From Clostridium sp. (GTDB lineage Bacteria; Bacillota; Clostridia; Oscillospirales; Acutalibacteraceae): a DNA stretch of 64,000 nt. Both the position numbers and the translations under genes were made by a program. The notes beneath the pieces were generated by a model. That model did no database searches. It had not been told where the DNA came from and saw nothing but the letters and a program-made list of their open reading frames with translations. The first letter of the stretch is position 1. Each line of letters opens with the position of its first letter. The stretch lies in assembly GCA_031272895.1 (NCBI GenBank), contig JAISSW010000008.1, positions 1-64,000 of the forward strand. Direction: 5' to 3'. Of the stretch, positions 1 through 64,000 are shown one piece after another.

Positions 1-60
1 CCCGGCTCCCGGCTCCCGGCTCCCGGCTCCCGGCTCCCGGCTCCCGGCTCCCGGCTCCCC
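1..60. repeat. Heptanucleotide tandem repeat (CCCGGCT)x8 plus CCCC at the window edge
   Basis: Direct reading: CCCGGCT repeated without interruption over positions 1-56, then CCCC. Confidence 0.95.
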
Positions 61-276
61 AAGGATTATACGCGCTTCGACATCTCTCGTCAATAGCTTG
101 CGAGAATTATTCGGCATAAATCCCCCGATTTGCCAAAATTCCTGTGGTTTGGCTAAAGTATAGCATATGTGAGGGTGATTGTCAAGGATGCGGCCTGTAT
201 AGCGATTTTTGATCTGTGGAGATTGTTTGAGGGCGCTGATTTGCTACCCCCTCAAATTTTTATCTCCCCTCCCCTA

Positions 277-305
277 TTGCAAATGAACGCGAAATGCGGT
301 ATAAT
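277..305 (+). promoter_or_regulatory. SigA-type promoter of prs (TTGCAA-17-TATAAT)
   Basis: TTGCAA 277-282, 17-nt spacer, TATAAT 300-305, about 50 nt upstream of the prs start. Confidence 0.7.
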
Positions 306-355
306 ATTATCCCGTAAAAGAAGTAACTATGCAGGAATGATTACGGGGGTTTTTT

Positions 356-1546
356 ATGCCGGAGCTTGAAGATTTATTCGAAACATCAATGCCGCTTGGT
401 CCCGTGGGCTTAATCGCTCTTCCGGGCTGCGAATCACTCGCCGCTAAAATTGATTACTATCTGTTCAAGTGGCGCAACGGGAGAAACCCCGAACACAAGA
501 GCAGTCTTAACTTCACCGGTTATAACCGAGATACCTACCTTATTCAAACCGTGTTTCACCGCTTCGCCACCGGAGAGGGCAAATGCGTAATTGAGCAATC
601 GGTGCGCGGATATGATATTTACCTGCTGTGCGATGTGTTCAACTACGGTGTCACAACGGATATGTACGGCTTTAAGAACGTACCGATGGGACCGGACGCG
701 CACTATGCCAACCTAAAGAGGGCAATAAGCGCCATTGCGGGCAAGGCTCGCCGAGTCAGCGTTATTATGCCAATGCTTTACGAGGGCCGCCAACACAAGC
801 GTTCCCTGCGCGAGAGCCTCGACTGCGCCCAAGCCCTGCAGGAGCTGACCGCCATGGGCGTTGAGAACATAATTACTTTTGACGCGCACGATTCACGCGT
901 GCAGAACGCAATACCGCTCAGCGGCTTTGAGAATGTGCGCCCAACCTACCAGATGATTAAGGCTCTGCACAGAGCCGAGCCTAACCTTAATATAGACAAC
1001 GACCACCTTGTTGTCATCTCCCCCGACGAGGGCGCCATGAACCGCTGCATTTACTACGCAACGGTGCTTGGTGTGGAGCTTGGGATGTTCTACAAGCGCA
1101 GGGACTACACAAGGATTGTTGCGGGCAGAAACCCAATCCTTGCGCACGAATTTTTGGGAACCTCTTTAGACGGTAAGGATGCAATTGTTGTTGACGACAT
1201 GATTTCCTCCGGCGAATCCATGCTGGACGTGGTGCGCAAGCTTAAGGAGCTGCACGCGGGCAGGATTTTTGTGTTCGCCGCCTTTGGCTTATTTAACAAC
1301 GGGCTTGACGCTTTCGACAAGGCCTACGAGAATGGGCTGTTCAACCGTGTGTTCACAACCAACACGGTCTACCGTTCGCCGGAGCTCTTGCAGCGGGAAT
1401 GGTACACTGAGGTTGATATGTCTAAGTATATATCATATATTATTGACAACCTTAATCACGACCTTTCAATCAGCCGCCTGCTTAACCCAACAGATAAAAT
1501 TGAGGTTTTGCTGGCAAACCACAGGCAAGCGCAGCAAAACTCATAG
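356..1546 (+). CDS. prs: Ribose-phosphate pyrophosphokinase
   Basis: PRPP synthetase-like sequence with the PRPP-binding motif [13 protein letters not shown]. Confidence 0.85.
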
Positions 1547-1548
1547 TA

Positions 1549-3189
1549 ATGAACACAAAGAATGGAGGAGAGCTTATGTCCGCAACAAAGTACATTTTCG
1601 TCACGGGCGGCGTCGTTTCGGGGCTTGGCAAGGGCATTACCGCCGCTTCCTTGGGACGCTTGCTTAAGGCGCGGGGACTGCAGGTGCGTTCCATGAAGAT
1701 GGACCCCTACCTTAACGTGGACCCCGGCACGATGAACCCAAAGCAGCACGGCGAGGTGTTTGTGACCGAGGACGGCGCCGAAACCGACCTTGACCTTGGG
1801 CATTACGAGCGCTTTATTGACGAGAACCTGAGCCGCAACAGCGTTTGTACCTCCGGGACGGTGTTTGACACGGTGCTGCGCAATGAGCGCGAGGGTGTAT
1901 ACGAGGGCAAAACAGTGCAGATAATACCCCATATCACCAACGAAATGCAGCGCAGGATTGCACTCAACGACGGGGCGGACGTTGTTCTTGTGGAGATAGG
2001 CGGAACGGTCGGCGACATTGAAAGTCAGCCCTTTTTGGAGGCGATACGCCAATTTTCCTTAAGGCGTGGGCGGGCAAACTGTATGTTCATTCACGTCACC
2101 CTGCTGCCTTTTATTGCCGCAAGCAAGGAATTAAAGACTAAGCCTACTCAGCACTCCGTTAAGGAGCTTTTGAACGTGGGAATCAGCCCGGATGTTATTG
2201 TTTGCCGCACGGAATACCCTATTGACGATGATATTCGGGCAAAAATCGCCCTGTTCTGCAACGTGCCCGAAGATTGTGTTATTGAAAACAAGGACCTCCC
2301 CTGCCTTTACGAGGTACCGCTGGTGCTGGAGAAGCAGCGCCTTGCGGACATTGTAATCCGCCGCTTGGGCATTGTGTGCGGCAGCCCGGATTTGACCGAC
2401 TGGTGCGACATGGTACGCCGCCGCCAAAACCTGACCGACTGCGTAATTATCAGCCTTGTGGGTAAGTATATTGAGCTGCACGACAGCTACCTCTCCGTTG
2501 TGGAAAGCCTTACGCACGCCGGAATCGCCTGCGGCTGCAAGGTGATTGTTGATTGGGTCGACAGCGAGGCTCTGACTCCGGAAAACTTAGAGGCGGTTTT
2601 TGCCCAATCCGATGGCATACTTGTGCCGGGCGGCTTTGGCAACAGGGGAATTCCCGGCAAGATTTTGGCGGCCGGCTATGCTCGCACGCACGGAATTCCG
2701 TTCCTTGGCATTTGCCTTGGAATGCAGGTTGCCTGTATTGAGTTTGCGCGCAGCGTTTTGGGGCTTGAGGAGGCTGATTCCACGGAATTTAACCCCAAAT
2801 CCCCCGACCCGATTATTGACCTTATGCCGGACCAGCGCGGTGTTATCTTCGGCGGCACAATGCGCTTGGGCAAATATCCCTGCCACTTGGCGGAGGGCTC
2901 TATGCTGGCAAAGCTCTACGGCACGACTGACGTCAGCGAGCGGCACCGTCACCGTTATGAGTTCAACAATGATTACCGTGAGCGCTTCGAAAAGGCGGGG
3001 CTTAAGCTGGTGGGTATTTCGCCGGACGGCAACATTGTTGAAATGGTTGAGCTTGAGGGGCACCCCTACTTTGCGGCGACGCAGGCTCACCCGGAATTCA
3101 AATCCCGCCCCAACAGGGCGCACCCGTTGTTTGTGGGGCTTGTGGGAACAGCCCTCAGTGAGAAAAAGGCAAAGGAAAATAAAAAATAA
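1549..3189 (+). CDS. pyrG: CTP synthase (start may be the internal ATG at 1576)
   Basis: [31 protein letters not shown]-terminus; glutaminase motif [10 protein letters not shown]. Confidence 0.95.
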
Positions 3190-3200
3190 GGAGCAAAAAA

Positions 3201-3695
3201 ATGTCAGACAAGTCAGTTAAGGGGCAAACTGAATTCACCGCAAAGGAAAACATTTGGATTACAATCAAATACTTTCTCATTGCCGCGTCGGCAGGAGCAA
3301 TTCAAGCCATTTCCTTTACTATTCTGAACGAGTTTGTCTTCCACGACCAAGACAACCCCTATGGTTGGAGCTACTTTATTGCGTTGGTGCTATCCGTGCT
3401 TTGGAACTTTACAATCAACCGCAGGTATACATTTAAGTCTGTGGCAAACGTGCCGCGCGCAATGTTGCTTGTGTTTGCTTACTATCTTGTCTTTACGCCT
3501 CTGTCAATCTGGTGGGGCGTAGCGCTGACAAATGCTTTCTCCCAAGATTGGGTAGAATATGTGGTGCTGGTTGGTACCATGCTTGTCAACGGCGTCACGG
3601 AGTACCTCTACCAGCGCTTGGTCATTTACCGCGGCACAATCAACACAAATGAGCTTGCGCAGAAAGATAAACCCGGCGAGGACGGGGAAGAATAA
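3201..3695 (+). CDS. GtrA-family membrane protein
   Basis: Four hydrophobic segments with WNFTINRRYTFKS, typical of GtrA-like proteins. Confidence 0.75.
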   Translation: MSDKSVKGQTEFTAKENIWITIKYFLIAASAGAIQAISFTILNEFVFHDQDNPYGWSYFIALVLSVLWNFTINRRYTFKSVANVPRAMLLVFAYYLVFTPLSIWWGVALTNAFSQDWVEYVVLVGTMLVNGVTEYLYQRLVIYRGTINTNELAQKDKPGEDGEE

Positions 3696-3706
3696 GCACC
3701 GGTCAA

Positions 3707-4414
3707 TTGAAAGGAAGAAAAATGGAAACAAGCGCCAACGAGGGCAAAAGCCTTGAACGTGAGGTGAACGGGGTAAGCTATGCGCGCATACCCGTGCGCA
3801 CCCACGTTATAACCGACGCAGACACAATTTCTGCCGTGCTGGAGCAATATGTGAGTCCCCTGCTGCAGGAGGGCGATATTGTGTTCATAAGCGAAAAGGC
3901 GGTCGCCTGCACACAAAGGCGCGCCATACCCATGGAGGATATCCACCCAACGCTGTTGGCAAGGCTGCTGTGCAGGTTTGTCTACAAAAATCCGTTTGGG
4001 ATTGGGCTTTCCATACCCGAAACAATGCAGTGCGCCCTGGACGAGTGCGGACGCCTGCGCATACTTTGGGCGGCCTTTGTCAGCGTAATCGGCAAGCTAA
4101 TCGGCAAGCGCGGTTGGTTTTATGAGGTTGCGGGCGAAAAGGCGCGCGGCATCGACGGTCCCTGCGACTGTACCCTGCCGCCGTATAACCACTATGTTGT
4201 TTTAACGCCCGATAACCCCGAAAGGGTCGCCGCTGACTGTGCTGCTCAGTTGGGTGTTGCCTTTGCCGTTGTTGACGCAAACGACCTTGGGGTTAATATC
4301 CTCGGCTCCTCCGCCGACGCGCCGCCAAAGGACATAATTGCGGAAATGATTCGTGACAATCCGCTTGGGCAAAGCGCCCAGCAAACCCCCATAGGTATAA
4401 TCCGCAGAGCTTAA
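3707..4414 (+). CDS. Coenzyme F420-0:L-glutamate ligase-like (CofE-like) protein
   Basis: IPVRTHVITDADTI, GDIVFISEKAVACTQRRA, GIDGPCDCTLPPYNHYVVLTPDNP resemble the F420 ligase family. Confidence 0.6.
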   Translation: MKGRKMETSANEGKSLEREVNGVSYARIPVRTHVITDADTISAVLEQYVSPLLQEGDIVFISEKAVACTQRRAIPMEDIHPTLLARLLCRFVYKNPFGIGLSIPETMQCALDECGRLRILWAAFVSVIGKLIGKRGWFYEVAGEKARGIDGPCDCTLPPYNHYVVLTPDNPERVAADCAAQLGVAFAVVDANDLGVNILGSSADAPPKDIIAEMIRDNPLGQSAQQTPIGIIRRA

Positions 4415-4434
4415 GTCGCTTGAGGTAACGCGCA

Positions 4435-4905
4435 TTGATTAAGCTATTCGTGTTCGGTCGGCTTAAGGAGCCGCATTTTCGCCTTGCCGCTGAGGAATAC
4501 ATAAAGCGCTTGGGCGGGCTTTGCAGGCTTTCCGTGCGGGAGCTTGAGCCTGCTTTTTTACCGCAGAATCCAAGTGAAGCACAAATCCGTGCGACGCTGG
4601 AAAAAGAGGGTGAAGCCCTGCTTGCGGTCTTGCCGCCGCGCGGTAAGGTTTGCGCCCTTTGCGTTGAGGGCAAGGCTGTTTCAACGGAGGATTTTGCCCT
4701 CAGACTGGAGGAGCTTGAGCAAAACGGCGGCGTGAGCTTTGTTATCGGCTCATCCTTCGGACTTGCGGAGGCAGTGAAGCAGCGTGCCGATTGGCGGCTT
4801 TCGCTCTCACCAATGACGCTGCCGCACGAGCTTGCGCGTGTTGTGCTGTTGGAACAGCTTTACAGGGCGCGTATGATTAGCGCCGGACGTAAATACCACA
4901 AATAA
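4435..4905 (+). CDS. rlmH: 23S rRNA (pseudouridine1915-N3)-methyltransferase RlmH
   Basis: FVIGSSFGLAEAVKQRADWRLSLSPMTLPHELARVVLLEQLYRA motif; TTG start. Confidence 0.92.
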   Translation: MIKLFVFGRLKEPHFRLAAEEYIKRLGGLCRLSVRELEPAFLPQNPSEAQIRATLEKEGEALLAVLPPRGKVCALCVEGKAVSTEDFALRLEELEQNGGVSFVIGSSFGLAEAVKQRADWRLSLSPMTLPHELARVVLLEQLYRARMISAGRKYHK

Positions 4906-4935
4906 CCCCCACCTTGCGCACGGCAGGTGGGGGTT
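4904..4935. terminator. Hairpin terminator between convergent rlmH and MFS genes
   Basis: AACCCCCACCT / AGGTGGGGGTT inverted repeat; no strong T-run, so confidence is moderate. Confidence 0.55.
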
Positions 4936-4961
4936 GGTACTCACCGCAGGGCAACCGCAAA

Positions 4962-6440
4962 CTATTCCGCATCGGCTGATTCTGTAACGGCAACAGCTTC
5001 GCCGGACGTTCCGCCGGCAGGGGCACCGTTGATTTTGGTGTTGTAGAACTTCAGCGGAATAAGCATAAGCAGCCAAGCAATGGCGGGTATTATTGTGAAC
5101 ATGGCAAAAAGTGTCGCGCGCGCGGGGTCCTCCTGTGGGGTAGGTACTGCGTCGTCGTGCGTATTGTAGTTTGACCACGCAAGCAGCCACAGCGCAATAG
5201 CCGAGGAGGCGGAGTTTTGCAGCTTACCGGTGAAGGAAATCAAGGAAAGCATGACGCCCTCCGTGCGCTTGCCCGTCAGCTTCTCCATGTAATCCACGGT
5301 TTCGGCTTCCATTTCCTTGCTACACAAGTTTTTGAATTCCAACGGAATGACCGACAGCCCGATTTGCAGGCAGACCAAAATGCCAATCCAAAGCTTTTCG
5401 GGTTCGTTGCCGTTGTTCAACAGCTCGCCCCTTGTTGAAACGTAAAGCAGCAGGTGTACTGCGGCAGCCGCCGCGCAGCAAATCATGTAAAACCTTTTGA
5501 AGTCCATGCGCTTGCCGAATTTTTGCGCAATCAGCGGCACAAGCAAGCCCGCCAATATCGGCGAGGGGGCCGCCGCGATTTCCAAGCCTAGGACATAATG
5601 GCTGTCGTTCATAACGTCCACCGCAAAGTACATACGCACGGCGGCGGGCAGGGTTGTGAATATGAACAATATGTTGGAAATAACAAGCATGAGCAGCGGC
5701 TTATTGTGCAGCAGCAGCCATATACATTCCTTAACGCTGGGTATGTCCTCGGAATAGTTTGCGCGTTCTTTCGTCCAATAGAAGGTTGGACGCGTGAGCA
5801 AAACCATGCCGAAGCAGGCGATAAACGCCGCCAAGGTGTATGCGCCGCCAGTGTTTTTGCCGCTGAAGATGAAAGTTGATACGGGGACTATTCCTCCTGC
5901 TATTGCGCCCAGAACCGCCCTGCCTATTGCGGAGATTCCGAACAGCTTCGTCCGCTCAATCCCGTTTGGCGACATTGAATATGCAAGCGCCCCAATCGGT
6001 ACGTCAACGGCGGTATACGCCATATCCCAGCCAACATATGCAATGAGCATGAAGATGAGCTTAAACGTGGGGTTCCAATCGGGCTGCCCCAAAAAGAACA
6101 TGAGCGTAAACAGGGCGGAAACAAATGGCGCCCACTTGATATACGGGCGCATTTTGCCGTATTTTGTGCGTGTTTTGTCCACCAAAACACCTATAATCGG
6201 GTCATTTACGGCGTCCCAAATGCCGCAAAACAGGCGAATATTGCCCGCAACGTCAGGACGCAAGCCCAAAATGTTGGTCATGAAGTAGTTGACCTTGTCG
6301 GAGGACATAATGGAGGTGGACATCCCCTGCCCGCCGCGCCCCATGGCGTAACCGAGCGCTTCTTTCCAGGTTAGGTAGGTTTCTTCGCCGGTTTCTGTGT
6401 TAACGATTTTCCTGCTCAAAAAGGTTTTTACAAATCCCAT
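4962..6440 (-). CDS. MFS transporter, GPH (glycoside-pentoside-hexuronide) cation symporter-like
   Basis: About 12 hydrophobic segments; GIWDAVNDPIIGVLVDKTRTKYGKMRPYI motif. Confidence 0.8.
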   Translation of the reverse strand: MGFVKTFLSRKIVNTETGEETYLTWKEALGYAMGRGGQGMSTSIMSSDKVNYFMTNILGLRPDVAGNIRLFCGIWDAVNDPIIGVLVDKTRTKYGKMRPYIKWAPFVSALFTLMFFLGQPDWNPTFKLIFMLIAYVGWDMAYTAVDVPIGALAYSMSPNGIERTKLFGISAIGRAVLGAIAGGIVPVSTFIFSGKNTGGAYTLAAFIACFGMVLLTRPTFYWTKERANYSEDIPSVKECIWLLLHNKPLLMLVISNILFIFTTLPAAVRMYFAVDVMNDSHYVLGLEIAAAPSPILAGLLVPLIAQKFGKRMDFKRFYMICCAAAAAVHLLLYVSTRGELLNNGNEPEKLWIGILVCLQIGLSVIPLEFKNLCSKEMEAETVDYMEKLTGKRTEGVMLSLISFTGKLQNSASSAIALWLLAWSNYNTHDDAVPTPQEDPARATLFAMFTIIPAIAWLLMLIPLKFYNTKINGAPAGGTSGEAVAVTESADAE

Positions 6441-6512
6441 GATTTCCCCCTATATTATGCTATTTTTTGTCGCCAATACATAGTGTAGCAGATTTCACAA
6501 AAAAATGCAATA

Positions 6513-6546
6513 AAAACGGCCGCGTTTCTCTGCGCGACCGTTTTTT
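6513..6546. terminator. Intrinsic terminator hairpin, possibly bidirectional
   Basis: AACGGCCGCG...CGCGACCGTT flanked by A- and T-runs. Confidence 0.6.
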
Positions 6547-6554
6547 GTTGTTAT

Positions 6555-8114
6555 TTAGTCGAATAAGCCGAGCCACAGGGTGCCGAGCGTTAGCCAGAAA
6601 CGGAAGAAGTGCAGGACGGTTTCAAACATTCCTTGCAGCAGGCCCGCTATGCCGGAACGCCCCGCCGTGGGAGTATAAGGATACACAACGCTCCTGTCAG
6701 CGCTTTGGGTTAGGTACTGCGGGTAGTCCTCGTTGCTGAAAACGCTTGGCGTTGTTTTGGAATCAAAGAACCATTCGCCAAAGGCAACCGCGGAATCAAA
6801 GCCCTGTGTATGTGAAGCGCCGCACATAAACCAGGTTTGCTCCGGCAGCAGGCAGGTGGAGGCGTCCACACAACCGTCTGAGGAGAGGTGGTTATGCCCA
6901 TCGTCAATGGCTTGCGTGTAAATTAAGCCGCCCAGCTTGCCCAGTTGCTTGCCGTAGGGAGCCACCGTTGCGCCCGCAGAGGAAAGCGCGGCCTCAACAA
7001 CGGAATCGCCGCTCGCGCTCGCGTCCTCAACAAATGGGGTGCCGGGTGAACCGTAGGTTGAAAGAATGCCCACGCGCACACCGTTAGCAATGGCAGTTTT
7101 AATCAACTCGTCCGAGTGCTGCTGCACATTGTAGTGGTAATCGTCAATAATAGAAACAAGCTTGTCCCAAGAGGGGTCGCCCTTGAAGTTGATTTGCTTT
7201 GCGCTTTCATAGCCGTCGTCCGCGCAGAACGCCCAGCTCATTGGCAAGGTGAGGAGCGTGGGGGTAATACCCTCCTCAAACACGTCGTTAATAATCCTTT
7301 TTATTACCAAAGCATTACCCACGGTGGAAATTATTCGCAGGACACCCGAATCCCAAAGCAGCTTGAGCAAGGGCTTAAGCAGGCTGTCGTCAATCTCCCA
7401 GGTGGAGAACATATTGGTGTTGCCCAGCGCGTCGTTATCAATCATAACCTTGCGGTTAAAGACCTGAGAGAATATGCCGGAGCCGTTGTGCAGGCTGTTG
7501 ACTATGAGCACGGAGGCAAAGTCCTCTTCCTCAGGGTAGAGGTAAAAATAGGACATAAGTATGGTGCTGGAACCGCTGACCGTACGCACGTTGACCTTGC
7601 TGTGCCCGGTTTTTTCTTTAACCTGCTGCACAAAATCATGGAATGTAACCGCCAAATCCAGCGGGCTTTGCCGCCAATCGTAGTGCCAATAGTAGTTGCG
7701 GTTCTTTGTGTGGTCGGTGTTCGCAAGCTGCGAAGCGTTAGAGGGCTTTTTCTCGCCGCTTGTGCGCGTTATTCCGGGGTTAGCGCTTGTGCCGTCCTTG
7801 TTAAAGGCTATTGCGCCAAACAGCTTGTTGACTATGCTTGCAAAGGTTTTTCCGCTGCCGGCAAGCGCTTCCGCAACAATAGTGGCGGCCTTTGCGCCAA
7901 GCTCAGCAAAAACATCAGAGCCTTCGCCGGAGCTGGCGACTATTTGTTGGTCCGTCCCCTCATAAAGGTAGAGGTCGTGGAATGCGCCGTCCATCCAAAT
8001 TATCGGTACGTTTGTGCAGGTGGCCTCGTTGTGTGCTGTCGCGCCGAAAGCCACAAGCGGAACCGACAGCAGCAGCGTGGCGGCAAGCACTAAGGAAATA
8101 AGTTTTTTTGCCAT
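6555..8114 (-). CDS. Predicted secreted alpha/beta-hydrolase (lipase/LCAT-like) with hydrophobic C-terminal tail
   Basis: Signal peptide MAKKLISLVLAATLLLSVPLVAFGA; WHYDWRQSPLDLAVTFHDFVQQV...KVNVRTVSGSST resembles the lipase nucleophile region. Confidence 0.5.
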   Translation of the reverse strand: MAKKLISLVLAATLLLSVPLVAFGATAHNEATCTNVPIIWMDGAFHDLYLYEGTDQQIVASSGEGSDVFAELGAKAATIVAEALAGSGKTFASIVNKLFGAIAFNKDGTSANPGITRTSGEKKPSNASQLANTDHTKNRNYYWHYDWRQSPLDLAVTFHDFVQQVKEKTGHSKVNVRTVSGSSTILMSYFYLYPEEEDFASVLIVNSLHNGSGIFSQVFNRKVMIDNDALGNTNMFSTWEIDDSLLKPLLKLLWDSGVLRIISTVGNALVIKRIINDVFEEGITPTLLTLPMSWAFCADDGYESAKQINFKGDPSWDKLVSIIDDYHYNVQQHSDELIKTAIANGVRVGILSTYGSPGTPFVEDASASGDSVVEAALSSAGATVAPYGKQLGKLGGLIYTQAIDDGHNHLSSDGCVDASTCLLPEQTWFMCGASHTQGFDSAVAFGEWFFDSKTTPSVFSNEDYPQYLTQSADRSVVYPYTPTAGRSGIAGLLQGMFETVLHFFRFWLTLGTLWLGLFD

Positions 8115-8249
8115 GGTATGTATCCTTTCATTCAGCTATTACCAGTATTTGTTTTAAGTATATAGTGTTGCAGAAAAAATTTCAATGATAAAGTGATTAC
8201 AGGTTTGTGACGAAATTGTTAACACCTTATTTTACCATATCCCTTATGG

Positions 8250-8279
8250 GGATAAGAAACCAAGCGCCGCAGCATACTA
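8250..8279 (+). promoter_or_regulatory. Candidate forespore SigG/SigF promoter of the SASP gene
   Basis: GGATA 8250-8254, 18-nt spacer, CATACTA 8273-8279 (GNATR / CATNNTA pattern). Confidence 0.5.
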
Positions 8280-8315
8280 CAACCAACACCACAAGGTTAG
8301 GAGTTAGATACAGCT

Positions 8316-8543
8316 ATGGCAAAGTCGGCAAAAAAAGCGGCGGCGGGACACAAGGGCGCCCACGCCTCGGCGGATTCAAAAAAACAGCAAAAGCTCAGCC
8401 AAATGAAGCAGGAAGCCGCCAACGCAGTTGGCGTTACGCTTAAGCAGGGCGATAACGGACACCTTACCAGCAGGCAGGCAGGCTCTATCGGCGGGGAAAT
8501 GGTGAAGAAAATGATTGAGTCCTACGAGCAAAGCAAAAAATAA
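8316..8543 (+). CDS. Alpha/beta-type small acid-soluble spore protein with Lys/Ala-rich N-terminal extension
   Basis: MKQEAANAVGVTLKQGDNGHLTSRQAGSIGGEMVKKMIESYE matches the alpha/beta SASP signature. Confidence 0.9.
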   Translation: MAKSAKKAAAGHKGAHASADSKKQQKLSQMKQEAANAVGVTLKQGDNGHLTSRQAGSIGGEMVKKMIESYEQSKK

Positions 8544-8554
8544 CAGACAATCAA

Positions 8555-8584
8555 AAAGGAGCGTGGCGGAAGTCACGTTCCTTT
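8555..8584 (+). terminator. Intrinsic terminator after the SASP gene
   Basis: AAAGGAGCGTG...CACGTTCCTTT hairpin. Confidence 0.6.
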
Positions 8585-8590
8585 GTTGTG

Positions 8591-9655
8591 TTACAGCTTT
8601 TGGTCGCAGTAGCGGCAGCAAAGCCCGCCCTCAGTTTCGTCAAACAACCGCGGCAGGTATTGCTCCTTTTGGGTTATACATCTTGGATTTTGGCAGTGCG
8701 CGGAGTGTGTGTCCTTTAGCGTGGGCGGCACGCCGCGCTCCTCGTGCTCCATAATGCGCTGCAGCAGAGCCATGCGGGCGTAAAGCCCGTATTCCGTTTG
8801 CGCAAAGTAAGCGGCTCTCTCGTCGTCGTCAACCTCTACTGTAATTTCGTCTACGCGCGGCAGCGGGTGCAGCACGCGCATTGTTGGCTTTGCTAAGTCC
8901 AGCTTTGCCTTATCCAGAACAAAAACGCCCTTTTGCCTCTCGTATTCCTCCGGTGAAGCAAAGCGCTCCTTTTGGATTCGCGTCATGTAAAGCACGTCGA
9001 GCGCGGGGATGGATTTTTCCAAGCTGTCGGAAAACTCTACCGTGCAGCCGTTGGCAAGAATTTCCTCCTGCAAATACTGCGGCAGGCTAAGCTGCGGCGT
9101 TGAAATGAGAACAAAATGGTTGTTTTTGTATTTTGATAGAGTTCGCACAAGCGAATGAACCGTGCGTCCGTTTTTGTTGTCGCCGCAAAGTCCCACGGTA
9201 AGGTTGTCCAAGCGCCCGACCGTGTAGTTAAGCGTGGTTAAGTCCGCAAGGGTTTGCGTGGGGTGCAGGTGTCCGCCGTCGCCGGCGTTGATTACCGGGC
9301 AGCGTGTGTAAAGCCCCGCCGCCAGCGCCGCCCCCTCCCAGGGGGAACGAATAACCAGCACATCGGCATAATTGCTGATTACCCTAACCGTATCCTTAAG
9401 GCTCTCCCCCTTTGCCACGGAGGAATTATCCGGGTCGTCAAAGCCGATAAGCCTGCCGCCAAGCCGCAGCATTGCCGCTTGGAAAGAAAGCTGTGTGCGT
9501 GTGGAGGGCTCATAAAACAGCGTAGCCATTATTTTGTGCTCGCAGTTTCCGCGGTAATAGCGCGGGTTTTGGGCAATCTCTCCCGCAAAGCGCAGAATGT
9601 CCGACAGCTCTGAGGGACGAAGCTTTGCAAGGTCTATCAGGTCGCGCAGGTGCAT
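8591..9655 (-). CDS. pyrB: Aspartate carbamoyltransferase with C-terminal PyrI-like zinc-binding module
   Basis: FYEPSTRTQLSFQAAM, HPTQTLADL, VLHPLPRVDEI; C-terminal CQNPRCI...CCRYC. Confidence 0.92.
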   Translation of the reverse strand: MHLRDLIDLAKLRPSELSDILRFAGEIAQNPRYYRGNCEHKIMATLFYEPSTRTQLSFQAAMLRLGGRLIGFDDPDNSSVAKGESLKDTVRVISNYADVLVIRSPWEGAALAAGLYTRCPVINAGDGGHLHPTQTLADLTTLNYTVGRLDNLTVGLCGDNKNGRTVHSLVRTLSKYKNNHFVLISTPQLSLPQYLQEEILANGCTVEFSDSLEKSIPALDVLYMTRIQKERFASPEEYERQKGVFVLDKAKLDLAKPTMRVLHPLPRVDEITVEVDDDERAAYFAQTEYGLYARMALLQRIMEHEERGVPPTLKDTHSAHCQNPRCITQKEQYLPRLFDETEGGLCCRYCDQKL

Positions 9656-9703
9656 AAGCGTTAACCTCGGTTCCGTAGTATTTTGGCGAAATCAGCGCCT
9701 TAT

Positions 9704-9732
9704 AGTATACACCTTTTGAATTTGTTTGTAAA
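9704..9732 (-). promoter_or_regulatory. SigA-type promoter of pyrB (TTTACA-17-TATACT)
   Basis: On the minus strand TTTACA and TATACT with a 17-nt spacer. Confidence 0.6.
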
Positions 9733-9748
9733 GTTAGTGAAAAAACGC

Positions 9749-9777
9749 TTGACAAAAGGCTTGCAATGGTATATAAT
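9749..9777 (+). promoter_or_regulatory. Perfect-consensus SigA promoter upstream of the sigma factor gene
   Basis: TTGACA 9749-9754, 17-nt spacer, TATAAT 9772-9777. Confidence 0.85.
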
Positions 9778-9808
9778 AACACATAATGGGTTAATATTGC
9801 GGGGGTAA

Positions 9809-10372
9809 ATGCTGGTTTTGTCTGATGAGGAGCTTGCGCGGCTTGCGGCAACAGGCGACGACGGTGCCATGGCCGAGCTGATTAAGCGTATGGAGCCGCT
9901 TGCCAAGGCAAGGGCTGCGGCTTTCCCTGATTTGCCCGTTGGCAAGGACGACCTGTTACAGGAGGGTATGCTTGGTTTTTTAAGGGCGGTGCGCACCTAC
10001 AACCCTAAAAGCGGAGTCCCCTTCAAGTCCTATGCGGCGGTGTGCATTAAGAACGCCATACTCTCTTCGGTGCGCAGCCTGCTGACGCAAAAGCGCGCGC
10101 AGGACGGCTATACGCTGTCGCTTGATGAAATTGCCGCGCAAATCCCGGCGGCGGACGGTCCTTTCGAGGAGCTTGCCGGTGCGGAGGTCAAGGCTGAGCT
10201 TAGGGATTTCGCAAGTAAAAGGCTTTCCGGAATGGAGCGTGAGGTTTTTACCCAAAGGTTAGAGGGTAAAACGCAGGGAGAAATTGCCCGCTCGCTGGGC
10301 ATAAGCCCTAAGGCAGCGGATAACACGCTGCAAAGAATCCGCCGCAAGCTGCGGCAAGCAGGCTTTGGCTGA
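9809..10372 (+). CDS. RNA polymerase sigma-70 family factor (SigH-like)
   Basis: KDDLLQEGMLGFLRAVRTYNPKSGVPFKSYA region 2 motif and C-terminal helix-turn-helix. Confidence 0.85.
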   Translation: MLVLSDEELARLAATGDDGAMAELIKRMEPLAKARAAAFPDLPVGKDDLLQEGMLGFLRAVRTYNPKSGVPFKSYAAVCIKNAILSSVRSLLTQKRAQDGYTLSLDEIAAQIPAADGPFEELAGAEVKAELRDFASKRLSGMEREVFTQRLEGKTQGEIARSLGISPKAADNTLQRIRRKLRQAGFG

Positions 10373-10405
10373 TTTTAACAGCCGCGGCAAACCAATCAAA
10401 TATAT

Positions 10406-10471
10406 GCCCACGTAGCTTAAAAGCAGAGCGTTGTTAAGGCAAAGGTTTCGGTGCGAATCCGACCGGGGGCA
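10406..10471 (+). ncRNA. tRNA-like element with truncated anticodon arm (not a canonical tRNA)
   Basis: Acceptor GCCCACG/CGGGGGC (one mismatch), T8-A9, D-stem GCTT/GAGC, T-arm TCGG-TGCGAAT-CCGA; only 16 nt between D and T arms; no encoded CCA. Confidence 0.45.
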
Positions 10472-10497
10472 ATATTCTTTTCCAAGCGAGGTCAACC

Positions 10498-10782
10498 ATG
10501 TTCGAAGACAAGACCCTCACCTGCCGCGACTGCGGCGCGGAATTCGTGTTCACTGCGGGCGAACAAGAGTTCTATGAGCAGCGCGGTTTCACCAATGAGC
10601 CGAAGGCCTGCCCGGCGTGCCGCAACGCACGCAAAGCACAACGCCGCGGTGACCGCGGTGAGCGCGAGATGTTCGAAGCAGTATGTGATTCCTGCGGCGG
10701 CACAGCGCGCATCCCTTTCCGTCCTTCCGGCGACCGTCCGGTGTATTGCAGCGATTGCTTCAGCAAGCAGCGCGAAGGCTAA
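10498..10782 (+). CDS. Treble-clef (zf-trcl-like) zinc-ribbon protein
   Basis: CRDCGAEFVFTAGEQEFYEQRGFTNEPKACPACR plus second CDSCGG...CSDCF pair. Confidence 0.8.
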   Translation: MFEDKTLTCRDCGAEFVFTAGEQEFYEQRGFTNEPKACPACRNARKAQRRGDRGEREMFEAVCDSCGGTARIPFRPSGDRPVYCSDCFSKQREG

Positions 10783-10875
10783 ACAAGGATTGAGGGCAGA
10801 ACCCCCGTGTTGCCTTTGCCGGCACCTGCAGGGAGCAATCCATGCAGGCACGACGACCAAAATTCACAGGTTCTG

Positions 10876-10910
10876 AAAAAAGGAGCTGCCGCAGGGCAGT
10901 TCCTTTTTGT
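10876..10910 (+). terminator. Intrinsic terminator downstream of the zinc-ribbon gene
   Basis: AAAAAGGAGCTGCC-GCAG-GGCAGTTCCTTTTT. Confidence 0.8.
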
Positions 10911-10934
10911 GTTTTGGATAGGAGTAGAGTTTCT

Positions 10935-11807
10935 ATGGATAAAATCACTACGGCAGTGCTTGAGGATATTCCCGCCTTGCGCGAGCTGTTCCGCGTATCC
11001 TTCAGCGCACAGGAAGAAGAGCTGGACTTGTTTTTTTCTATGCGCTTCGCCCCGCTTGACACGCTTGTGTATAGGCGAAACGGAGCTTTGCTTGCCGCGC
11101 TGTATTTATGGGACTGTGATGTAGCCTGCGCCGGCAAACGACTTGGAGCGGATTATATCTATGCCGCGGCAACGTGTGAGGAGCTGCGCAGGCAGGGAAT
11201 TATGGCAAAGCTCTTGGATTATGCGGCGGAATATTCGCGCGGGCGCGGGCGTGATTTTCTTCTCCTCTCCCCCGCCGACTCGGAGCTGTTTTCTTATTAT
11301 GGCAAACGTGGTTTCTCAAATGCCTTTTATGCCAAGTGTTTTACCCTCAGCCGAAAGACGCTCTCATTACTTGCGCGTGGCGCTTCAGGTAAGGGGATAA
11401 CGACCGGGGCAGATAGTATTCGCGGGCTGTGGGCTTGCGCATATTCCCGAGCCGACGGCGTTGTTTGGAGCCGTGAGGTCTTGGAATACGACATGGCGTT
11501 ACTCAAGCTTGCGGCGGTAGGCAGCGGGGATAAGCTGCGAGCATACGCCTTTTGGCAGCAGGAGTACGACGGCGCCGTGCAAATTGTTGACGCACAGGCT
11601 CAGGCCGGCAGCGTTCCGGCGCTGGCTGCCGAGCTGCTGCGCCAAAGCGATGCAGATTTCTTCGAATTTGCCCTGCCCTCCGATTTCCCTCTTTCCGTAG
11701 ACGACTTCAGTATAGAGCCGGTGGGTATGCTGCGCCCGTTAAGTGCCGCGGGGGAAAGCAGCGCAAGCCTGCTGCGCAACGCCTACATGGGGCTGACTAT
11801 GGCGTAG
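10935..11807 (+). CDS. GNAT-family N-acetyltransferase
   Basis: GADYIYAAATCEELRRQGIMAKLLDYA...YYGKRGF acetyl-CoA-binding-like motif. Confidence 0.75.
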   Translation: MDKITTAVLEDIPALRELFRVSFSAQEEELDLFFSMRFAPLDTLVYRRNGALLAALYLWDCDVACAGKRLGADYIYAAATCEELRRQGIMAKLLDYAAEYSRGRGRDFLLLSPADSELFSYYGKRGFSNAFYAKCFTLSRKTLSLLARGASGKGITTGADSIRGLWACAYSRADGVVWSREVLEYDMALLKLAAVGSGDKLRAYAFWQQEYDGAVQIVDAQAQAGSVPALAAELLRQSDADFFEFALPSDFPLSVDDFSIEPVGMLRPLSAAGESSASLLRNAYMGLTMA

Positions 11808-12357
11808 CTGCGGTTGTGGATAACGTCCATTCGGGGAGTTCTTTTGGCAGCAGGCGCAGGTTTTTTATTCGGTAGCTGACCCCAAGTTCATCTGTGAACA
11901 TACTGTGCGCAAAATAGTCCTGCTCATAGTAGTGCGCCGCCTGAGGGGCATTAAAGCCGCCGCGTTCCAGCAGCTCCCTGCAATTGCCTTCGTCCAGTCC
12001 GCACATGACGTAAATCATCAGCCGTACTATTGAATAAAACTCCTCTTCGTTTCCCTTGCTCAGTTTGCCGTCCTCAGCCTTGCCTGTAATGGTGCAATAG
12101 AGCAGAAAATCGCTTTTGGGGTCGCACACAAGCGTCAGCAGCTGCTCCTCGCCGTTAAACCAGGCGCTGTATTTTAGGTAATCCCCGTCGCGGTAAACCC
12201 AAATATCGTCCTCAACAAGCCGCTTTTCCTTATCATCTTTTACAGCGTCGCTTGTGTTCCAGCGGCGTAGGAAGCTAAGCGAATTAAGGTATTCGTCCCC
12301 GCTTACGCAGGCGCAGAGCAAGACAATGACCGACAGCAGGGCTAACAGGCGCTTCAT
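11797..12357 (-). CDS. Hypothetical lipoprotein
   Basis: MKRLLALLSVIVLLCAC signal with lipobox cysteine; no recognised domain. Confidence 0.6.
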   Translation of the reverse strand: MKRLLALLSVIVLLCACVSGDEYLNSLSFLRRWNTSDAVKDDKEKRLVEDDIWVYRDGDYLKYSAWFNGEEQLLTLVCDPKSDFLLYCTITGKAEDGKLSKGNEEEFYSIVRLMIYVMCGLDEGNCRELLERGGFNAPQAAHYYEQDYFAHSMFTDELGVSYRIKNLRLLPKELPEWTLSTTAATP

Positions 12358-12411
12358 TGTTGTTCTATCCCCCCTTTTTGTTAAAAACACATGAAAATTA
12401 TATGCCGGTGA

Positions 12412-12441
12412 TTGACAGGCAATGCCTGCGCGTGGTAAAAT
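12412..12441 (+). promoter_or_regulatory. SigA-type promoter of the lgt-folD operon (TTGACA-18-TAAAAT)
   Basis: TTGACA 12412-12417, 18-nt spacer, TAAAAT 12436-12441. Confidence 0.6.
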
Positions 12442-12470
12442 AAGAAAAACAGGCAAAGGAATTAAAGCGT

Positions 12471-13400
12471 TTGGATTATAGCACAGAGGTATACTTTAAG
12501 TTTTTGGGTGAGCGCTCCTTTACGCTTGACCCTGTTTTGCTTGACCTCAAGCTGTTTGGGCATGAGCTTAGCCTCCGCTGGTACGGCGCGCTGATAGCCC
12601 TTGGCTTCGGGCTTGCCGTGCTTTTCGGTGGGCGGCAGGTGTGGCGGGGCTTTTTGCAGTCCAAGCGTCTGCAGCGCTATTCCCTGCCCGGTTGGCGCAC
12701 AAGCTTGGACGCCATTTTGGACGTGCTTTTTGGCGGAACAATCTGCGGGATAATCGGCGCAAGGGCATATTATGTGATTTTTGCCTGGCAGGATTATAAG
12801 GACAATTTTGTACAGGTGTTTAACATTCGCTCCGGGGGGCTTGCAATTTACGGCGGGCTTATCGGCGCCCTTTTCGGCTCCTTTCTTATCTGCCGGGTTC
12901 GCAAGCTGTCGTTCCGCAAGCTGCTGGATTTGGCGGGCATGGGCTTTTTTCTTGGTCAGGGCTTTGGACGCTGGGGCAACTTTGTTAACCAAGAGGCCTT
13001 TGGCGGCAACACGGAACTTCCCTGGGGTATGCGCAGCGCAAAAACAGTTCAGTACCTGACGGCCAACCCGCAGGCGGGCGTTGACCCTAACGGTTATGTC
13101 CACCCCACTTTCCTTTACGAGTCCCTTTGGTGCCTTTTGGGCTTTGTTGTGCTGTATCTTATTTACACCAAGGCATACCGCTTCCGCGGGCAGCTGTTTC
13201 TCTGCTACGGAATTTGGTACGGTGCCGAGCGTTTTTTGGTTGAGGGCTTGCGGACAGACAGTCTTTATTTTGCGGGCTTTCGTGTTTCTCAGCTGCTTTC
13301 GGCGGTAATAGTGCTTATGTGCGCCGTGTTGCTTGTAATCGGGCTTAGCAGACATAAAAATTTATGTGCGCGTTTCCCCGCGCGGGAGGAGTTAAAATAA
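12471..13400 (+). CDS. lgt: Prolipoprotein diacylglyceryl transferase
   Basis: LRWYGALIALGF, GGLAIYGGLIGA, GRWGNFVNQEAFG motifs; TTG start. Confidence 0.93.
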   Translation: MDYSTEVYFKFLGERSFTLDPVLLDLKLFGHELSLRWYGALIALGFGLAVLFGGRQVWRGFLQSKRLQRYSLPGWRTSLDAILDVLFGGTICGIIGARAYYVIFAWQDYKDNFVQVFNIRSGGLAIYGGLIGALFGSFLICRVRKLSFRKLLDLAGMGFFLGQGFGRWGNFVNQEAFGGNTELPWGMRSAKTVQYLTANPQAGVDPNGYVHPTFLYESLWCLLGFVVLYLIYTKAYRFRGQLFLCYGIWYGAERFLVEGLRTDSLYFAGFRVSQLLSAVIVLMCAVLLVIGLSRHKNLCARFPAREELK

Positions 13401-14245
13401 TGGGTGCAGTATTGGACGGAAAAAGGGTATCCGCCTTGGTCAAGGAACGGGCGGCGCTGGAGGCTGAGCGGCTGCGCGAGCTTGGCGTTGACCCCTGCCT
13501 TGCGGTGATTTTAGTGGGAGCAAACCCGGCCTCCCAGGTTTATGTGCGCAACAAGGGCTTGGCGTGTAAGGCGGCTGGCATACGCTCGGAGCAGTTTGAT
13601 TTGCCGGAGGCAACAACTCAGAACGAGCTGCTGGAGCTCATTGATAAGCTTGCCGCAAGGGAGGATATACACGGCATTTTGTGCCAGCTTCCCCTCCCCC
13701 GACACATTGACGAGCAGGCTGTTTTGAACGCAATCCCCCCACACAAGGACGCGGATTGCTTCCACCCGGTCAACGTTGGACTTATGACAATCGGTACGCC
13801 GAGGGTTCTGCCCTGTACCCCCGCCGGGGTAATCACACTTCTCAAGGAATACGGCATAGAGCTTGCCGGCAAGCACTGCGTTGTTATCGGGCGCAGCAAT
13901 ATCGTGGGCAAACCCATGGCGCTGCTGCTTTTACAGGAAAACGCCACGGTTACGGTCTGCCACTCTCGCACGGTCGATTTACCCTCGGTCACACGCCAAG
14001 CGGACGTGCTAATCAGCGCGGTTGGCAGGGCGGGCTTTGTTACCGCGGATATGGTCAAGGACGGCGCGGTTGTTGTAGACGTTGGCATGAACCGCGACGA
14101 GGACGGCAAGCTCTGCGGCGATGTTGACTACGCGGCGCTTGCTCCAAAGTGTTCATTCATAACCCCCGTGCCGGGCGGCGTTGGTCCCATGACGATTGCA
14201 ACACTGCTGCAAAACACCCTTGCGCTTGCCCGACAGAAGAAATAA
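13400..14245 (+). CDS. folD: Bifunctional methylenetetrahydrofolate dehydrogenase/methenyltetrahydrofolate cyclohydrolase
   Basis: VGANPASQVYVRNK, QLPLPRHID, PCTPAGVI, VVIGRSNIVGKP, TPVPGGVGPMTIA. Confidence 0.96.
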   Translation: MGAVLDGKRVSALVKERAALEAERLRELGVDPCLAVILVGANPASQVYVRNKGLACKAAGIRSEQFDLPEATTQNELLELIDKLAAREDIHGILCQLPLPRHIDEQAVLNAIPPHKDADCFHPVNVGLMTIGTPRVLPCTPAGVITLLKEYGIELAGKHCVVIGRSNIVGKPMALLLLQENATVTVCHSRTVDLPSVTRQADVLISAVGRAGFVTADMVKDGAVVVDVGMNRDEDGKLCGDVDYAALAPKCSFITPVPGGVGPMTIATLLQNTLALARQKK

Positions 14246-14263
14246 AAGGAGTGTGCTTACGCC

Positions 14264-14962
14264 ATGCCACATAGTATTTTGCCCATATTATTAACGGCTT
14301 TAGCCTGTGTTGTCGCCGCAGCGGCAGGTATTGGGCTGTTTGCCGCGAGCGTAATGTACCCTGCCGTGCCAAGGCCACGCGGCGGCGCGCCCGTTATCGC
14401 CTGCGTCGGCGACAGCATAACATATGGCTGGGGCATAAAAAAGCGCAGGAAAAATTCCTATCCTGCGCAGCTGCAGCGGCTGTTGGGAAATACCTTCCAG
14501 CTGCTTAACTACGGGCTTTCAAACCGTACACTGCAGGACGAGGGCGATATGCCGTATAGGCGCAACAAGCTTTATTCCGCTTCGCTTACCGCCTCCCCCG
14601 CCGTAGTTTTGATTATGCTTGGCACAAACGATTTGAAGAGAAGAAACTGGGACGCGGAACGCTTTGAAAAGGCTTTGAGCGAGCTTGTGCGTATTTACAA
14701 GGAGCTTCCCTGTGCGCCTAAGGTGTTTTTGCTCAATCCGCCGCCAATTTATCAGAAGAAAAACACCGAGAAAACCTATCGCGGCGTACTCACGGAGGTG
14801 CTGCTGCCGATATTCGAGCGGGTGGCGGAAAAAGAACAGATAGGAATAATTGATACCTACAGCCCCATGCAAAAACCGGAGCTTTATTGGGACGGCTTGC
14901 ACCCCACAGCCGAGGGTGCGCGGGTGATGGCGGAGGTAATAGCTCCGTATATACAGCCCTAA
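14264..14962 (+). CDS. SGNH/GDSL hydrolase with N-terminal membrane anchor
   Basis: IACVGDSITYGWG, LGTNDLK, DGLHPTAEG block motifs. Confidence 0.9.
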   Translation: MPHSILPILLTALACVVAAAAGIGLFAASVMYPAVPRPRGGAPVIACVGDSITYGWGIKKRRKNSYPAQLQRLLGNTFQLLNYGLSNRTLQDEGDMPYRRNKLYSASLTASPAVVLIMLGTNDLKRRNWDAERFEKALSELVRIYKELPCAPKVFLLNPPPIYQKKNTEKTYRGVLTEVLLPIFERVAEKEQIGIIDTYSPMQKPELYWDGLHPTAEGARVMAEVIAPYIQP

Positions 14963-15035
14963 ATCCAGCTTGCAGCGTCCTGCCTTGGCGGGCGATGTAA
15001 TAAATTAATTCCCTTTCTTAAAGGAGGAAAAGAAA

Positions 15036-15368
15036 ATGCAAAAGAAACTCTACCGCAACACAAAGGAAAAGATGCTCAGCGGGGTCTGCGCCGGGCTTGC
15101 GGATTACTTGAATGTGGACGTTACTATTGTGCGTTTGGTCGTTACTATGCTGTCCATATTCTTTGGTTTCGTTATTGGAGGGCTGATAGTTTATGCCGTT
15201 TGCGCCGTGATTATCCCCGCGGCACCGAGCGAGCAGGTTCCGCCCGTGCAGACGCAGCACTATACGCCCCCTTATCAACCGCAGCAGGCGCCCTATCAAC
15301 CGCCGGTGGCGCCGCCCGCCCCTGTGCAGTATCAGGATATTTCATCCTCTACTCCGCCGGAGACATGA
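15036..15368 (+). CDS. PspC domain-containing protein
   Basis: KKLYRNTKEKMLSGVCAGLADYLNVDVTIVRL followed by a TM segment. Confidence 0.88.
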   Translation: MQKKLYRNTKEKMLSGVCAGLADYLNVDVTIVRLVVTMLSIFFGFVIGGLIVYAVCAVIIPAAPSEQVPPVQTQHYTPPYQPQQAPYQPPVAPPAPVQYQDISSSTPPET

Positions 15369-15390
15369 AAAATGAAACAAAGGTGAAAAA

Positions 15391-16248
15391 ATGCACATAA
15401 GCAATTACTTTGCCCAAAACGACTGCACTGTCAGCTTTGAGGTGTTTCCGCCCAAGGCTGACAGCGCCTTTGCCTCTGTTCGCGCCGCGACGGAAAAGCT
15501 GTGTCTCCTTGCCCCGCATTATATGTCCGTGACCTATGGCGCGGGAGGAGGAACAAGCCGCAACACGGCGGCTATTGCGGCATATGTTCAGGACGAGCTT
15601 AATACTACCGCCCTTGCGCACTTAAGCTGTGTTTCCTCAACGCGGGGGGAGGTTGCCGAGCGCCTGCAGGAGCTGCGCATTGCGGGGATTGAAAACGTCC
15701 TTGCCCTGCGCGGGGATATTCCCGAGGGCATGGACTTTCCCGGGGATTACCGCTATGCCTGCGAGCTTGTGGCGGACATTGCAGAGGAGGGCGACTTTTG
15801 CATTGGCGCGGCCTGCTACCCGGAGGGACACCCCGAGAGCTCAAGCCAAAGCGAGGACCTTATTCATTTGAAGGAAAAGGTTGACTGCGGGGTTTCTTTC
15901 CTTTGCACACAGATGTTTTTTGACAACAATGTGCTGTACCGCTTCCTTTACAAGGCGCTGAGCCACGGCATTGACGTGCCCGTTACGGCAGGGATTATGC
16001 CTGTTACAAACTCCGCGCAGATTAAGCGCATGGTGGCGCTTTCCGGGGCGGCGTTACCGCCTAGGCTGCTCTCCGTACTGGATAGGTTCGGGGACAACCC
16101 CAACGCCCTGTTTCAGGCGGGGGTTGCGTATGCAATAGGGCAAATACTTGACCTTGTGGCGAATGGTGTGCGCGGAATCCACCTTTACACCATGAACAAG
16201 CCCGACGTCGCAATGGCAATAATGAACAGCCTTTCGGAGATTATGTAA
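15391..16248 (+). CDS. metF: Methylenetetrahydrofolate reductase
   Basis: SFEVFPPKADSA, SVTYGAGGG, LALRGDIP, FFDNNVLYRF, GIMPVTN. Confidence 0.92.
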   Translation: MHISNYFAQNDCTVSFEVFPPKADSAFASVRAATEKLCLLAPHYMSVTYGAGGGTSRNTAAIAAYVQDELNTTALAHLSCVSSTRGEVAERLQELRIAGIENVLALRGDIPEGMDFPGDYRYACELVADIAEEGDFCIGAACYPEGHPESSSQSEDLIHLKEKVDCGVSFLCTQMFFDNNVLYRFLYKALSHGIDVPVTAGIMPVTNSAQIKRMVALSGAALPPRLLSVLDRFGDNPNALFQAGVAYAIGQILDLVANGVRGIHLYTMNKPDVAMAIMNSLSEIM

Positions 16249-16309
16249 GCTTTACCCGCGCGTAAGCGTTTGCGCAGCTCTCCTCTTACCGCTGTCATGG
16301 CCTTGGGCA

Positions 16310-16338
16310 TTGAAATTTCAGCGCCATTGTGGTATAAT
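16310..16338 (+). promoter_or_regulatory. SigA-type promoter immediately upstream of the proB start codon
   Basis: TTGAAA 16310-16315, 17-nt spacer, TATAAT 16333-16338; ATG at 16346. Confidence 0.75.
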
Positions 16339-16345
16339 TCCGCCT

Positions 16346-17158
16346 ATGGATAAGATATTGCAAAGAATACATACCGCGCGGCGAGTCGTCGTTAAGGTTG
16401 GAACCTCCACCCTCACCCATGAGGACGGGGGTGCTAATCTGCGCCTGCTCTCCTGCTTGGCCCGTGTGCTGAGTGAGGTGCGCCGAACCGGCAAGGAGCT
16501 TGTGCTTGTAACCTCCGGCGCAATGGGCATAGGTATGGGAAAGCTGGGGCTTTCTCAGCGCCCAAAGGACACTCCCACGCGCCAGGCCGCCGCCGCCGTT
16601 GGGCAGTGCGTGCTTATGACAATGTATGACCGCATTTTTTGGGAATACGGTCAGCTTGTGGCTCAGCTGCTGCTCACCAGGCACGACACGGAGAATAACG
16701 AGAGCCGCGCCAACCTGCACAACAGCTTTGAGCGCCTGCTTGAGCTTGGCGTTCTGCCTATAGTGAACGAAAACGATTCTGTTGCCGTTGAGGAGCTTGA
16801 GGGTAAGTTTGGCGACAACGACAGCCTTTCCGCAATTGTTGCGCGGCTGATTGGCGCGGATTTGCTTATACTTATGACCGACACAGATGGGCTTTTTGAC
16901 GCCAATCCCCGTGAAACCCCCGACGCAAGGGTAATCCCCTTTGTGCCGTATGTTACAGACGAAATACTTGCCCTTGCCGACGGAGAGGGTTCCGCTCGCG
17001 GCACGGGCGGCATGAGCACCAAGCTCCGTGCCGTTCAGCTTGCGTCAAACGCCGGAATCCCTGCCGTTATTATGAACGGTTCCGCCCCGGAACGGCTTTA
17101 TGAGCTGTTGGCGGGTAAAGCGGTCGGTACTGTTTTCGGCACAAATAAACAAGCATAA
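16346..17158 (+). CDS. proB: Glutamate 5-kinase (lacks PUA domain by length)
   Basis: RRVVVKVGTSTLT, VTSGAMGIGMGKLG, PIVNENDSVA, GTGGMSTKL. Confidence 0.93.
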   Translation: MDKILQRIHTARRVVVKVGTSTLTHEDGGANLRLLSCLARVLSEVRRTGKELVLVTSGAMGIGMGKLGLSQRPKDTPTRQAAAAVGQCVLMTMYDRIFWEYGQLVAQLLLTRHDTENNESRANLHNSFERLLELGVLPIVNENDSVAVEELEGKFGDNDSLSAIVARLIGADLLILMTDTDGLFDANPRETPDARVIPFVPYVTDEILALADGEGSARGTGGMSTKLRAVQLASNAGIPAVIMNGSAPERLYELLAGKAVGTVFGTNKQA

Positions 17159-17172
17159 GGAGAGTTATATCT

Positions 17173-18423
17173 TTGTCAGCGCCGCTTGCCGAAAGATTGC
17201 GCCCAAAATGCCTTGAGGAGGTAGCCGGGCAGCCCCTGCTTTTGGGTGAGGGCAAGCCGCTGCGCAACATTATTCTCAGCGGGCAGCTGCCGAACCTGAT
17301 TTTCTATGGTCCGCCGGGCATTGGCAAAACCACTCTTGCGGGAATTATTGCCAAAAGCACCGACAGGCATCTTATAAAGCTAAACGGAACAACAGCCGGC
17401 ACGGCGGAAATTAAGGCTGCGGTCGCGAAGCTTGGCACGCTTGCGGCGCCGAACGGCATTTTACTTTACCTTGACGAAATTCAATACCTGAATAAAAAGC
17501 AGCAGCAGACCCTTTTGGAGTACCTTGAAAAGGGAAGCATAACGCTCATTGCCTCCACAACGGAGAACCCGTATTTTTATATCTACCATGCACTGCTCAG
17601 CCGTTCAACCGTATTTGAATTTCGTCCGCTGACGGCAGAGGACGTTCTACCTGTGGTTGAGCGCGGCTTCACCAAAATGGCGGAGGACACTGAAATCAAG
17701 CTTGACGAGGGCGTGGCGGAATATATTGCCACTGCCTGCGGCGGAGATGTGCGTAAGGCGCTAAACGCAGTTGAGCTTTGCTGCCTTGGCGCACAAAACG
17801 GTCATGTTACGGTGGAGCTGGCGCAAGCCCTAACGCAAAAAAGCGCCCTGCGCTACGACAAGGACGGCGACGAGCATTACGATATTGTTTCGGCGTACCA
17901 AAAAAGCCTGCGCGGCTCGGACGTTGACGCTGCGCTGCATTACCTTGCCCGGCTGTTGGAGGCGGGCGACTTACCCTCGGCAATGCGGCGGCTAATGGTT
18001 TGCGCCTGCGAGGACGTGGGGCTTGCCTACCCGCAGATTATACCAATAGTTAAGGCGGCGTGCGATATTGCCCTGGCTGTGGGGCTGCCGGAGGCTAGAA
18101 TACCACTTGCGGATGCTGTTATTTTGGTAGCCGGAGCGCCGAAAAGCAACAGTGCGTATAACGCAATCAATGCCGCTATGGCGGATTTGAGGGCGGGCAA
18201 ATTCGGTCCTGTGCCGCGCGGCTTGCAAAACGTGCATTACGACGGTGCGGAGCGAAAGCAAAAGGGGCAGCACTATCTTTACGCCCACGACTATCCCCAC
18301 CACTGGGTGAAGCAGCAATATCTTCCGGACGTGCTTCTTGGCACAAGGTATTACTTCCCCGGCGAGGGTAAATATGAGCGTGCTACAGCGGAATACTGGG
18401 AAAAAATTAAAGGTGAGGAATGA
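17173..18423 (+). CDS. rarA: Replication-associated recombination protein A (RarA/MgsA) AAA+ ATPase
   Basis: FYGPPGIGKTTLA Walker A, LYLDEIQYLNKKQQ Walker B, STTENPYF; TTG start. Confidence 0.9.
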   Translation: MSAPLAERLRPKCLEEVAGQPLLLGEGKPLRNIILSGQLPNLIFYGPPGIGKTTLAGIIAKSTDRHLIKLNGTTAGTAEIKAAVAKLGTLAAPNGILLYLDEIQYLNKKQQQTLLEYLEKGSITLIASTTENPYFYIYHALLSRSTVFEFRPLTAEDVLPVVERGFTKMAEDTEIKLDEGVAEYIATACGGDVRKALNAVELCCLGAQNGHVTVELAQALTQKSALRYDKDGDEHYDIVSAYQKSLRGSDVDAALHYLARLLEAGDLPSAMRRLMVCACEDVGLAYPQIIPIVKAACDIALAVGLPEARIPLADAVILVAGAPKSNSAYNAINAAMADLRAGKFGPVPRGLQNVHYDGAERKQKGQHYLYAHDYPHHWVKQQYLPDVLLGTRYYFPGEGKYERATAEYWEKIKGEE

Positions 18424-18986
18424 GGAACGAGCAGCTTCTGCGCAAAATTTTGGCTGAGCGGCTAAGCCCGGCTCGCTTGGCGCATTCGCTCAATGTTGCG
18501 CAAAGCGCCCGCAGCCTGGCGCGGCACTACGGCGCAGACGAGGAAGCGGCTTTCTTCGCCGGGCTTGCCCATGATATTTGCAAGTGTGACGGCGCGGAAA
18601 AAATGACAGCCTTGCTTGAAAAAGCCGGATACAGCTTTTTGCCCTGTGAACCGGGCAACGCAAATTTGCTCCATGCCCCGGCGGGAGCGGAGCTTTTGCA
18701 AGCTGCCGGCCTTTGCGATGAGCCTGAAATTTTGGACGCCGTGCGTTATCACTCAACCGGGCGGGCGGGGATGAGCCTGCTTGAAAAAATTATCTTCACT
18801 GCGGATTTGATAAGCGCCGACAGGCACTACCCCGATGTGGAAACAGTGCGCAGGCTTGCGTATGAGGATTTGGACGGAGCCGTGCGCTATGTTCTGCGCT
18901 ATGTTGTGGCAAGCCTCACGGCAAAGGGAGCGGAAATCCACCCAAACAGCCTGCTTTGCCTTGAAGCCTTGGGAATAGGCTCTTAG
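18420..18986 (+). CDS. yqeK: HD-domain phosphohydrolase YqeK (symmetrical Ap4A hydrolase-like)
   Basis: FFAGLAHDICKCDG HD motif; ATGA overlap with rarA. Confidence 0.85.
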   Translation: MRNEQLLRKILAERLSPARLAHSLNVAQSARSLARHYGADEEAAFFAGLAHDICKCDGAEKMTALLEKAGYSFLPCEPGNANLLHAPAGAELLQAAGLCDEPEILDAVRYHSTGRAGMSLLEKIIFTADLISADRHYPDVETVRRLAYEDLDGAVRYVLRYVVASLTAKGAEIHPNSLLCLEALGIGS

Positions 18987-20107
18987 CCCGCGTCCATGCA
19001 CTCACGGAATAAATCCCACAGCGGACGGGAGTAATCAACATAATACTTGTGCGGGTTCTCAAAACGCAGAACCTCATCCCAAAGGCAGTCAAGCCCTTCC
19101 TCGGACGAGCCTTGTTCGCTTTCGCCCGGCACTACCTTGCACAGCAGCGGCACGGCGGTGTAGCCCGTTACCTCCTTCCGCTTCCATGTTTGGTGCGGGT
19201 CAAAAAGCGTATATTCCTCCCCATTTGGCAGCACTTCGTCCTCCCGCGCAAGCACGTCGGCAAGGGCTTTGCCGTCGGAGGACAGCAAGCGCCAAAGCTG
19301 CTTTTTGCCCGGCGGCGTTATTTTTGCGGTGTTTTGGCTGTAGGTCATGCGCGGCTTGCCCTGCGCTTGGCTAACCGCAAGCGAGGCTATAAACTCGTTG
19401 CAGGCAGGCAGACGGTCAACGCAAAACAAATCTATCGGTGCACCCTGCCGCATTATGTCACGGATTACAAACTCATCTAACTGCCCGCCGGCATAAATAG
19501 CGCAGTTCTCAAGCCCCGCCTCGTCAAGCATTCGCCTGGCGTGGATTGCCTGATAGGCAATGTCGCCGCTGGAAATATATAAAGCGGCGCTGTTTGGAGC
19601 GTTTGCAGCAAGCGCAGCTATTGCCGCCGGAACCCCCTTTTTTAATGTGGAGTAGGTATCCACAGGCAGTACACAGCCGTTTTTGTATTTTGCGCACAGC
19701 GCGGCAAAGGCCTGCTCCTCCCCCGCCCAGCAGCGCACAAAAACACTTGCGTCAAAGCAGCGGCGTGTTTCCTCGCTTTGGGGCATTGCGACCCTTGCGT
19801 TCCCCGCCGCAAGCTTAAGCCGCGCCTGTACCGTCATGACCGCGGAGGCAGTTCTCAAGCGGCACAATACGCCATGGACAACCGGTAAAAGCTCATCGGG
19901 CTTGCCCTCCACCGCAAAAACAGGCTCCCCCGGAAAAACCGGCGTGCCGCTTTTTACCGCCCACGCATCGCAGTCTATGCCATATTCCTCAAAAAGCTGC
20001 AGCGCCTCGTCAATGCCGCCCAGCACAGTGAAGCCGCCGCCGCGCGGGTTGCGCCTGAAATACACCTCAAAAAGCGCACGCTGTGCCTTGTCGCTCATAG
20101 TCGTCAC
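18983..20107 (-). CDS. Shortened nicotinate phosphoribosyltransferase-like protein
   Basis: EVYFRRNPRGGGFTVLGGIDEAL, CVLPVDTYSTLKKGVPAAI; central and N-terminal conserved parts appear missing. Confidence 0.7.
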   Translation of the reverse strand: MTTMSDKAQRALFEVYFRRNPRGGGFTVLGGIDEALQLFEEYGIDCDAWAVKSGTPVFPGEPVFAVEGKPDELLPVVHGVLCRLRTASAVMTVQARLKLAAGNARVAMPQSEETRRCFDASVFVRCWAGEEQAFAALCAKYKNGCVLPVDTYSTLKKGVPAAIAALAANAPNSAALYISSGDIAYQAIHARRMLDEAGLENCAIYAGGQLDEFVIRDIMRQGAPIDLFCVDRLPACNEFIASLAVSQAQGKPRMTYSQNTAKITPPGKKQLWRLLSSDGKALADVLAREDEVLPNGEEYTLFDPHQTWKRKEVTGYTAVPLLCKVVPGESEQGSSEEGLDCLWDEVLRFENPHKYYVDYSRPLWDLFRECMDAG

Positions 20108-20167
20108 TCTCCTTTCGGGGTTAATTATACTACATTAGCTTGGCGTTAACAAGCCTGCAAGCGGGGC

Positions 20168-20196
20168 TTGCTAATCCGTCCGTCTTGTGATAGACT
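20168..20196 (+). promoter_or_regulatory. SigA-type promoter of the HAD hydrolase gene (TTGCTA-17-TAGACT)
   Basis: Hexamers with 17-nt spacing upstream of the GTG start. Confidence 0.5.
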
Positions 20197-20223
20197 ATTA
20201 CCCAAACAGGAGGGTAAACTTAA

Positions 20224-20865
20224 GTGGATTTGCAATTTATTATGTGGGATTGGAACGGCACGCTGCTGGACGACGTAGGAGCGTCGCTGGCAGCGGTTAA
20301 CACAATGCTTGCCGTTCGCGGGCGCTCAGCCATAGATTTGGCAGCATACAGGGCGGCAATAGGCGTACCCATACGCTGCTTTTACGAAACGCACTTTGAT
20401 TTGACGCGGGAAGACTACCACGGAATTCTGCTTGAATACGGCAAAAACTACGCTGCACAGTTGCCAAGCTGCTCACTTGCCGAGGGGACGCTGCCGCTGC
20501 TCAAAAGCGTTATGAAGCGAGGCACAGAGCAGCTTATTCTCACTTCATCGGAGCAAGGCGGGGCGGAGCGCGCCCTTGAACAATATGGCGTGGAAAAATA
20601 TTTTTCCGCCGTGCTTGGCGCCAAAGATACCCTTGCGGGCAGCAAGCTGGAGCGCGCGAGAGAATTTGTTGAAAACAACGGCATACCGCCGGAGCGCTTG
20701 CTCTTGGTCGGCGATTTACCCCACGATTATGAGGTGGCGCGGGCGCTTGGCGCACATTGTGTGCTTGTGGACTGGGGGCATGGTATGCTGAGCAGCCAAA
20801 AGCTCGCGGGTGTCAGGATAGTTTCTTCAATGGCAGAGCTTGCGGGACTAATCACAATGGTTTGA
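20224..20865 (+). CDS. HAD-family hydrolase (phosphoglycolate phosphatase-like)
   Basis: MWDWNGTLLDD motif I; LVGDLPHDYEVARALGAHCVLV motif IV; GTG start. Confidence 0.85.
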   Translation: MDLQFIMWDWNGTLLDDVGASLAAVNTMLAVRGRSAIDLAAYRAAIGVPIRCFYETHFDLTREDYHGILLEYGKNYAAQLPSCSLAEGTLPLLKSVMKRGTEQLILTSSEQGGAERALEQYGVEKYFSAVLGAKDTLAGSKLERAREFVENNGIPPERLLLVGDLPHDYEVARALGAHCVLVDWGHGMLSSQKLAGVRIVSSMAELAGLITMV

Positions 20866-21091
20866 ACATATCGCTTGCGCTTTCCTTTGTGGCGTGTTCC
20901 GCAACAGCCAGCACCTGATAGCGGCGCAGGCTTTGCCCGGTTTGAATTTCAATTGTGTCGCCCGGCTTTACCTCGTAAGAGGCACGGGCTGTCTTACCGT
21001 TGACGGCAACGTGCTTTGCGTCGCATAGCTCGTTTGCGACTGTGCGGCGTTTTATTATGCGAGAAACCTTAAGGTATTTATCAAGCCGCAT
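20852..21091 (-). CDS. rqcP: S4-domain RNA-binding protein (RqcP/YabO)
   Basis: MRLDKYLKVSRIIKRRTVANELCDAKHVAVNG. Confidence 0.85.
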   Translation of the reverse strand: MRLDKYLKVSRIIKRRTVANELCDAKHVAVNGKTARASYEVKPGDTIEIQTGQSLRRYQVLAVAEHATKESASDMFKPL

Positions 21092-21166
21092 GGCTTTTCC
21101 TTTCCAAAAGCACAAGAAACAAGAGCCTTGCGGCTTCTTGTTTCTTGCACACTGTAGACTTGCTGA

Positions 21167-21439
21167 TTATTTAACCAGTTCTTTAAGGCTTTTGCCCGCC
21201 TTGAACGCCGGAGCCTTGCTGGCGGCGATTTGAATTTTTTCGCCGGTTTTGGGATTCTGCCCAACGCGCGCCGGGCGGTCTTTGACTTCGAAGGTGCCAA
21301 AGCCAACAAGCTGCACTTTTTCTCCCGCCTTAAGTGCGTCGGAAATGGCCGCAAATACGGCTTCCACACCTGCGGCTGCCTGGGTTTTTGCCACGCCCTG
21401 CTTTTCCGCTACTGCGGCAATCAGCTCGGTTTTGTTCAT
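21167..21439 (-). CDS. hup: HU-family DNA-binding protein
   Basis: [16 protein letters not shown]...[41 protein letters not shown]. Confidence 0.97.
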
Positions 21440-21498
21440 GGTTGATTCTCTCCTTTATGGAAATAATTTATTATGAATGGGGGTTAACCCGATTCACA

Positions 21499-22284
21499 CT
21501 AATTAACGGCGGACTTGCTTTGCTCCCAAAGCTTGTCCTGCTCCTCGGGGCTGTAATCCGCAAGGGGCTTGTCTATCAGCCCCTCCAAGCGCTCAAAGCG
21601 GCTTATGAACTTCTCCGTGGACCTTGTGAGAAGCTCCTCCGCCTCAAAGCCTGCAAGCCTTGCCGCGTTGACTGCAGTGAAAAGGATGTCGCCAAGCTCC
21701 TCTTGGACGCTGCCGTGTCCCCTCAGCGCTTCATTAAGCTCGTCAAGCTCCTCGCGCAGCTTTGCGGCACAAGCCGCTGTGTCCGGAAAGTCCATTCCCG
21801 CCAAACGCGCTTTTTTTTGCACCTTTTGCGCCCGCATGAGCGCCGGCAGGGTCTTGGAAACCCCGTGCATGGGTACGCTCCCCAAGGCTTGTCCCTTGGA
21901 CTTGCGCTTCGCCTCGTCCCAGCTGGCAAGAGCCTGCTCACCATTTTCGGCGTTAACGTCGCCAAAAACGTGCGGGTGACGGTAAAGCAGCTTTTTGCAA
22001 ATGCCGTCCACAACGTCGTCAAGGCTGAAAGCATTTTCCTCCTGCGCCATTTGCGCGTGGAGGTAGACCTGCATAAGCACGTCGCCAAGCTCCTCCGTGA
22101 GCAGGGCATTGTCGCCGGTGTCTATAGCCTCAACAGCCTCGTAGCATTCCTCGATGAAGTTATTGCGGATACTGGCGTGCGTCTGCTCCCTGTCCCAGGG
22201 GCAACCGTCGGGGGCGCGGAGGATTTGTATTATTTCTCGCAGGTCGGCGCTGTCATAGCGCTCCTTTTGCGGATATGTACGCAT
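21499..22284 (-). CDS. mazG: Nucleoside triphosphate pyrophosphohydrolase MazG
   Basis: LRAPDGCPWDREQTHASIRNNFIEECYEAVEAID; two MazG repeats. Confidence 0.93.
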   Translation of the reverse strand: MRTYPQKERYDSADLREIIQILRAPDGCPWDREQTHASIRNNFIEECYEAVEAIDTGDNALLTEELGDVLMQVYLHAQMAQEENAFSLDDVVDGICKKLLYRHPHVFGDVNAENGEQALASWDEAKRKSKGQALGSVPMHGVSKTLPALMRAQKVQKKARLAGMDFPDTAACAAKLREELDELNEALRGHGSVQEELGDILFTAVNAARLAGFEAEELLTRSTEKFISRFERLEGLIDKPLADYSPEEQDKLWEQSKSAVN

Positions 22285-22375
22285 TGTTCCCTCCCCCTTG
22301 AAGATGAACTCCGCACAGCGGCTTTTGACCATTGTTAATGCCCAAAAATACCCTTTTGGAATTCATAAGCATATT

Positions 22376-24262
22376 TTAACCTAAAAGCCCGTGTTTTGCA
22401 AGTGTTTTTGCGATTTTTTTACCTTTTGGCAGCCCAATTACATCATCTTTTGTTATTGCCCTTGCCAAAAGCAGCGAAATTGCGTAAATTATTACGGCAA
22501 TAAGCACCGAAAGCATTGCGGAAAGCGTGTTTGTGTTGAGTACATAGGTACCGATTTTCTCGCCGATTGATGTTGAGAAGAAGCTCATGTCGGTCAGCCG
22601 CGGCAAAATTTTCTCAATTCCGCGGCAGAGCAGCCCGTAGCTTGCCCATGCTGCTCCGGCGCAAAGCAGGGCGCAAAGCAAGGGCTTGAACAGAACACTC
22701 TTCCACTCAATCTTAACGGAGGTGATTTTTTTGAGGAAGTAGAAGTTAATCCCAACGTCCAAAAGGTAGAACAGGATTGTGCCTATCATTGAGCCGTAAA
22801 TATTCAGCCGGGGTACTCCAATAAGCACGATGTTGCAGATGATTTTAATTACGGTGCAAAAGGCCATTGTTTTTACGGGAATATCCGTACGCCCCAAGCC
22901 CTGCAGCATATTTGTTATGGGTGTGGAGAGCGCGAGCAGCGCCGTTGCCACACCGTAAACCTGCAGCACGGGTACCGCCACCCCTATGCCGTCCGCCGCC
23001 CTGTCCGCGCCATAGATGATTGTAAGCAGCGGCCTTGCAAGCACTGCCATGCCCAAGCCGGCAGGCAGCGCAATCAGCAAGCACATACGCAGAATGCTGT
23101 TGGTGCTGCGGCGCACCTCGTCATGGTTGCGGGTTGCCCAAGCGGCGGCAAGCACCGGCAGCACGCTGATTCCAAAGCCGGAGGTTATTGTAGGCACAAG
23201 GTTACGGAAGTCAACGCCCGTGTTGTAAGCCCCAAAAAGATAGGTCGCGATTGACTTATAGCTGTCTTGTGCGTCCTGAGTGAGGAGCAGGGTGCCGTTT
23301 TCCACCGCTTGGTTGAGCGAGGAGCTGTGCATATCCCAAACAGCGCCGTAATCCTTGCCTAAGGCGGCGGTTGTGCGCCCCACTATTGTCACCGTGTCAA
23401 TAAGGTTGGAAACGTTGAGTATGAGGGCGCCGAGAACCACCGGCAGCGCCAGCTTAATCAGTTCACGGCTGATAGCGCGTCTGTCCCTTGCCTCAGGCGC
23501 AAGCTCCAAATCCAAGCGGCTGAAGCCGTCGCCCTTGATTTTGTTGTGAACCATAAGGTAGAGCAGCCCCGCCACTGAGCCTATTGTTACGCCCAAAACG
23601 GCTCCCGCCGCCGCCCAAGGCATAACCGCCTTGAACGCCTCCTGCTCGTTTGCGACGGCGACGCCGAAAACATTGGCAACGCCGTTAGCGTCCTTGGTGG
23701 TGTTGTATACGTTTATGCCGTAATCCTGGATTTTGGTTGCAAGCAGCAGCCCTATTACTAACTTGCCAAGCGCCTCTATGCACTGGGAGGCGGCGGTGGG
23801 GTTCATGTTGCGCAATCCCTCGTAATAGCCGCGGTAGGAGGACATCATGCAGCAGAAGAAGATTGCCGGCGCAATCATAAAAATACCGGGGAGAATTTCC
23901 TCCTTGGCGCTGGCAATCCAGATATAGGGCTTTGCAATCAAGCACAGCAGAAGTGTGCCGCTTATTCCGGCGATGAGGAAAATTCTTTGTGACGCCTTGA
24001 AGATTGCCCGCGTGTCGCGAAAGCGTTTGAGTGCCACGCTTTCGGAAACCATTCTTGCTACGGCAATAGGCAAGCCCGCCACGGAAATAGCGAAGATAGG
24101 CGTATAGATTTGGTAGACCATATCAAACAGTCCGCGACCCTCCATGCCGATTGCGTTGGTCAGCGGCATTTTGAAGAGTATGCCGATAACCTTAACCGCC
24201 AGCATGGCAATTGTGAGGACTATTGCGCCGTTAACAAGCGATTGTTGCTTTCTTTTAGCCAA
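22376..24262 (-). CDS. Polysaccharide biosynthesis/SpoVB-like (MurJ superfamily) flippase
   Basis: Multi-TM; LVNGAIVLTIAMLAVKVIGILFKMPLTNAIG start typical of SpoVB/YabM. Confidence 0.85.
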   Translation of the reverse strand: MAKRKQQSLVNGAIVLTIAMLAVKVIGILFKMPLTNAIGMEGRGLFDMVYQIYTPIFAISVAGLPIAVARMVSESVALKRFRDTRAIFKASQRIFLIAGISGTLLLCLIAKPYIWIASAKEEILPGIFMIAPAIFFCCMMSSYRGYYEGLRNMNPTAASQCIEALGKLVIGLLLATKIQDYGINVYNTTKDANGVANVFGVAVANEQEAFKAVMPWAAAGAVLGVTIGSVAGLLYLMVHNKIKGDGFSRLDLELAPEARDRRAISRELIKLALPVVLGALILNVSNLIDTVTIVGRTTAALGKDYGAVWDMHSSSLNQAVENGTLLLTQDAQDSYKSIATYLFGAYNTGVDFRNLVPTITSGFGISVLPVLAAAWATRNHDEVRRSTNSILRMCLLIALPAGLGMAVLARPLLTIIYGADRAADGIGVAVPVLQVYGVATALLALSTPITNMLQGLGRTDIPVKTMAFCTVIKIICNIVLIGVPRLNIYGSMIGTILFYLLDVGINFYFLKKITSVKIEWKSVLFKPLLCALLCAGAAWASYGLLCRGIEKILPRLTDMSFFSTSIGEKIGTYVLNTNTLSAMLSVLIAVIIYAISLLLARAITKDDVIGLPKGKKIAKTLAKHGLLG

Positions 24263-24322
24263 AATTCACTCCTATAGCTGCCATCTTAGTCGGTAGAGTA
24301 TAACATAATATTGCTCGCTCTG

Positions 24323-25765
24323 TCAAATGCTTTCCGCCACATTGGCGGCATAAAATTCCTTTATTGCCGCCTTTCTTGCCAAAATCTCATCAAAGCGGGA
24401 AAGGTATTCATATGGGAATTTGAAGTTAAATACCCTTTCAATGTACCCGGTCTGCGGAGCCTTCAGCTTTGTTACCGCCCCTGAGCCGCAGGCAAGCACC
24501 GTGTGTATTTCCTCCATCATGTATATATTGTAGGCACTTTGGTAATTATGCTTGGCAAAGCCGGTGTTCTCCAGTCCGCCAAGAGAATTGCTTTGCCTAT
24601 AGCTGTAATACGGCTCATACCCGTTTTCTTCCAGCAAGCTGTTGATTTGCGGCGTTAGGTATTCACCGCCCGAAGCCTCTCGCTCAACGCCATCGTTCAG
24701 CGCCGCGGCACGCTTAATAGCAAGAGCGTGTATTGTTATATTTTGCGGGGCAAGCTCAACCGCCCGCTCTATTGATTTAGCGAAGCCTGAGGGGCTATCC
24801 CCCGGCAAACCGGCAATAAAATCCATGTTTATCCCAAAGCCGAATTCGCTTGCAAGTCGGAACGCCCCAAGGGTTTGTTCGCTCGTGTGTCCGCGCCCAA
24901 TTGCCCTCAGAACCTTGTCGTCAAAGCTTTGCGGATTGATGCTGACTCTGCCTGCGCCGTGTGCTTTTATTACGTCAAGCTTTTCCGCCGTAACGGTGTC
25001 GGGGCGTCCTGCCTCAACGGTGTATTCCCTGCAGGAGGATAAGTCAAAGCTCCGCGCAACAGCGCCGAGGACTGCGTCAAGCTGCCGCGGGCTTAGGGTT
25101 GTTGGCGTACCGCCGCCCATATAGACGCTCTGTAAGCGCAGGTTCAGTTCCCGTGCTGCGGTTCCTGTTGCCGCTATTTCCTCACAAAGGCGGGCTACAT
25201 AGTCCGGGATTAGTTTTTTTGCCTTTGCGTCTGTGATGGAATGCGACACAAAAGAGCAATAGGCACAGCGGCTTGGACAAAATGGTATTCCTATGTAAAG
25301 GCTGAAGTCTTGAGGGCCGCTTTTTGCAATAAGCTCACGCTGGTTGTTGTAGATAGTCCTTGCTAACGCAATTTTTTGCGGCGAAACCAACAATTGCTCC
25401 GAAAAGTATTCCTCGGCGGCGCTTAACCCGTGCTCCTGCGCAAGGCGGCGAAAGAGCTTCGTTGGGCGCACACCCGTCAGTACACCCCAAGGCATGAGCT
25501 TATCCGTCGCCAAGCAAAGGCAGCGGTAAAGGCAGCGTGCCAAGGTAATTTCCTGCGCCGCAAGCTCAACATTTTCCGCGTAGCCCTGGCAGGGGTGCTT
25601 AATAACACTTTCGCCTTCGGTAAAGACCTTGCCGTTTGTCTTTAACTCCGCGCGGGCAATTTTTTCGTCCGCAAAAAGCACAGCCCTCCCCTCCTCCGCC
25701 TTGAACAGCCGAAGAAGATTTTCCATCTCGTAACGGAAATCCGGTTTGTTAAGCTCTATATCCAT
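24323..25765 (-). CDS. hemZ: Oxygen-independent coproporphyrinogen dehydrogenase-like radical SAM protein HemZ
   Basis: YIGIPFCPSRCAYCSFVS radical SAM cluster motif; YMGGGTPTTLSPRQLD. Confidence 0.88.
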   Translation of the reverse strand: MDIELNKPDFRYEMENLLRLFKAEEGRAVLFADEKIARAELKTNGKVFTEGESVIKHPCQGYAENVELAAQEITLARCLYRCLCLATDKLMPWGVLTGVRPTKLFRRLAQEHGLSAAEEYFSEQLLVSPQKIALARTIYNNQRELIAKSGPQDFSLYIGIPFCPSRCAYCSFVSHSITDAKAKKLIPDYVARLCEEIAATGTAARELNLRLQSVYMGGGTPTTLSPRQLDAVLGAVARSFDLSSCREYTVEAGRPDTVTAEKLDVIKAHGAGRVSINPQSFDDKVLRAIGRGHTSEQTLGAFRLASEFGFGINMDFIAGLPGDSPSGFAKSIERAVELAPQNITIHALAIKRAAALNDGVEREASGGEYLTPQINSLLEENGYEPYYSYRQSNSLGGLENTGFAKHNYQSAYNIYMMEEIHTVLACGSGAVTKLKAPQTGYIERVFNFKFPYEYLSRFDEILARKAAIKEFYAANVAESI

Positions 25766-25771
25766 CTGCCG

Positions 25772-27427
25772 TTAAAACAGCCCCGTTATCGTGCCGTCCG
25801 CAAGCACATCAATGCCCTCGGCGGCGGGGCGCGGCGGCAAGCCCGGCATGGTGATAATGTCGCCGGCGTATGCCACAACAAAGCCCGCGCCGGCGCTAAG
25901 CCTTGCCCCGCGAATATGTATACCGAAGCCCTGCGGCGCGCCAAGCAGCTTCGGGTTGTCGCTGAAGGAATACTGCGTTTTTGCAATGCAAACCGGGTAG
26001 CTGCCCACCGAATCCAAGCGACGCAGCTCATTGAGCGCGGCAGGGGCAAAGCTGACCCCGTCCGCATGGTAAATCTTGGTAGCTACCGCGCGGATTTTCT
26101 CCTCAAGCGGCAGCTCGTCCTCATAGGAAAAGCGGAAGCTGTTGGGCTTTTCGCAGGCTTCCGTCACCATCGCGGCAAGCTCCGTTGCGCCGGAGCCGCC
26201 TTTCTCCCAAGCTTCGCACAGGGCAACCGCGGCACCCAAGGAAATGCAGTATTCACGCACAAAGGCTATTTCATTTTCACTGTCCGCGGCAAAGCGATTG
26301 ATTGCCACAACCACATTTGTGCCGTAAACCCCGCGCAGGTTCTCTATGTGCCGCCCAAGGTTCGCTATGCCGTCGCGCAGGGCTGCAAGGTTCTCCGTGC
26401 CTAAGTCCGCCTTTGCAACCCCCCCGTGGTACTTAAGGGCTCGTATCGTCGCCACAAGCACAACACAGTCCGGCGCAAGCCCCGCCATGCGGCATTTTAT
26501 ATCCAAGAACTTTTCGGCGCCCAAGTCCGCGCCAAAGCCCGCTTCGGTCACGCAGTAATCGCCAAGCGCCATTGCCGCCTTTGTGGCGATAACGCTGTTA
26601 CAGCCATGGGCAATATTCGCAAAGGGCCCGCCGTGTATCAGCGCCGGCGTACCCTCCAGAGTTTGCACAAGGTTGGGGTGAATCGCCTTGTAAAGCAAGG
26701 CACACATTGCGCCGTTGGCGTTAAGCTCCGCTGCGGTGACAGCCCTGCCGTCATAGGTGTAGCCCGCAACAATGCGCCCCAGGCGGAGCTTAAGGTCGTT
26801 TATATCAGCGGCAAGGCACAGCGTAGCCATAACCTCGCAGGCGGCGGTTATGTCAAAGCCCTCTTCACGCGGGATTCCGTTGTTTTTGCCGCCCATACCG
26901 CTGACGGCGAAGCGCAGCTGACGGTCGTTCATGTCCAAACAGCGACGGATTGCAACCCTGCGCGGGTCAAGCCCAAGGGTGTTGCCCTGCTGAATATGGT
27001 TATCCGTCATTGCCGCAAGCAGGTTGTTCGCCGCGGTTATGGCGTGCAGGTCGCCCGTAAAATGCAGATTTATGTCCTCCATTGGGATAACCTGCGCATA
27101 ACCGCCGCCGGCCGCGCCGCCCTTAACGCCGAAAACAGGACCCAGGGACGGCTCGCGCAGAGCAAGCACTGCCTTTTTGCCTATTTTGCGCATACCGTCC
27201 GCAAGCCCGACGGAAACGGTTGTTTTCCCCTCGCCCGCGGGGGTGGGGTTGATTGCGGTAACCAAAATCAGCTTGCCGGGCTGCTTGTTTCCTATGCCTC
27301 CGGCTATTATTTTTGCCGCATAGCGCCCGTATGGCTCTACGATTTCCTCTGTTAACCCCAAGTCGCTTGCTATTTGCGCAATAGGCTTAGGCGCAGCCTC
27401 CTGGGCAATTTGGATGTCCGTTTTCAT
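25772..27427 (-). CDS. fhs: Formate-tetrahydrofolate ligase
   Basis: [58 protein letters not shown]. Confidence 0.97.
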
Positions 27428-27464
27428 ATACAGCACTCTCCCCATAAACAAAATCACGCAACAA

Positions 27465-27493
27465 AGTATACCACACCTGAAGCCGCGTTTCAA
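27465..27493 (-). promoter_or_regulatory. SigA-type promoter of fhs (TTGAAA-17-TATACT)
   Basis: Minus-strand hexamers with 17-nt spacing. Confidence 0.6.
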
Positions 27494-27667
27494 GGGCGGC
27501 AAGGCGTGTTTTTATGGTCTTTTAAGCGGCGCTGTTAGGAAAAATGCACATTGTTTGCAAAAAAAATGTTCATATTTCTAATTTGGAACAAAAACACGCC
27601 TAAGATGTGCTACAATAAACACGGCAAGCGCTGCTTGGCAAACTTCAACAGAAAGAAGGTCATTCCT

Positions 27668-27862
27668 ATGTGGGGCGATTTAGGTTGGTTCAGCGAATTT
27701 GTGGAAGCGACGATTGACATGATTCGCGGTTGGTTCAGCGGTGTTGACGCAAGTGACGCAACTCACGGCGCGTTCGACACATGGCAGGAATCTTTCACCG
27801 CGTGGCTCGATTCCATTGTTACCGGCAGGATTCGCGATTTTCTCGTGCAGGTTACTCCGTAA
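27668..27862 (+). CDS. Orphan 64-aa Trp-rich amphipathic small protein
   Basis: ATG with upstream AAGAAGG, extended -10 TGCTACAAT at 27608-27616, own terminator; MWGDLGWFSEFVEATIDMIRGWFSG... Confidence 0.6.
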   Translation: MWGDLGWFSEFVEATIDMIRGWFSGVDASDATHGAFDTWQESFTAWLDSIVTGRIRDFLVQVTP

Positions 27863-27884
27863 CTGAGTAAGATTTGCTTTCAGG

Positions 27885-27920
27885 CGGCGGGCGCGGCAGC
27901 GTTCGCCGTTTGTTTTTTTG
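27885..27920 (+). terminator. Intrinsic terminator downstream of the 64-aa ORF
   Basis: CGGCGGGCGC-GGCA-GCGTTCGCCG followed by TTTGTTTTTTTG. Confidence 0.85.
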
Positions 27921-27964
27921 CATATTGGCTCAAAAGTCCGGCAAAATATAACCGGGGGTGCCGT

Positions 27965-28951
27965 ATGCCAAAGCTTTCGATTATAATGCCCGTGCGCAAC
28001 GCGGAGGGATTTTTGCCAACTGCCTTGGGCAGCGTGCTTGCGCAGGATTTCAGCGATTATGAGCTGCTTGCGGTCGACGACGGTTCAAGCGACAGCTCCT
28101 GCTTGCTTTTGCTGCGCCTTGCCGAAAACAACAATCGTGTGCGGGTGTTTTGCCAAAAGGGCTTAGGTGCTTTTGCGGCAAGGAATTTGGCTTTGCAGCA
28201 CTCAAATGGCGAATTCATAGCATTTTTGGACGCGGACGATTTTTACCCCGATTCCTCAGTGCTTGGCGACTTGTATTCGGCGGCAAGGCTAAGCGGGGCA
28301 AAAATTTGCGGCGGCTCCTGGTGCAAGCTTGCAGGGAATAGCTTGATAACACGCTTCCGCGGTAATGACGCCGGGTATTCTTTCGATAAAGACGGCTTCG
28401 TGGACTACCGGGGGTATCAATTTGATTTTGGCTACCAGCGCTTCATTTATCGGCGTGATTTGCTGCTGAAATACGGGATCGGCTTCCCTCCCCTGCTGCG
28501 CTACCAGGACCCGCCGTTTTTTGTTAGGGCAATGCTTGCCGCCGGCAGCTTTTATGCCACGCGCAGGCTGAGTTACTGTTACAGGCTTGGTCACCAAAAA
28601 ATCCTTTGGGATTTACCCCGTGCCAATTCGCTGATAGACGGGCTGACGGACGTTATTATGCTTGCGGAAAACAACGGACTTGATATCCTGCGCGAGCTGA
28701 CCGTTTGCCGCGCGCAGCGTTATATCCCTGCGGCGCTGTGTAATAATCTTTGTCCGCAGCTGCTTGAAAAAATATTCTGTCTTTGCGCTCGTCTTAATGA
28801 AAGCCAACGCCTAAGGCTGCTTGCGGCCGTTGCCTCCGCTGAAAGACGCCGGAGGCACAGGCTGGCTTTTTTTGTGGCGGACGGGCTGCGCCGTGCCGTG
28901 CCGCGCCGCACGAGGGCGGTTCTTGGGGCAATGCTGCGTCCGCGCCCTTGA
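27965..28951 (+). CDS. Family 2 glycosyltransferase
   Basis: LSIIMPVRNAEGFLPTALGSVLAQDFSDYELLAVDDGSSD; FLDADDFYP. Confidence 0.9.
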   Translation: MPKLSIIMPVRNAEGFLPTALGSVLAQDFSDYELLAVDDGSSDSSCLLLLRLAENNNRVRVFCQKGLGAFAARNLALQHSNGEFIAFLDADDFYPDSSVLGDLYSAARLSGAKICGGSWCKLAGNSLITRFRGNDAGYSFDKDGFVDYRGYQFDFGYQRFIYRRDLLLKYGIGFPPLLRYQDPPFFVRAMLAAGSFYATRRLSYCYRLGHQKILWDLPRANSLIDGLTDVIMLAENNGLDILRELTVCRAQRYIPAALCNNLCPQLLEKIFCLCARLNESQRLRLLAAVASAERRRRHRLAFFVADGLRRAVPRRTRAVLGAMLRPRP

Positions 28952-28976
28952 AAGAAACGCGGTATTCTGCTATACT
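28948..28976 (+). promoter_or_regulatory. SigA-type promoter of the oxidoreductase gene (TTGAAA-17-TATACT)
   Basis: -35 overlaps the stop codon of the upstream glycosyltransferase. Confidence 0.6.
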
Positions 28977-29005
28977 TTTGCTAACATAACATAGGGGGAT
29001 GCTTT

Positions 29006-30238
29006 ATGCCTACATTAGCCGCAATCGGTCTTGGCGCGCGGGGACGTATGTACCTTGCGGAGCTGCGCAAATTTAAGGATATAAAGGTGACGGCGCTTTG
29101 CGACACAAACGAAGAGAACCTTAGCTATACTGCGGCACAATGCCGCTGTGAGAACAACTATACGGACGAGGATGCGTTTTTCGCTAAGGGTCGGCTTGCG
29201 GATTGGCTTATAGTCGCCTCGCCGGATTTGACGCACTACCGCCACGCCAAGCGTGCGCTTGAGCTTGGCTATAACATACTGTTAGAAAAGCCGGTCACCC
29301 CTAACCCGGAGGAGCTTGACGAGCTGTGTAAGCTTGCCGAAAGCGGAGGCAACATGGTTTTGGTCTGCCATGTGCTGCGCTATACGCCGTACTTCCGCAC
29401 AATCAAGCGGATTATAGCAAGCGGGGAAATAGGTGAGCTTGTAAATATAGTCCACGAGGAGAACGCCGGTTACTGGCACTTTGCACATTCTTTCACACGC
29501 GGCAATTGGCGCAACACCGCTGATTCCGCGCCGTTCTTGTTGGCAAAGTGCAGCCATGACTTTGACCTTATCCACTGGTTTGTTGATAAGCCCTGCGAGG
29601 CTGTAAGCGCCTACGGCAGTCTGTTTTATTTCCACGAGGGCAATAAGCCCCAAGGCGCCACGCCCCATTGCCTTGACGGCTGTCCGCACTTAAAAACCTG
29701 CCCCTACAGCGTGGAGAAAATCTATCTTACAAAAAAGCCGCCGGAGGGCTGGGTTAAGGCTCCTGCGGCGCAAACGCCGAAATATCCCGGCGATAAAGCG
29801 CTGAGGGAAATACTACGGACGGGCGACTATGGGCGCTGCGTATTTCAGTGTGACAACAACGTATTCGACCACTACAGCGTGGCAATGCGCTTTGAGGGCG
29901 GCACAACCGTTACCCACAGCGTCAGCGCATTTAATAAGGACTTCAGCCGCAGAACCCATATTTTGGGTACAAAGGGCGAGCTTTTCGGGCGCGACGACAC
30001 AATGCGGCTGCAAAAAAACATTTTCGGCGGGGAAAGCAGAACCCTTAAAATCCGCGCGACAGCCAAAGGGGGGCACGGCGGCGGCGACAATGGGCTTGCT
30101 GACACTATCCATGCGCTGATGACGGGGCAAAGCGTACCCAAGGACAGCTTGACGACCCTGAGGGAAACACGCTACAGTCACCGCATGGTCTATGCTGCGC
30201 TCCGAAGCGTTGAAAACGGTGAAATGGTTTGGCTGTGA
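29006..30238 (+). CDS. Gfo/Idh/MocA-family oxidoreductase
   Basis: AAIGLGARGRMYL Rossmann motif; GYNILLEKPVTPNPEEL (EKP motif). Confidence 0.9.
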   Translation: MPTLAAIGLGARGRMYLAELRKFKDIKVTALCDTNEENLSYTAAQCRCENNYTDEDAFFAKGRLADWLIVASPDLTHYRHAKRALELGYNILLEKPVTPNPEELDELCKLAESGGNMVLVCHVLRYTPYFRTIKRIIASGEIGELVNIVHEENAGYWHFAHSFTRGNWRNTADSAPFLLAKCSHDFDLIHWFVDKPCEAVSAYGSLFYFHEGNKPQGATPHCLDGCPHLKTCPYSVEKIYLTKKPPEGWVKAPAAQTPKYPGDKALREILRTGDYGRCVFQCDNNVFDHYSVAMRFEGGTTVTHSVSAFNKDFSRRTHILGTKGELFGRDDTMRLQKNIFGGESRTLKIRATAKGGHGGGDNGLADTIHALMTGQSVPKDSLTTLRETRYSHRMVYAALRSVENGEMVWL

Positions 30239-30293
30239 GCTTAAAAGTGACCCATAAAAGCTTTTATCGGCATGGCAAACGGAGGGGAAAAGA

Positions 30294-31592
30294 ATGACTG
30301 ACGCCATTGTGATAGGCGGCGGCTTTGCCGGTGTTGAGGCTGCTTGGCAGCTTGCGCGGGCAGGCTTTTCCGTTACGCTTTATGAGATGAAGCCCGTAAA
30401 GTTCTCCCCCGCCCACAAAATGGAAGGGCTTGCCGAGCCTGTTTGCTCAAATTCCTTTAAGGCGCTGCGGCTTGAAAGCGCGGCGGGGCTTCTTAAGGAG
30501 GAAATGACAAGCTTAGGTTCCCTGTGCGTACCCTGCGCCAAGGAATGCGCCGTACCCGCGGGCGGAGCGCTTGCTGTGGACAGAGAAAAGTTTTCCGCCT
30601 TAATAACAAAAAAGCTTGCCGCGGAGCCTTTGATTCAGCTTGTGCGCAGGGAGGTTGCGGAAATTCCGAAAAGCGGAGTGGTAATTATTGCCGCAGGTCC
30701 GCTTTGCGCCGACGCGCTTGCCGAGGACATCAAACGCCTATGCGGCGGCGGGCTCAGCTTTTATGACGCGGCGGCGCCGATAATCACGGCGGAAAGCCTT
30801 GATATGGAGCATTGCTTTGCCGCCAGCCGCTACGACCGCGGCGACGGTGAGGATTACATAAACTGCCCGCTGAACAAAGAGGAGTACGAGGCGTTCCACT
30901 CGGCCTTGGTAACGGCTGAGCGGGCGCAGACGCACGAGTTTGACGTATACGAGGGCTGTATGCCCATTGAGGTCTTAGCGGGGCGCGGGGCAGACGCAAT
31001 ACGCTTTGGACCCATGAAACCCGTCGGGCTGCGCGACCCGCGAACGGGCAAGCGCCCTTGGGCAGTGCTGCAGCTGCGCAAGGAAAACGCACAAGGCAGC
31101 CTTCTTAACCTTGTGGGCTTTCAAACCAACCTTAAGTTTGCGGAGCAGAGGCGGGTATTCGGGCTTATCCCCGCCCTGCGCAATGCAGAGTTTGTGCGCT
31201 ACGGCGTAATGCACCGCAACAGCTATATTGACTCCCCCCGCCTGCTGAATGCGGACTACTCCTTACGAGGGCGCGGCGATTTGTTTTTTGCCGGGCAGAT
31301 AAGCGGTGTTGAGGGCTACATGGAATCCGCCGGCAGCGGGCTTTTGGCGGGACTGAACGCCGCCCGCCGCTTGCTTGGTAAGCAGGTCTATATTCCCCCT
31401 CGCACAACCATGCTTGGAGCCTTGGCTCACTACATAAGCGACGAAAGTGTCGGGAATTTTCAGCCAATGGGGGCGAACTTTGGTCTGCTGCCACCCTTGG
31501 AGCGGCAAATCCGCGGCAAACGTGAGCGCTACGCCGGACTTGCTGCCCGCGCACTTGAGGAGCTTAGGCAGAGCATTGCCCTTGCTACTTAG
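30294..31592 (+). CDS. trmFO: Methylenetetrahydrofolate-tRNA-(uracil54-C5)-methyltransferase
   Basis: DAIVIGGGFAGVEAAWQLARAGFSVTLYEMKPVKFSPAHK; LVGFQTNLKF. Confidence 0.95.
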   Translation: MTDAIVIGGGFAGVEAAWQLARAGFSVTLYEMKPVKFSPAHKMEGLAEPVCSNSFKALRLESAAGLLKEEMTSLGSLCVPCAKECAVPAGGALAVDREKFSALITKKLAAEPLIQLVRREVAEIPKSGVVIIAAGPLCADALAEDIKRLCGGGLSFYDAAAPIITAESLDMEHCFAASRYDRGDGEDYINCPLNKEEYEAFHSALVTAERAQTHEFDVYEGCMPIEVLAGRGADAIRFGPMKPVGLRDPRTGKRPWAVLQLRKENAQGSLLNLVGFQTNLKFAEQRRVFGLIPALRNAEFVRYGVMHRNSYIDSPRLLNADYSLRGRGDLFFAGQISGVEGYMESAGSGLLAGLNAARRLLGKQVYIPPRTTMLGALAHYISDESVGNFQPMGANFGLLPPLERQIRGKRERYAGLAARALEELRQSIALAT

Positions 31593-31610
31593 CCGCTTTT
31601 GTGGTATACT
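31582..31610 (+). promoter_or_regulatory. SigA-type promoter of the SDR gene (TTGCTA-17-TATACT)
   Basis: Hexamers with 17-nt spacing overlapping the end of trmFO. Confidence 0.55.
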
Positions 31611-31661
31611 ATCAGCACCCCAAATATAACCTCACAACATAAAGAACAGGAGCTAAACAAG

Positions 31662-32465
31662 ATGGGCGAATTTACAGGCAAGGTAGCCTTTATAACCGGG
31701 GCGGCACTTGGGCAGGGGCGTTGCACAGCCCTTGCGCTTGCTAAGGAGGGCGCGGCAATCGCGGCGCTGGACGTGGGCAAAAAGATTGAATACCCCGCCT
31801 ACGCCTGCGAAACAAACGGCGAACTGCATTCCCTCAAAAAAGAGATTGAAGCCATTGGCGGAAAGTGCGAGATTTTCTGCGCGGACGTGCGTGACGATGC
31901 CGCAGTATCTGCCGCAGTTGACGGAACAATCGCCGCGTTCGGCAAAATAGATATACTTTTTAACAACGCGGGCATTTGCGCCTACGCCAAGGTTGATGAA
32001 ATGACCGACGCTGAGTGGGACGCCATGCTTGACATCAACCTTAAGGGACCCTTCATAGTAACACGGCGCGTCGTTCCGCACATGAAGAAAGCAAAGTCCG
32101 GAGTTATTATTAATAACTCAAGCGTCATGGGTTTGCGCGGCGGCAACAGGCTTAGCCACTACACCGCCAGCAAATGGGGCTTGACCGGGCTGACAAAGGC
32201 CTGGGCAATTGAGCTTGCCCCCTTCGGAATCCGTGTGGTCAGCATACACCCGACGGGCGTTAACAGCCCGATGAACGACGGCTTGGCGGCCATTGAGGGC
32301 AAAACCCCGCTGGAAATTGCGGAGGCAAGCGCAGGCAATCTACTGCCTGTGCCCTGGGTTGAGTGCGAAGACGTAGCGAATATGGTTATCTACCTTGCCG
32401 GCGAAAAGGCGCGCTACATCACAGGCTCACAGTTTGTGTTAGATGCCGGGCTGCTGAGCGTATAG
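31662..32465 (+). CDS. Short-chain dehydrogenase/reductase with an insert after the Rossmann motif
   Basis: FITGAALGQGRCTALALAKEGA, NNAG, YTASKWGLTG. Confidence 0.9.
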   Translation: MGEFTGKVAFITGAALGQGRCTALALAKEGAAIAALDVGKKIEYPAYACETNGELHSLKKEIEAIGGKCEIFCADVRDDAAVSAAVDGTIAAFGKIDILFNNAGICAYAKVDEMTDAEWDAMLDINLKGPFIVTRRVVPHMKKAKSGVIINNSSVMGLRGGNRLSHYTASKWGLTGLTKAWAIELAPFGIRVVSIHPTGVNSPMNDGLAAIEGKTPLEIAEASAGNLLPVPWVECEDVANMVIYLAGEKARYITGSQFVLDAGLLSV

Positions 32466-32487
32466 CAATAGCTTTGGGAGAGAATAA

Positions 32488-33054
32488 GTGAACGTATTTG
32501 ATTTTGATAACACTATATACGACGGGGAGAGCGGACTTGACCTGTTTGCGTTTTATATCAAGCGCTACCCCTCGCTGCTCAGGTACACGCCAAAGGTAAT
32601 TCATGCCTTGGTTCGCTATAAGCAGCACAAAATAACCATTGAGGAGGCGCTCACAATCTACGCGCCGCTGATAGAGGATTTTTTGCGCGGGCTTGAGGAC
32701 CCTGAGGGCGATATGCGCAAGTTTTGGGACAAAAACCAGCACAAAATCAAGCCCTTTTATGACGACCTGCGCCGCGATGACGACGTTATTATTTCCGCAA
32801 GCCCGGAGGTTGAGCTGGCGGAAATCTGCGGACGCATTGGAATAAAGCGCTTTTTGGGCACGGTTATTGACGATGAAACGCGGCAGATAACGCATTTTAA
32901 CTTCAGGCAAAACAAGGTTACCTACTTCAAGGAGCGGTACCCGGGCGAGGAAATAGACACACTGTTTACCGATTCTTACAACGACCGCTGGCTGATGGAA
33001 ATTGCCAAGCACGTTGTGTTGGTCAGCGGAGATAAATTCAAGCGGATAAAGTAA
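32488..33054 (+). CDS. HAD-IB family phosphatase
   Basis: VFDFDNTIYDGESG motif I, ISASPE motif II, TDSYNDRWLM motif III/IV; GTG start. Confidence 0.8.
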   Translation: MNVFDFDNTIYDGESGLDLFAFYIKRYPSLLRYTPKVIHALVRYKQHKITIEEALTIYAPLIEDFLRGLEDPEGDMRKFWDKNQHKIKPFYDDLRRDDDVIISASPEVELAEICGRIGIKRFLGTVIDDETRQITHFNFRQNKVTYFKERYPGEEIDTLFTDSYNDRWLMEIAKHVVLVSGDKFKRIK

Positions 33055-33067
33055 AGGGAGATGCCTT

Positions 33068-33688
33068 TTGATAGCCATTGTTGATTACGGCGCCGGGAAT
33101 TTGGGCAGCGTACAAAAGGCCTTGCGCTTTTTGGACGCACCCTGCGTTGTTACAAATGACGCAGAGCTTATGCGCTCCGCCGAGGGGGTCTTACTGCCCG
33201 GCGTCGGCGCCTTTGGCGATGCCATGCGTTCTCTGCGGGCAAGCGGGCTGCTCGGCACCGTGCGTGAGTGCGCCCTGAGCGGAAAGCCCTTTCTTGGGAT
33301 TTGCCTTGGCTACCAGGTGCTGTTTGATTCCTCCGACGAAAGCCCCGACGTTGAGGGACTGGGGCTGTTGGGCGGTAAGGTTTTGCGCATACCTTCCACA
33401 GACGAGGACGGCGCTGCGCAAAAGGTTCCTCACATGGGCTGGAATTCCTTGGAGTTCCCCAACGAATGCCCCCTGTTTGCCGGCATTGAGAAAGACTCCT
33501 ATGTCTATTTTGTCCATTCCTATTACGTTAAGGCAAATAATCCAAAGGAAGTGGCGGCTGCAACACGCTACACAACCGTAATGGATTCCGCCGCGTGGAG
33601 CGGAAATATGTTCGGTGTGCAGTTCCACCCGGAAAAAAGCGGGGCTGTGGGGCTTGCTATACTCAAAAACTTTGTGGGGCTTACTTAG
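33068..33688 (+). CDS. hisH: Imidazole glycerol phosphate synthase glutaminase subunit
   Basis: IVDYGAGNLGSVQKAL, FLGICLGYQVLF, GVQFHPEKS; TTG start. Confidence 0.93.
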   Translation: MIAIVDYGAGNLGSVQKALRFLDAPCVVTNDAELMRSAEGVLLPGVGAFGDAMRSLRASGLLGTVRECALSGKPFLGICLGYQVLFDSSDESPDVEGLGLLGGKVLRIPSTDEDGAAQKVPHMGWNSLEFPNECPLFAGIEKDSYVYFVHSYYVKANNPKEVAAATRYTTVMDSAAWSGNMFGVQFHPEKSGAVGLAILKNFVGLT

Positions 33689-34758
33689 CCGGTCAGCACA
33701 CCGCTCTTCATGCGGAACAGCGCCGCACCGGTGCCGGAAAACACCGCCGGCAGCTCACAGCAGGTAACAAAGCACTGCCAACCGCGCAGATACTCCAAAA
33801 GTGCAGCCTGCCGCGCCGCGTCAAGCTCGCTCATCACATCGTCCAAAATTACCACCGGGCTTTCGTCAAGGCAGTCCCTCAGCAAAATCGCCTCCGCAAG
33901 CTTGATTGCCAGAGCACAGCAGCGCAGCTGCCCGCGAGAGCCATAGGTCTTAGCGTCGCGTCCGTCTAAGCGCAGGGAAAAATCCTCCTTATGCACCCCG
34001 GCGGTTGTGTATTGCCAGCGCAAATCCTGCTCCGCGCTGCGACGCAAAAGCTCCAGCAACGCCTGCTCAAGCTTGCCGTCTGCCGGCACACAGGGCGAAT
34101 AGTTAAGGCTCATGCCCTCCGCGCCGCCGCTGATGTTGGCATAAACCTGTGCGCAAAGCCCGCTGAGCTTTTGGGAATATGCCGCACGCTCCGCCACAAG
34201 GCGAGCTCCGTGCTGCGCAAGCTGCGCGTCCCAAAGCCCCAGTGCGCTTGAGTCCGCAAAGCCTCCGCGTAAAAGTGCGTTGCGCTGCGCCAAGGCCTTG
34301 CAGTATTTAGAAAGCGCTGCCGCATAGGCAGGCTTTTGCAGGCTTATAGCAATATCCAAAAAGCGCCGCCTGTGCTTAGCCCCCTCCCGAACAAGGGCAA
34401 GGGTATCCGGCGAAAAAAACACAGCAGGGAAGGTCCCCAAAAGCGCGTGCGGGCTTGATAGTGGTATTCCGTTCAGCTGCGCCTGCCGCCTTGAGCCAAG
34501 CTCTATGGTTATGCTTTGCTCGCGCTCCGCGGACAAAACACGCGCGGCAATTTGCGCACAGTCACCGCCGTGGGCTATCAGCTCGCCAAGGCGCTTTGTG
34601 CGGAAGCTTTGGCAGCCGGTCAGCAGCCAAAGGCTCTCCGCAAGATTGGTTTTGCCCTCGCCATTGTCGCCGCAAATAAGGTTAATCCCCTCCGAGGGGT
34701 TAAACTCAGGCACACGCAGGTTGCGAAAGCCGTTTGCGCTGTGCTTCAGTATCCTCAT
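33685..34758 (-). CDS. recF: DNA replication and repair protein RecF
   Basis: NGFRNL, CGDNGEGKTNLAESLWLLTGCQSFRT, VILDDVMSELDAARQAALL. Confidence 0.93.
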   Translation of the reverse strand: MRILKHSANGFRNLRVPEFNPSEGINLICGDNGEGKTNLAESLWLLTGCQSFRTKRLGELIAHGGDCAQIAARVLSAEREQSITIELGSRRQAQLNGIPLSSPHALLGTFPAVFFSPDTLALVREGAKHRRRFLDIAISLQKPAYAAALSKYCKALAQRNALLRGGFADSSALGLWDAQLAQHGARLVAERAAYSQKLSGLCAQVYANISGGAEGMSLNYSPCVPADGKLEQALLELLRRSAEQDLRWQYTTAGVHKEDFSLRLDGRDAKTYGSRGQLRCCALAIKLAEAILLRDCLDESPVVILDDVMSELDAARQAALLEYLRGWQCFVTCCELPAVFSGTGAALFRMKSGVLTG

Positions 34759-34994
34759 TGCGCCACTACCTGCCAATACCCGCCGCCAAAAGCCACTTTA
34801 TCACCCGGGACAAGGCTTTTTCCGCGCTGAAAACTCACTGCGCCGTTGACCTTTACGGCTCCCTCCGCTATAATAAGCTTTGCCTGACCGCCTGTTTCCG
34901 CAGCACCGCAGAACTTAAGGAACGAGTCCAGCTTAATGCTCCCGGTCGATATGGCAATCGGCTCCGCCTGCTTCAGCTTAACGCTTATTTTCAT
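34755..34994 (-). CDS. S4-domain protein YaaA/RlbA-like
   Basis: SIKLDSFLKFCGAAETGGQAKLIIAEGAVKVNG; ATGA overlap with recF. Confidence 0.85.
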   Translation of the reverse strand: MKISVKLKQAEPIAISTGSIKLDSFLKFCGAAETGGQAKLIIAEGAVKVNGAVSFQRGKSLVPGDKVAFGGGYWQVVAQ

Positions 34995-35059
34995 GCCGTT
35001 AACTCCCCACAAAAAATGCTTTGCATACATTTTACCATAAAACGCAAGGGAGCGCAAAT

Positions 35060-35581
35060 ATGCCCGAGCTTTTCGTTGAAAAAATACCCGCATCCGACAG
35101 CAAAGCGCTGTCCGCGCGGGGCTATGCCTTGGCGCTTGAGCTTGCCGCAAGGCACACAGGTCTGCCGCAAGGCTCCTTAAGGTTTGCCCGCGGCGAATTT
35201 GGCAAACCATATTTTGCGGGCATTGAGGATTTTCACTTCAGCCTTTCCCACAGCGGGGAATATTTGGCGCTTGCGACACACGACAGCCCGGTGGGTGTTG
35301 ACATAGAGCTGCTGCGCAAGCCGGACCTTTTGGTTGCGCGGCGCTTTTTCACAAAAGATGAGCAGGAATATGTGGCAGAGGACGAGAAGCGTTTTTTTGA
35401 GGTTTGGACACGCAAGGAAGCGTACATAAAATATACGGGAATGGGCCTAAGGACTCCCCTCCCCTCATTCAGCGTGTTTTACTTACCGGGGCTGCGGCTT
35501 GAAACGCAGATGAGCGGCGAATATTGCCTGAGCTTGTGTACAAAAAACAGCGCGGACACAAGAAATGCGCCCGCGCCGTAA
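35060..35581 (+). CDS. 4'-phosphopantetheinyl transferase superfamily protein
   Basis: FHFSLSHSGEYLALATHDSPVGVDIE...FFEVWTRKEAYIKYTGMGL. Confidence 0.9.
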   Translation: MPELFVEKIPASDSKALSARGYALALELAARHTGLPQGSLRFARGEFGKPYFAGIEDFHFSLSHSGEYLALATHDSPVGVDIELLRKPDLLVARRFFTKDEQEYVAEDEKRFFEVWTRKEAYIKYTGMGLRTPLPSFSVFYLPGLRLETQMSGEYCLSLCTKNSADTRNAPAP

Positions 35582-35590
35582 GAGGATAAA

Positions 35591-37084
35591 TCAGCCGTTC
35601 TCCTGCTCTATTTTTTCAACTGCCTTTTCAAGCTCCTCCTGGTTTGCCTCTCCATGCTTAACAAAGAGTACCATTGCCAGAGAAAGCACAATACAGATGG
35701 GACTGTAGACGAACAAGGAAAGGTAATTTGTCTGCAGGGCGGACTCCAAGGCGCCGAAAAGTATGGGTGTAACAACCTGCCCCAGGAAAGTAGCGGTGTA
35801 ATAATACCCGGTGAAGGTGCCGATTTTTTTCAGCCCGCCTATTTCCAGCACAAGCGGCAGGGTGTTCACGTTAACAAACATGGTGCTTGCCCCGCCCAAG
35901 AAAAGCGCAACCCAAGTGGAGTTTTCGGCAAAGCTGCTGCCCTCCGCGAATTTTTGCACAAGCATATAACCGCCAAAGGTGGCAATTATTGTTGCCATGC
36001 CGATTATTATCGTCCTTTTGCGGCCTATCTTTTTTCCGCACATACCCGCGGGGATTGCCGCTATCGCCGACGCAGCCACGAACGCCATCATGCGGCTGCT
36101 TGCCTGTGCGGCATCAAGGTTGAGGATATGCTGAGCAAAAAGAGAGAAGAAGGTTTCCACAACATTTGTTCCGCAAAACAGCAGGAACAAGGCAATAAGC
36201 ATGAAAATCAGGCTGCGTTTTTCGTCCTTATTAAGCTTAATTGCCTTAAGCGCGCGTTTTTCCTCCGCCGCCTCCTCCTTAAGCTTGCGCCTAAGCTCCT
36301 CCGCCTGCAGATTGTCAGAAATTCCCTTAAGGCGACTGTCCTGCTCTTTTGTGAGCAGCAGCAAAAGTGAACAAACCACCATAAACACGGCGGCAATTGC
36401 AAACACCCATGGCGTGTAGCCTGTTTCCTCCAAGCCGCTGATTTTGCTGACCGCCATAGGCAAGCCGACAGCCAGTGCCGCGCCTATTCCGCCCATAAGG
36501 GAGATATAGGAATTTGCTTGGCTGCGCAGGCTTGAGGGCGTAAGGTCCGGCATGAGCGCAACACAGGGTGAGCGCCAAAGTGACATAACAAACACGAAGA
36601 GGATTATAACCAGCATTAAGGGCAGCAGCGCCGCTCCGTCGCCAAGCACATCCTCCATTTGGGGAATGAGAAAGAACAGCACGGCGGAAATCGGCGCACC
36701 GATTAGTATGAACGGGCGGCGCTTTCCAAGGCGTGAGTGGCAGCGGTCCGAAAGCTTGCCGAACGCAGGCTGAAAAATCACGCCGAAAACATTGTCAAAG
36801 GTCATGATAATGCCGATTAGCAGCGGCACCAGTGAAACGGCCGCGGCTCCCGCCACATCTGCGTCGCCTGCGGCAAGCCCGGCTAACCAGTCCGGCAGTT
36901 TGCCGGAAAGGCTTTCGTTCCATTTTTCAATCATCGGCGAGGCGTTAAGAACCCTCTCCAAAATTTTTGGCACAAAGTTGTTGTACATGGTCCACGCAAT
37001 CATGGTAGCCATGAACCCAGTCCCCATCAACAGTGTTTTTCCCACATTCAGGCGCTCCGCGCCGGCGCTTGTGTTTGTTGACAT
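35591..37084 (-). CDS. MFS transporter (SLC45/GPH-like)
   Basis: About 12 TM segments; MTFDNVFGVIFQPAFGKLSDRCHSRLGKRRPFI. Confidence 0.85.
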   Translation of the reverse strand: MSTNTSAGAERLNVGKTLLMGTGFMATMIAWTMYNNFVPKILERVLNASPMIEKWNESLSGKLPDWLAGLAAGDADVAGAAAVSLVPLLIGIIMTFDNVFGVIFQPAFGKLSDRCHSRLGKRRPFILIGAPISAVLFFLIPQMEDVLGDGAALLPLMLVIILFVFVMSLWRSPCVALMPDLTPSSLRSQANSYISLMGGIGAALAVGLPMAVSKISGLEETGYTPWVFAIAAVFMVVCSLLLLLTKEQDSRLKGISDNLQAEELRRKLKEEAAEEKRALKAIKLNKDEKRSLIFMLIALFLLFCGTNVVETFFSLFAQHILNLDAAQASSRMMAFVAASAIAAIPAGMCGKKIGRKRTIIIGMATIIATFGGYMLVQKFAEGSSFAENSTWVALFLGGASTMFVNVNTLPLVLEIGGLKKIGTFTGYYYTATFLGQVVTPILFGALESALQTNYLSLFVYSPICIVLSLAMVLFVKHGEANQEELEKAVEKIEQENG

Positions 37085-37119
37085 CTTGTTCCTCCCGTAT
37101 TGCTTATATACGACAGATT

Positions 37120-38448
37120 TTAACACAAAGCGCCGCCAAACGCAAGGGGGTTAAGCATATTTTTTACTCCAAGCTTTTTCAGCTCCTCAAGCGCCTCCCT
37201 GCGCAGCAGAATTATACCCAGCAAATTCGGGAATGCCATAAGCGCGTTGAAGATATCCGACAGCAGCCAAACAGTTTCTAACTTAACCACACAGCCGACA
37301 AACACAGCGGCGGCAAACAGCGCAAGATAGAGTCTTTGCCCTCGTCCGCGCAGGAGGTACTTCATCCCCTGTCCGCCGTACTGGCTCCAGCCGAGCAGGG
37401 TGCCGAAAGCATAGACACAAAGGGCAACGGCAACAAAGCCCCTGCCCGCGCCGCCAAAAGTGCTCGCAAATGCATTGCCACACAGCACAGCCGCCGCTCC
37501 CTCCCCTTGGGCGGCATATGCCCCTGAGCATAAAATTGCCATGCCGGTTATAACGCACATCACCGTTGTGTCCGCAAATACCTCCGCAATACCCCAAAGT
37601 CCCTGCTCTGCCGGGTGCTTGCAGCTTGCGGAGGCATGAATCAGCGGCGCGGTGCCAAGCCCCGCCTCATTTGAGAAAACCCCGCGGGCAATCCCCCAAC
37701 GCATTGCGGCAGGGCTTTTTGCCCCGCGCAGCACAGCCCACAGCGCGCCGGGCAGCGCTTTGATGTTAACGGCAATGAGCGCAAGGCAGCCAAGCAAAAA
37801 GATAAGACTCAGCGCAGGAACTACCAACTCCGCTACCTTTGTCACTCGTTTAATTCCTCCCGCCGAAACAACAACAGTTAACGCGGCAAGGGTTATACCC
37901 ACGGCGGCGGGAGCAAGCCCAAAGCTCTCCTTAAGGGTTGCCGCCGCTGAGTTCCCCTGAGTCATGTTGCCAACCCCAAAGGAGGACGCGACAAGCAGAA
38001 CGCACCAGAGCGAAGCTGTTCTTTTTAACCCCGCCCCGCGCTCCAAAATCACCATGCCGCCGCCCATGTATTCTCCGTCGGCAAGGCGGTAACGGGTTTT
38101 GATGCCAAGTGTGTTTTCGGCAAAAGCCGTCATCATGCCAAGGATTGACGAAAGCCACATCCAAAAAATAGCCCCGGGTCCGCCAAGGATTATGGCGGTG
38201 GCAACGCCCACAATATTCCCGGTACCCATGCAGGCGGCAAGCGCCCCCGACAGGGCTTGGAAGGGCGTTATTTCTTTTTTTCCTGTTGAGCCGCCGCTCT
38301 TAAGCAGGCTGCCAAAGGTGCTTTTAAGCCAAAAAGGCATATGCGAAAGTTGAAAAAAGCCCGTCCTTGCGCTGAACCAAAAGCCCACGCAAAGGAACAG
38401 CGCAAGGGTGGGCGCTCCCCACAGAGCGGCGTGGATTGACTCAAGCAT
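37120..38448 (-). CDS. Sodium:alanine (AGCS family) amino-acid symporter
   Basis: ALSGALAACMGTGNIVGVATAIILGGPGAIFWMW; FSNEAGLGTAPLIHASA. Confidence 0.93.
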   Translation of the reverse strand: MLESIHAALWGAPTLALFLCVGFWFSARTGFFQLSHMPFWLKSTFGSLLKSGGSTGKKEITPFQALSGALAACMGTGNIVGVATAIILGGPGAIFWMWLSSILGMMTAFAENTLGIKTRYRLADGEYMGGGMVILERGAGLKRTASLWCVLLVASSFGVGNMTQGNSAAATLKESFGLAPAAVGITLAALTVVVSAGGIKRVTKVAELVVPALSLIFLLGCLALIAVNIKALPGALWAVLRGAKSPAAMRWGIARGVFSNEAGLGTAPLIHASASCKHPAEQGLWGIAEVFADTTVMCVITGMAILCSGAYAAQGEGAAAVLCGNAFASTFGGAGRGFVAVALCVYAFGTLLGWSQYGGQGMKYLLRGRGQRLYLALFAAAVFVGCVVKLETVWLLSDIFNALMAFPNLLGIILLRREALEELKKLGVKNMLNPLAFGGALC

Positions 38449-38476
38449 TGCGTTTCCCCACAAAAAAAGGTATAAT
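38448..38476 (+). promoter_or_regulatory. SigA-type promoter of nadE (TTGCGT-17-TATAAT)
   Basis: TATAAT 38471-38476; -35 overlaps the divergent AGCS start codon. Confidence 0.55.
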
Positions 38477-38506
38477 AGGGATATATATTATCAGCGGAGG
38501 GCGAGT

Positions 38507-40468
38507 ATGTACGGATTCATCAAGGTCAGGGCGGCCGCGCCAAGAGTTTTTCCGGCGAACCCCGCGCTGAACGCCAAAGCCGCCGTCGCGGCAATAAGGG
38601 ACGCCGCGGAAGCAAAGGTACAGGTTATAGTGCTGCCGGAGCTGTTCCTCAGCGGCTACAGCTGCGGTGATTTGTTCCGCCAAGGCGCACTGTTAAAGGG
38701 CTGCGAGGCTGCGCTTAAAGCGCTGCTTGAGCAAACCACAAGGTATAAGCTCCTTTGCGCCGTGGGTCTGCCCGTGCAAACCCGCGACGGGTTATATAAC
38801 TGCGCGGCGGTTTTTCAGTCGGGCGTGCTTTTGGGGCTTATTCCAAAAAGCTACCTGCCTAACCATAATGAATACTACGAGAAGCGTTGGTTTACGCCCT
38901 ACCCAAAAAAGCGACAGACAAGCACGATTGACTTTGCAGGGCAAAGCTGTCCCTTTGGCTCAAGCATTTTTGAATTCTGCGCAGCTTCCCCGGGAGCGCC
39001 TACCGTAAAAATCGGTGTGGAAATTTGCGAGGATATGTGGATGCCTATTTCCCCCGGCACGGAATACGCCCTGCACGGCGCACAGCTGATTCTCAACCTT
39101 TCGGCAAGCGATGCCTTGGTTGGCAAGCAGCAATACCGCCGCGAGCTTTTGAGGCAATACAGCGGCAAAAACCTATGTGTCGTGGCGTACGCAAGCGCAG
39201 GAGCCGGTGAGAGCAGCACGGATTTAGTGTTCTCAGGGGCGTGTGCCGTTGCGGAAAACGGCGCGATTTTGTCTGAAGGCGAGCGTTTCCGGCAAGCCGG
39301 CTCTTACTGTGATGCCTGCATTGACGTGTGCAGGATAGATTCTGAACGCATAAATTATACTTTTTTTGATAACCTTGACCGCGCCGGGGAGGACTATGTT
39401 AGCTATATAAGCAGTGTTAAGGGCGAACAGCCGTTACGCCTGCCGGAGCTTACCGAAAACGACATTGAGCGCCGTTTTGACCCCACGCCCTTTGTTCCCT
39501 CAAACACAAACGAACGTGCGGAGCGCTGCGCGGAAATCCTGAATATCCAGGCGGCGGGGCTGGCGCAAAGGGTTAGCCACACCGGCAGCAAGCGTTTAGT
39601 GCTTGGGCTTTCCGGTGGGCTGGACTCAACGCTTGCGCTTATTGTTTGCGCCAAGACCTGCTCGCTGCTGGAGCGCCCCGCTAGCGATATTCTTTGCGTG
39701 TCTATGCCCGGCTTTGGCACCACGCGGCGAACCAAGAGCAATGCCAAAGCCCTTGCGTCCGCCTTTGGCGCGGAGTACAAGGAAATTGACATCACCGCCG
39801 CGTGCGAACGGCACATGGCTGATATTGGACACGACAGCTCCGTGCATGATATAACCTATGAAAACACACAGGCAAGAGAGAGAACCCAAATCCTAATGGA
39901 TTTGGCGAACGCCTGCGGGGGGCTTGTGGTTGGCACGGGCGACCTTTCGGAGCTTGCGTTGGGCTGGTGCACCTATAACGCGGACCACATGAGTATGTAC
40001 GGGGTTAACGCGGGGGTGCCAAAAAGCCTTGTGCGTTACCTTGTGGATTATTTTGCTCAGGGTGCGGATAGCGCCCTTGCCGCCGTGCTGCGTGACGTGC
40101 TTGACACGCCTGTTTCCCCTGAACTTCTGCCGCCGGACGAAAATGGCAGAATTGCCCAAAAAACCGAGGAAATCCTTGGAGATTACACGGTACACGATTT
40201 CTTTTTGTACCACTTTCTTCGCTTTGGAACGGAGCCGCAAAAGCTGCTTTTTATGGCCAAGCGAGCTTTCGCCGGGCGGTATGATGAGCCAAGCCTGCGC
40301 CGCCTTCTGGAGCTTTTTCTGCGCCGCTTTTTTTCGCAGCAGTTCAAGCGCTCCTGTCTGCCGGACGGCCCTAAGGTAGGCACGGTCAGCCTCTCTCCGC
40401 GGGGTGATTGGCGTATGCCCAGCGACGTTAGCGCCGATGCCTGGCTCTCCCGGCTTGCCGGCGGCTAA
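38507..40468 (+). CDS. nadE: Glutamine-dependent NAD+ synthase
   Basis: Nitrilase-like N-terminus (VLPELFLSGYSCGD, GVEICEDMW) plus LGLSGGLDSTLAL synthetase motif. Confidence 0.95.
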   Translation: MYGFIKVRAAAPRVFPANPALNAKAAVAAIRDAAEAKVQVIVLPELFLSGYSCGDLFRQGALLKGCEAALKALLEQTTRYKLLCAVGLPVQTRDGLYNCAAVFQSGVLLGLIPKSYLPNHNEYYEKRWFTPYPKKRQTSTIDFAGQSCPFGSSIFEFCAASPGAPTVKIGVEICEDMWMPISPGTEYALHGAQLILNLSASDALVGKQQYRRELLRQYSGKNLCVVAYASAGAGESSTDLVFSGACAVAENGAILSEGERFRQAGSYCDACIDVCRIDSERINYTFFDNLDRAGEDYVSYISSVKGEQPLRLPELTENDIERRFDPTPFVPSNTNERAERCAEILNIQAAGLAQRVSHTGSKRLVLGLSGGLDSTLALIVCAKTCSLLERPASDILCVSMPGFGTTRRTKSNAKALASAFGAEYKEIDITAACERHMADIGHDSSVHDITYENTQARERTQILMDLANACGGLVVGTGDLSELALGWCTYNADHMSMYGVNAGVPKSLVRYLVDYFAQGADSALAAVLRDVLDTPVSPELLPPDENGRIAQKTEEILGDYTVHDFFLYHFLRFGTEPQKLLFMAKRAFAGRYDEPSLRRLLELFLRRFFSQQFKRSCLPDGPKVGTVSLSPRGDWRMPSDVSADAWLSRLAGG

Positions 40469-40538
40469 GAGTCGCAGCCCATGCCGCACGTTTGGCAGGC
40501 AGCCGTTGTGGCGGGCTGCAGTAATCGGGAAAACGTAT

Positions 40539-41945
40539 TCACTGGGGCTTGCACTGGAAAAGAATAGCTCCCAACGCCTTTGCGTTAAACGGCACCAGCG
40601 GATAGAGGTAGCTCTGTCCGCTGATTGTTTTGGTGTAGCCCAAAAGCAGCAGCTCAGCAATAAGGGCGGCGGCAAAGCCCCACACACCGCCGATTGCGGT
40701 CGCTACCAACAAAAGCACCCTGCAAAGCTTGAGCGCATAGCCAAGCTCAAAGCTGGGTTGGGCAAAGTTGGCAATTGCAACAAAAGCCATATAAAGCACC
40801 ACCTCCGCGTGGAACCAGCCCGCCTCCACAGCGGATTCGCCCAAAACAAGGGCGCCGACAACGGCAAAGGCGTTCCCCAGCGACGACGGAGTATTAAGTC
40901 CGGCAAGCCGCAGGGCATCTATAACAAGCTCCACAATCAAAAACTGCACAAACACCGGCAGGGAAAGCTGCTTGTTAAGCACCACGAATTGCAGCTGTTC
41001 CGGCAGATATTCCGGATATTTGTTTATCAGCAGCCACACAGGAGGCAGAAGCACGGTTAACGCGAACAAAATCAGCCTTATCCAACGCAGGTAGGTTCCC
41101 ACAATGGGCGGGAAGTAGTAATCGTTTGTGTTTTGTAAAAAATCCAAAAAGCCCGTTGGAACAAGCATTGCGTTTGGGGTGTTGTCCGTCAAAATCAACA
41201 CGCTGCCCTCCAGCAGGCTTGCTGCCGCCGCGTCCGGGCGTTCCGTGTAACGCACCTTTGGGAAAGGATTCCAGCGTTGCTTTGGCACCAGCTCCTCCAA
41301 CAGCGATTGCTGCCCAAGCGTCAGCGCCGGAGTTTTAATTGCTTGCAGGCGTTTCCACAGGTCTTTAACTATACGCTCGTCCGCCATGCCGTCAATATAA
41401 CACATTACCACATCCGTTTGGGACTCCTCCCCTATCATAGTTCTGCGCATGGTAAGGCGGCGCTCGCGGATTCTGCGGCGCAGCAGCGCGGTGTTTTGCG
41501 TTAATGCTTCGGTAAAGCCCTCATGTGGTCCGCTGAGCACCTTGTCGTTTTCCGGCTCCTGCACGTTCCTTTGCGGGTATTGGCGAATATCACAGATGAT
41601 TCCCTGCGTAAGCCCCTGCGCAAGGCAAACCGCCTGACCGCTAAGCACCGCTTGGGCAAGTGTGGCTGTTTCCCCGCTTATGCGCGTTTCCGCGTGAGGA
41701 ATAAAGCGCCGTGCAAAGGCTGCTGTGTCTGTAGGAATTGCCGCTACCTCCTCCGGCTTGCGCTGCAACCAAAAGGAAACTATGGCGCTGCCGGCCGCGT
41801 CCTTTGCAAGTCCGTCCAAAAAATAAAGGCAAACCCTCTTTTCGCCCAGCGTTATTTCCCTGAAAAGTATGTCGAAGGCTTCGCCCATGCGCAGCTCGCG
41901 GTCCATTGCGGCTTTGTTTGCTGCGTAGTCGTCAGTTAAGGTCAT
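40539..41945 (-). CDS. GerA/SpoVAF-family spore germination protein
   Basis: LRRRIRERRLTMRRTMIGEESQTDVVMCYIDGMADERIV; C-terminal TM segments. Confidence 0.88.
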   Translation of the reverse strand: MTLTDDYAANKAAMDRELRMGEAFDILFREITLGEKRVCLYFLDGLAKDAAGSAIVSFWLQRKPEEVAAIPTDTAAFARRFIPHAETRISGETATLAQAVLSGQAVCLAQGLTQGIICDIRQYPQRNVQEPENDKVLSGPHEGFTEALTQNTALLRRRIRERRLTMRRTMIGEESQTDVVMCYIDGMADERIVKDLWKRLQAIKTPALTLGQQSLLEELVPKQRWNPFPKVRYTERPDAAAASLLEGSVLILTDNTPNAMLVPTGFLDFLQNTNDYYFPPIVGTYLRWIRLILFALTVLLPPVWLLINKYPEYLPEQLQFVVLNKQLSLPVFVQFLIVELVIDALRLAGLNTPSSLGNAFAVVGALVLGESAVEAGWFHAEVVLYMAFVAIANFAQPSFELGYALKLCRVLLLVATAIGGVWGFAAALIAELLLLGYTKTISGQSYLYPLVPFNAKALGAILFQCKPQ

Positions 41946-41993
41946 TCTCTTCCCCCGTTTTTGTGCTTTTTATGTATTTTGTACCGCTAATGA

Positions 41994-42022
41994 TTGAAAA
42001 ATCCCTCAAATAGTGATATAAT
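41994..42022 (+). promoter_or_regulatory. SigA-type promoter (TTGAAA-17-TATAAT)
   Basis: TTGAAA 41994-41999, TATAAT 42017-42022. Confidence 0.75.
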
Positions 42023-42049
42023 CTACATATTGAAAACGGGAGGCATGGC

Positions 42050-42424
42050 ATGATTACGCAAGACTGGCTGCTGCGGCAGGTGGAAAGTCTGCACCTTATG
42101 GTAACACGGCTGCTGCTACACAAGGACACAGCCGCCTATGAGCTACCCCAAAGCAGGGAGGACTACGACGATACGGACCGCCTTTGCGCCTTGGTTCGCG
42201 CCTGCACAAAAAACAGTGATTATGAAACCGTGCTTGAGCTGTTGGACACGGCTGAGGACAGGTTTTCGCTTGGTTTTGCGGAGCTGGCACTGGAGGCTTA
42301 TGCGGCGCTGAACTCGCTTGACGACACGTCCTTAGAGGACGGCGGAATAACCCGCAGGGACATTGAACGCGGGATAAAACAGCTTGCAACGGAGCGCGGC
42401 TTCACGCTCTGGAAGGAAGAATAA
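42050..42424 (+). CDS. Hypothetical protein (DUF6483-like)
   Basis: MITQDWLLRQVESLHLMVTRLLL; conserved small cytosolic protein style. Confidence 0.6.
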   Translation: MITQDWLLRQVESLHLMVTRLLLHKDTAAYELPQSREDYDDTDRLCALVRACTKNSDYETVLELLDTAEDRFSLGFAELALEAYAALNSLDDTSLEDGGITRRDIERGIKQLATERGFTLWKEE

Positions 42425-42441
42425 GCTTAGGAGGAAGAATT

Positions 42442-42777
42442 ATGTCTGATTGCATTATGTGCAAAATTGCCGCCGGGGAAATCCCCAGCCAAAGGGTCTA
42501 TGAGGACGAGGAACTCCTCGCCTTTCGCGACATTACGCCCCAGGCGCCAACCCACATTCTTGTTATTCCCAAGGAGCATTTAATGTCCGGCGCCGCGGAT
42601 ATTACGGATGAAAACGCAGCTGTTATAGGCAGGATTTTCACCGCAATAGCAAAAATTGCGCGCAAAGAGGGCTTGGAGAGCTACCGTATAATCAACAACT
42701 GCGGGGCGGACGCGGGGCAGACGATTAACCACATTCACTTCCATTTGTTGGGCGGCCGAATTTTCGGCGCGTTTTAA
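42442..42777 (+). CDS. HIT-family (histidine triad) protein
   Basis: CIMCKIAAGEIPSQRVYEDE; INHIHFHLLGGR triad. Confidence 0.96.
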   Translation: MSDCIMCKIAAGEIPSQRVYEDEELLAFRDITPQAPTHILVIPKEHLMSGAADITDENAAVIGRIFTAIAKIARKEGLESYRIINNCGADAGQTINHIHFHLLGGRIFGAF

Positions 42778-42790
42778 GGGGAGGATTAAT

Positions 42791-43333
42791 ATGCCAAGCA
42801 CCTATACGCTAAAAATATGCGGCTTGGAGCGGGAGCTGCCGCTTTGCCCGCTGAACGAAAGCCTCAGCATAGCCGCCTTTGTTATGTTCGGCGACGTGGA
42901 GCTGACAATCACCGCGGCGAGTGAGCTTTTAAGCCGCGTGCCGGAGTTTGACTACATAGTTACGCCGGAGGCTAAGAGTATTCCGCTTGCTTATGAGCTT
43001 TCGCGCCAGAGCGGCAAAAAATACCTTGTGGCGCGAAAAAAAGCAAAGCTTTACATGAGCGCCCCTGTCAGCGTCCATGTTCGTTCAATAACAACGGAGG
43101 GCGTCCAAACGCTTATGTTAGACAGCAGTGAGGGAGCTTTGCTGCGCGGCAGGCGTGTGCTGATTGTTGACGACGTAATCAGCACCGGGGAATCCTTGGC
43201 GGCGGTGGAGGCGCTTTGCGAAAAATTCGGGGCAAACGTGGTTGCAAAGGCTGCTGTTTTAGCCGAGGGCGACGCCATGCTGCGCAAGGATATAACCGTG
43301 CTGGGCGAGCTGCCCATTTTCAGCAATCAGTGA
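42791..43333 (+). CDS. Phosphoribosyltransferase-family protein (adenine PRTase-like)
   Basis: VLIVDDVISTGESLAAVEAL PRPP motif. Confidence 0.85.
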   Translation: MPSTYTLKICGLERELPLCPLNESLSIAAFVMFGDVELTITAASELLSRVPEFDYIVTPEAKSIPLAYELSRQSGKKYLVARKKAKLYMSAPVSVHVRSITTEGVQTLMLDSSEGALLRGRRVLIVDDVISTGESLAAVEALCEKFGANVVAKAAVLAEGDAMLRKDITVLGELPIFSNQ

Positions 43334-45534
43334 AACGCCCCCTCGCGGTAATCGGCTACAGCGTATTTTTTGCGCTTGTGCTGCTTGCGGATTTGCCATT
43401 TTGGGCTCGCACTGTGCTGCTTTGCGCTGCGACAGTGCTTGGGCTTGGCTTCGTTGCCTTGTTGCTAATTAAGCAAAAAAAGCCGCTTGACGGCAGATCG
43501 CGCGAAGCAAGGACAACCTATGCCGCCGCTTGCTTTGCCGTCGCCGCAGCCTGCCTGTTATCATGGGCGGGGCAGCTTGCTTTAGATGAACCCGCCTCTC
43601 GCTACGCAGAAAAGACCGCAGATGTGACCGCTCAGGTTCAGGAAATCTCGGCGCCGCGCTATGGGCGCTATTACGCAATTTGCAAGGCGCAAAGCGTTGA
43701 CGGTAACAAAGAAAGCTTCAAGTTCAGGCTGGCGCTGCGCAGCCCCGTTCCCTGTGTGGAGGGCGATATAATAAGCGCAAGGCTCAGTTTTTTTGCGTAC
43801 CAAAACCCCTCAAAGCGTGTTTGCTTGGGGGCGTATTTGCCAACACAGGGGGAAATTGAAAGCACGCCGGCGAAGCCCGGACTTAGCACCTGGGTCTTTG
43901 CCCTGAGGGCGAAGCTGCTTGGCAGCATTGACGAATACCTGCCGAACGAATATGGTGCGCTGACAAAGGGGCTTATGCTCGGTGATATTTCCGGGCTTTC
44001 CGCGCAAACAAGCAGCAACTTCCGCATACTTGGTATATCCCACCTTATAGCCGTCAGCGGTCAGCACCTTGCAATTTGGTGCGTGGCGGTTCTTGCTCCG
44101 CTGTTCAACGTCCTGAGGGCAAAAAAGCGCACTCAGGCGATTTTTATCTCCTCCTTTGTGCTGCTGTTTATGGCGTTAACAGGCTTTAGCGACTCAATAG
44201 TTCGCTCGGGGCTAATGCTGCTGCTGACGCAAGCGGGCGCAATCCTTAACCGCCGTGCGGACTCCCTGAATTCTCTTGGCTTTGCGGTGCTTGTAATTTG
44301 TATTGCCTCTCCGGGCGCGGCGCAGGGCTTGGGACTGCAGCTCTCCTTTTTGGCTACGCTGGGAATACTGCTTGGGGCGGAAAACAGCACTCCCAAAATT
44401 TCCGCCAAGCCACTTAGCAGGGCATGGAGCTTTGTTAAGGATACGGCAAAATGTACCGCCTTGGCAAGCGTTTTTACCCTGCCCATATCAATGCGGGCAA
44501 GCGGGCAGCTTGGTATTTTGGCCGTACCCGCAAACATAATTTTTGCCCTGCCCGCCGGCTTGGCGCTGATTGCCAGCGGGCTTTGCGCCATCTTTTCGCT
44601 TGTGCCGGGGCTGCGCCTTTTGAGCGCCCCGATTGCCTTTGTGTGCGGGCTTTGCTCCAAATTCATGTTGGACAGCTCAAAGCTGCTGGCGAAAATCCCA
44701 TATGCCTCTATAAACGCAAGCGGCAGGGGCATGACGCTTTGGCTCTGCGGCTCGCTGGCAATATGTGCCTTAGCAGTGCTAATCATTTTTTGGCGCGGCG
44801 GCAAGGAGCGGCACAAAAAGCAAATCCTACGCCTTTGCGCACTGCTTTGCGCGGCGTTGCTGCCCTGCGCACTGCTTGTTGATTCCTCCTTTTTGCGGCG
44901 GGGCAGCCAAATAAGCATTGCAAACACCGGTGCGCTCAGCGTAGCAGTAACAAGCGCCGGGCATACCCTGCTTGTTGGCGCGGGCGGAGAAAGCTTCAAC
45001 GCGGCGGGAGAAATTGCGGACGCTGTGACCCGCGGCGGCGGCGACCTACAGGTAATGCTCTCAAGCGGGGACAAAACAGAGCTTGACAACCTTAGCGCCG
45101 TGCTGAAGGAATTTCCAGCGGAGCGCATTTATTCGCCAAGCGATATAACGCAATACCTGTTGCCGAATGTTGATGAAATTTCCGCAACCCCGCAAGCTGA
45201 GAACATAATAATCTCTGACAGCGCAAGGCTGCTCTACCGTTCAGGGGACGGAATTAACGCCGCCCTGCTGGAGCTTGAGGGTGTGCGAGTGCTGCTGCTG
45301 TTTTCAATGCCAAGCGATTTCTCACTTTTGCCGGAGGAATTTTTGCCCGCCGAGCTTTTGCTCTGTCCCGGTATTCCGCCCGATATACCGCAGGGCATTG
45401 GCCTGACGGTTGTTTGCGGCGGCACTGAGGCACAGGCGCGCTACCTTGCACAGCACGGAGAGAGGGCAGTGCTTGGAAACAACCTGAGCATAATGTTTGA
45501 CGGCGGCAAATGGAGCTTGGTCAACGAGGAATAG
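43330..45534 (+). CDS. comEC: ComEC/Rec2-family competence membrane protein with degenerate C-terminal metallo-beta-lactamase-like region
   Basis: GLMLGDISGLSAQTSSNFRILGISHLIAVSGQHLAI competence-domain motif; GTG start. Confidence 0.85.
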   Translation: MKRPLAVIGYSVFFALVLLADLPFWARTVLLCAATVLGLGFVALLLIKQKKPLDGRSREARTTYAAACFAVAAACLLSWAGQLALDEPASRYAEKTADVTAQVQEISAPRYGRYYAICKAQSVDGNKESFKFRLALRSPVPCVEGDIISARLSFFAYQNPSKRVCLGAYLPTQGEIESTPAKPGLSTWVFALRAKLLGSIDEYLPNEYGALTKGLMLGDISGLSAQTSSNFRILGISHLIAVSGQHLAIWCVAVLAPLFNVLRAKKRTQAIFISSFVLLFMALTGFSDSIVRSGLMLLLTQAGAILNRRADSLNSLGFAVLVICIASPGAAQGLGLQLSFLATLGILLGAENSTPKISAKPLSRAWSFVKDTAKCTALASVFTLPISMRASGQLGILAVPANIIFALPAGLALIASGLCAIFSLVPGLRLLSAPIAFVCGLCSKFMLDSSKLLAKIPYASINASGRGMTLWLCGSLAICALAVLIIFWRGGKERHKKQILRLCALLCAALLPCALLVDSSFLRRGSQISIANTGALSVAVTSAGHTLLVGAGGESFNAAGEIADAVTRGGGDLQVMLSSGDKTELDNLSAVLKEFPAERIYSPSDITQYLLPNVDEISATPQAENIIISDSARLLYRSGDGINAALLELEGVRVLLLFSMPSDFSLLPEEFLPAELLLCPGIPPDIPQGIGLTVVCGGTEAQARYLAQHGERAVLGNNLSIMFDGGKWSLVNEE

Positions 45535-45545
45535 GGAGTTATTTT

Positions 45546-46868
45546 ATGGATTTTGCAAGGCAAACAGCTTTCGAAACACTGCTGCGCATTGAGCGCGACG
45601 GCGCATACGGCAACCTTGCCTTGGGCGCGGCGCTGGATTCTTCCGGGCTGAACGAGCGCGATACCGCCTTTTGCGCAAGCTTAGTTTACGGCGTAACGGA
45701 AAGGCAGATAAGCTTGGACTGGCTGCTTTCACGCCTGCTTAGCAAGCCTATAGCGCGGCTGCGCCCCCCTGTTATTACCGCGCTGCGCATGGGGGCTTAT
45801 CAGCTGCACTATATGGATAGTGTGCCCGCCTCAGCGGCGGTTGACACAAGCGTGCGGCTGCTAAAGGCAAACGGCTGTGCCTATGCCGCCGGGCTTGCAA
45901 ATGCCGTTTTGCGCAAATGCGCGGCGACAGGTCCGAAGTACCCCGAGCAGGGTGACGACGAGAGCCTTAGCATACGTTATTCCGTTCCGCAATGGCTTGT
46001 TGAGCTGTGGCGCGGCGCCTATGGCGAGGAGGCGATGCATAAGCTGCTTGCTGCGGGGCTTGAACACGGCGGGCAATACCTGCGCGTTAATACCACTAAA
46101 ACCGACACGGAGGGACTGATTGCCGCGCTTGCGGAAGAGGGGATTGAAGCAAAGCCCTCCCCTGCCCTTCCAAACGCAGTGATTTTACCCAAAGGAACCG
46201 CCCCGCAAAAAACAAAGGCTTTTGCGGCGGGGCTTTACCACGCGCAGGGGCTTGCCAGCCAATATTGCTGCGCCGCCCTAAACGCTAAGGGAGCGGAGCG
46301 TGTGCTGGATATTTGCGCAGCTCCCGGCGGCAAAAGCTTCACCCTTGCACAGGACGCACGGCAGCTCACCGCGGTTGAACTGTACCCGCAGCGAGCCGAG
46401 CTTGTCCGCAAGGGCGCAAAACGCCTTGGGCTTGGCAATATTGAGGTAATCACGGCCGACGCAGCCGCACTTAACCCAAGCGACACCGGGATTTTTGATG
46501 CCGTTTTGTGTGACGTGCCCTGCAGCGGGCTGGGAACGCTTTCAAAAAAGCCGGATATACGCAAAAAAGACCGCTCAAGCCTTGACAATTTGCCCGCAAT
46601 CCAGTATACTATTTTTTGTAACGCGGCATTTTTTGTGCGTGACGGCGGCAGGCTTATATATTCCACCTGCACACTCAACCCCGCTGAAAACGAGTTGCTT
46701 TGCAAACGCTTTCTTGCGGAACACGGTGAGTTTGAGGCTGACGGGAATTTCCTGAAGGGTTTGCCACGGCGAACGGAGGACGGCGCGTTCCTTACATTGC
46801 TTCCGCATATCCACGGCTGTGACGGCTTTTTTATCGCGGTGTTCAAGAAAGGGCGAGGTAATGGCTGA
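45546..46868 (+). CDS. rsmB: 16S rRNA (cytosine967-C5)-methyltransferase
   Basis: NusB-like N-terminus; LDICAAPGGKSFTLA, DVPCSGLGTLSKKPDIR. Confidence 0.93.
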   Translation: MDFARQTAFETLLRIERDGAYGNLALGAALDSSGLNERDTAFCASLVYGVTERQISLDWLLSRLLSKPIARLRPPVITALRMGAYQLHYMDSVPASAAVDTSVRLLKANGCAYAAGLANAVLRKCAATGPKYPEQGDDESLSIRYSVPQWLVELWRGAYGEEAMHKLLAAGLEHGGQYLRVNTTKTDTEGLIAALAEEGIEAKPSPALPNAVILPKGTAPQKTKAFAAGLYHAQGLASQYCCAALNAKGAERVLDICAAPGGKSFTLAQDARQLTAVELYPQRAELVRKGAKRLGLGNIEVITADAAALNPSDTGIFDAVLCDVPCSGLGTLSKKPDIRKKDRSSLDNLPAIQYTIFCNAAFFVRDGGRLIYSTCTLNPAENELLCKRFLAEHGEFEADGNFLKGLPRRTEDGAFLTLLPHIHGCDGFFIAVFKKGRGNG

Positions 46869-47892
46869 GCTTGGCTCGATGGATTTGCCGGAGCTGCGCG
46901 CTTTTTTTAAGGCGCAGGGCTTGCCTGATTACCGTGCATCTCAGGTGTTTGAATGGCTGCAAAGGCATGGTATTGCCTGCTGGGACGAGGCGACGAGCCT
47001 CCCCTCTCGGCTGCGCAGCGAGCTTGAGGCAAGTCATCCAATCCACGGCTGCGAAATTGCGCGGAAGCAGCTTAGCCGTGACGGCACGGTCAAGTACCTT
47101 TTCCGTTTGCACGACGGCAACTTTGTGGAAAGTGTGCTGCTGCGCTATGAGCATGGTCAAAGCCTGTGTGTGTCCTCCCAGGTTGGCTGTGCAAGGGGCT
47201 GTGTGTTCTGCTCCAGCACCATCGGCGGGTGCGAGCGCAACCTTTCCGCCGCTGAAATCCTTGCTCAAATCCATGCCGTTCGGCGTGATTTGAATATAAG
47301 AATCGGGCATATTGTTTTGATGGGTATGGGTGAGCCCTTGGACAATCTGCCTGAAGTCGCCCGCTTTTTGCGGCTGGTGACAGATGAGAACGGGCTTAAG
47401 CTCTCTATGCGGGCAATCAGTCTTTCCACCTGCGGTGTCGTGCCGGGCATTCGCCAGCTGGCCTCGCTAAGGTATCCCCTCACCCTTTCGGTTTCCCTCC
47501 ATGCCCCGCAGGACGAGCTGCGCAGCCGCCTTATGCCGGTCAATCGCCAATACCCGCTTGGGGAACTGATTCCGACCGTCAGGGCTTACGCCCAAGCAAC
47601 GGGCAGACGTGTATCGTTCGAGTACGCAATGCTGCGCGGCGTTAACGACAGCCCCGAGCAGGCACGGCAGCTTGCGGCGCTGTTGCGAGCAATCCCCTCA
47701 CACGTCAACCTAATTCCCATCAACCCCTGCCGCGGCGCTGAATTTCAGCCGTCAAGCCGCCAAGCAATCCTCAGCTTTAGCGACTGCCTTGAAAAAGCCG
47801 GTATTACGGCTACAATCCGCAGAACCTTGGGGCAAGACATAGACGCCGCCTGCGGTCAGCTGAGGAAACGAGCAGGCGAAGATATTGTATGA
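46861..47892 (+). CDS. rlmN: 23S rRNA/tRNA adenine C2-methyltransferase RlmN
   Basis: SQVGCARGCVFCSSTIGG radical SAM motif; LMGMGEPLDNL. Confidence 0.96.
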   Translation: MAELGSMDLPELRAFFKAQGLPDYRASQVFEWLQRHGIACWDEATSLPSRLRSELEASHPIHGCEIARKQLSRDGTVKYLFRLHDGNFVESVLLRYEHGQSLCVSSQVGCARGCVFCSSTIGGCERNLSAAEILAQIHAVRRDLNIRIGHIVLMGMGEPLDNLPEVARFLRLVTDENGLKLSMRAISLSTCGVVPGIRQLASLRYPLTLSVSLHAPQDELRSRLMPVNRQYPLGELIPTVRAYAQATGRRVSFEYAMLRGVNDSPEQARQLAALLRAIPSHVNLIPINPCRGAEFQPSSRQAILSFSDCLEKAGITATIRRTLGQDIDAACGQLRKRAGEDIV

Positions 47893-48655
47893 CAAGCTTC
47901 ACGAACGCCTTGGAAAGGATTTGGATTTGAAGATTACCGCAAAGACCGACGCCGGCAAGGTGCGCAGCCAAAATCAGGATGCATATGCCGCCTGCGAGCT
48001 TAGCCCAACAATGGGCTGGGCTGTGGTTTGCGACGGCATGGGCGGTCACTCCGGGGGTAACGTCGCCAGCGAGGTTGCGGTCTCTACGGTCAGCGAGGGC
48101 TTGAACCGCCTGCTGCACAGCCAAAGCACCGGGGAAGAGCTGCGCCGCGCCATGGGCGAGGTAATAGACGCGGCAAACACCAGGATATATGAGATGGGCG
48201 AAGGCAACAGCGAGCTTAACGGCATGGGTACCACGCTGGTGCTGTGTATCCTGCGTGAGGACAGTCTGCTTGTCGCCCACGCCGGCGACAGCCGCGCCTA
48301 TTTGTTGCAGGAGGACGGGCTTAAGCGCCTGACGAGCGACCATTCATATGTTCAAGGGCTGATTGAGCGGGGTGAAATCAGCGAGGACGAGGCAAGCTCA
48401 CACCCCAAAAAAAACCTGATTACCCGCGCGCTTGGTGTTTTTGAAAAGGTGGAATACGACCTTGCGGAATACAAAATTCAGCGCGGCGATATAATACTCC
48501 TGTGTACTGACGGACTGACAAACCTGTGCGACGACGAGGAATTAGCCCAAATCGCCGCAGACACCGGCGCAAGCGAGCTGCCGGACACACTGATTGCGTT
48601 AGCAAATGAACGCGGCGGCACAGATAATATAACTGCCGTTGCCATAACTGCTTAA
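47885..48655 (+). CDS. prpC: PP2C-family serine/threonine phosphatase
   Basis: DAGKVRSQNQDAY, VVCDGMGGHSGG, VAHAGDSRAYL, LCTDGLTN. Confidence 0.95.
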   Translation: MYDKLHERLGKDLDLKITAKTDAGKVRSQNQDAYAACELSPTMGWAVVCDGMGGHSGGNVASEVAVSTVSEGLNRLLHSQSTGEELRRAMGEVIDAANTRIYEMGEGNSELNGMGTTLVLCILREDSLLVAHAGDSRAYLLQEDGLKRLTSDHSYVQGLIERGEISEDEASSHPKKNLITRALGVFEKVEYDLAEYKIQRGDIILLCTDGLTNLCDDEELAQIAADTGASELPDTLIALANERGGTDNITAVAITA

Positions 48656-48685
48656 ATCCAAATTTATTTTGCGGAGGGAAAACCT

Positions 48686-51001
48686 TTGGAGGACTACACA
48701 AACACGCGCATTGACGGGCGCTACGAGGTTCAAGAGCTTATTGGCGTTGGCGGCATGGCCTGCGTCTACAAGGCGTATGACAATCTGGACGAACGCATTG
48801 TCGCCGTCAAAATCCTTAAGGATGAGTACCTTACCAATGAGGATTTCCGTCAGCGCTTTAAGAACGAGAGCAAGGTTATTGCCGTGCTCAACCACCCCAA
48901 CATTGTTAAGGTTTATGACGTAAGCTATGGCGATAGGCTGCAATATATTGTTATGGAATATATTGAGGGCATTACCCTTAAGGAGTACATTCGCCAGCAG
49001 GGACGACTGCAGCCGCGGGAGGTTATACACTTCACGGGGCAAATTCTGCACGCCCTGCAGCACGCGCACGACAAGGGAATAGTCCACCGCGACATTAAGC
49101 CGCAAAATATCCTCCTGCTTGCTGACGGCACAATAAAGGTAACGGATTTCGGCATTGCCCGTTTCAGCAGCGGCTGGACGAAAACCGTTACGGACAGCGC
49201 AATCGGCTCTGTTCATTACATCAGTCCGGAGCAGGCGCGCGGCGATTCAACCGACGACAAGGCGGACATATATTCCATGGGCATTGTGCTTTATGAAATG
49301 CTGACAGGCTCACTGCCGTTCGAGCATGAGAACAGCGTTTCCGTGGCGATGATGCAAATCCAAAATGACCCGACGCCGCCCACAAAAATCAACCCGGACA
49401 TTCCCATTGGCTTGGAGCAAATGACCCTGCACGCCATGCGCAAGAATCCTAAGGAACGCTATCAATCCGCGGCGGAGATGATACTTGACCTTGAGGAGCT
49501 GCGCCGCAACCCGGCAGTCACCTTTGATTACGGCTACAGCGTGGACGACGCGCCGACAAAGCATATAGTAGGCGGCAAGGTCGCCGAGGAACCCGCCGCC
49601 GAGGAAGCAGAGGAGGAGGCGGTGCCGAACCGCACAGTGCCAATACTTGCGGGTGTGCTGGGGGCAGTTGTACTTGTGGCGCTGATTTTCGTTGGCATAT
49701 ATGCTTGGATGAACGCTAACAAGGTTGCCGTGCCAAGCTTTTTGGGCTTGGTGTATTCCGAGGACATTGAACCGGAGCTCGACAACAAATATAAGGATTT
49801 CTCCATCGTGACGGAGGAAGGCGTCAACACCGAATACACTACGCCGGGGCAGGTATTTAAGCAGTCCATTACGGCAAACACAAGGGTTAGCAAGGGCACG
49901 GTAATAACCCTTACCTTGGTTAAGGATAACACGGTGGGTACTGTAACAATCCCCGAGGGCCTGGTTGGAATGACGCTCAGCAAGGCTGAGGAAACCCTTA
50001 AACAGAACAATATAAAGTATATGTCACTGCCCATAACCGGCAACGACAAGGACAGCGGCAAGGTTACACGAACAGACCCGGCTCCCGGAACCGAAATGTC
50101 CGCGGACAGCACCGTGCAGATTTACTATGTGTTTAACGGGGAAACAAAGGCGGTGCCGGACCTTGTGCGCTCAACCGACGCCTTGACGCTTGAGGAAGCA
50201 AAGTACCAATTGGAAAAAGACGGCTTTACGCTTGATGAAAAGAACATAAAATATGCCGACAGCACCATACAAAAGGACCGCGTAATTGCCCAAAGCCCCG
50301 CCGCGGGAGAAAAACAGCCCGCCGGCACGGCTGTAAAGGTTACGCTAAGCACGGGCAACGCCCCGCAAAGCGATTTGACCATCAACCTTACCCTGCCAAA
50401 CCGCAGCGGCTTGGACGGCGCGTTTAAGGTTTACCTCAATAACGAGCTTGTGAGCGGCAGCCAAAAGACGCTTCTGCTGGACGGCAGTCCTTACAGCTAC
50501 ACGCTCACCGCAAGCGGCACAAACAAAAAGGTTACGGTCAAAATAAACGACTGGCTGATGTATTCCGCAACGGTGGACTTCACTAAGGTGCCGGCTGTTG
50601 TTACGGATGAAACCAGGGCGGACCCCAACGATTACAACCTCTATTTGCCGAATGTCGTCGGTATGTCTGAGGCGGAGGGGCTTAGCCTGATTGCCGGAGC
50701 GGGCTTTGTTTCCACACCAAGCATTTCCCGCAGGGAGGTCAGCGACCCCGCCGAGGACGGCTTGATTTTGGAGCAAACCCCAAAAAGCGGCGCAACTAAT
50801 GTGTTCACAAACTATTACCCCGCAAATTACGCCATAAGCCTTGTTGTGGGGCATTACACTGCCCCCATCGCCCCCACCACAACAACGACGACACCGGCAC
50901 CGACGACGACACCGGAAGAAAGCCAAAGCAGCTCCGCGCCGGCAAGCAGCGCATCTTCTACAACGCCGCAGGACGGCTTGGACGCAGGACAGGGACAGTG
51001 A
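48686..51001 (+). CDS. prkC: Membrane Ser/Thr kinase with extracellular PASTA repeats
   Basis: HRDIKPQNILL, VTDFGIAR kinase motifs; single TM; PASTA-like repeats; TTG start. Confidence 0.95.
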   Translation: MEDYTNTRIDGRYEVQELIGVGGMACVYKAYDNLDERIVAVKILKDEYLTNEDFRQRFKNESKVIAVLNHPNIVKVYDVSYGDRLQYIVMEYIEGITLKEYIRQQGRLQPREVIHFTGQILHALQHAHDKGIVHRDIKPQNILLLADGTIKVTDFGIARFSSGWTKTVTDSAIGSVHYISPEQARGDSTDDKADIYSMGIVLYEMLTGSLPFEHENSVSVAMMQIQNDPTPPTKINPDIPIGLEQMTLHAMRKNPKERYQSAAEMILDLEELRRNPAVTFDYGYSVDDAPTKHIVGGKVAEEPAAEEAEEEAVPNRTVPILAGVLGAVVLVALIFVGIYAWMNANKVAVPSFLGLVYSEDIEPELDNKYKDFSIVTEEGVNTEYTTPGQVFKQSITANTRVSKGTVITLTLVKDNTVGTVTIPEGLVGMTLSKAEETLKQNNIKYMSLPITGNDKDSGKVTRTDPAPGTEMSADSTVQIYYVFNGETKAVPDLVRSTDALTLEEAKYQLEKDGFTLDEKNIKYADSTIQKDRVIAQSPAAGEKQPAGTAVKVTLSTGNAPQSDLTINLTLPNRSGLDGAFKVYLNNELVSGSQKTLLLDGSPYSYTLTASGTNKKVTVKINDWLMYSATVDFTKVPAVVTDETRADPNDYNLYLPNVVGMSEAEGLSLIAGAGFVSTPSISRREVSDPAEDGLILEQTPKSGATNVFTNYYPANYAISLVVGHYTAPIAPTTTTTTPAPTTTPEESQSSSAPASSASSTTPQDGLDAGQGQ

Positions 51002-51858
51002 CGGGCAGAATACTCAAGGCGGCCGGGGGCAGTTTTCTTGTGGAAACCGCCTCCGGCGTTATAAATTGCAGGGCGCGCGGCAGTCTGCGTCTTGACGGCG
51101 TCGCACCCTGCCCGGGCGATATTGTTTGCCTTGCAAATGACCTTAACGACGAAATGGGCATGATTGAAAAGCTCATGCCGCGCCATAATTTTGTCCCGCG
51201 CCCGCCGGCAGCAAACCTTGACCTGCTGCTTGTGGTAACGTCCGTGACGGAACCGCGGCCAAACGGAATCATTTTGGACACGATGCTTGCCCTTGCCCGC
51301 CTTAGGGAAATCCCCGCGGCAATTGCGCTGACAAAATGTGATTTGGCTGAGCCACAGCCCTGGCTTGATATTTATCGCACGGCGGGCTATAAGGTTTTTT
51401 GCTTGTGTAAAACCGACCCTGACGAGGGCGACGACTTACCGCAGCTGCTGCGATTTTTGAGCGGCAAGGTTGTGCTGCTTGCCGGCAACTCCGGCGTGGG
51501 GAAATCCACACTGCTGAACAGGCTGCTGCCGGGCTTGGACAGGCAGACAGCGGAAATCAGCCGCAAGCTTGGGCGCGGGCGCCACACCACCCGCCAAACG
51601 GAATTCTTTCGCGCGGGCGATATGTTGCTGGGCGACAGCCCCGGCTTTTCCGCCTTGGAGCTTGTTAAACAGGGCGTGAGCAGAGCCGAGCTTGCCGGTG
51701 CATTCAGGGAATTTGAAGAGTATATAGGCAAGTGCCATTTCCCCGATTGCGCCCACCTGCAGGAGCCGGGCTGCGCAATCCGCGCCGCGGTTGAGGACGG
51801 AGAAATACGAGAAGAGCGCTATTGCAACTATGTGCGCTTTATGGAGGTCTTGCGTTGA
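50998..51858 (+). CDS. rsgA: Ribosome small-subunit-dependent GTPase A
   Basis: LAGNSGVGKSTLLNRLLP, circularly permuted GTPase, zinc-binding CHFPDCAHLQEPGC; GTG start. Confidence 0.95.
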   Translation: MTGRILKAAGGSFLVETASGVINCRARGSLRLDGVAPCPGDIVCLANDLNDEMGMIEKLMPRHNFVPRPPAANLDLLLVVTSVTEPRPNGIILDTMLALARLREIPAAIALTKCDLAEPQPWLDIYRTAGYKVFCLCKTDPDEGDDLPQLLRFLSGKVVLLAGNSGVGKSTLLNRLLPGLDRQTAEISRKLGRGRHTTRQTEFFRAGDMLLGDSPGFSALELVKQGVSRAELAGAFREFEEYIGKCHFPDCAHLQEPGCAIRAAVEDGEIREERYCNYVRFMEVLR

Positions 51859-52445
51859 GTGCCGTGGACACTGACAAAAAAAGCGCGCCGAGCTTGGCTC
51901 AGCTGTTTTTTGCGTCGCTGCGGCTTAGCGCATTTACCTTTGGCGGCGGCTATGTTATTGTGCCTCTAATGGAGCGGCAATTCAGCAAAAAATACGGCTG
52001 GCTCAGCGAGGAGGAAATCCGTAACCAAATCGCAATTGCTCAAAGCGCACCGGGGGCGCTGGCGGTCAACGCCTCGCTTATGGCGGGCTTTTGCCTGCGC
52101 GGCTTGCCGGGGGCGCTATGCTGCCTTGCGGGTACGGTTTTGCCGCCATTCACAATAATCCTCTGCGTCTATTTTGCCTATGCGCGCTTCGCCGCCAACC
52201 AATGGGTCCGCCTTGTGTTAAACGGTATGGCGATTGGTGCCGCAGCGGTGCTTGCCGATGCTTTAATAGGGCTTGTAGGCGGAATAATAAAACAGAAAAA
52301 CCTATTCTCCGCGGCGATAATGCTTTTAGCGTTCGCCGCTATTTTCCTTTTGCATTTGCCCGTATGGCTGCCGCTGCTGTGTGCCGCCGCCGCCGGCTTG
52401 CTTTATTGCGGCTTGCGCAGCAGACGCGGCAAAGACACCTTGTGA
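51855..52445 (+). CDS. Single-domain chromate (CHR family) transporter
   Basis: FTFGGGYVIVPLMERQF; AIAQSAPGALAVNASLMAGF; TTG start. Confidence 0.88.
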   Translation: MSAVDTDKKSAPSLAQLFFASLRLSAFTFGGGYVIVPLMERQFSKKYGWLSEEEIRNQIAIAQSAPGALAVNASLMAGFCLRGLPGALCCLAGTVLPPFTIILCVYFAYARFAANQWVRLVLNGMAIGAAAVLADALIGLVGGIIKQKNLFSAAIMLLAFAAIFLLHLPVWLPLLCAAAAGLLYCGLRSRRGKDTL

Positions 52446-52448
52446 AAA

Positions 52449-53804
52449 TCAGACGGCGCTGCCCGCCGTGCGAGGATACGGCAGCACGTCGCGGATATTG
52501 CCTATGCCGGTTAAATACATAACCAGACGCTCAAAGCCAAGCCCAAAGCCGCAGTGACGGCAGCCGCCCCAACGCCGCAAATCAAGGTAACGGGCGTAGT
52601 CGTCCGTGCACATACCCAAGGCTCGTATCCGCTCTTCAAGCAGCCCAAGGCGCTCCTCACGCTGGCTGCCGCCTATAATTTCACCCACGCCCGGCACAAG
52701 GCAATCCATGGCGGCCACTGTTTTGCCGTCCTCATTCATGCGCATATAAAACGCCTTTATTTCCGCGGGGTAATCCGTTACAAAAACCGGGGATTTGAAT
52801 ATTTTTTCGGTCAAAAAGCGCTCATGCTCGGTCTGCAGGTCCGCCCCCCAAGCAACCGGGTACGCAAAATCCGCGTTGTGCGGCTCCAAAAGGGCGACCG
52901 CCTGAGTGTAGCTGACACGCGCAAACGGCGACTCACAAACGGCTTTCAGACGCTCCGTCAGTTCGTTATCGTAAAATTTGCAAAGGAATTCAAGCTCTGC
53001 GCCGCACTGCGCCATTACACTGCCTATTACGCTTTTAAGCATAGCCTCGGCAAGGGCCATGTCGTCATTAAGGTCGGCAAAAGCCATTTCCGGCTCAATC
53101 ATCCAAAACTCCGCGGCGTGGCGCGCTGTGTGGCTGTCCTCCGCGCGGAAGGTTGGCCCGAAGGTATAAATCTTGCCAAGCGACATTGCCAGCGCCTCAC
53201 CCTCAAGCTGCCCCGAAACCGTAAGATACACGGGCTTGCCGAAGAAATCACCGCCGCCCTCGGTTGTGGCTTTTACTTCAAACTGTTCGCCGGCGCCCTC
53301 CGCGTCGCCTGTGGAGATTATCGGTGTGTGGACATAGAAGAAGCCTTGTTCCCTAAAAAAGGAGTGTATTGCCTGAGCTGCCGCCGCCCGCACCCTGAAC
53401 ACCGCCTGCAGTGTGTTTGTCCTTCCCCTAAGGTGCGGCATTGTGCGCAAGAATTCCAGTGTGTGGCGCTTTTTTTGCAGCGGGTACTCCCCGTCGCTTG
53501 CTCCCTCAAGCAGTACGCTGCTTGCCCTAAGCTCGCAGGGCTGCGCCGCGTTCGGCGTGAGCGAAAGCACCCCGCTGACGCAAACCGCCGCGCCTACGTT
53601 CAGCCGCAGCACGTCGTCAAAATCAGCCAGCTCCTCGGGCGTCAGCAAAACCTGCAGGGAGTTAAAGCTGCTGCCGTCGTGCAGGGCAAGGAATGCTATT
53701 TTGCCCGAAGAGCGCAGCGTGCGCACCCAACCGCAAACAGTCAGCTCCTGCCCGGCAAAAGCCGCTGGGGCTTGCAGAATTTTTGAAATTTCGACTCTTT
53801 CCAT
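52449..53804 (-). CDS. asnS: Asparagine-tRNA ligase
   Basis: VCGWVRTLRSSGKIAFLALHDGSS; TFGPTFRAEDSHTARHAAEFWMIEPE; GFGLGFERLVMYLTG. Confidence 0.95.
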   Translation of the reverse strand: MERVEISKILQAPAAFAGQELTVCGWVRTLRSSGKIAFLALHDGSSFNSLQVLLTPEELADFDDVLRLNVGAAVCVSGVLSLTPNAAQPCELRASSVLLEGASDGEYPLQKKRHTLEFLRTMPHLRGRTNTLQAVFRVRAAAAQAIHSFFREQGFFYVHTPIISTGDAEGAGEQFEVKATTEGGGDFFGKPVYLTVSGQLEGEALAMSLGKIYTFGPTFRAEDSHTARHAAEFWMIEPEMAFADLNDDMALAEAMLKSVIGSVMAQCGAELEFLCKFYDNELTERLKAVCESPFARVSYTQAVALLEPHNADFAYPVAWGADLQTEHERFLTEKIFKSPVFVTDYPAEIKAFYMRMNEDGKTVAAMDCLVPGVGEIIGGSQREERLGLLEERIRALGMCTDDYARYLDLRRWGGCRHCGFGLGFERLVMYLTGIGNIRDVLPYPRTAGSAV

Positions 53805-53821
53805 GTTTTCCTCCGCAATAA

Positions 53822-54355
53822 TTAAAGCAGCGCGGCGGTTATTGTTTCTAACAGCTCGCCCGGCTCGGTCAGGAAGCGGTTGCGCATAGCCCTTGCCTGC
53901 CTTTCGTCCGCAACAAATAGTCGCAGGGAGAGCATTATATCCTCCCCCTCTTTAATTTCAAGGGAGAGGGTACAGCCGTCCTTGGCGGGCAGTATTTCCG
54001 CCGAATTTGCCGCCAAGCCCCGCCTGAGGCTCTGCAGCCGCAGCGCCGCCCTTAGTGTTTCTTCAATAACGGAGCGCGGCAGCTTGTTAACTAAAACCAC
54101 AAACGTCGCCTGTCCCAGCTCGGTAATGTGCAGGGGGGCGTCGTCACCTAAGCCCTCGGAACGCAGGATTCCGCGGTTAACCAAGTTGAAGATGCACTGC
54201 GCCGCCTGCATATAATTTGCCGTACCCGCCGCGGAAATAGCCTCCAGCAGCTGCGTTTTGCTCAGTCCGTCCATTTTTTCAATTAGATAGACTATAAGCA
54301 AATCAATATCCGCGGGGGTTTGCAGCTCGCCGCCGTTGATTTCTCCGTATTTCAA
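53822..54355 (-). CDS. DUF4364-like protein
   Basis: ADIDLLIVYLIEKMDGLSKTQLLEAI...NYMQAAQCIFNLVNRGIL. Confidence 0.7.
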   Translation of the reverse strand: MKYGEINGGELQTPADIDLLIVYLIEKMDGLSKTQLLEAISAAGTANYMQAAQCIFNLVNRGILRSEGLGDDAPLHITELGQATFVVLVNKLPRSVIEETLRAALRLQSLRRGLAANSAEILPAKDGCTLSLEIKEGEDIMLSLRLFVADERQARAMRNRFLTEPGELLETITAALL

Positions 54356-54855
54356 TTCAGCGCCTCCTGTGCGTCCTTAAAGGGCTTATCGTAATTTCCT
54401 CGCAAAAGCATTTCTTTTTCTTTAAACTGCAGCTTGCTCGCCCGGCGCCCAAGGTGATTAGCCCAACCCTCGGTGTAAAGCCAATAATAGGAATGTCCCG
54501 TTTTTGCCCGCCATTTTATTATTGGCTTCAAGTTGCACCAGACGAATGACGGCAGCCCTATTACCGGCAGAAACAGCCAGCCGAGAATCATGGTTTGAAT
54601 AGTGTGTCCATATTCATGGATATGGGCATCATACACCCAATCCTGATTGTGGTGGGCGGGCGTTGGATTGAGGAAAATGAACATACCTAAGCTTACGCCG
54701 CCAAAGGGCTTTTCTGTGGGAATGTAGGTGACGACGGCTTGACAAAACGCCTTGTGCTCATATTTTTTGCGCAGAGCCAAAAAGGCAACAAGCCCAATCA
54801 GGTTTTGCGGCAGTCCCCAGGTGAATTGCCAAAGCAGAAACAAAAAGTGCTTCAT
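54352..54855 (-). CDS. Membrane protein with HExxH (HEYGH) metalloprotease-like motif
   Basis: YDAHIHEYGHTIQTMILGWLFLPVIGLPSFVW. Confidence 0.55.
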   Translation of the reverse strand: MKHFLFLLWQFTWGLPQNLIGLVAFLALRKKYEHKAFCQAVVTYIPTEKPFGGVSLGMFIFLNPTPAHHNQDWVYDAHIHEYGHTIQTMILGWLFLPVIGLPSFVWCNLKPIIKWRAKTGHSYYWLYTEGWANHLGRRASKLQFKEKEMLLRGNYDKPFKDAQEALN

Positions 54856-55886
54856 GCGGGTTCCTCCTGTGTGTCAAAATCGCCGATGGCATAGAAGCTA
54901 ATGCCGTCCGCGTTAAGCTGCGCAATAATTCCGCCCGTTTCGCCTGTTACAAAGTATTCGCTGCGGGCAAAAATTGCGTAGTTGGAAAGGTTAATGAGAT
55001 GTGCCTTTTTGCTTGTTACCACGAGGTATTGCGGGGAAAGCCCCTTGCCAAAATAGACTGAACCGGAGCCGAAGTGGCTATGGTGCCCCGCCTTAACTAT
55101 ATCCACCTCCCCTATTTCCTTGGAAATGCGCTTTTCGTCGCCGCTCCAGTTATTTATGTCCGCCGCAAGGAAAACCCGCTTGCCGTTGACTTCAACCAAG
55201 GTGCCGACGGAGTTATCGTTTTCACCGCCGCTGATTGCCTTGCGGTCCTCTGTGTTATAAAAGCTGACAAGCATATTACCCAAGGTAACAGAGCGTGAGC
55301 CAATATCCTGCACAAGCTTAAAGCCGCGGGTATTGACCGCCTCAAGCATTTGGTTATATACCTCAAGGTTATCCCAACTTAGCTCGGTAGAGTTCTTGTT
55401 CTCCGTGCTGTAGGCCTTTAAGTAAACCGTGCCTACGCTGACGGCCGGGTCAAGCAGAATAGTGTCAAAGCCGCCGATGTGGTCGGAATGGCAGTGGGTG
55501 CCAAGGACAAAATCCAACACAACCTTGCCGTCGGCATTGCTTGCGTGTTCCTTAAGGTAGCCCAGAACATACTGCTCGTAGCCCTCCAGCGCAAGGTTTT
55601 CCTTGCCTGTGGGGTTGTCTGTGTCCTCGCCGCTGTCCACAAGGGCAAAGTGTCCGTCGCTCTCAAGCAAAATAGCGTCGGAGGAGCCGGTATTGAGGAA
55701 ATGGATTTTGTCGCCGCTTACACCCTCCGCGGGCAGTTCAAGCAGGTCGCGCTCAACCGCCGCGCGGTTTTGCTTTGCGTAAACGCCCTCAAGCCAGTAG
55801 TAATAGCCCGCAAAGGCAACGGCAAACACCAGCAGCATAATAACAAGGATTCTCAGTGTCTTTTTTAGGCTTGCTTGCTTTTTCAT
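54852..55886 (-). CDS. Membrane-anchored ComEC/Rec2-like metallo-beta-lactamase-fold hydrolase
   Basis: N-terminal TM; FLNTGSSDAILLE, THCHSDHIGG, KAGHHSHFGSG. Confidence 0.88.
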   Translation of the reverse strand: MKKQASLKKTLRILVIMLLVFAVAFAGYYYWLEGVYAKQNRAAVERDLLELPAEGVSGDKIHFLNTGSSDAILLESDGHFALVDSGEDTDNPTGKENLALEGYEQYVLGYLKEHASNADGKVVLDFVLGTHCHSDHIGGFDTILLDPAVSVGTVYLKAYSTENKNSTELSWDNLEVYNQMLEAVNTRGFKLVQDIGSRSVTLGNMLVSFYNTEDRKAISGGENDNSVGTLVEVNGKRVFLAADINNWSGDEKRISKEIGEVDIVKAGHHSHFGSGSVYFGKGLSPQYLVVTSKKAHLINLSNYAIFARSEYFVTGETGGIIAQLNADGISFYAIGDFDTQEEPA

Positions 55887-55896
55887 CTTTCTCTCC

Positions 55897-56559
55897 TTAC
55901 TGCACACAATGCTCCGCGCGGTATTTCTCCATTCTCTCCAGCAAAGCGGCGTCGGCGTTTTGACCGTGCAGGTATTCAAACAGGTCTGCAATTGTAACAA
56001 CAGCCCGCACCTCAATGCCAAACTCTTTTTTGACCTGCTGCACAGCGGAAAGACCTTCGTCGCCCGTTTTTTCCATGCGGTCCACAGCAATGAACATATG
56101 CGTCACGCTCACGTCTGCGGCGGCTTGGAGCACAGGCAGAACCTTGCGCAGGGCAGTGCCTGCCGTTATAACGTCCTCTGTGATAATAAGCTTGTCGCCG
56201 TCCTGCGGTTGGTAGCCGACAACAACGCCGCCCTCGCCGTGGTCCTTTGCCTCCTTGCGGTCAAAGCAATAGGGCTTGTCTATGCCAAATTCACGGTAAA
56301 GCGCCGCGGAGGTCACAGCCGCAAGGGGGATTCCCTTATAGGCGGGACCGAAAACAGCGGCGAAGTCGTCGCCGACAGCCTGCTTAACTTGGGCAGCGTA
56401 TGCCTTGCCGAGGGCATCTAACTGGGAGCCCGTGCGGAAGTTGCCGGTGTTGATGAAGTAGGGCGACTTGCGTCCGCTTTTAAGGGTAAAATCCCCGAAC
56501 AACAGAACGCCCGCCTGCTCCATGAGCCTGATGAAATCAGTTTTTTGTTGGGTTAGCAT
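55897..56559 (-). CDS. pyrE: Orotate phosphoribosyltransferase
   Basis: FTLKSGRKSPYFINTGNF; LIITEDVITAGTALRKV. Confidence 0.94.
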   Translation of the reverse strand: MLTQQKTDFIRLMEQAGVLLFGDFTLKSGRKSPYFINTGNFRTGSQLDALGKAYAAQVKQAVGDDFAAVFGPAYKGIPLAAVTSAALYREFGIDKPYCFDRKEAKDHGEGGVVVGYQPQDGDKLIITEDVITAGTALRKVLPVLQAAADVSVTHMFIAVDRMEKTGDEGLSAVQQVKKEFGIEVRAVVTIADLFEYLHGQNADAALLERMEKYRAEHCVQ

Positions 56560-56657
56560 TACTTTATCTCCTTTTGTTTTTAGTACACGAGTTCGTGCGG
56601 CGCGTCAATCAGCCTAATGACTGCAGGATGGAACGGGACCCCTACTGTTTCTCACAC

Positions 56658-57344
56658 TCAGGGGTGCGGCAGGCCCTTTCTGTATGCGTCCATAATTCCC
56701 TTAAACACCTCTCCGTTGGACGGCGGAGTCCAGGTTATGCAGTTTGCCCCTGCCGCCACCGTTGCGCGTATGCTCTCCGGGGTAGGTCCGCCGGTGGCTA
56801 TTATTGGCGCGTCGGGATACCTTTGCCTCACCGCAGCAACAACCTGCGGAGTTTTTGCCGCCGCCGAGATATTCAGTATATCCGCCCCGGCATGAAAGCG
56901 GGCGTCAATGTCCTCCGTTTCGCTCAGCACTGTAACAACCACGGGGACGTCCACAGTACCTTTAAGCTCACGAATAACCTCGTTGCTTGTCGGCGCGTTG
57001 ACTACCACGCCGCACGCTCCCTGGAATTCCGCATGGAGCGCAAGGTTGATTACCCGCAGCCCTTGGGTAAGTCCGCCGCCCACGCCCACAAACACCGGCA
57101 CCCCGGCGACCTTCATAACCGCCTCCGTAATAACCGGCTGCGGAGTGAACGGATAGACGGCAATAACCGCGTCCGCGTTTGAGTTTGCTATAATACAGGC
57201 GTCCGTTGAAAAAAGCACCGAGCGAATCAGTCTGCCGAAGATTCGAATGCCGGAGCAGGCGTAAATCTCCTGCGGCACGGCAAGGCGAAAGGCTCGCAGC
57301 GTACCGGTCACCTCAGGAATATTAGGATTTTGTGTGTTTGCCAT
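56658..57344 (-). CDS. Predicted TIM-barrel protein of unknown function (hydrolase/aldolase-like)
   Basis: Alternating beta/alpha pattern; VGVGGGLTQGLRV, GADILNIS, IIATGGPTPESIRATVAAGANCI. Confidence 0.5.
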   Translation of the reverse strand: MANTQNPNIPEVTGTLRAFRLAVPQEIYACSGIRIFGRLIRSVLFSTDACIIANSNADAVIAVYPFTPQPVITEAVMKVAGVPVFVGVGGGLTQGLRVINLALHAEFQGACGVVVNAPTSNEVIRELKGTVDVPVVVTVLSETEDIDARFHAGADILNISAAAKTPQVVAAVRQRYPDAPIIATGGPTPESIRATVAAGANCITWTPPSNGEVFKGIMDAYRKGLPHP

Positions 57345-57462
57345 ATTTCCCTCCCTGCGGAAGCATAATCCCCGTGGAATATTATAGCATATAAAAATGA
57401 ACAATTAAAGTACCTTGGGCAAGAAAAGTTTTGCTTCGCGCAGGCAGGCGAATAAAAAGCGC

Positions 57463-57492
57463 AAGGCTCCCCCGCGCGGAGGGAGCCTTTTT
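57463..57492. terminator. Intrinsic terminator hairpin
   Basis: AAGGCTCCC...GGGAGCCTTTTT. Confidence 0.65.
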
Positions 57493-57508
57493 CGTTAGCT
57501 TGTTTTGC

Positions 57509-58786
57509 TTAGAGGCTGACGCCGAAGTAGCCCAGAACCACGTCCAGCTTGACTATGCGCAGGAACCAAAGCAGTACCTGATACAGCCAGTTGAGCGGAT
57601 TGCGCGACTCAATGTTAGCGAAGCTTGCCGGTTCTGCGGAGCCAACCTGACGCGTCACAAAGCCATTGACAGGCAGCGCGTTGGGACGGATAAGGTTCAT
57701 GACAGTTTTAGCAATTCCCTTGGCCTCAACAGCGTCAAGGAAGAGGTTGCCCGGCAAGGACGGAGAATCAATAATCGCGAAGTTGTCCGCGTCCAAAACC
57801 TGAACCGATGCCGCGAAACGGAAGTGTGAGCCCAGCGCAAACAGATAGGAGTCATAGCTTTCTAACTGCTTTGCGGCATGAGGTCCTGTTACCACCGCCG
57901 TGCTGCCCTGGATTTCTACCTTGTAAAGTGATGCTGCGTCCTCATAATCCATGCCGCTCTCGCCAATCAAATCCGCGACAACACCGGGCAGGGTCAGGCG
58001 GCTGGCAAGAATAAACATCCATGCGTTGCCGTCAACGTCGCTGACCAAGGCTTCGTTGTTAACACCCCAGTCCATTTCGGTATAGTTATCCGGCTCGTCA
58101 AACTCGCAGGGCTCAATGCCGGAGGTGTCTGTTGTAAGGCGGATAATGCTGTCGCCCTGTTGCGGCGGCAGAGTGATGATACCGAAGTTGTAGCTGTAAT
58201 CTCCGCAAAGCAGCGCGGGTTGACCTTGGTATTCAACATAGGTCAGCGCTGTGGAGCCGGAGCCAATGCCGTTGTGGGCATAAACCGCCAGCGGCACACC
58301 CGTGGGCATTTCACCGCTCTTAAGCGGGCTGAGGTCATAAAGGAATTTGCCGTTGTCCGCGGGAACAATGAGGTAGTCGCCGGCAATACCAATGCCGCCA
58401 ACATGGCTGCCCGCGCCTTCCATCTCCCAATAGCCAAGCAGCTTAGTGGAGGAATAGACCATAACCCAGCCGTTGGGGTGGTTGTCCGGGTCGGAGTTGA
58501 CGTCGATAATAGTGTATTCACCATAGCGAGCCAAGCCCTGAATGTGGTTTTTGTTGACTGTGATAAATTCCTCCGGGAAAGCTGTGCTGTCCGGGGCGGC
58601 AAACTCCACGCCGAAGGTCCCCAAGCGTGAGAACGCCTCAACAGGGTCGTTGAGCGCGATAAAGCTTGTGTCCTTGCTGACGCGGCTTGCGCTTGCGGCT
58701 GCAGCGCCGAAAGCGGCTGCCGCAAAGACGCTGAACGCCATCATTGCTGCAAGCAACAGCGCCAAAGTTTTGCGAAGGTGTTTCAT
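57509..58786 (-). CDS. Predicted secreted beta-propeller-like protein with hydrophobic C-terminal tail
   Basis: Signal peptide MKHLRKTLALLLAAMMAFSVFAAAAFGAAAASA; ends NPLNWLYQVLLWFLRIVKLDVVLGYFGVSL. Confidence 0.5.
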   Translation of the reverse strand: MKHLRKTLALLLAAMMAFSVFAAAAFGAAAASASRVSKDTSFIALNDPVEAFSRLGTFGVEFAAPDSTAFPEEFITVNKNHIQGLARYGEYTIIDVNSDPDNHPNGWVMVYSSTKLLGYWEMEGAGSHVGGIGIAGDYLIVPADNGKFLYDLSPLKSGEMPTGVPLAVYAHNGIGSGSTALTYVEYQGQPALLCGDYSYNFGIITLPPQQGDSIIRLTTDTSGIEPCEFDEPDNYTEMDWGVNNEALVSDVDGNAWMFILASRLTLPGVVADLIGESGMDYEDAASLYKVEIQGSTAVVTGPHAAKQLESYDSYLFALGSHFRFAASVQVLDADNFAIIDSPSLPGNLFLDAVEAKGIAKTVMNLIRPNALPVNGFVTRQVGSAEPASFANIESRNPLNWLYQVLLWFLRIVKLDVVLGYFGVSL

Positions 58787-58899
58787 GTTCTTGCTCCTTA
58801 TTGATTGTTTTTTCCCTTGTGCGGGAATCTCAAATTAATTATAGTATTTTTGACGAAAAAATGCAAGCCTTTTTGTATTTTTTTACGGATTTGACCACA

Positions 58900-58947
58900 A
58901 ATAAGCGACGCCGCCCGTAATTAAACGGGCAGCGCCGCCGCTTATTA
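58900..58947 (-). terminator. Long terminator hairpin after the FAD oxidoreductase
   Basis: AATAAGCG...CGCTTATT enclosing CCGCCCGT/ACGGGC stem. Confidence 0.55.
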
Positions 58948-58968
58948 CCTTATTGTGGCATCATTAGC

Positions 58969-60462
58969 TTATTTTGAGGCAGTCTGCGCAGCCTTGCGTG
59001 CCTCAAGCTTTTCAACCACGTCAGCCATGTTGCCGGTCTTTGTCCAAAGCGCCTCGGCTTTTTTGCACCAGGCTTCGTAGCCCGCCGTGGTTTTGGGGAA
59101 CTTTTTGTAGTGTCCCTTAAGCGACGCCCCGCAAAGCACACCCTTAAGCAGGTTCTTAAGGCTGGAAAAGCTGATGTTACCCGTCACCAAGCCGCCGACT
59201 ACCTTGCAAACAAGGGCTATCGCGTCCGGCACAGGGATATCGGCGCTGAAGGTGCGGTTGGTGAGCGTAAGCAGCTTGCCCGTAAAGACTATGCCTTTCT
59301 TGAACTCATATTCGTTTTCCTCCGCGGTGCAGTCAACAGCGTTGACCAGCGTTGCGGTGACGTTGGCGAAGTCCGCCCCTTGGGAGGTGTTGTAGCGCAC
59401 GTTGTATTCCCACAGCGCGTCCTCGGTCGGGTACGCACCGTCGCGCATGGCTTTTCCGCAAACCTCGGCAGCCATCTTAACGCCAACCCAACCGCTGCTT
59501 ATGCCCTCTCCGCTGAAAGGCTTGGTCATGCAGGCGGTGTCGCCAAGGCAAACAAAGCCGCTGTCCACCATTGAATACGGCGCGCGGTGATAGGGCGTAA
59601 CGCCTTTTTCCCAGCGTCCCTTGCGCCCGAAGCTTTTGCCTATTTCGTTGTCCTCGCACTCTTCATAAGGCAGAGCCTTGATGATTGAACGGAACTCGTC
59701 GTGGCACTTAAGGGCATATTCATAGGAAAGGTTAGCGCCTGTGCCGAACAAATAGCCGTCCGGCTCCTCCGTGGAGCCAACCCATGATTTATACTGCGCA
59801 TAGCCAGTCGGGTAATTGACAATGCCGTCGGGATACTGCTCGCTCAGCGGAATATCCGCCGGGAAAGGCTTACCGGGATTCTGCAGCTTAACATAGTGCA
59901 AAATAACATAGAACATATCCCTTGGGGTAATGGGGAAGGTTTCTACGCGGCTGTTTTGCATTTTGCGCCGCGCAACAGAGGGTATTCCGGAGCAGTCCGC
60001 CACAAGGCGCGCGCCCACGCTTATGCTCTGACCGCCCATATTTATTACAGCACCGCGCACCTCGCCGTTTTCGCCGCGCACAAAGTCCTCGAAGCTCGCC
60101 TCAAAGAAAAAGCTGACCTTTGCGGTTTCGCTCGCCCAGCTGCGGATTCTTTTGAGGAAAGGCTTAAACTTAAGGACAAGGAACGGGTAGTCCGCTCGCT
60201 GCGGGTAATGGTCGAAAGCGGATTTGGTTATGCCAAAATCAAAACGCCCAACCCAATCCTCGTCGCCCGGCTGCGGAATCGGCACACCATAGGGTTCAAA
60301 ATGCTCTAAGTCAGTGTGAAAAACACCCAAGCGCTCACCCTGGCGCTCCTCGCTCAGCCTGTCAAACACGGCGACGCTGTAGCCCTGCATACCCATGCGT
60401 TGGGCAAACAGAATACCCGCCGTCCCCGCACCAATGACGACGACATCATAATTTGTTTCCAT
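58969..60462 (-). CDS. FAD-dependent oxidoreductase, geranylgeranyl reductase-like
   Basis: DVVVIGAGTAGILFAQRMGMQGYSVAVFD; FVCLGDTACMTKPFSGEGISSG. Confidence 0.8.
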   Translation of the reverse strand: METNYDVVVIGAGTAGILFAQRMGMQGYSVAVFDRLSEERQGERLGVFHTDLEHFEPYGVPIPQPGDEDWVGRFDFGITKSAFDHYPQRADYPFLVLKFKPFLKRIRSWASETAKVSFFFEASFEDFVRGENGEVRGAVINMGGQSISVGARLVADCSGIPSVARRKMQNSRVETFPITPRDMFYVILHYVKLQNPGKPFPADIPLSEQYPDGIVNYPTGYAQYKSWVGSTEEPDGYLFGTGANLSYEYALKCHDEFRSIIKALPYEECEDNEIGKSFGRKGRWEKGVTPYHRAPYSMVDSGFVCLGDTACMTKPFSGEGISSGWVGVKMAAEVCGKAMRDGAYPTEDALWEYNVRYNTSQGADFANVTATLVNAVDCTAEENEYEFKKGIVFTGKLLTLTNRTFSADIPVPDAIALVCKVVGGLVTGNISFSSLKNLLKGVLCGASLKGHYKKFPKTTAGYEAWCKKAEALWTKTGNMADVVEKLEARKAAQTASK

Positions 60463-60575
60463 TGTAACTCCTCCAAGTGTTTAATTTTGGGGCAGGGCGC
60501 GCCATGCGCACAAGCCGCCTTTTCACATATATAATACAGCAAACGGCAAAAAAATGCAAGTTTTTTGAAGAAATA

Positions 60576-60605
60576 TTGACAAGCCAAGCGCAAAGGGAGT
60601 AAAAT
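60576..60605 (+). promoter_or_regulatory. SigA-type promoter of era (TTGACA-18-TAAAAT)
   Basis: TTGACA 60576-60581, TAAAAT 60600-60605. Confidence 0.65.
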
Positions 60606-60630
60606 ATAAGCACAAAAACACTGAGAGGTA

Positions 60631-61515
60631 ATGATGACAAAGAATATTTTCGCCGCCCTTGTGGGCTGCCCGAATGTTGGCAAAAGCTCAATACTCAACC
60701 GCCTGCTTGGGCGCAAGCTGGCAATTGTTTCCCCAAAGCCGCAAACCACACGCTCAAAGATAATGGGGATTTTAACGCGCGGGGAAACGCAGTTTGTTTT
60801 TACGGATACCCCGGGCATACACAAACCGCGCACCCTGCTTGGCGAAAGCATGGTTAAGGCCGCGGGCGAGGGAATGGAGGGCGGCGACCTTGCGATTTTG
60901 GTCACAGAGCCAAAGGGAGAGCCGCGCCCGGCGGAGCTTGACTTGCTCGCCCGCTGCAAGAAGCTGCGGCTGCCAGTTATTTTAGCGGTGAACAAAATAG
61001 ACACGCTTGAAAGCAAAGCGCTGGTGCTGGAGCGCTTTGCCGCCTTTGCTCCGCTTTATGATTTTGCGGCGCTGCTGCCGGTTAGCGCAACCAAAAACGA
61101 CGGCATTGAAGAGCTGCTGACTGAGCTTGAAAAACACGCCGTAGAGGGCGCTCACCTTTTCCCGGACGACGCGCTGACGGACCAGCCCGAAAGACTTCTT
61201 GCGGCGGAAATTATACGCGAAAAGCTGCTGCTTAATTTGCAGCAGGAAATCCCGCACGAAACCGCCGTTGTTGTTGAGGAGTGGGTTGAGCGCGACGACG
61301 GGCTGCTATCAATCGGCGCGGCAATTTACTGCGGCAAGGCTCGCCACAAGGGTATGATTTTGGGCAAAGGCGGAGCCGTGCTAAAGAAAATATCGGCGGC
61401 GGCGCGGGAGGACATGGAGCGCTTTTTTGGCTGCAAAATATTTCTGCGCTGCTTTGTCAAATCCCGTGAGGGCTGGCAAAACAGCGCAGGCTTGCTTAAG
61501 GAATTGGGGCTATGA
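60631..61515 (+). CDS. era: GTPase Era
   Basis: GCPNVGKSSILNRLLG, DTPGIHKP, NKID, C-terminal KH domain with HKGMILGKGGAVLKKI. Confidence 0.96.
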   Translation: MMTKNIFAALVGCPNVGKSSILNRLLGRKLAIVSPKPQTTRSKIMGILTRGETQFVFTDTPGIHKPRTLLGESMVKAAGEGMEGGDLAILVTEPKGEPRPAELDLLARCKKLRLPVILAVNKIDTLESKALVLERFAAFAPLYDFAALLPVSATKNDGIEELLTELEKHAVEGAHLFPDDALTDQPERLLAAEIIREKLLLNLQQEIPHETAVVVEEWVERDDGLLSIGAAIYCGKARHKGMILGKGGAVLKKISAAAREDMERFFGCKIFLRCFVKSREGWQNSAGLLKELGL

Positions 61516-62046
61516 AATCCAAGTCATCTTGGTTTTAAGAAGCGTCCAGCTTCCGTCGCTGTGCACCAAGCTGCTCTCAAAGCCGTTTGCTCCGCAAGCG
61601 CCACGGTATTTTGACCCGCTGACTGACATCAGCACACCAAGCACCACGGGCTTTTTATCCAAGCTAAGCAGCAGCCCGTTTGGTATTGACTGCAACTCAT
61701 CATCAAACAAGCCCTGCTCCTTTAAGCCGCCAATGCCCATCCAAATCAGCTGTACGCCAAGGCTTTTTGCATAATGCGCCGTCATAAGCTCCCTATCCCG
61801 CGCACTCAAGTCCGGCAGATTTTGCGGGTCAATTGCAACAAAGCTGATGCCTGTGTTCAGCGCCGTATCCTGTTCCAAATAGGAGTCGAACACCAGCATG
61901 AGCGCCCGGGCGTTTTCGCTCGCGGTCAGCGTGTCCTCCGTCGGCGTCTGCCCGGTCTGCGCAAGCGCCGCCGCGCCCTGTGCGAGCAACAACGAAAGCG
62001 CAACGAACAGCGCAAGCGCCACACAAAAATGCCTGAAAAGCTTCAT
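61510..62046 (-). CDS. Hypothetical secreted protein
   Basis: Signal peptide MKLFRHFCVALALFVALSLLLAQGAAALA; no domain recognised. Confidence 0.5.
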   Translation of the reverse strand: MKLFRHFCVALALFVALSLLLAQGAAALAQTGQTPTEDTLTASENARALMLVFDSYLEQDTALNTGISFVAIDPQNLPDLSARDRELMTAHYAKSLGVQLIWMGIGGLKEQGLFDDELQSIPNGLLLSLDKKPVVLGVLMSVSGSKYRGACGANGFESSLVHSDGSWTLLKTKMTWIS

Positions 62047-62150
62047 GATAACTACCTCACTTTCTCTATTGACAGCGGACTTTAGGTCAGCCGTACATAA
62101 CAATAGAGTGTGTTAAGGGGCGGTTTTGTTGCACTTGGCGCATTTTTTGC

Positions 62151-62894
62151 TTAAGGGGTTACCTCAAGCCATTTTGAGCCGTCATATTTCAGCGCGTAAT
62201 CTATTTCAGTTAATCCGCTGTTGAAGTCGCTGTAAAACCCGCTGAAGGCGCAGTATTCCCCCGGCTCATATTCGGAAAGCTCAAGACGCAAAAAGCCGTG
62301 TCCCTCCGTCAGGACGTTGCCCTCCTCGTCTATATAGCCATCGTCGTAAGCTTCCTCTTGGGTTGACGCAATAACCACACATTCAAAGCCGGAGCCAAGT
62401 ATGTGGCTAAGCTCTGTAATATCGGCGCTGCTTAAATCAAGCGCGGAAGCGTCCAGAAACAGTTCCTTGGCTGTAGAATATTTTTGGAGATAGCTTTTGC
62501 CGGCAAGCGACGCCAGCTCCACTTTTTCGGTGTCGTATTGGTTTGTTTCTACTGTTAAAACCGTGTATGTCTCGCTTATATCGTAGTCGTTCGCCGCGAA
62601 GAGGCCTTTGCCTGCCCAAACGGCAAGGAAAACAATAGCCGGCAGTATTTTCAGCAGCAGCCTGCCTCCCCTAAGCGCACGCTGCGTTGTAGCTTTCCTT
62701 TGCTGCGGTGTGCTGTAGTATTGCGGCGTTTGCGGCAAGGGCATTGGCGTTTGGCTTGTGATTCGCACCGGAGCCGCTTTTTCCGGCATTCTCCCTTCGG
62801 TTTGCTTCGCGCTTGCGCCACCGTCCATTGAACGGCCGCAGTTAGGGCAGATTTTTTCCTTGCTCGGCAAGCCGCAAAAGCCACAGGTTTTCAT
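62151..62894 (-). CDS. Zinc-ribbon/TM protein of unknown function
   Basis: CGFCGLPSKEKICPNCGRSM N-terminal zinc ribbon, one TM, extracytoplasmic C-terminus. Confidence 0.65.
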   Translation of the reverse strand: MKTCGFCGLPSKEKICPNCGRSMDGGASAKQTEGRMPEKAAPVRITSQTPMPLPQTPQYYSTPQQRKATTQRALRGGRLLLKILPAIVFLAVWAGKGLFAANDYDISETYTVLTVETNQYDTEKVELASLAGKSYLQKYSTAKELFLDASALDLSSADITELSHILGSGFECVVIASTQEEAYDDGYIDEEGNVLTEGHGFLRLELSEYEPGEYCAFSGFYSDFNSGLTEIDYALKYDGSKWLEVTP

Positions 62895-62896
62895 AC

Positions 62897-63805
62897 CTAT
62901 CCCTCCATAAGCATGACCATAACCGCCTTTTGAGCGTGCAGGCGATTTTCAGCCTCGTCAAAGATTTCGGCGGCATGGGCTTCAAACACCTCTGCGGTGA
63001 TTTCCTCGCCCTTGTGCGCCGGCAAGCAGTGCAGCACCATGGCGTCGCTGTTGGCTGCGGCAAGCAGCTCCGCGCTGATTTGGTATTTGCCCGCAAAGGC
63101 TGCCTCACGCTGCTTTTTTTCGCCCTCCTGCCCCATTGACGCCCAAACATCAGTCACCAATATATCGGCTCCGGCGGCCGCATCAAGCGGCTCTGTGGTC
63201 AGGGTAAAATCAGGGTTCGGGACGGCAAAATCCAGCACCTCTTTCCACGGCTCATAGCCCTTTGGGGTCGCGCAGGCAACCTTCATGCCGGTCTTTAGCC
63301 CGCCGACTATAAGGGAATTTGCCATGTTATTGCCGTCGCCGACGTAGCACAGCTTAAGCCCGCTCAGCAAGCCCTTGCGCTCACGGATTGTCATAAGGTC
63401 AGCAAGCACCTGGCAGGGGTGGCAAAAATCCGTCAAGCCGTTGATGATGGGTATGTTGCCGTACTCGGCAAGCGCTTCCACCTCCGCTTGCGCAAAGGTG
63501 CGTATCATTATGCCGTCAAGGTAACGCGAAAGCACCCGCGCCGTGTCCTCCACAGGCTCGCCGCGGTTAATTTGCAGGTCGGAGGAGCTCAGAAACAACG
63601 CCTGCCCACCCAACTGGAACATGCCCGACTCAAAGGAAATACGGGTGCGCGTGCTTGCCTTTGCAAACACCATGCCAAGGCTTTTACCCTCCAGACGGCG
63701 ATGCGGGATATTGTGTGCCTTTTGGTATTTGAGCTTATCCGCAAGGTCAAGGATTTCCACAATTTCCTGATTGTTCAGGTCAAGCAGCTTAAGCAAATGC
63801 TTCAT
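62897..63805 (-). CDS. argF: Ornithine carbamoyltransferase
   Basis: FAKASTRTRISFESGM, DFCHPCQVLADLMTI, VLHCLPAHKGEE. Confidence 0.95.
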   Translation of the reverse strand: MKHLLKLLDLNNQEIVEILDLADKLKYQKAHNIPHRRLEGKSLGMVFAKASTRTRISFESGMFQLGGQALFLSSSDLQINRGEPVEDTARVLSRYLDGIMIRTFAQAEVEALAEYGNIPIINGLTDFCHPCQVLADLMTIRERKGLLSGLKLCYVGDGNNMANSLIVGGLKTGMKVACATPKGYEPWKEVLDFAVPNPDFTLTTEPLDAAAGADILVTDVWASMGQEGEKKQREAAFAGKYQISAELLAAANSDAMVLHCLPAHKGEEITAEVFEAHAAEIFDEAENRLHAQKAVMVMLMEG

Positions 63806-63829
63806 AAAAATGCCTCCAAAACGGTTGTT

Positions 63830-63864
63830 TGAATAATTGTACACCATTCCTGAATAAATATCAA
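63830..63864 (-). promoter_or_regulatory. argF promoter (TTGATA-17-TACAAT) overlapped by two ARG-box-like operators
   Basis: + strand TGAATAATTGTACA (63830-63843) and TGAATAAATATCAA (63851-63864), 21-bp register; minus-strand -35 63859-63864 and -10 63836-63841. Confidence 0.7.
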
Positions 63865-63902
63865 TCTTTTGTGAAAAATTTGTTTTTGCCCTGTCCAAAC
63901 CC

Positions 63903-63931
63903 TTGTTTTTATTCTTACGATATGCTATAAT
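63903..63931 (+). promoter_or_regulatory. SigA-type promoter (TTGTTT-17-TATAAT) for a gene running off the right edge
   Basis: TTGTTT 63903-63908, TATAAT 63926-63931, downstream AGGAGGAGA Shine-Dalgarno near 63968-63976. Confidence 0.65.
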
Positions 63932-64000
63932 AGTTAGGGATATTATAGGCAGAAATATTTTTTTTGCAGGAGGAGAGACTTGTGACAGGCGATTTACATT

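What the first reader, a model, noticed from the sequence alone, without database searches (positions are those of the whole stretch)
10406..10471. tRNA-like element with truncated anticodon arm in the 5' region of a zinc-ribbon gene
Seen directly: GCCCACG / CGGGGGC acceptor (6 of 7 pairs), T8-A9, D-stem GCTT/GAGC, a T-arm TCGG-TGCGAAT-CCGA and an A discriminator position, all in canonical tRNA order. Only 16 nt separate the D and T arms, leaving room for a 3-bp/6-nt anticodon hairpin (TTG-TTAAGG-CAA). The T-loop is TGCGAAT rather than TTCGAAT, and no CCA is encoded. It lies 26 nt upstream of the zinc-ribbon ATG with no separate terminator seen. Inference: a tRNA-mimic leader regulating the downstream gene, or a decayed tRNA retained for another purpose.
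Basis: partly seen in the sequence, partly recalled or inferred. Interest (0 to 1): 0.75.

Follow-up and report, generated by a model that had tools for sequence, protein, structure and literature searches.

The report
Retired threonine tRNA heads an mRNA
In Oscillospirales and two related orders of Clostridia, an old threonine-tRNA gene has lost its anticodon arm and CCA end but kept its tRNA fold, and now sits at the start of a zinc-finger mRNA, where it probably serves as a cutting mark and protective 5' cap.

Summary
The element at 10406-10471 is real and conserved. Rfam's tRNA model hits it exactly (39.4 bits), but ARAGORN calls no tRNA. Homologues occur across the window's order and two further orders. 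In 89 of 90 distinct copies it lies 22-45 nt upstream of the same small zinc-finger gene (PF13451/PF23477), usually just after a SigH-like sigma gene. All four arms covary: 16 of 19 pairs change on both sides, 204 cells against 68±6.5 in shuffles. Elbow contacts covary too. The anticodon arm is degenerate and CCA is not encoded, although all 23 true tRNAs found in this genome encode it. Origin: related Clostridia carry sigH–tRNA-Gly(CCC)–tRNA-Thr(GGT)–tuf, and the element occupies the tRNA-Thr(GGT) place. Mechanism (inferred): RNase P cuts at the conserved AUAU|G site, which is sharper than in true tRNAs, frees the zinc-finger mRNA from the sigH operon and leaves a tRNA-shaped 5' cap. RNase Z is scarce in these genomes, and leaders with their own promoter begin instead with unrelated 5' hairpins. 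No RNA data were available.

The parts
9749..9777 (+). Sigma-70-type promoter (TTGACA-17-TATAAT) that probably drives sigH-element-zf
   Evidence: 12 of 12 consensus matches; no other + strand promoter-like site was found in 9600-11000
9809..10372 (+). SigH-like sigma factor gene, upstream partner in the operon
   Evidence: Pfam Sigma70_r2 and r4_2; best NCBIfam hit spore_sigH, below its cut-off; a SigH-like tail precedes 75 of 87 element copies
10402..10405 (+). ATAT leader directly before G1, the proposed RNase P recognition and cleavage site
   Evidence: ATAT in 47 of 90 copies; U-1 77/90, A-2 69/90, A-4 71/90
10406..10471 (+). tRNA-like element: acceptor 10406-10412/10464-10470, D-arm 10415-10429, anticodon remnant 10431-10442, T-arm 10447-10463, discriminator A 10471
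   Evidence: RF00005 39.4 bits; covariation; source tRNA
10484..10491 (+). Shine-Dalgarno region (GCGAGGT core), not complementary to the element
   Evidence: Conserved GAGGT in all 17 aligned leaders; SD-element pairing weaker than in shuffles
10498..10782 (+). zf_Tbcl gene, 94 aa, two treble-clef zinc fingers
   Evidence: PF13451 82.7 bits, PF23477 70.2 bits, TIGR04272 69.5 bits
10877..10908 (+). Terminator-like hairpin closing the transcript
   Evidence: 14-pair stem followed by a T-rich tail

Best explanation
The element is a domesticated tRNA-Thr(GGU) gene of the sigH operon. It lost its anticodon arm and CCA but kept acceptor stem, D-arm, T-arm and elbow, and became the fixed 5' leader of the zf_Tbcl mRNA (well supported by comparison, about 0.9). 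Most likely mechanism (inferred, about 0.5): in the sigH-element-zf transcript the fold is read by RNase P, which cuts between AUAU and G1. This separates the sigH message from the zf message and leaves the zf mRNA with its 5' end buried in a tRNA-shaped stem, which should resist 5'-end-dependent decay by RNase J-type enzymes. Since most of these genomes lack a clear RNase Z and the element has no CCA, it stays attached in cis to the zf mRNA as a cap and is not released as a small RNA.
For: Covariation in all arms and in the elbow. zf gene downstream in 89 of 90 copies. Synteny with sigH-tRNA-Gly(CCC)-tRNA-Thr(GGT)-tuf and best similarity to that tRNA-Thr. AUAU leader sharper than in true tRNAs, 65/90 against 27/88, p 4e-8. 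B. subtilis RNase P prefers U-1 and A-2 and uses the D/T-loop contact, and bacterial RNase P accepts acceptor/T-arm hairpins (PMC4919922). RNase Z scarce. Element linked to sigH adjacency, p 1e-6, and rarer where the zf gene has its own promoter, p 2e-4. Own-promoter leaders start with unrelated hairpins at +1 to +5 in 14 of 14. SD kept free.
Against: No transcript or cleavage data. No RCCA end, which helps bacterial RNase P. The acceptor stem has a mismatch at 5-68 in most copies. Energy folding alone does not favour the cloverleaf. The AUAU motif could have another reader. Many sigH-adjacent zf genes do without the element. The statistics do not correct for relatedness.
Confidence: 0.52

Rival explanations
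1. Autoregulation by mimicry: the zf_Tbcl protein, or another protein that binds the tRNA elbow, binds tRNA-shaped RNA and also this leader, and so sets its own translation or mRNA stability.
For: The leader is tied to this one gene family; the elbow and acceptor end are what such a protein would read; the protein has a basic linker between two zinc fingers.
Against: No evidence that zf_Tbcl binds RNA; its model has no PDB match at E <= 0.001. Most zf_Tbcl genes of other groups have other leaders, and plain hairpins replace the element, which suits a general structural role better.
Confidence: 0.2
2. The element is cut out on both sides and works as a free, anticodon-less tRNA-like small RNA, for example as a decoy for tRNA enzymes, with the zf gene only a neighbour.
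For: Self-contained tRNA fold with an RNase P-like leader; a discriminator-like A followed by an A-rich stretch.
Against: RNase Z is missing from nearly all these genomes, CCA is not encoded, spacing to the zf start is tight (22-45 nt), and the element was not seen away from zf apart from L015.
Confidence: 0.1
3. Synthetase- or tRNA-sensing leader: ThrRS or another tRNA enzyme binds the leader and controls zf expression, as the E. coli thrS leader is controlled by ThrRS.
For: Derived from tRNA-Thr and keeps G1-C72 in 77 of 90 copies and mostly C2-G71.
Against: The anticodon, the main ThrRS determinant (established knowledge), is gone; the gene is not a synthetase; the SD is not sequestered.
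Confidence: 0.07
4. Decaying tRNA pseudogene without function.
For: Lost anticodon arm and CCA; in some lineages the fold has eroded to an acceptor/T-arm remnant or a plain hairpin.
Against: Compensatory changes in 16 of 19 pairs across three orders, with conserved leader, elbow and spacing; neutral decay would not keep these.
Confidence: 0.03

Closest known systems
tRNA-Thr(GGU) gene of the sigH-tRNA-Gly(CCC)-tRNA-Thr(GGT)-tuf locus of Clostridia
   Same: Position behind sigH, acceptor GCCCAYG, D-arm, T-arm and elbow positions; the likely ancestor
   Different: The element has no decoding arm, no CCA and a discriminator A instead of U, and belongs to the zf_Tbcl leader
Mitochondrial t-elements and the tRNA punctuation model
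   Same: tRNA-like folds between genes that mark cleavage sites for RNase P and RNase Z in polycistronic RNA (PMC8003010)
   Different: Here in bacteria, tied to one gene family, derived from a known tRNA; RNase Z is mostly absent, so the fold should stay on the mRNA
RNase P cleavage in E. coli polycistronic mRNAs and riboswitches (Alifano 1994; Li and Altman 2003; Altman 2005, as cited)
   Same: RNase P acts on non-tRNA folds in operon messages
   Different: To my knowledge those sites are not conserved tRNA descendants; this one is a complete tRNA-like fold kept across three orders
thrS leader of E. coli (tRNA mimicry, from memory)
   Same: An mRNA leader that imitates tRNA
   Different: thrS imitates the anticodon arm and controls a synthetase gene; this element has lost exactly that arm
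cggR-gapA intercistronic processing in B. subtilis (from memory)
   Same: Cleavage between two genes leaves the downstream mRNA with a protective 5' stem
   Different: There RNase Y cuts near a plain stem-loop; here an RNase P-type tRNA fold is proposed

Membership tests
Functional tRNA (RF00005 as a gene type) | Cloverleaf recognised by the tRNA model | tested here: met
   39.4 bits, gathering score 29
Functional tRNA (RF00005 as a gene type) | 17-nt anticodon arm with a 7-nt anticodon loop | tested here: not met
   12 nt here; 4-60 nt across copies with a 3-bp core; ARAGORN finds no tRNA
Functional tRNA (RF00005 as a gene type) | Encoded CCA, as in this genome's tRNAs | tested here: not met
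   All 23 true tRNAs have it; the element is followed by AT, and position 74 is A in 84 of 90 copies
RNase P substrate | Leader bases U-1 and A-2, G1-C72 pair | tested here: met
   77/90, 69/90 and 77/90; preference from PMC4919922
RNase P substrate | D-loop/T-loop contact | tested here: met
   Concordant G19/C56 and G18/U55 states, relatedness not corrected; incomplete in a minority of copies
RNase P substrate | 3' RCCA motif | tested here: not met
   Not encoded; the motif helps but is not universal
RNase P substrate | Actual cleavage at G1 | not testable with these tools
   Needs 5'-end mapping or an in vitro assay
T-box leader | T-box antiterminator and specifier loop; Rfam match | tested here: not met
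   The only Rfam match in the window is tRNA
Translation-type riboswitch | Alternative pairing that hides the SD | tested here: not met
   Element-SD duplex weaker than in shuffles, -6.12 against -7.10 kcal/mol
Mitochondrial t-element | tRNA-like fold at an mRNA end in a polycistronic transcript | tested here: met
   Between sigH and zf with no + strand promoter-like site between them; works-like comparison only, organelle membership excluded

The most novel reading that the evidence does not exclude
A bacterial tRNA gene has been converted into a dedicated, conserved cis-acting mRNA leader that RNase P turns into a tRNA-shaped 5' cap: tRNA punctuation of mitochondrial type inside a bacterial operon, with the decoding arm amputated.
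Probability: 0.45. Interest if true: 0.85.

Novelty: new variant of a known kind. Interest (0 to 1): 0.76.

Why it matters
It documents, with intermediates, how a tRNA gene became a cis-acting mRNA element: the sigH–tRNA-Gly–tRNA-Thr–tuf locus, forms that still have a GG/UUC elbow next to an intact tRNA-Gly, the anticodon-less form, and lineages where it shrank to a minihelix or hairpin. Because it matches the tRNA model, it could easily be masked or discarded as a tRNA pseudogene in RNA-motif searches (inference), so similar elements may be hidden elsewhere. It offers a direct test of whether RNase P shapes the 5' ends of bacterial mRNAs as a conserved function, and an entry to a widespread zinc-finger family of unknown function.

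Tried and rejected
Decayed tRNA: rejected by covariation. SD-sequestering riboswitch: rejected. Release by RNase Z: made unlikely by the near-absence of RNase Z. tRNA-Arg, or tRNA-Phe from its similar acceptor, as the source: replaced by sigH-linked tRNA-Thr(GGT) after the synteny was seen. Reading the ATATAT before G1 as a -10 element: unlikely, since the start would fall inside the covarying acceptor strand. Function of zf_Tbcl from structure: AlphaFold2 model of fair quality (mean pLDDT 84, pTM 0.44) but no PDB match at E <= 0.001; sequence search of PDB uninformative. Element outside the class: the listed phylum-wide hits outside the class were all 73-76 nt and those checked are genuine tRNA-Thr. 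Literature searches found no description of this element in the open library; most subscription papers were not searchable.

Full report
What is there. Window 10406-10471 (+) folds on paper as a tRNA without a proper anticodon arm: acceptor GCCCACG/CGGGGGC, U8-A9, D-stem GCUU/GAGC, a 3-bp remnant UUG-UUAAGG-CAA, T-arm with loop UGCGAAU, discriminator A, no CCA. Rfam's tRNA model matches it end to end (39.4 bits, E 8.5e-5). ARAGORN does not call it. Among the 24 tRNA-model hits of this genome it scores lowest; the true ones score 52.6 bits or more. All 23 of those encode CCA.

Context. It lies 33 nt after the stop of a SigH-like sigma factor and 26 nt before the ATG of a 94-aa protein with two treble-clef zinc fingers (PF13451 and PF23477). 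A perfect TTGACA-17-TATAAT stands before the sigma gene, no promoter-like match on the + strand lies between the two genes, and a strong terminator-like hairpin follows the zinc-finger gene. The likely transcript is sigH–element–zf.

Conservation. A DNA search of 60 related genomes gave matches in 18 including the window's own, one of them (L018) a 23-nt chance match; the real homologues all precede the same kind of ORF except L015. A covariance model (R1) searched in 218 genomes of the order placed its best hits 32-51 nt before PF13451 matches wherever the truncated listings allowed the comparison (57 cases). True tRNAs come in as the 74-76 nt hits at about 43 bits or less. The element also occurs in two further orders of the class (6 of 7 genomes of one, one family of the other). 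It was not found outside the class: the listed phylum-wide hits there were all 73-76 nt and those checked are genuine tRNA-Thr. The window genome is close to Oscillospiraceae MAGs, probably from termite guts (inferred from record names); Caproicibacter fermentans EA1 is a named isolate that carries the element. In 89 of 90 distinct copies the zinc-finger ORF follows at 22-45 nt. The exception (L015) has an ORF with a similar start but without the cysteines.

Structure. On an alignment not fitted to the structure (17 sequences), 7 of 19 pairs change on both sides, 17 cells against 6.7±2.3 shuffled. On the model-fitted alignment (93 distinct rows, of which up to four are genuine tRNAs) the figures are 16 of 19 pairs and 204 cells against 68±6.5, and at most 48 when the partner strand is slid. 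The three anticodon-remnant pairs covary (UUG/CAA, CUG/CAG and others), although the arm length runs from 4 to 60 nt. Tertiary contacts follow: D-loop G with C56 (54 and 16 concordant against 13 and 7 discordant, p 2e-5) and GG with U55 (13 of 14 against 13 of 76, p 7e-8). These p-values ignore relatedness.

Origin. In other Clostridia the place behind sigH reads sigH–tRNA-Gly(CCC)–tRNA-Thr(GGT)–EF-Tu. In several element carriers it reads sigH–tRNA-Gly(CCC)–element–zf (L141, L142, L147, L243, L244). With the anticodon arm cut out, the elements match the sigH-linked tRNA-Thr(GGT) better than any other tRNA group, including the other tRNA-Thr(GGT) genes that carrier genomes keep elsewhere (27.0 against 18.8). 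The window's GCCCACGUAGCU is identical to the 5' end of that tRNA in several genomes. The tRNA set used is uneven, so the synteny is the stronger argument. No tRNA-Thr(GGT) was seen in the window's own genome, which is only 86% complete.

How it probably works. Four facts point to RNase P. First, the four bases before G1 are AUAU in 47 of 90 copies, with U-1 in 77, A-2 in 69 and A-4 in 71; true tRNAs of these genomes show the same preference more weakly (U-1 with A-4 in 27 of 88 against 65 of 90, p 4e-8). Second, B. subtilis RNase P prefers U-1 and A-2, the D/T-loop contact matters to bacterial RNase P, and it accepts acceptor/T-arm hairpins (PMC4919922). Third, the parts that are kept are the parts RNase P reads, and the part that is lost is not needed by it. 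Fourth, the element goes with sigH adjacency (75 of 87 against 50 of 95, p 1e-6), that is, with the need to cut one message from another. After the cut the element should stay on the zf mRNA: RNase Z is above its cut-off in only one of 36 genomes, with a second near-full-length hit just below it. Where the zf gene has its own promoter close to it, the predicted leader begins with a hairpin at +1 to +5 in 14 of 14 cases, with unrelated sequences in several lineages. This convergence suggests that what is selected is a structured 5' end. The SD stays free: it pairs with the element less well than with shuffled elements. Steps shown by comparison: fold, origin, gene link, leader motif. Steps inferred: cleavage, capping, effect on mRNA life.

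Decay of the element. In other lineages of the order the leader shrinks to acceptor plus T-arm (for example L089, L092, L110) or to a GCCC/GGGC hairpin before the SD (L106, L115), and in one case the anticodon arm carries a long insert (L095).

Novelty. tRNA punctuation and t-elements are known from mitochondria (PMC8003010), and RNase P cleavage inside bacterial operons is known from E. coli (cited in PMC4919922 and PMC11143913). I found no report of a conserved bacterial leader made from a tRNA gene (open-access library only). I therefore call it a new variant of a known kind.

Noticed in passing
L183, L205, L213, L221 (about 130 nt before the zf_Tbcl ATG): zf_Tbcl genes of another Clostridia group carry a different, seemingly conserved leader (motifs such as CCCTCCGGTGGTGT in L183/L221 and TGGAAACCCACGACCAAGTGACTTCAGC in L205/L213); no Rfam family matches it.
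   Followed up: partly
window 10365-10405 and the 45 nt before the element in homologues: A small hairpin often lies between the sigH stop and the element (mean fold z -1.22, 53% below -1). It may protect the 3' end of the cut sigH message or act as a weak terminator.
   Followed up: partly
L015 (G009): A well-formed element precedes an ORF that starts MYEER but lacks the zinc-finger cysteines; possible gene replacement or a broken gene.
   Followed up: no
G000 and 34 of 36 related genomes: RNase Z is missing or reduced to weak metallo-beta-lactamase hits; consistent with all 23 tRNAs found in the window's genome encoding CCA.
   Followed up: partly
L095 197-311, L065, L126, L017, L046: Some copies carry longer helices or inserts in place of the anticodon arm (up to 60 nt), which suggests that this arm is a free site.
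   Followed up: no
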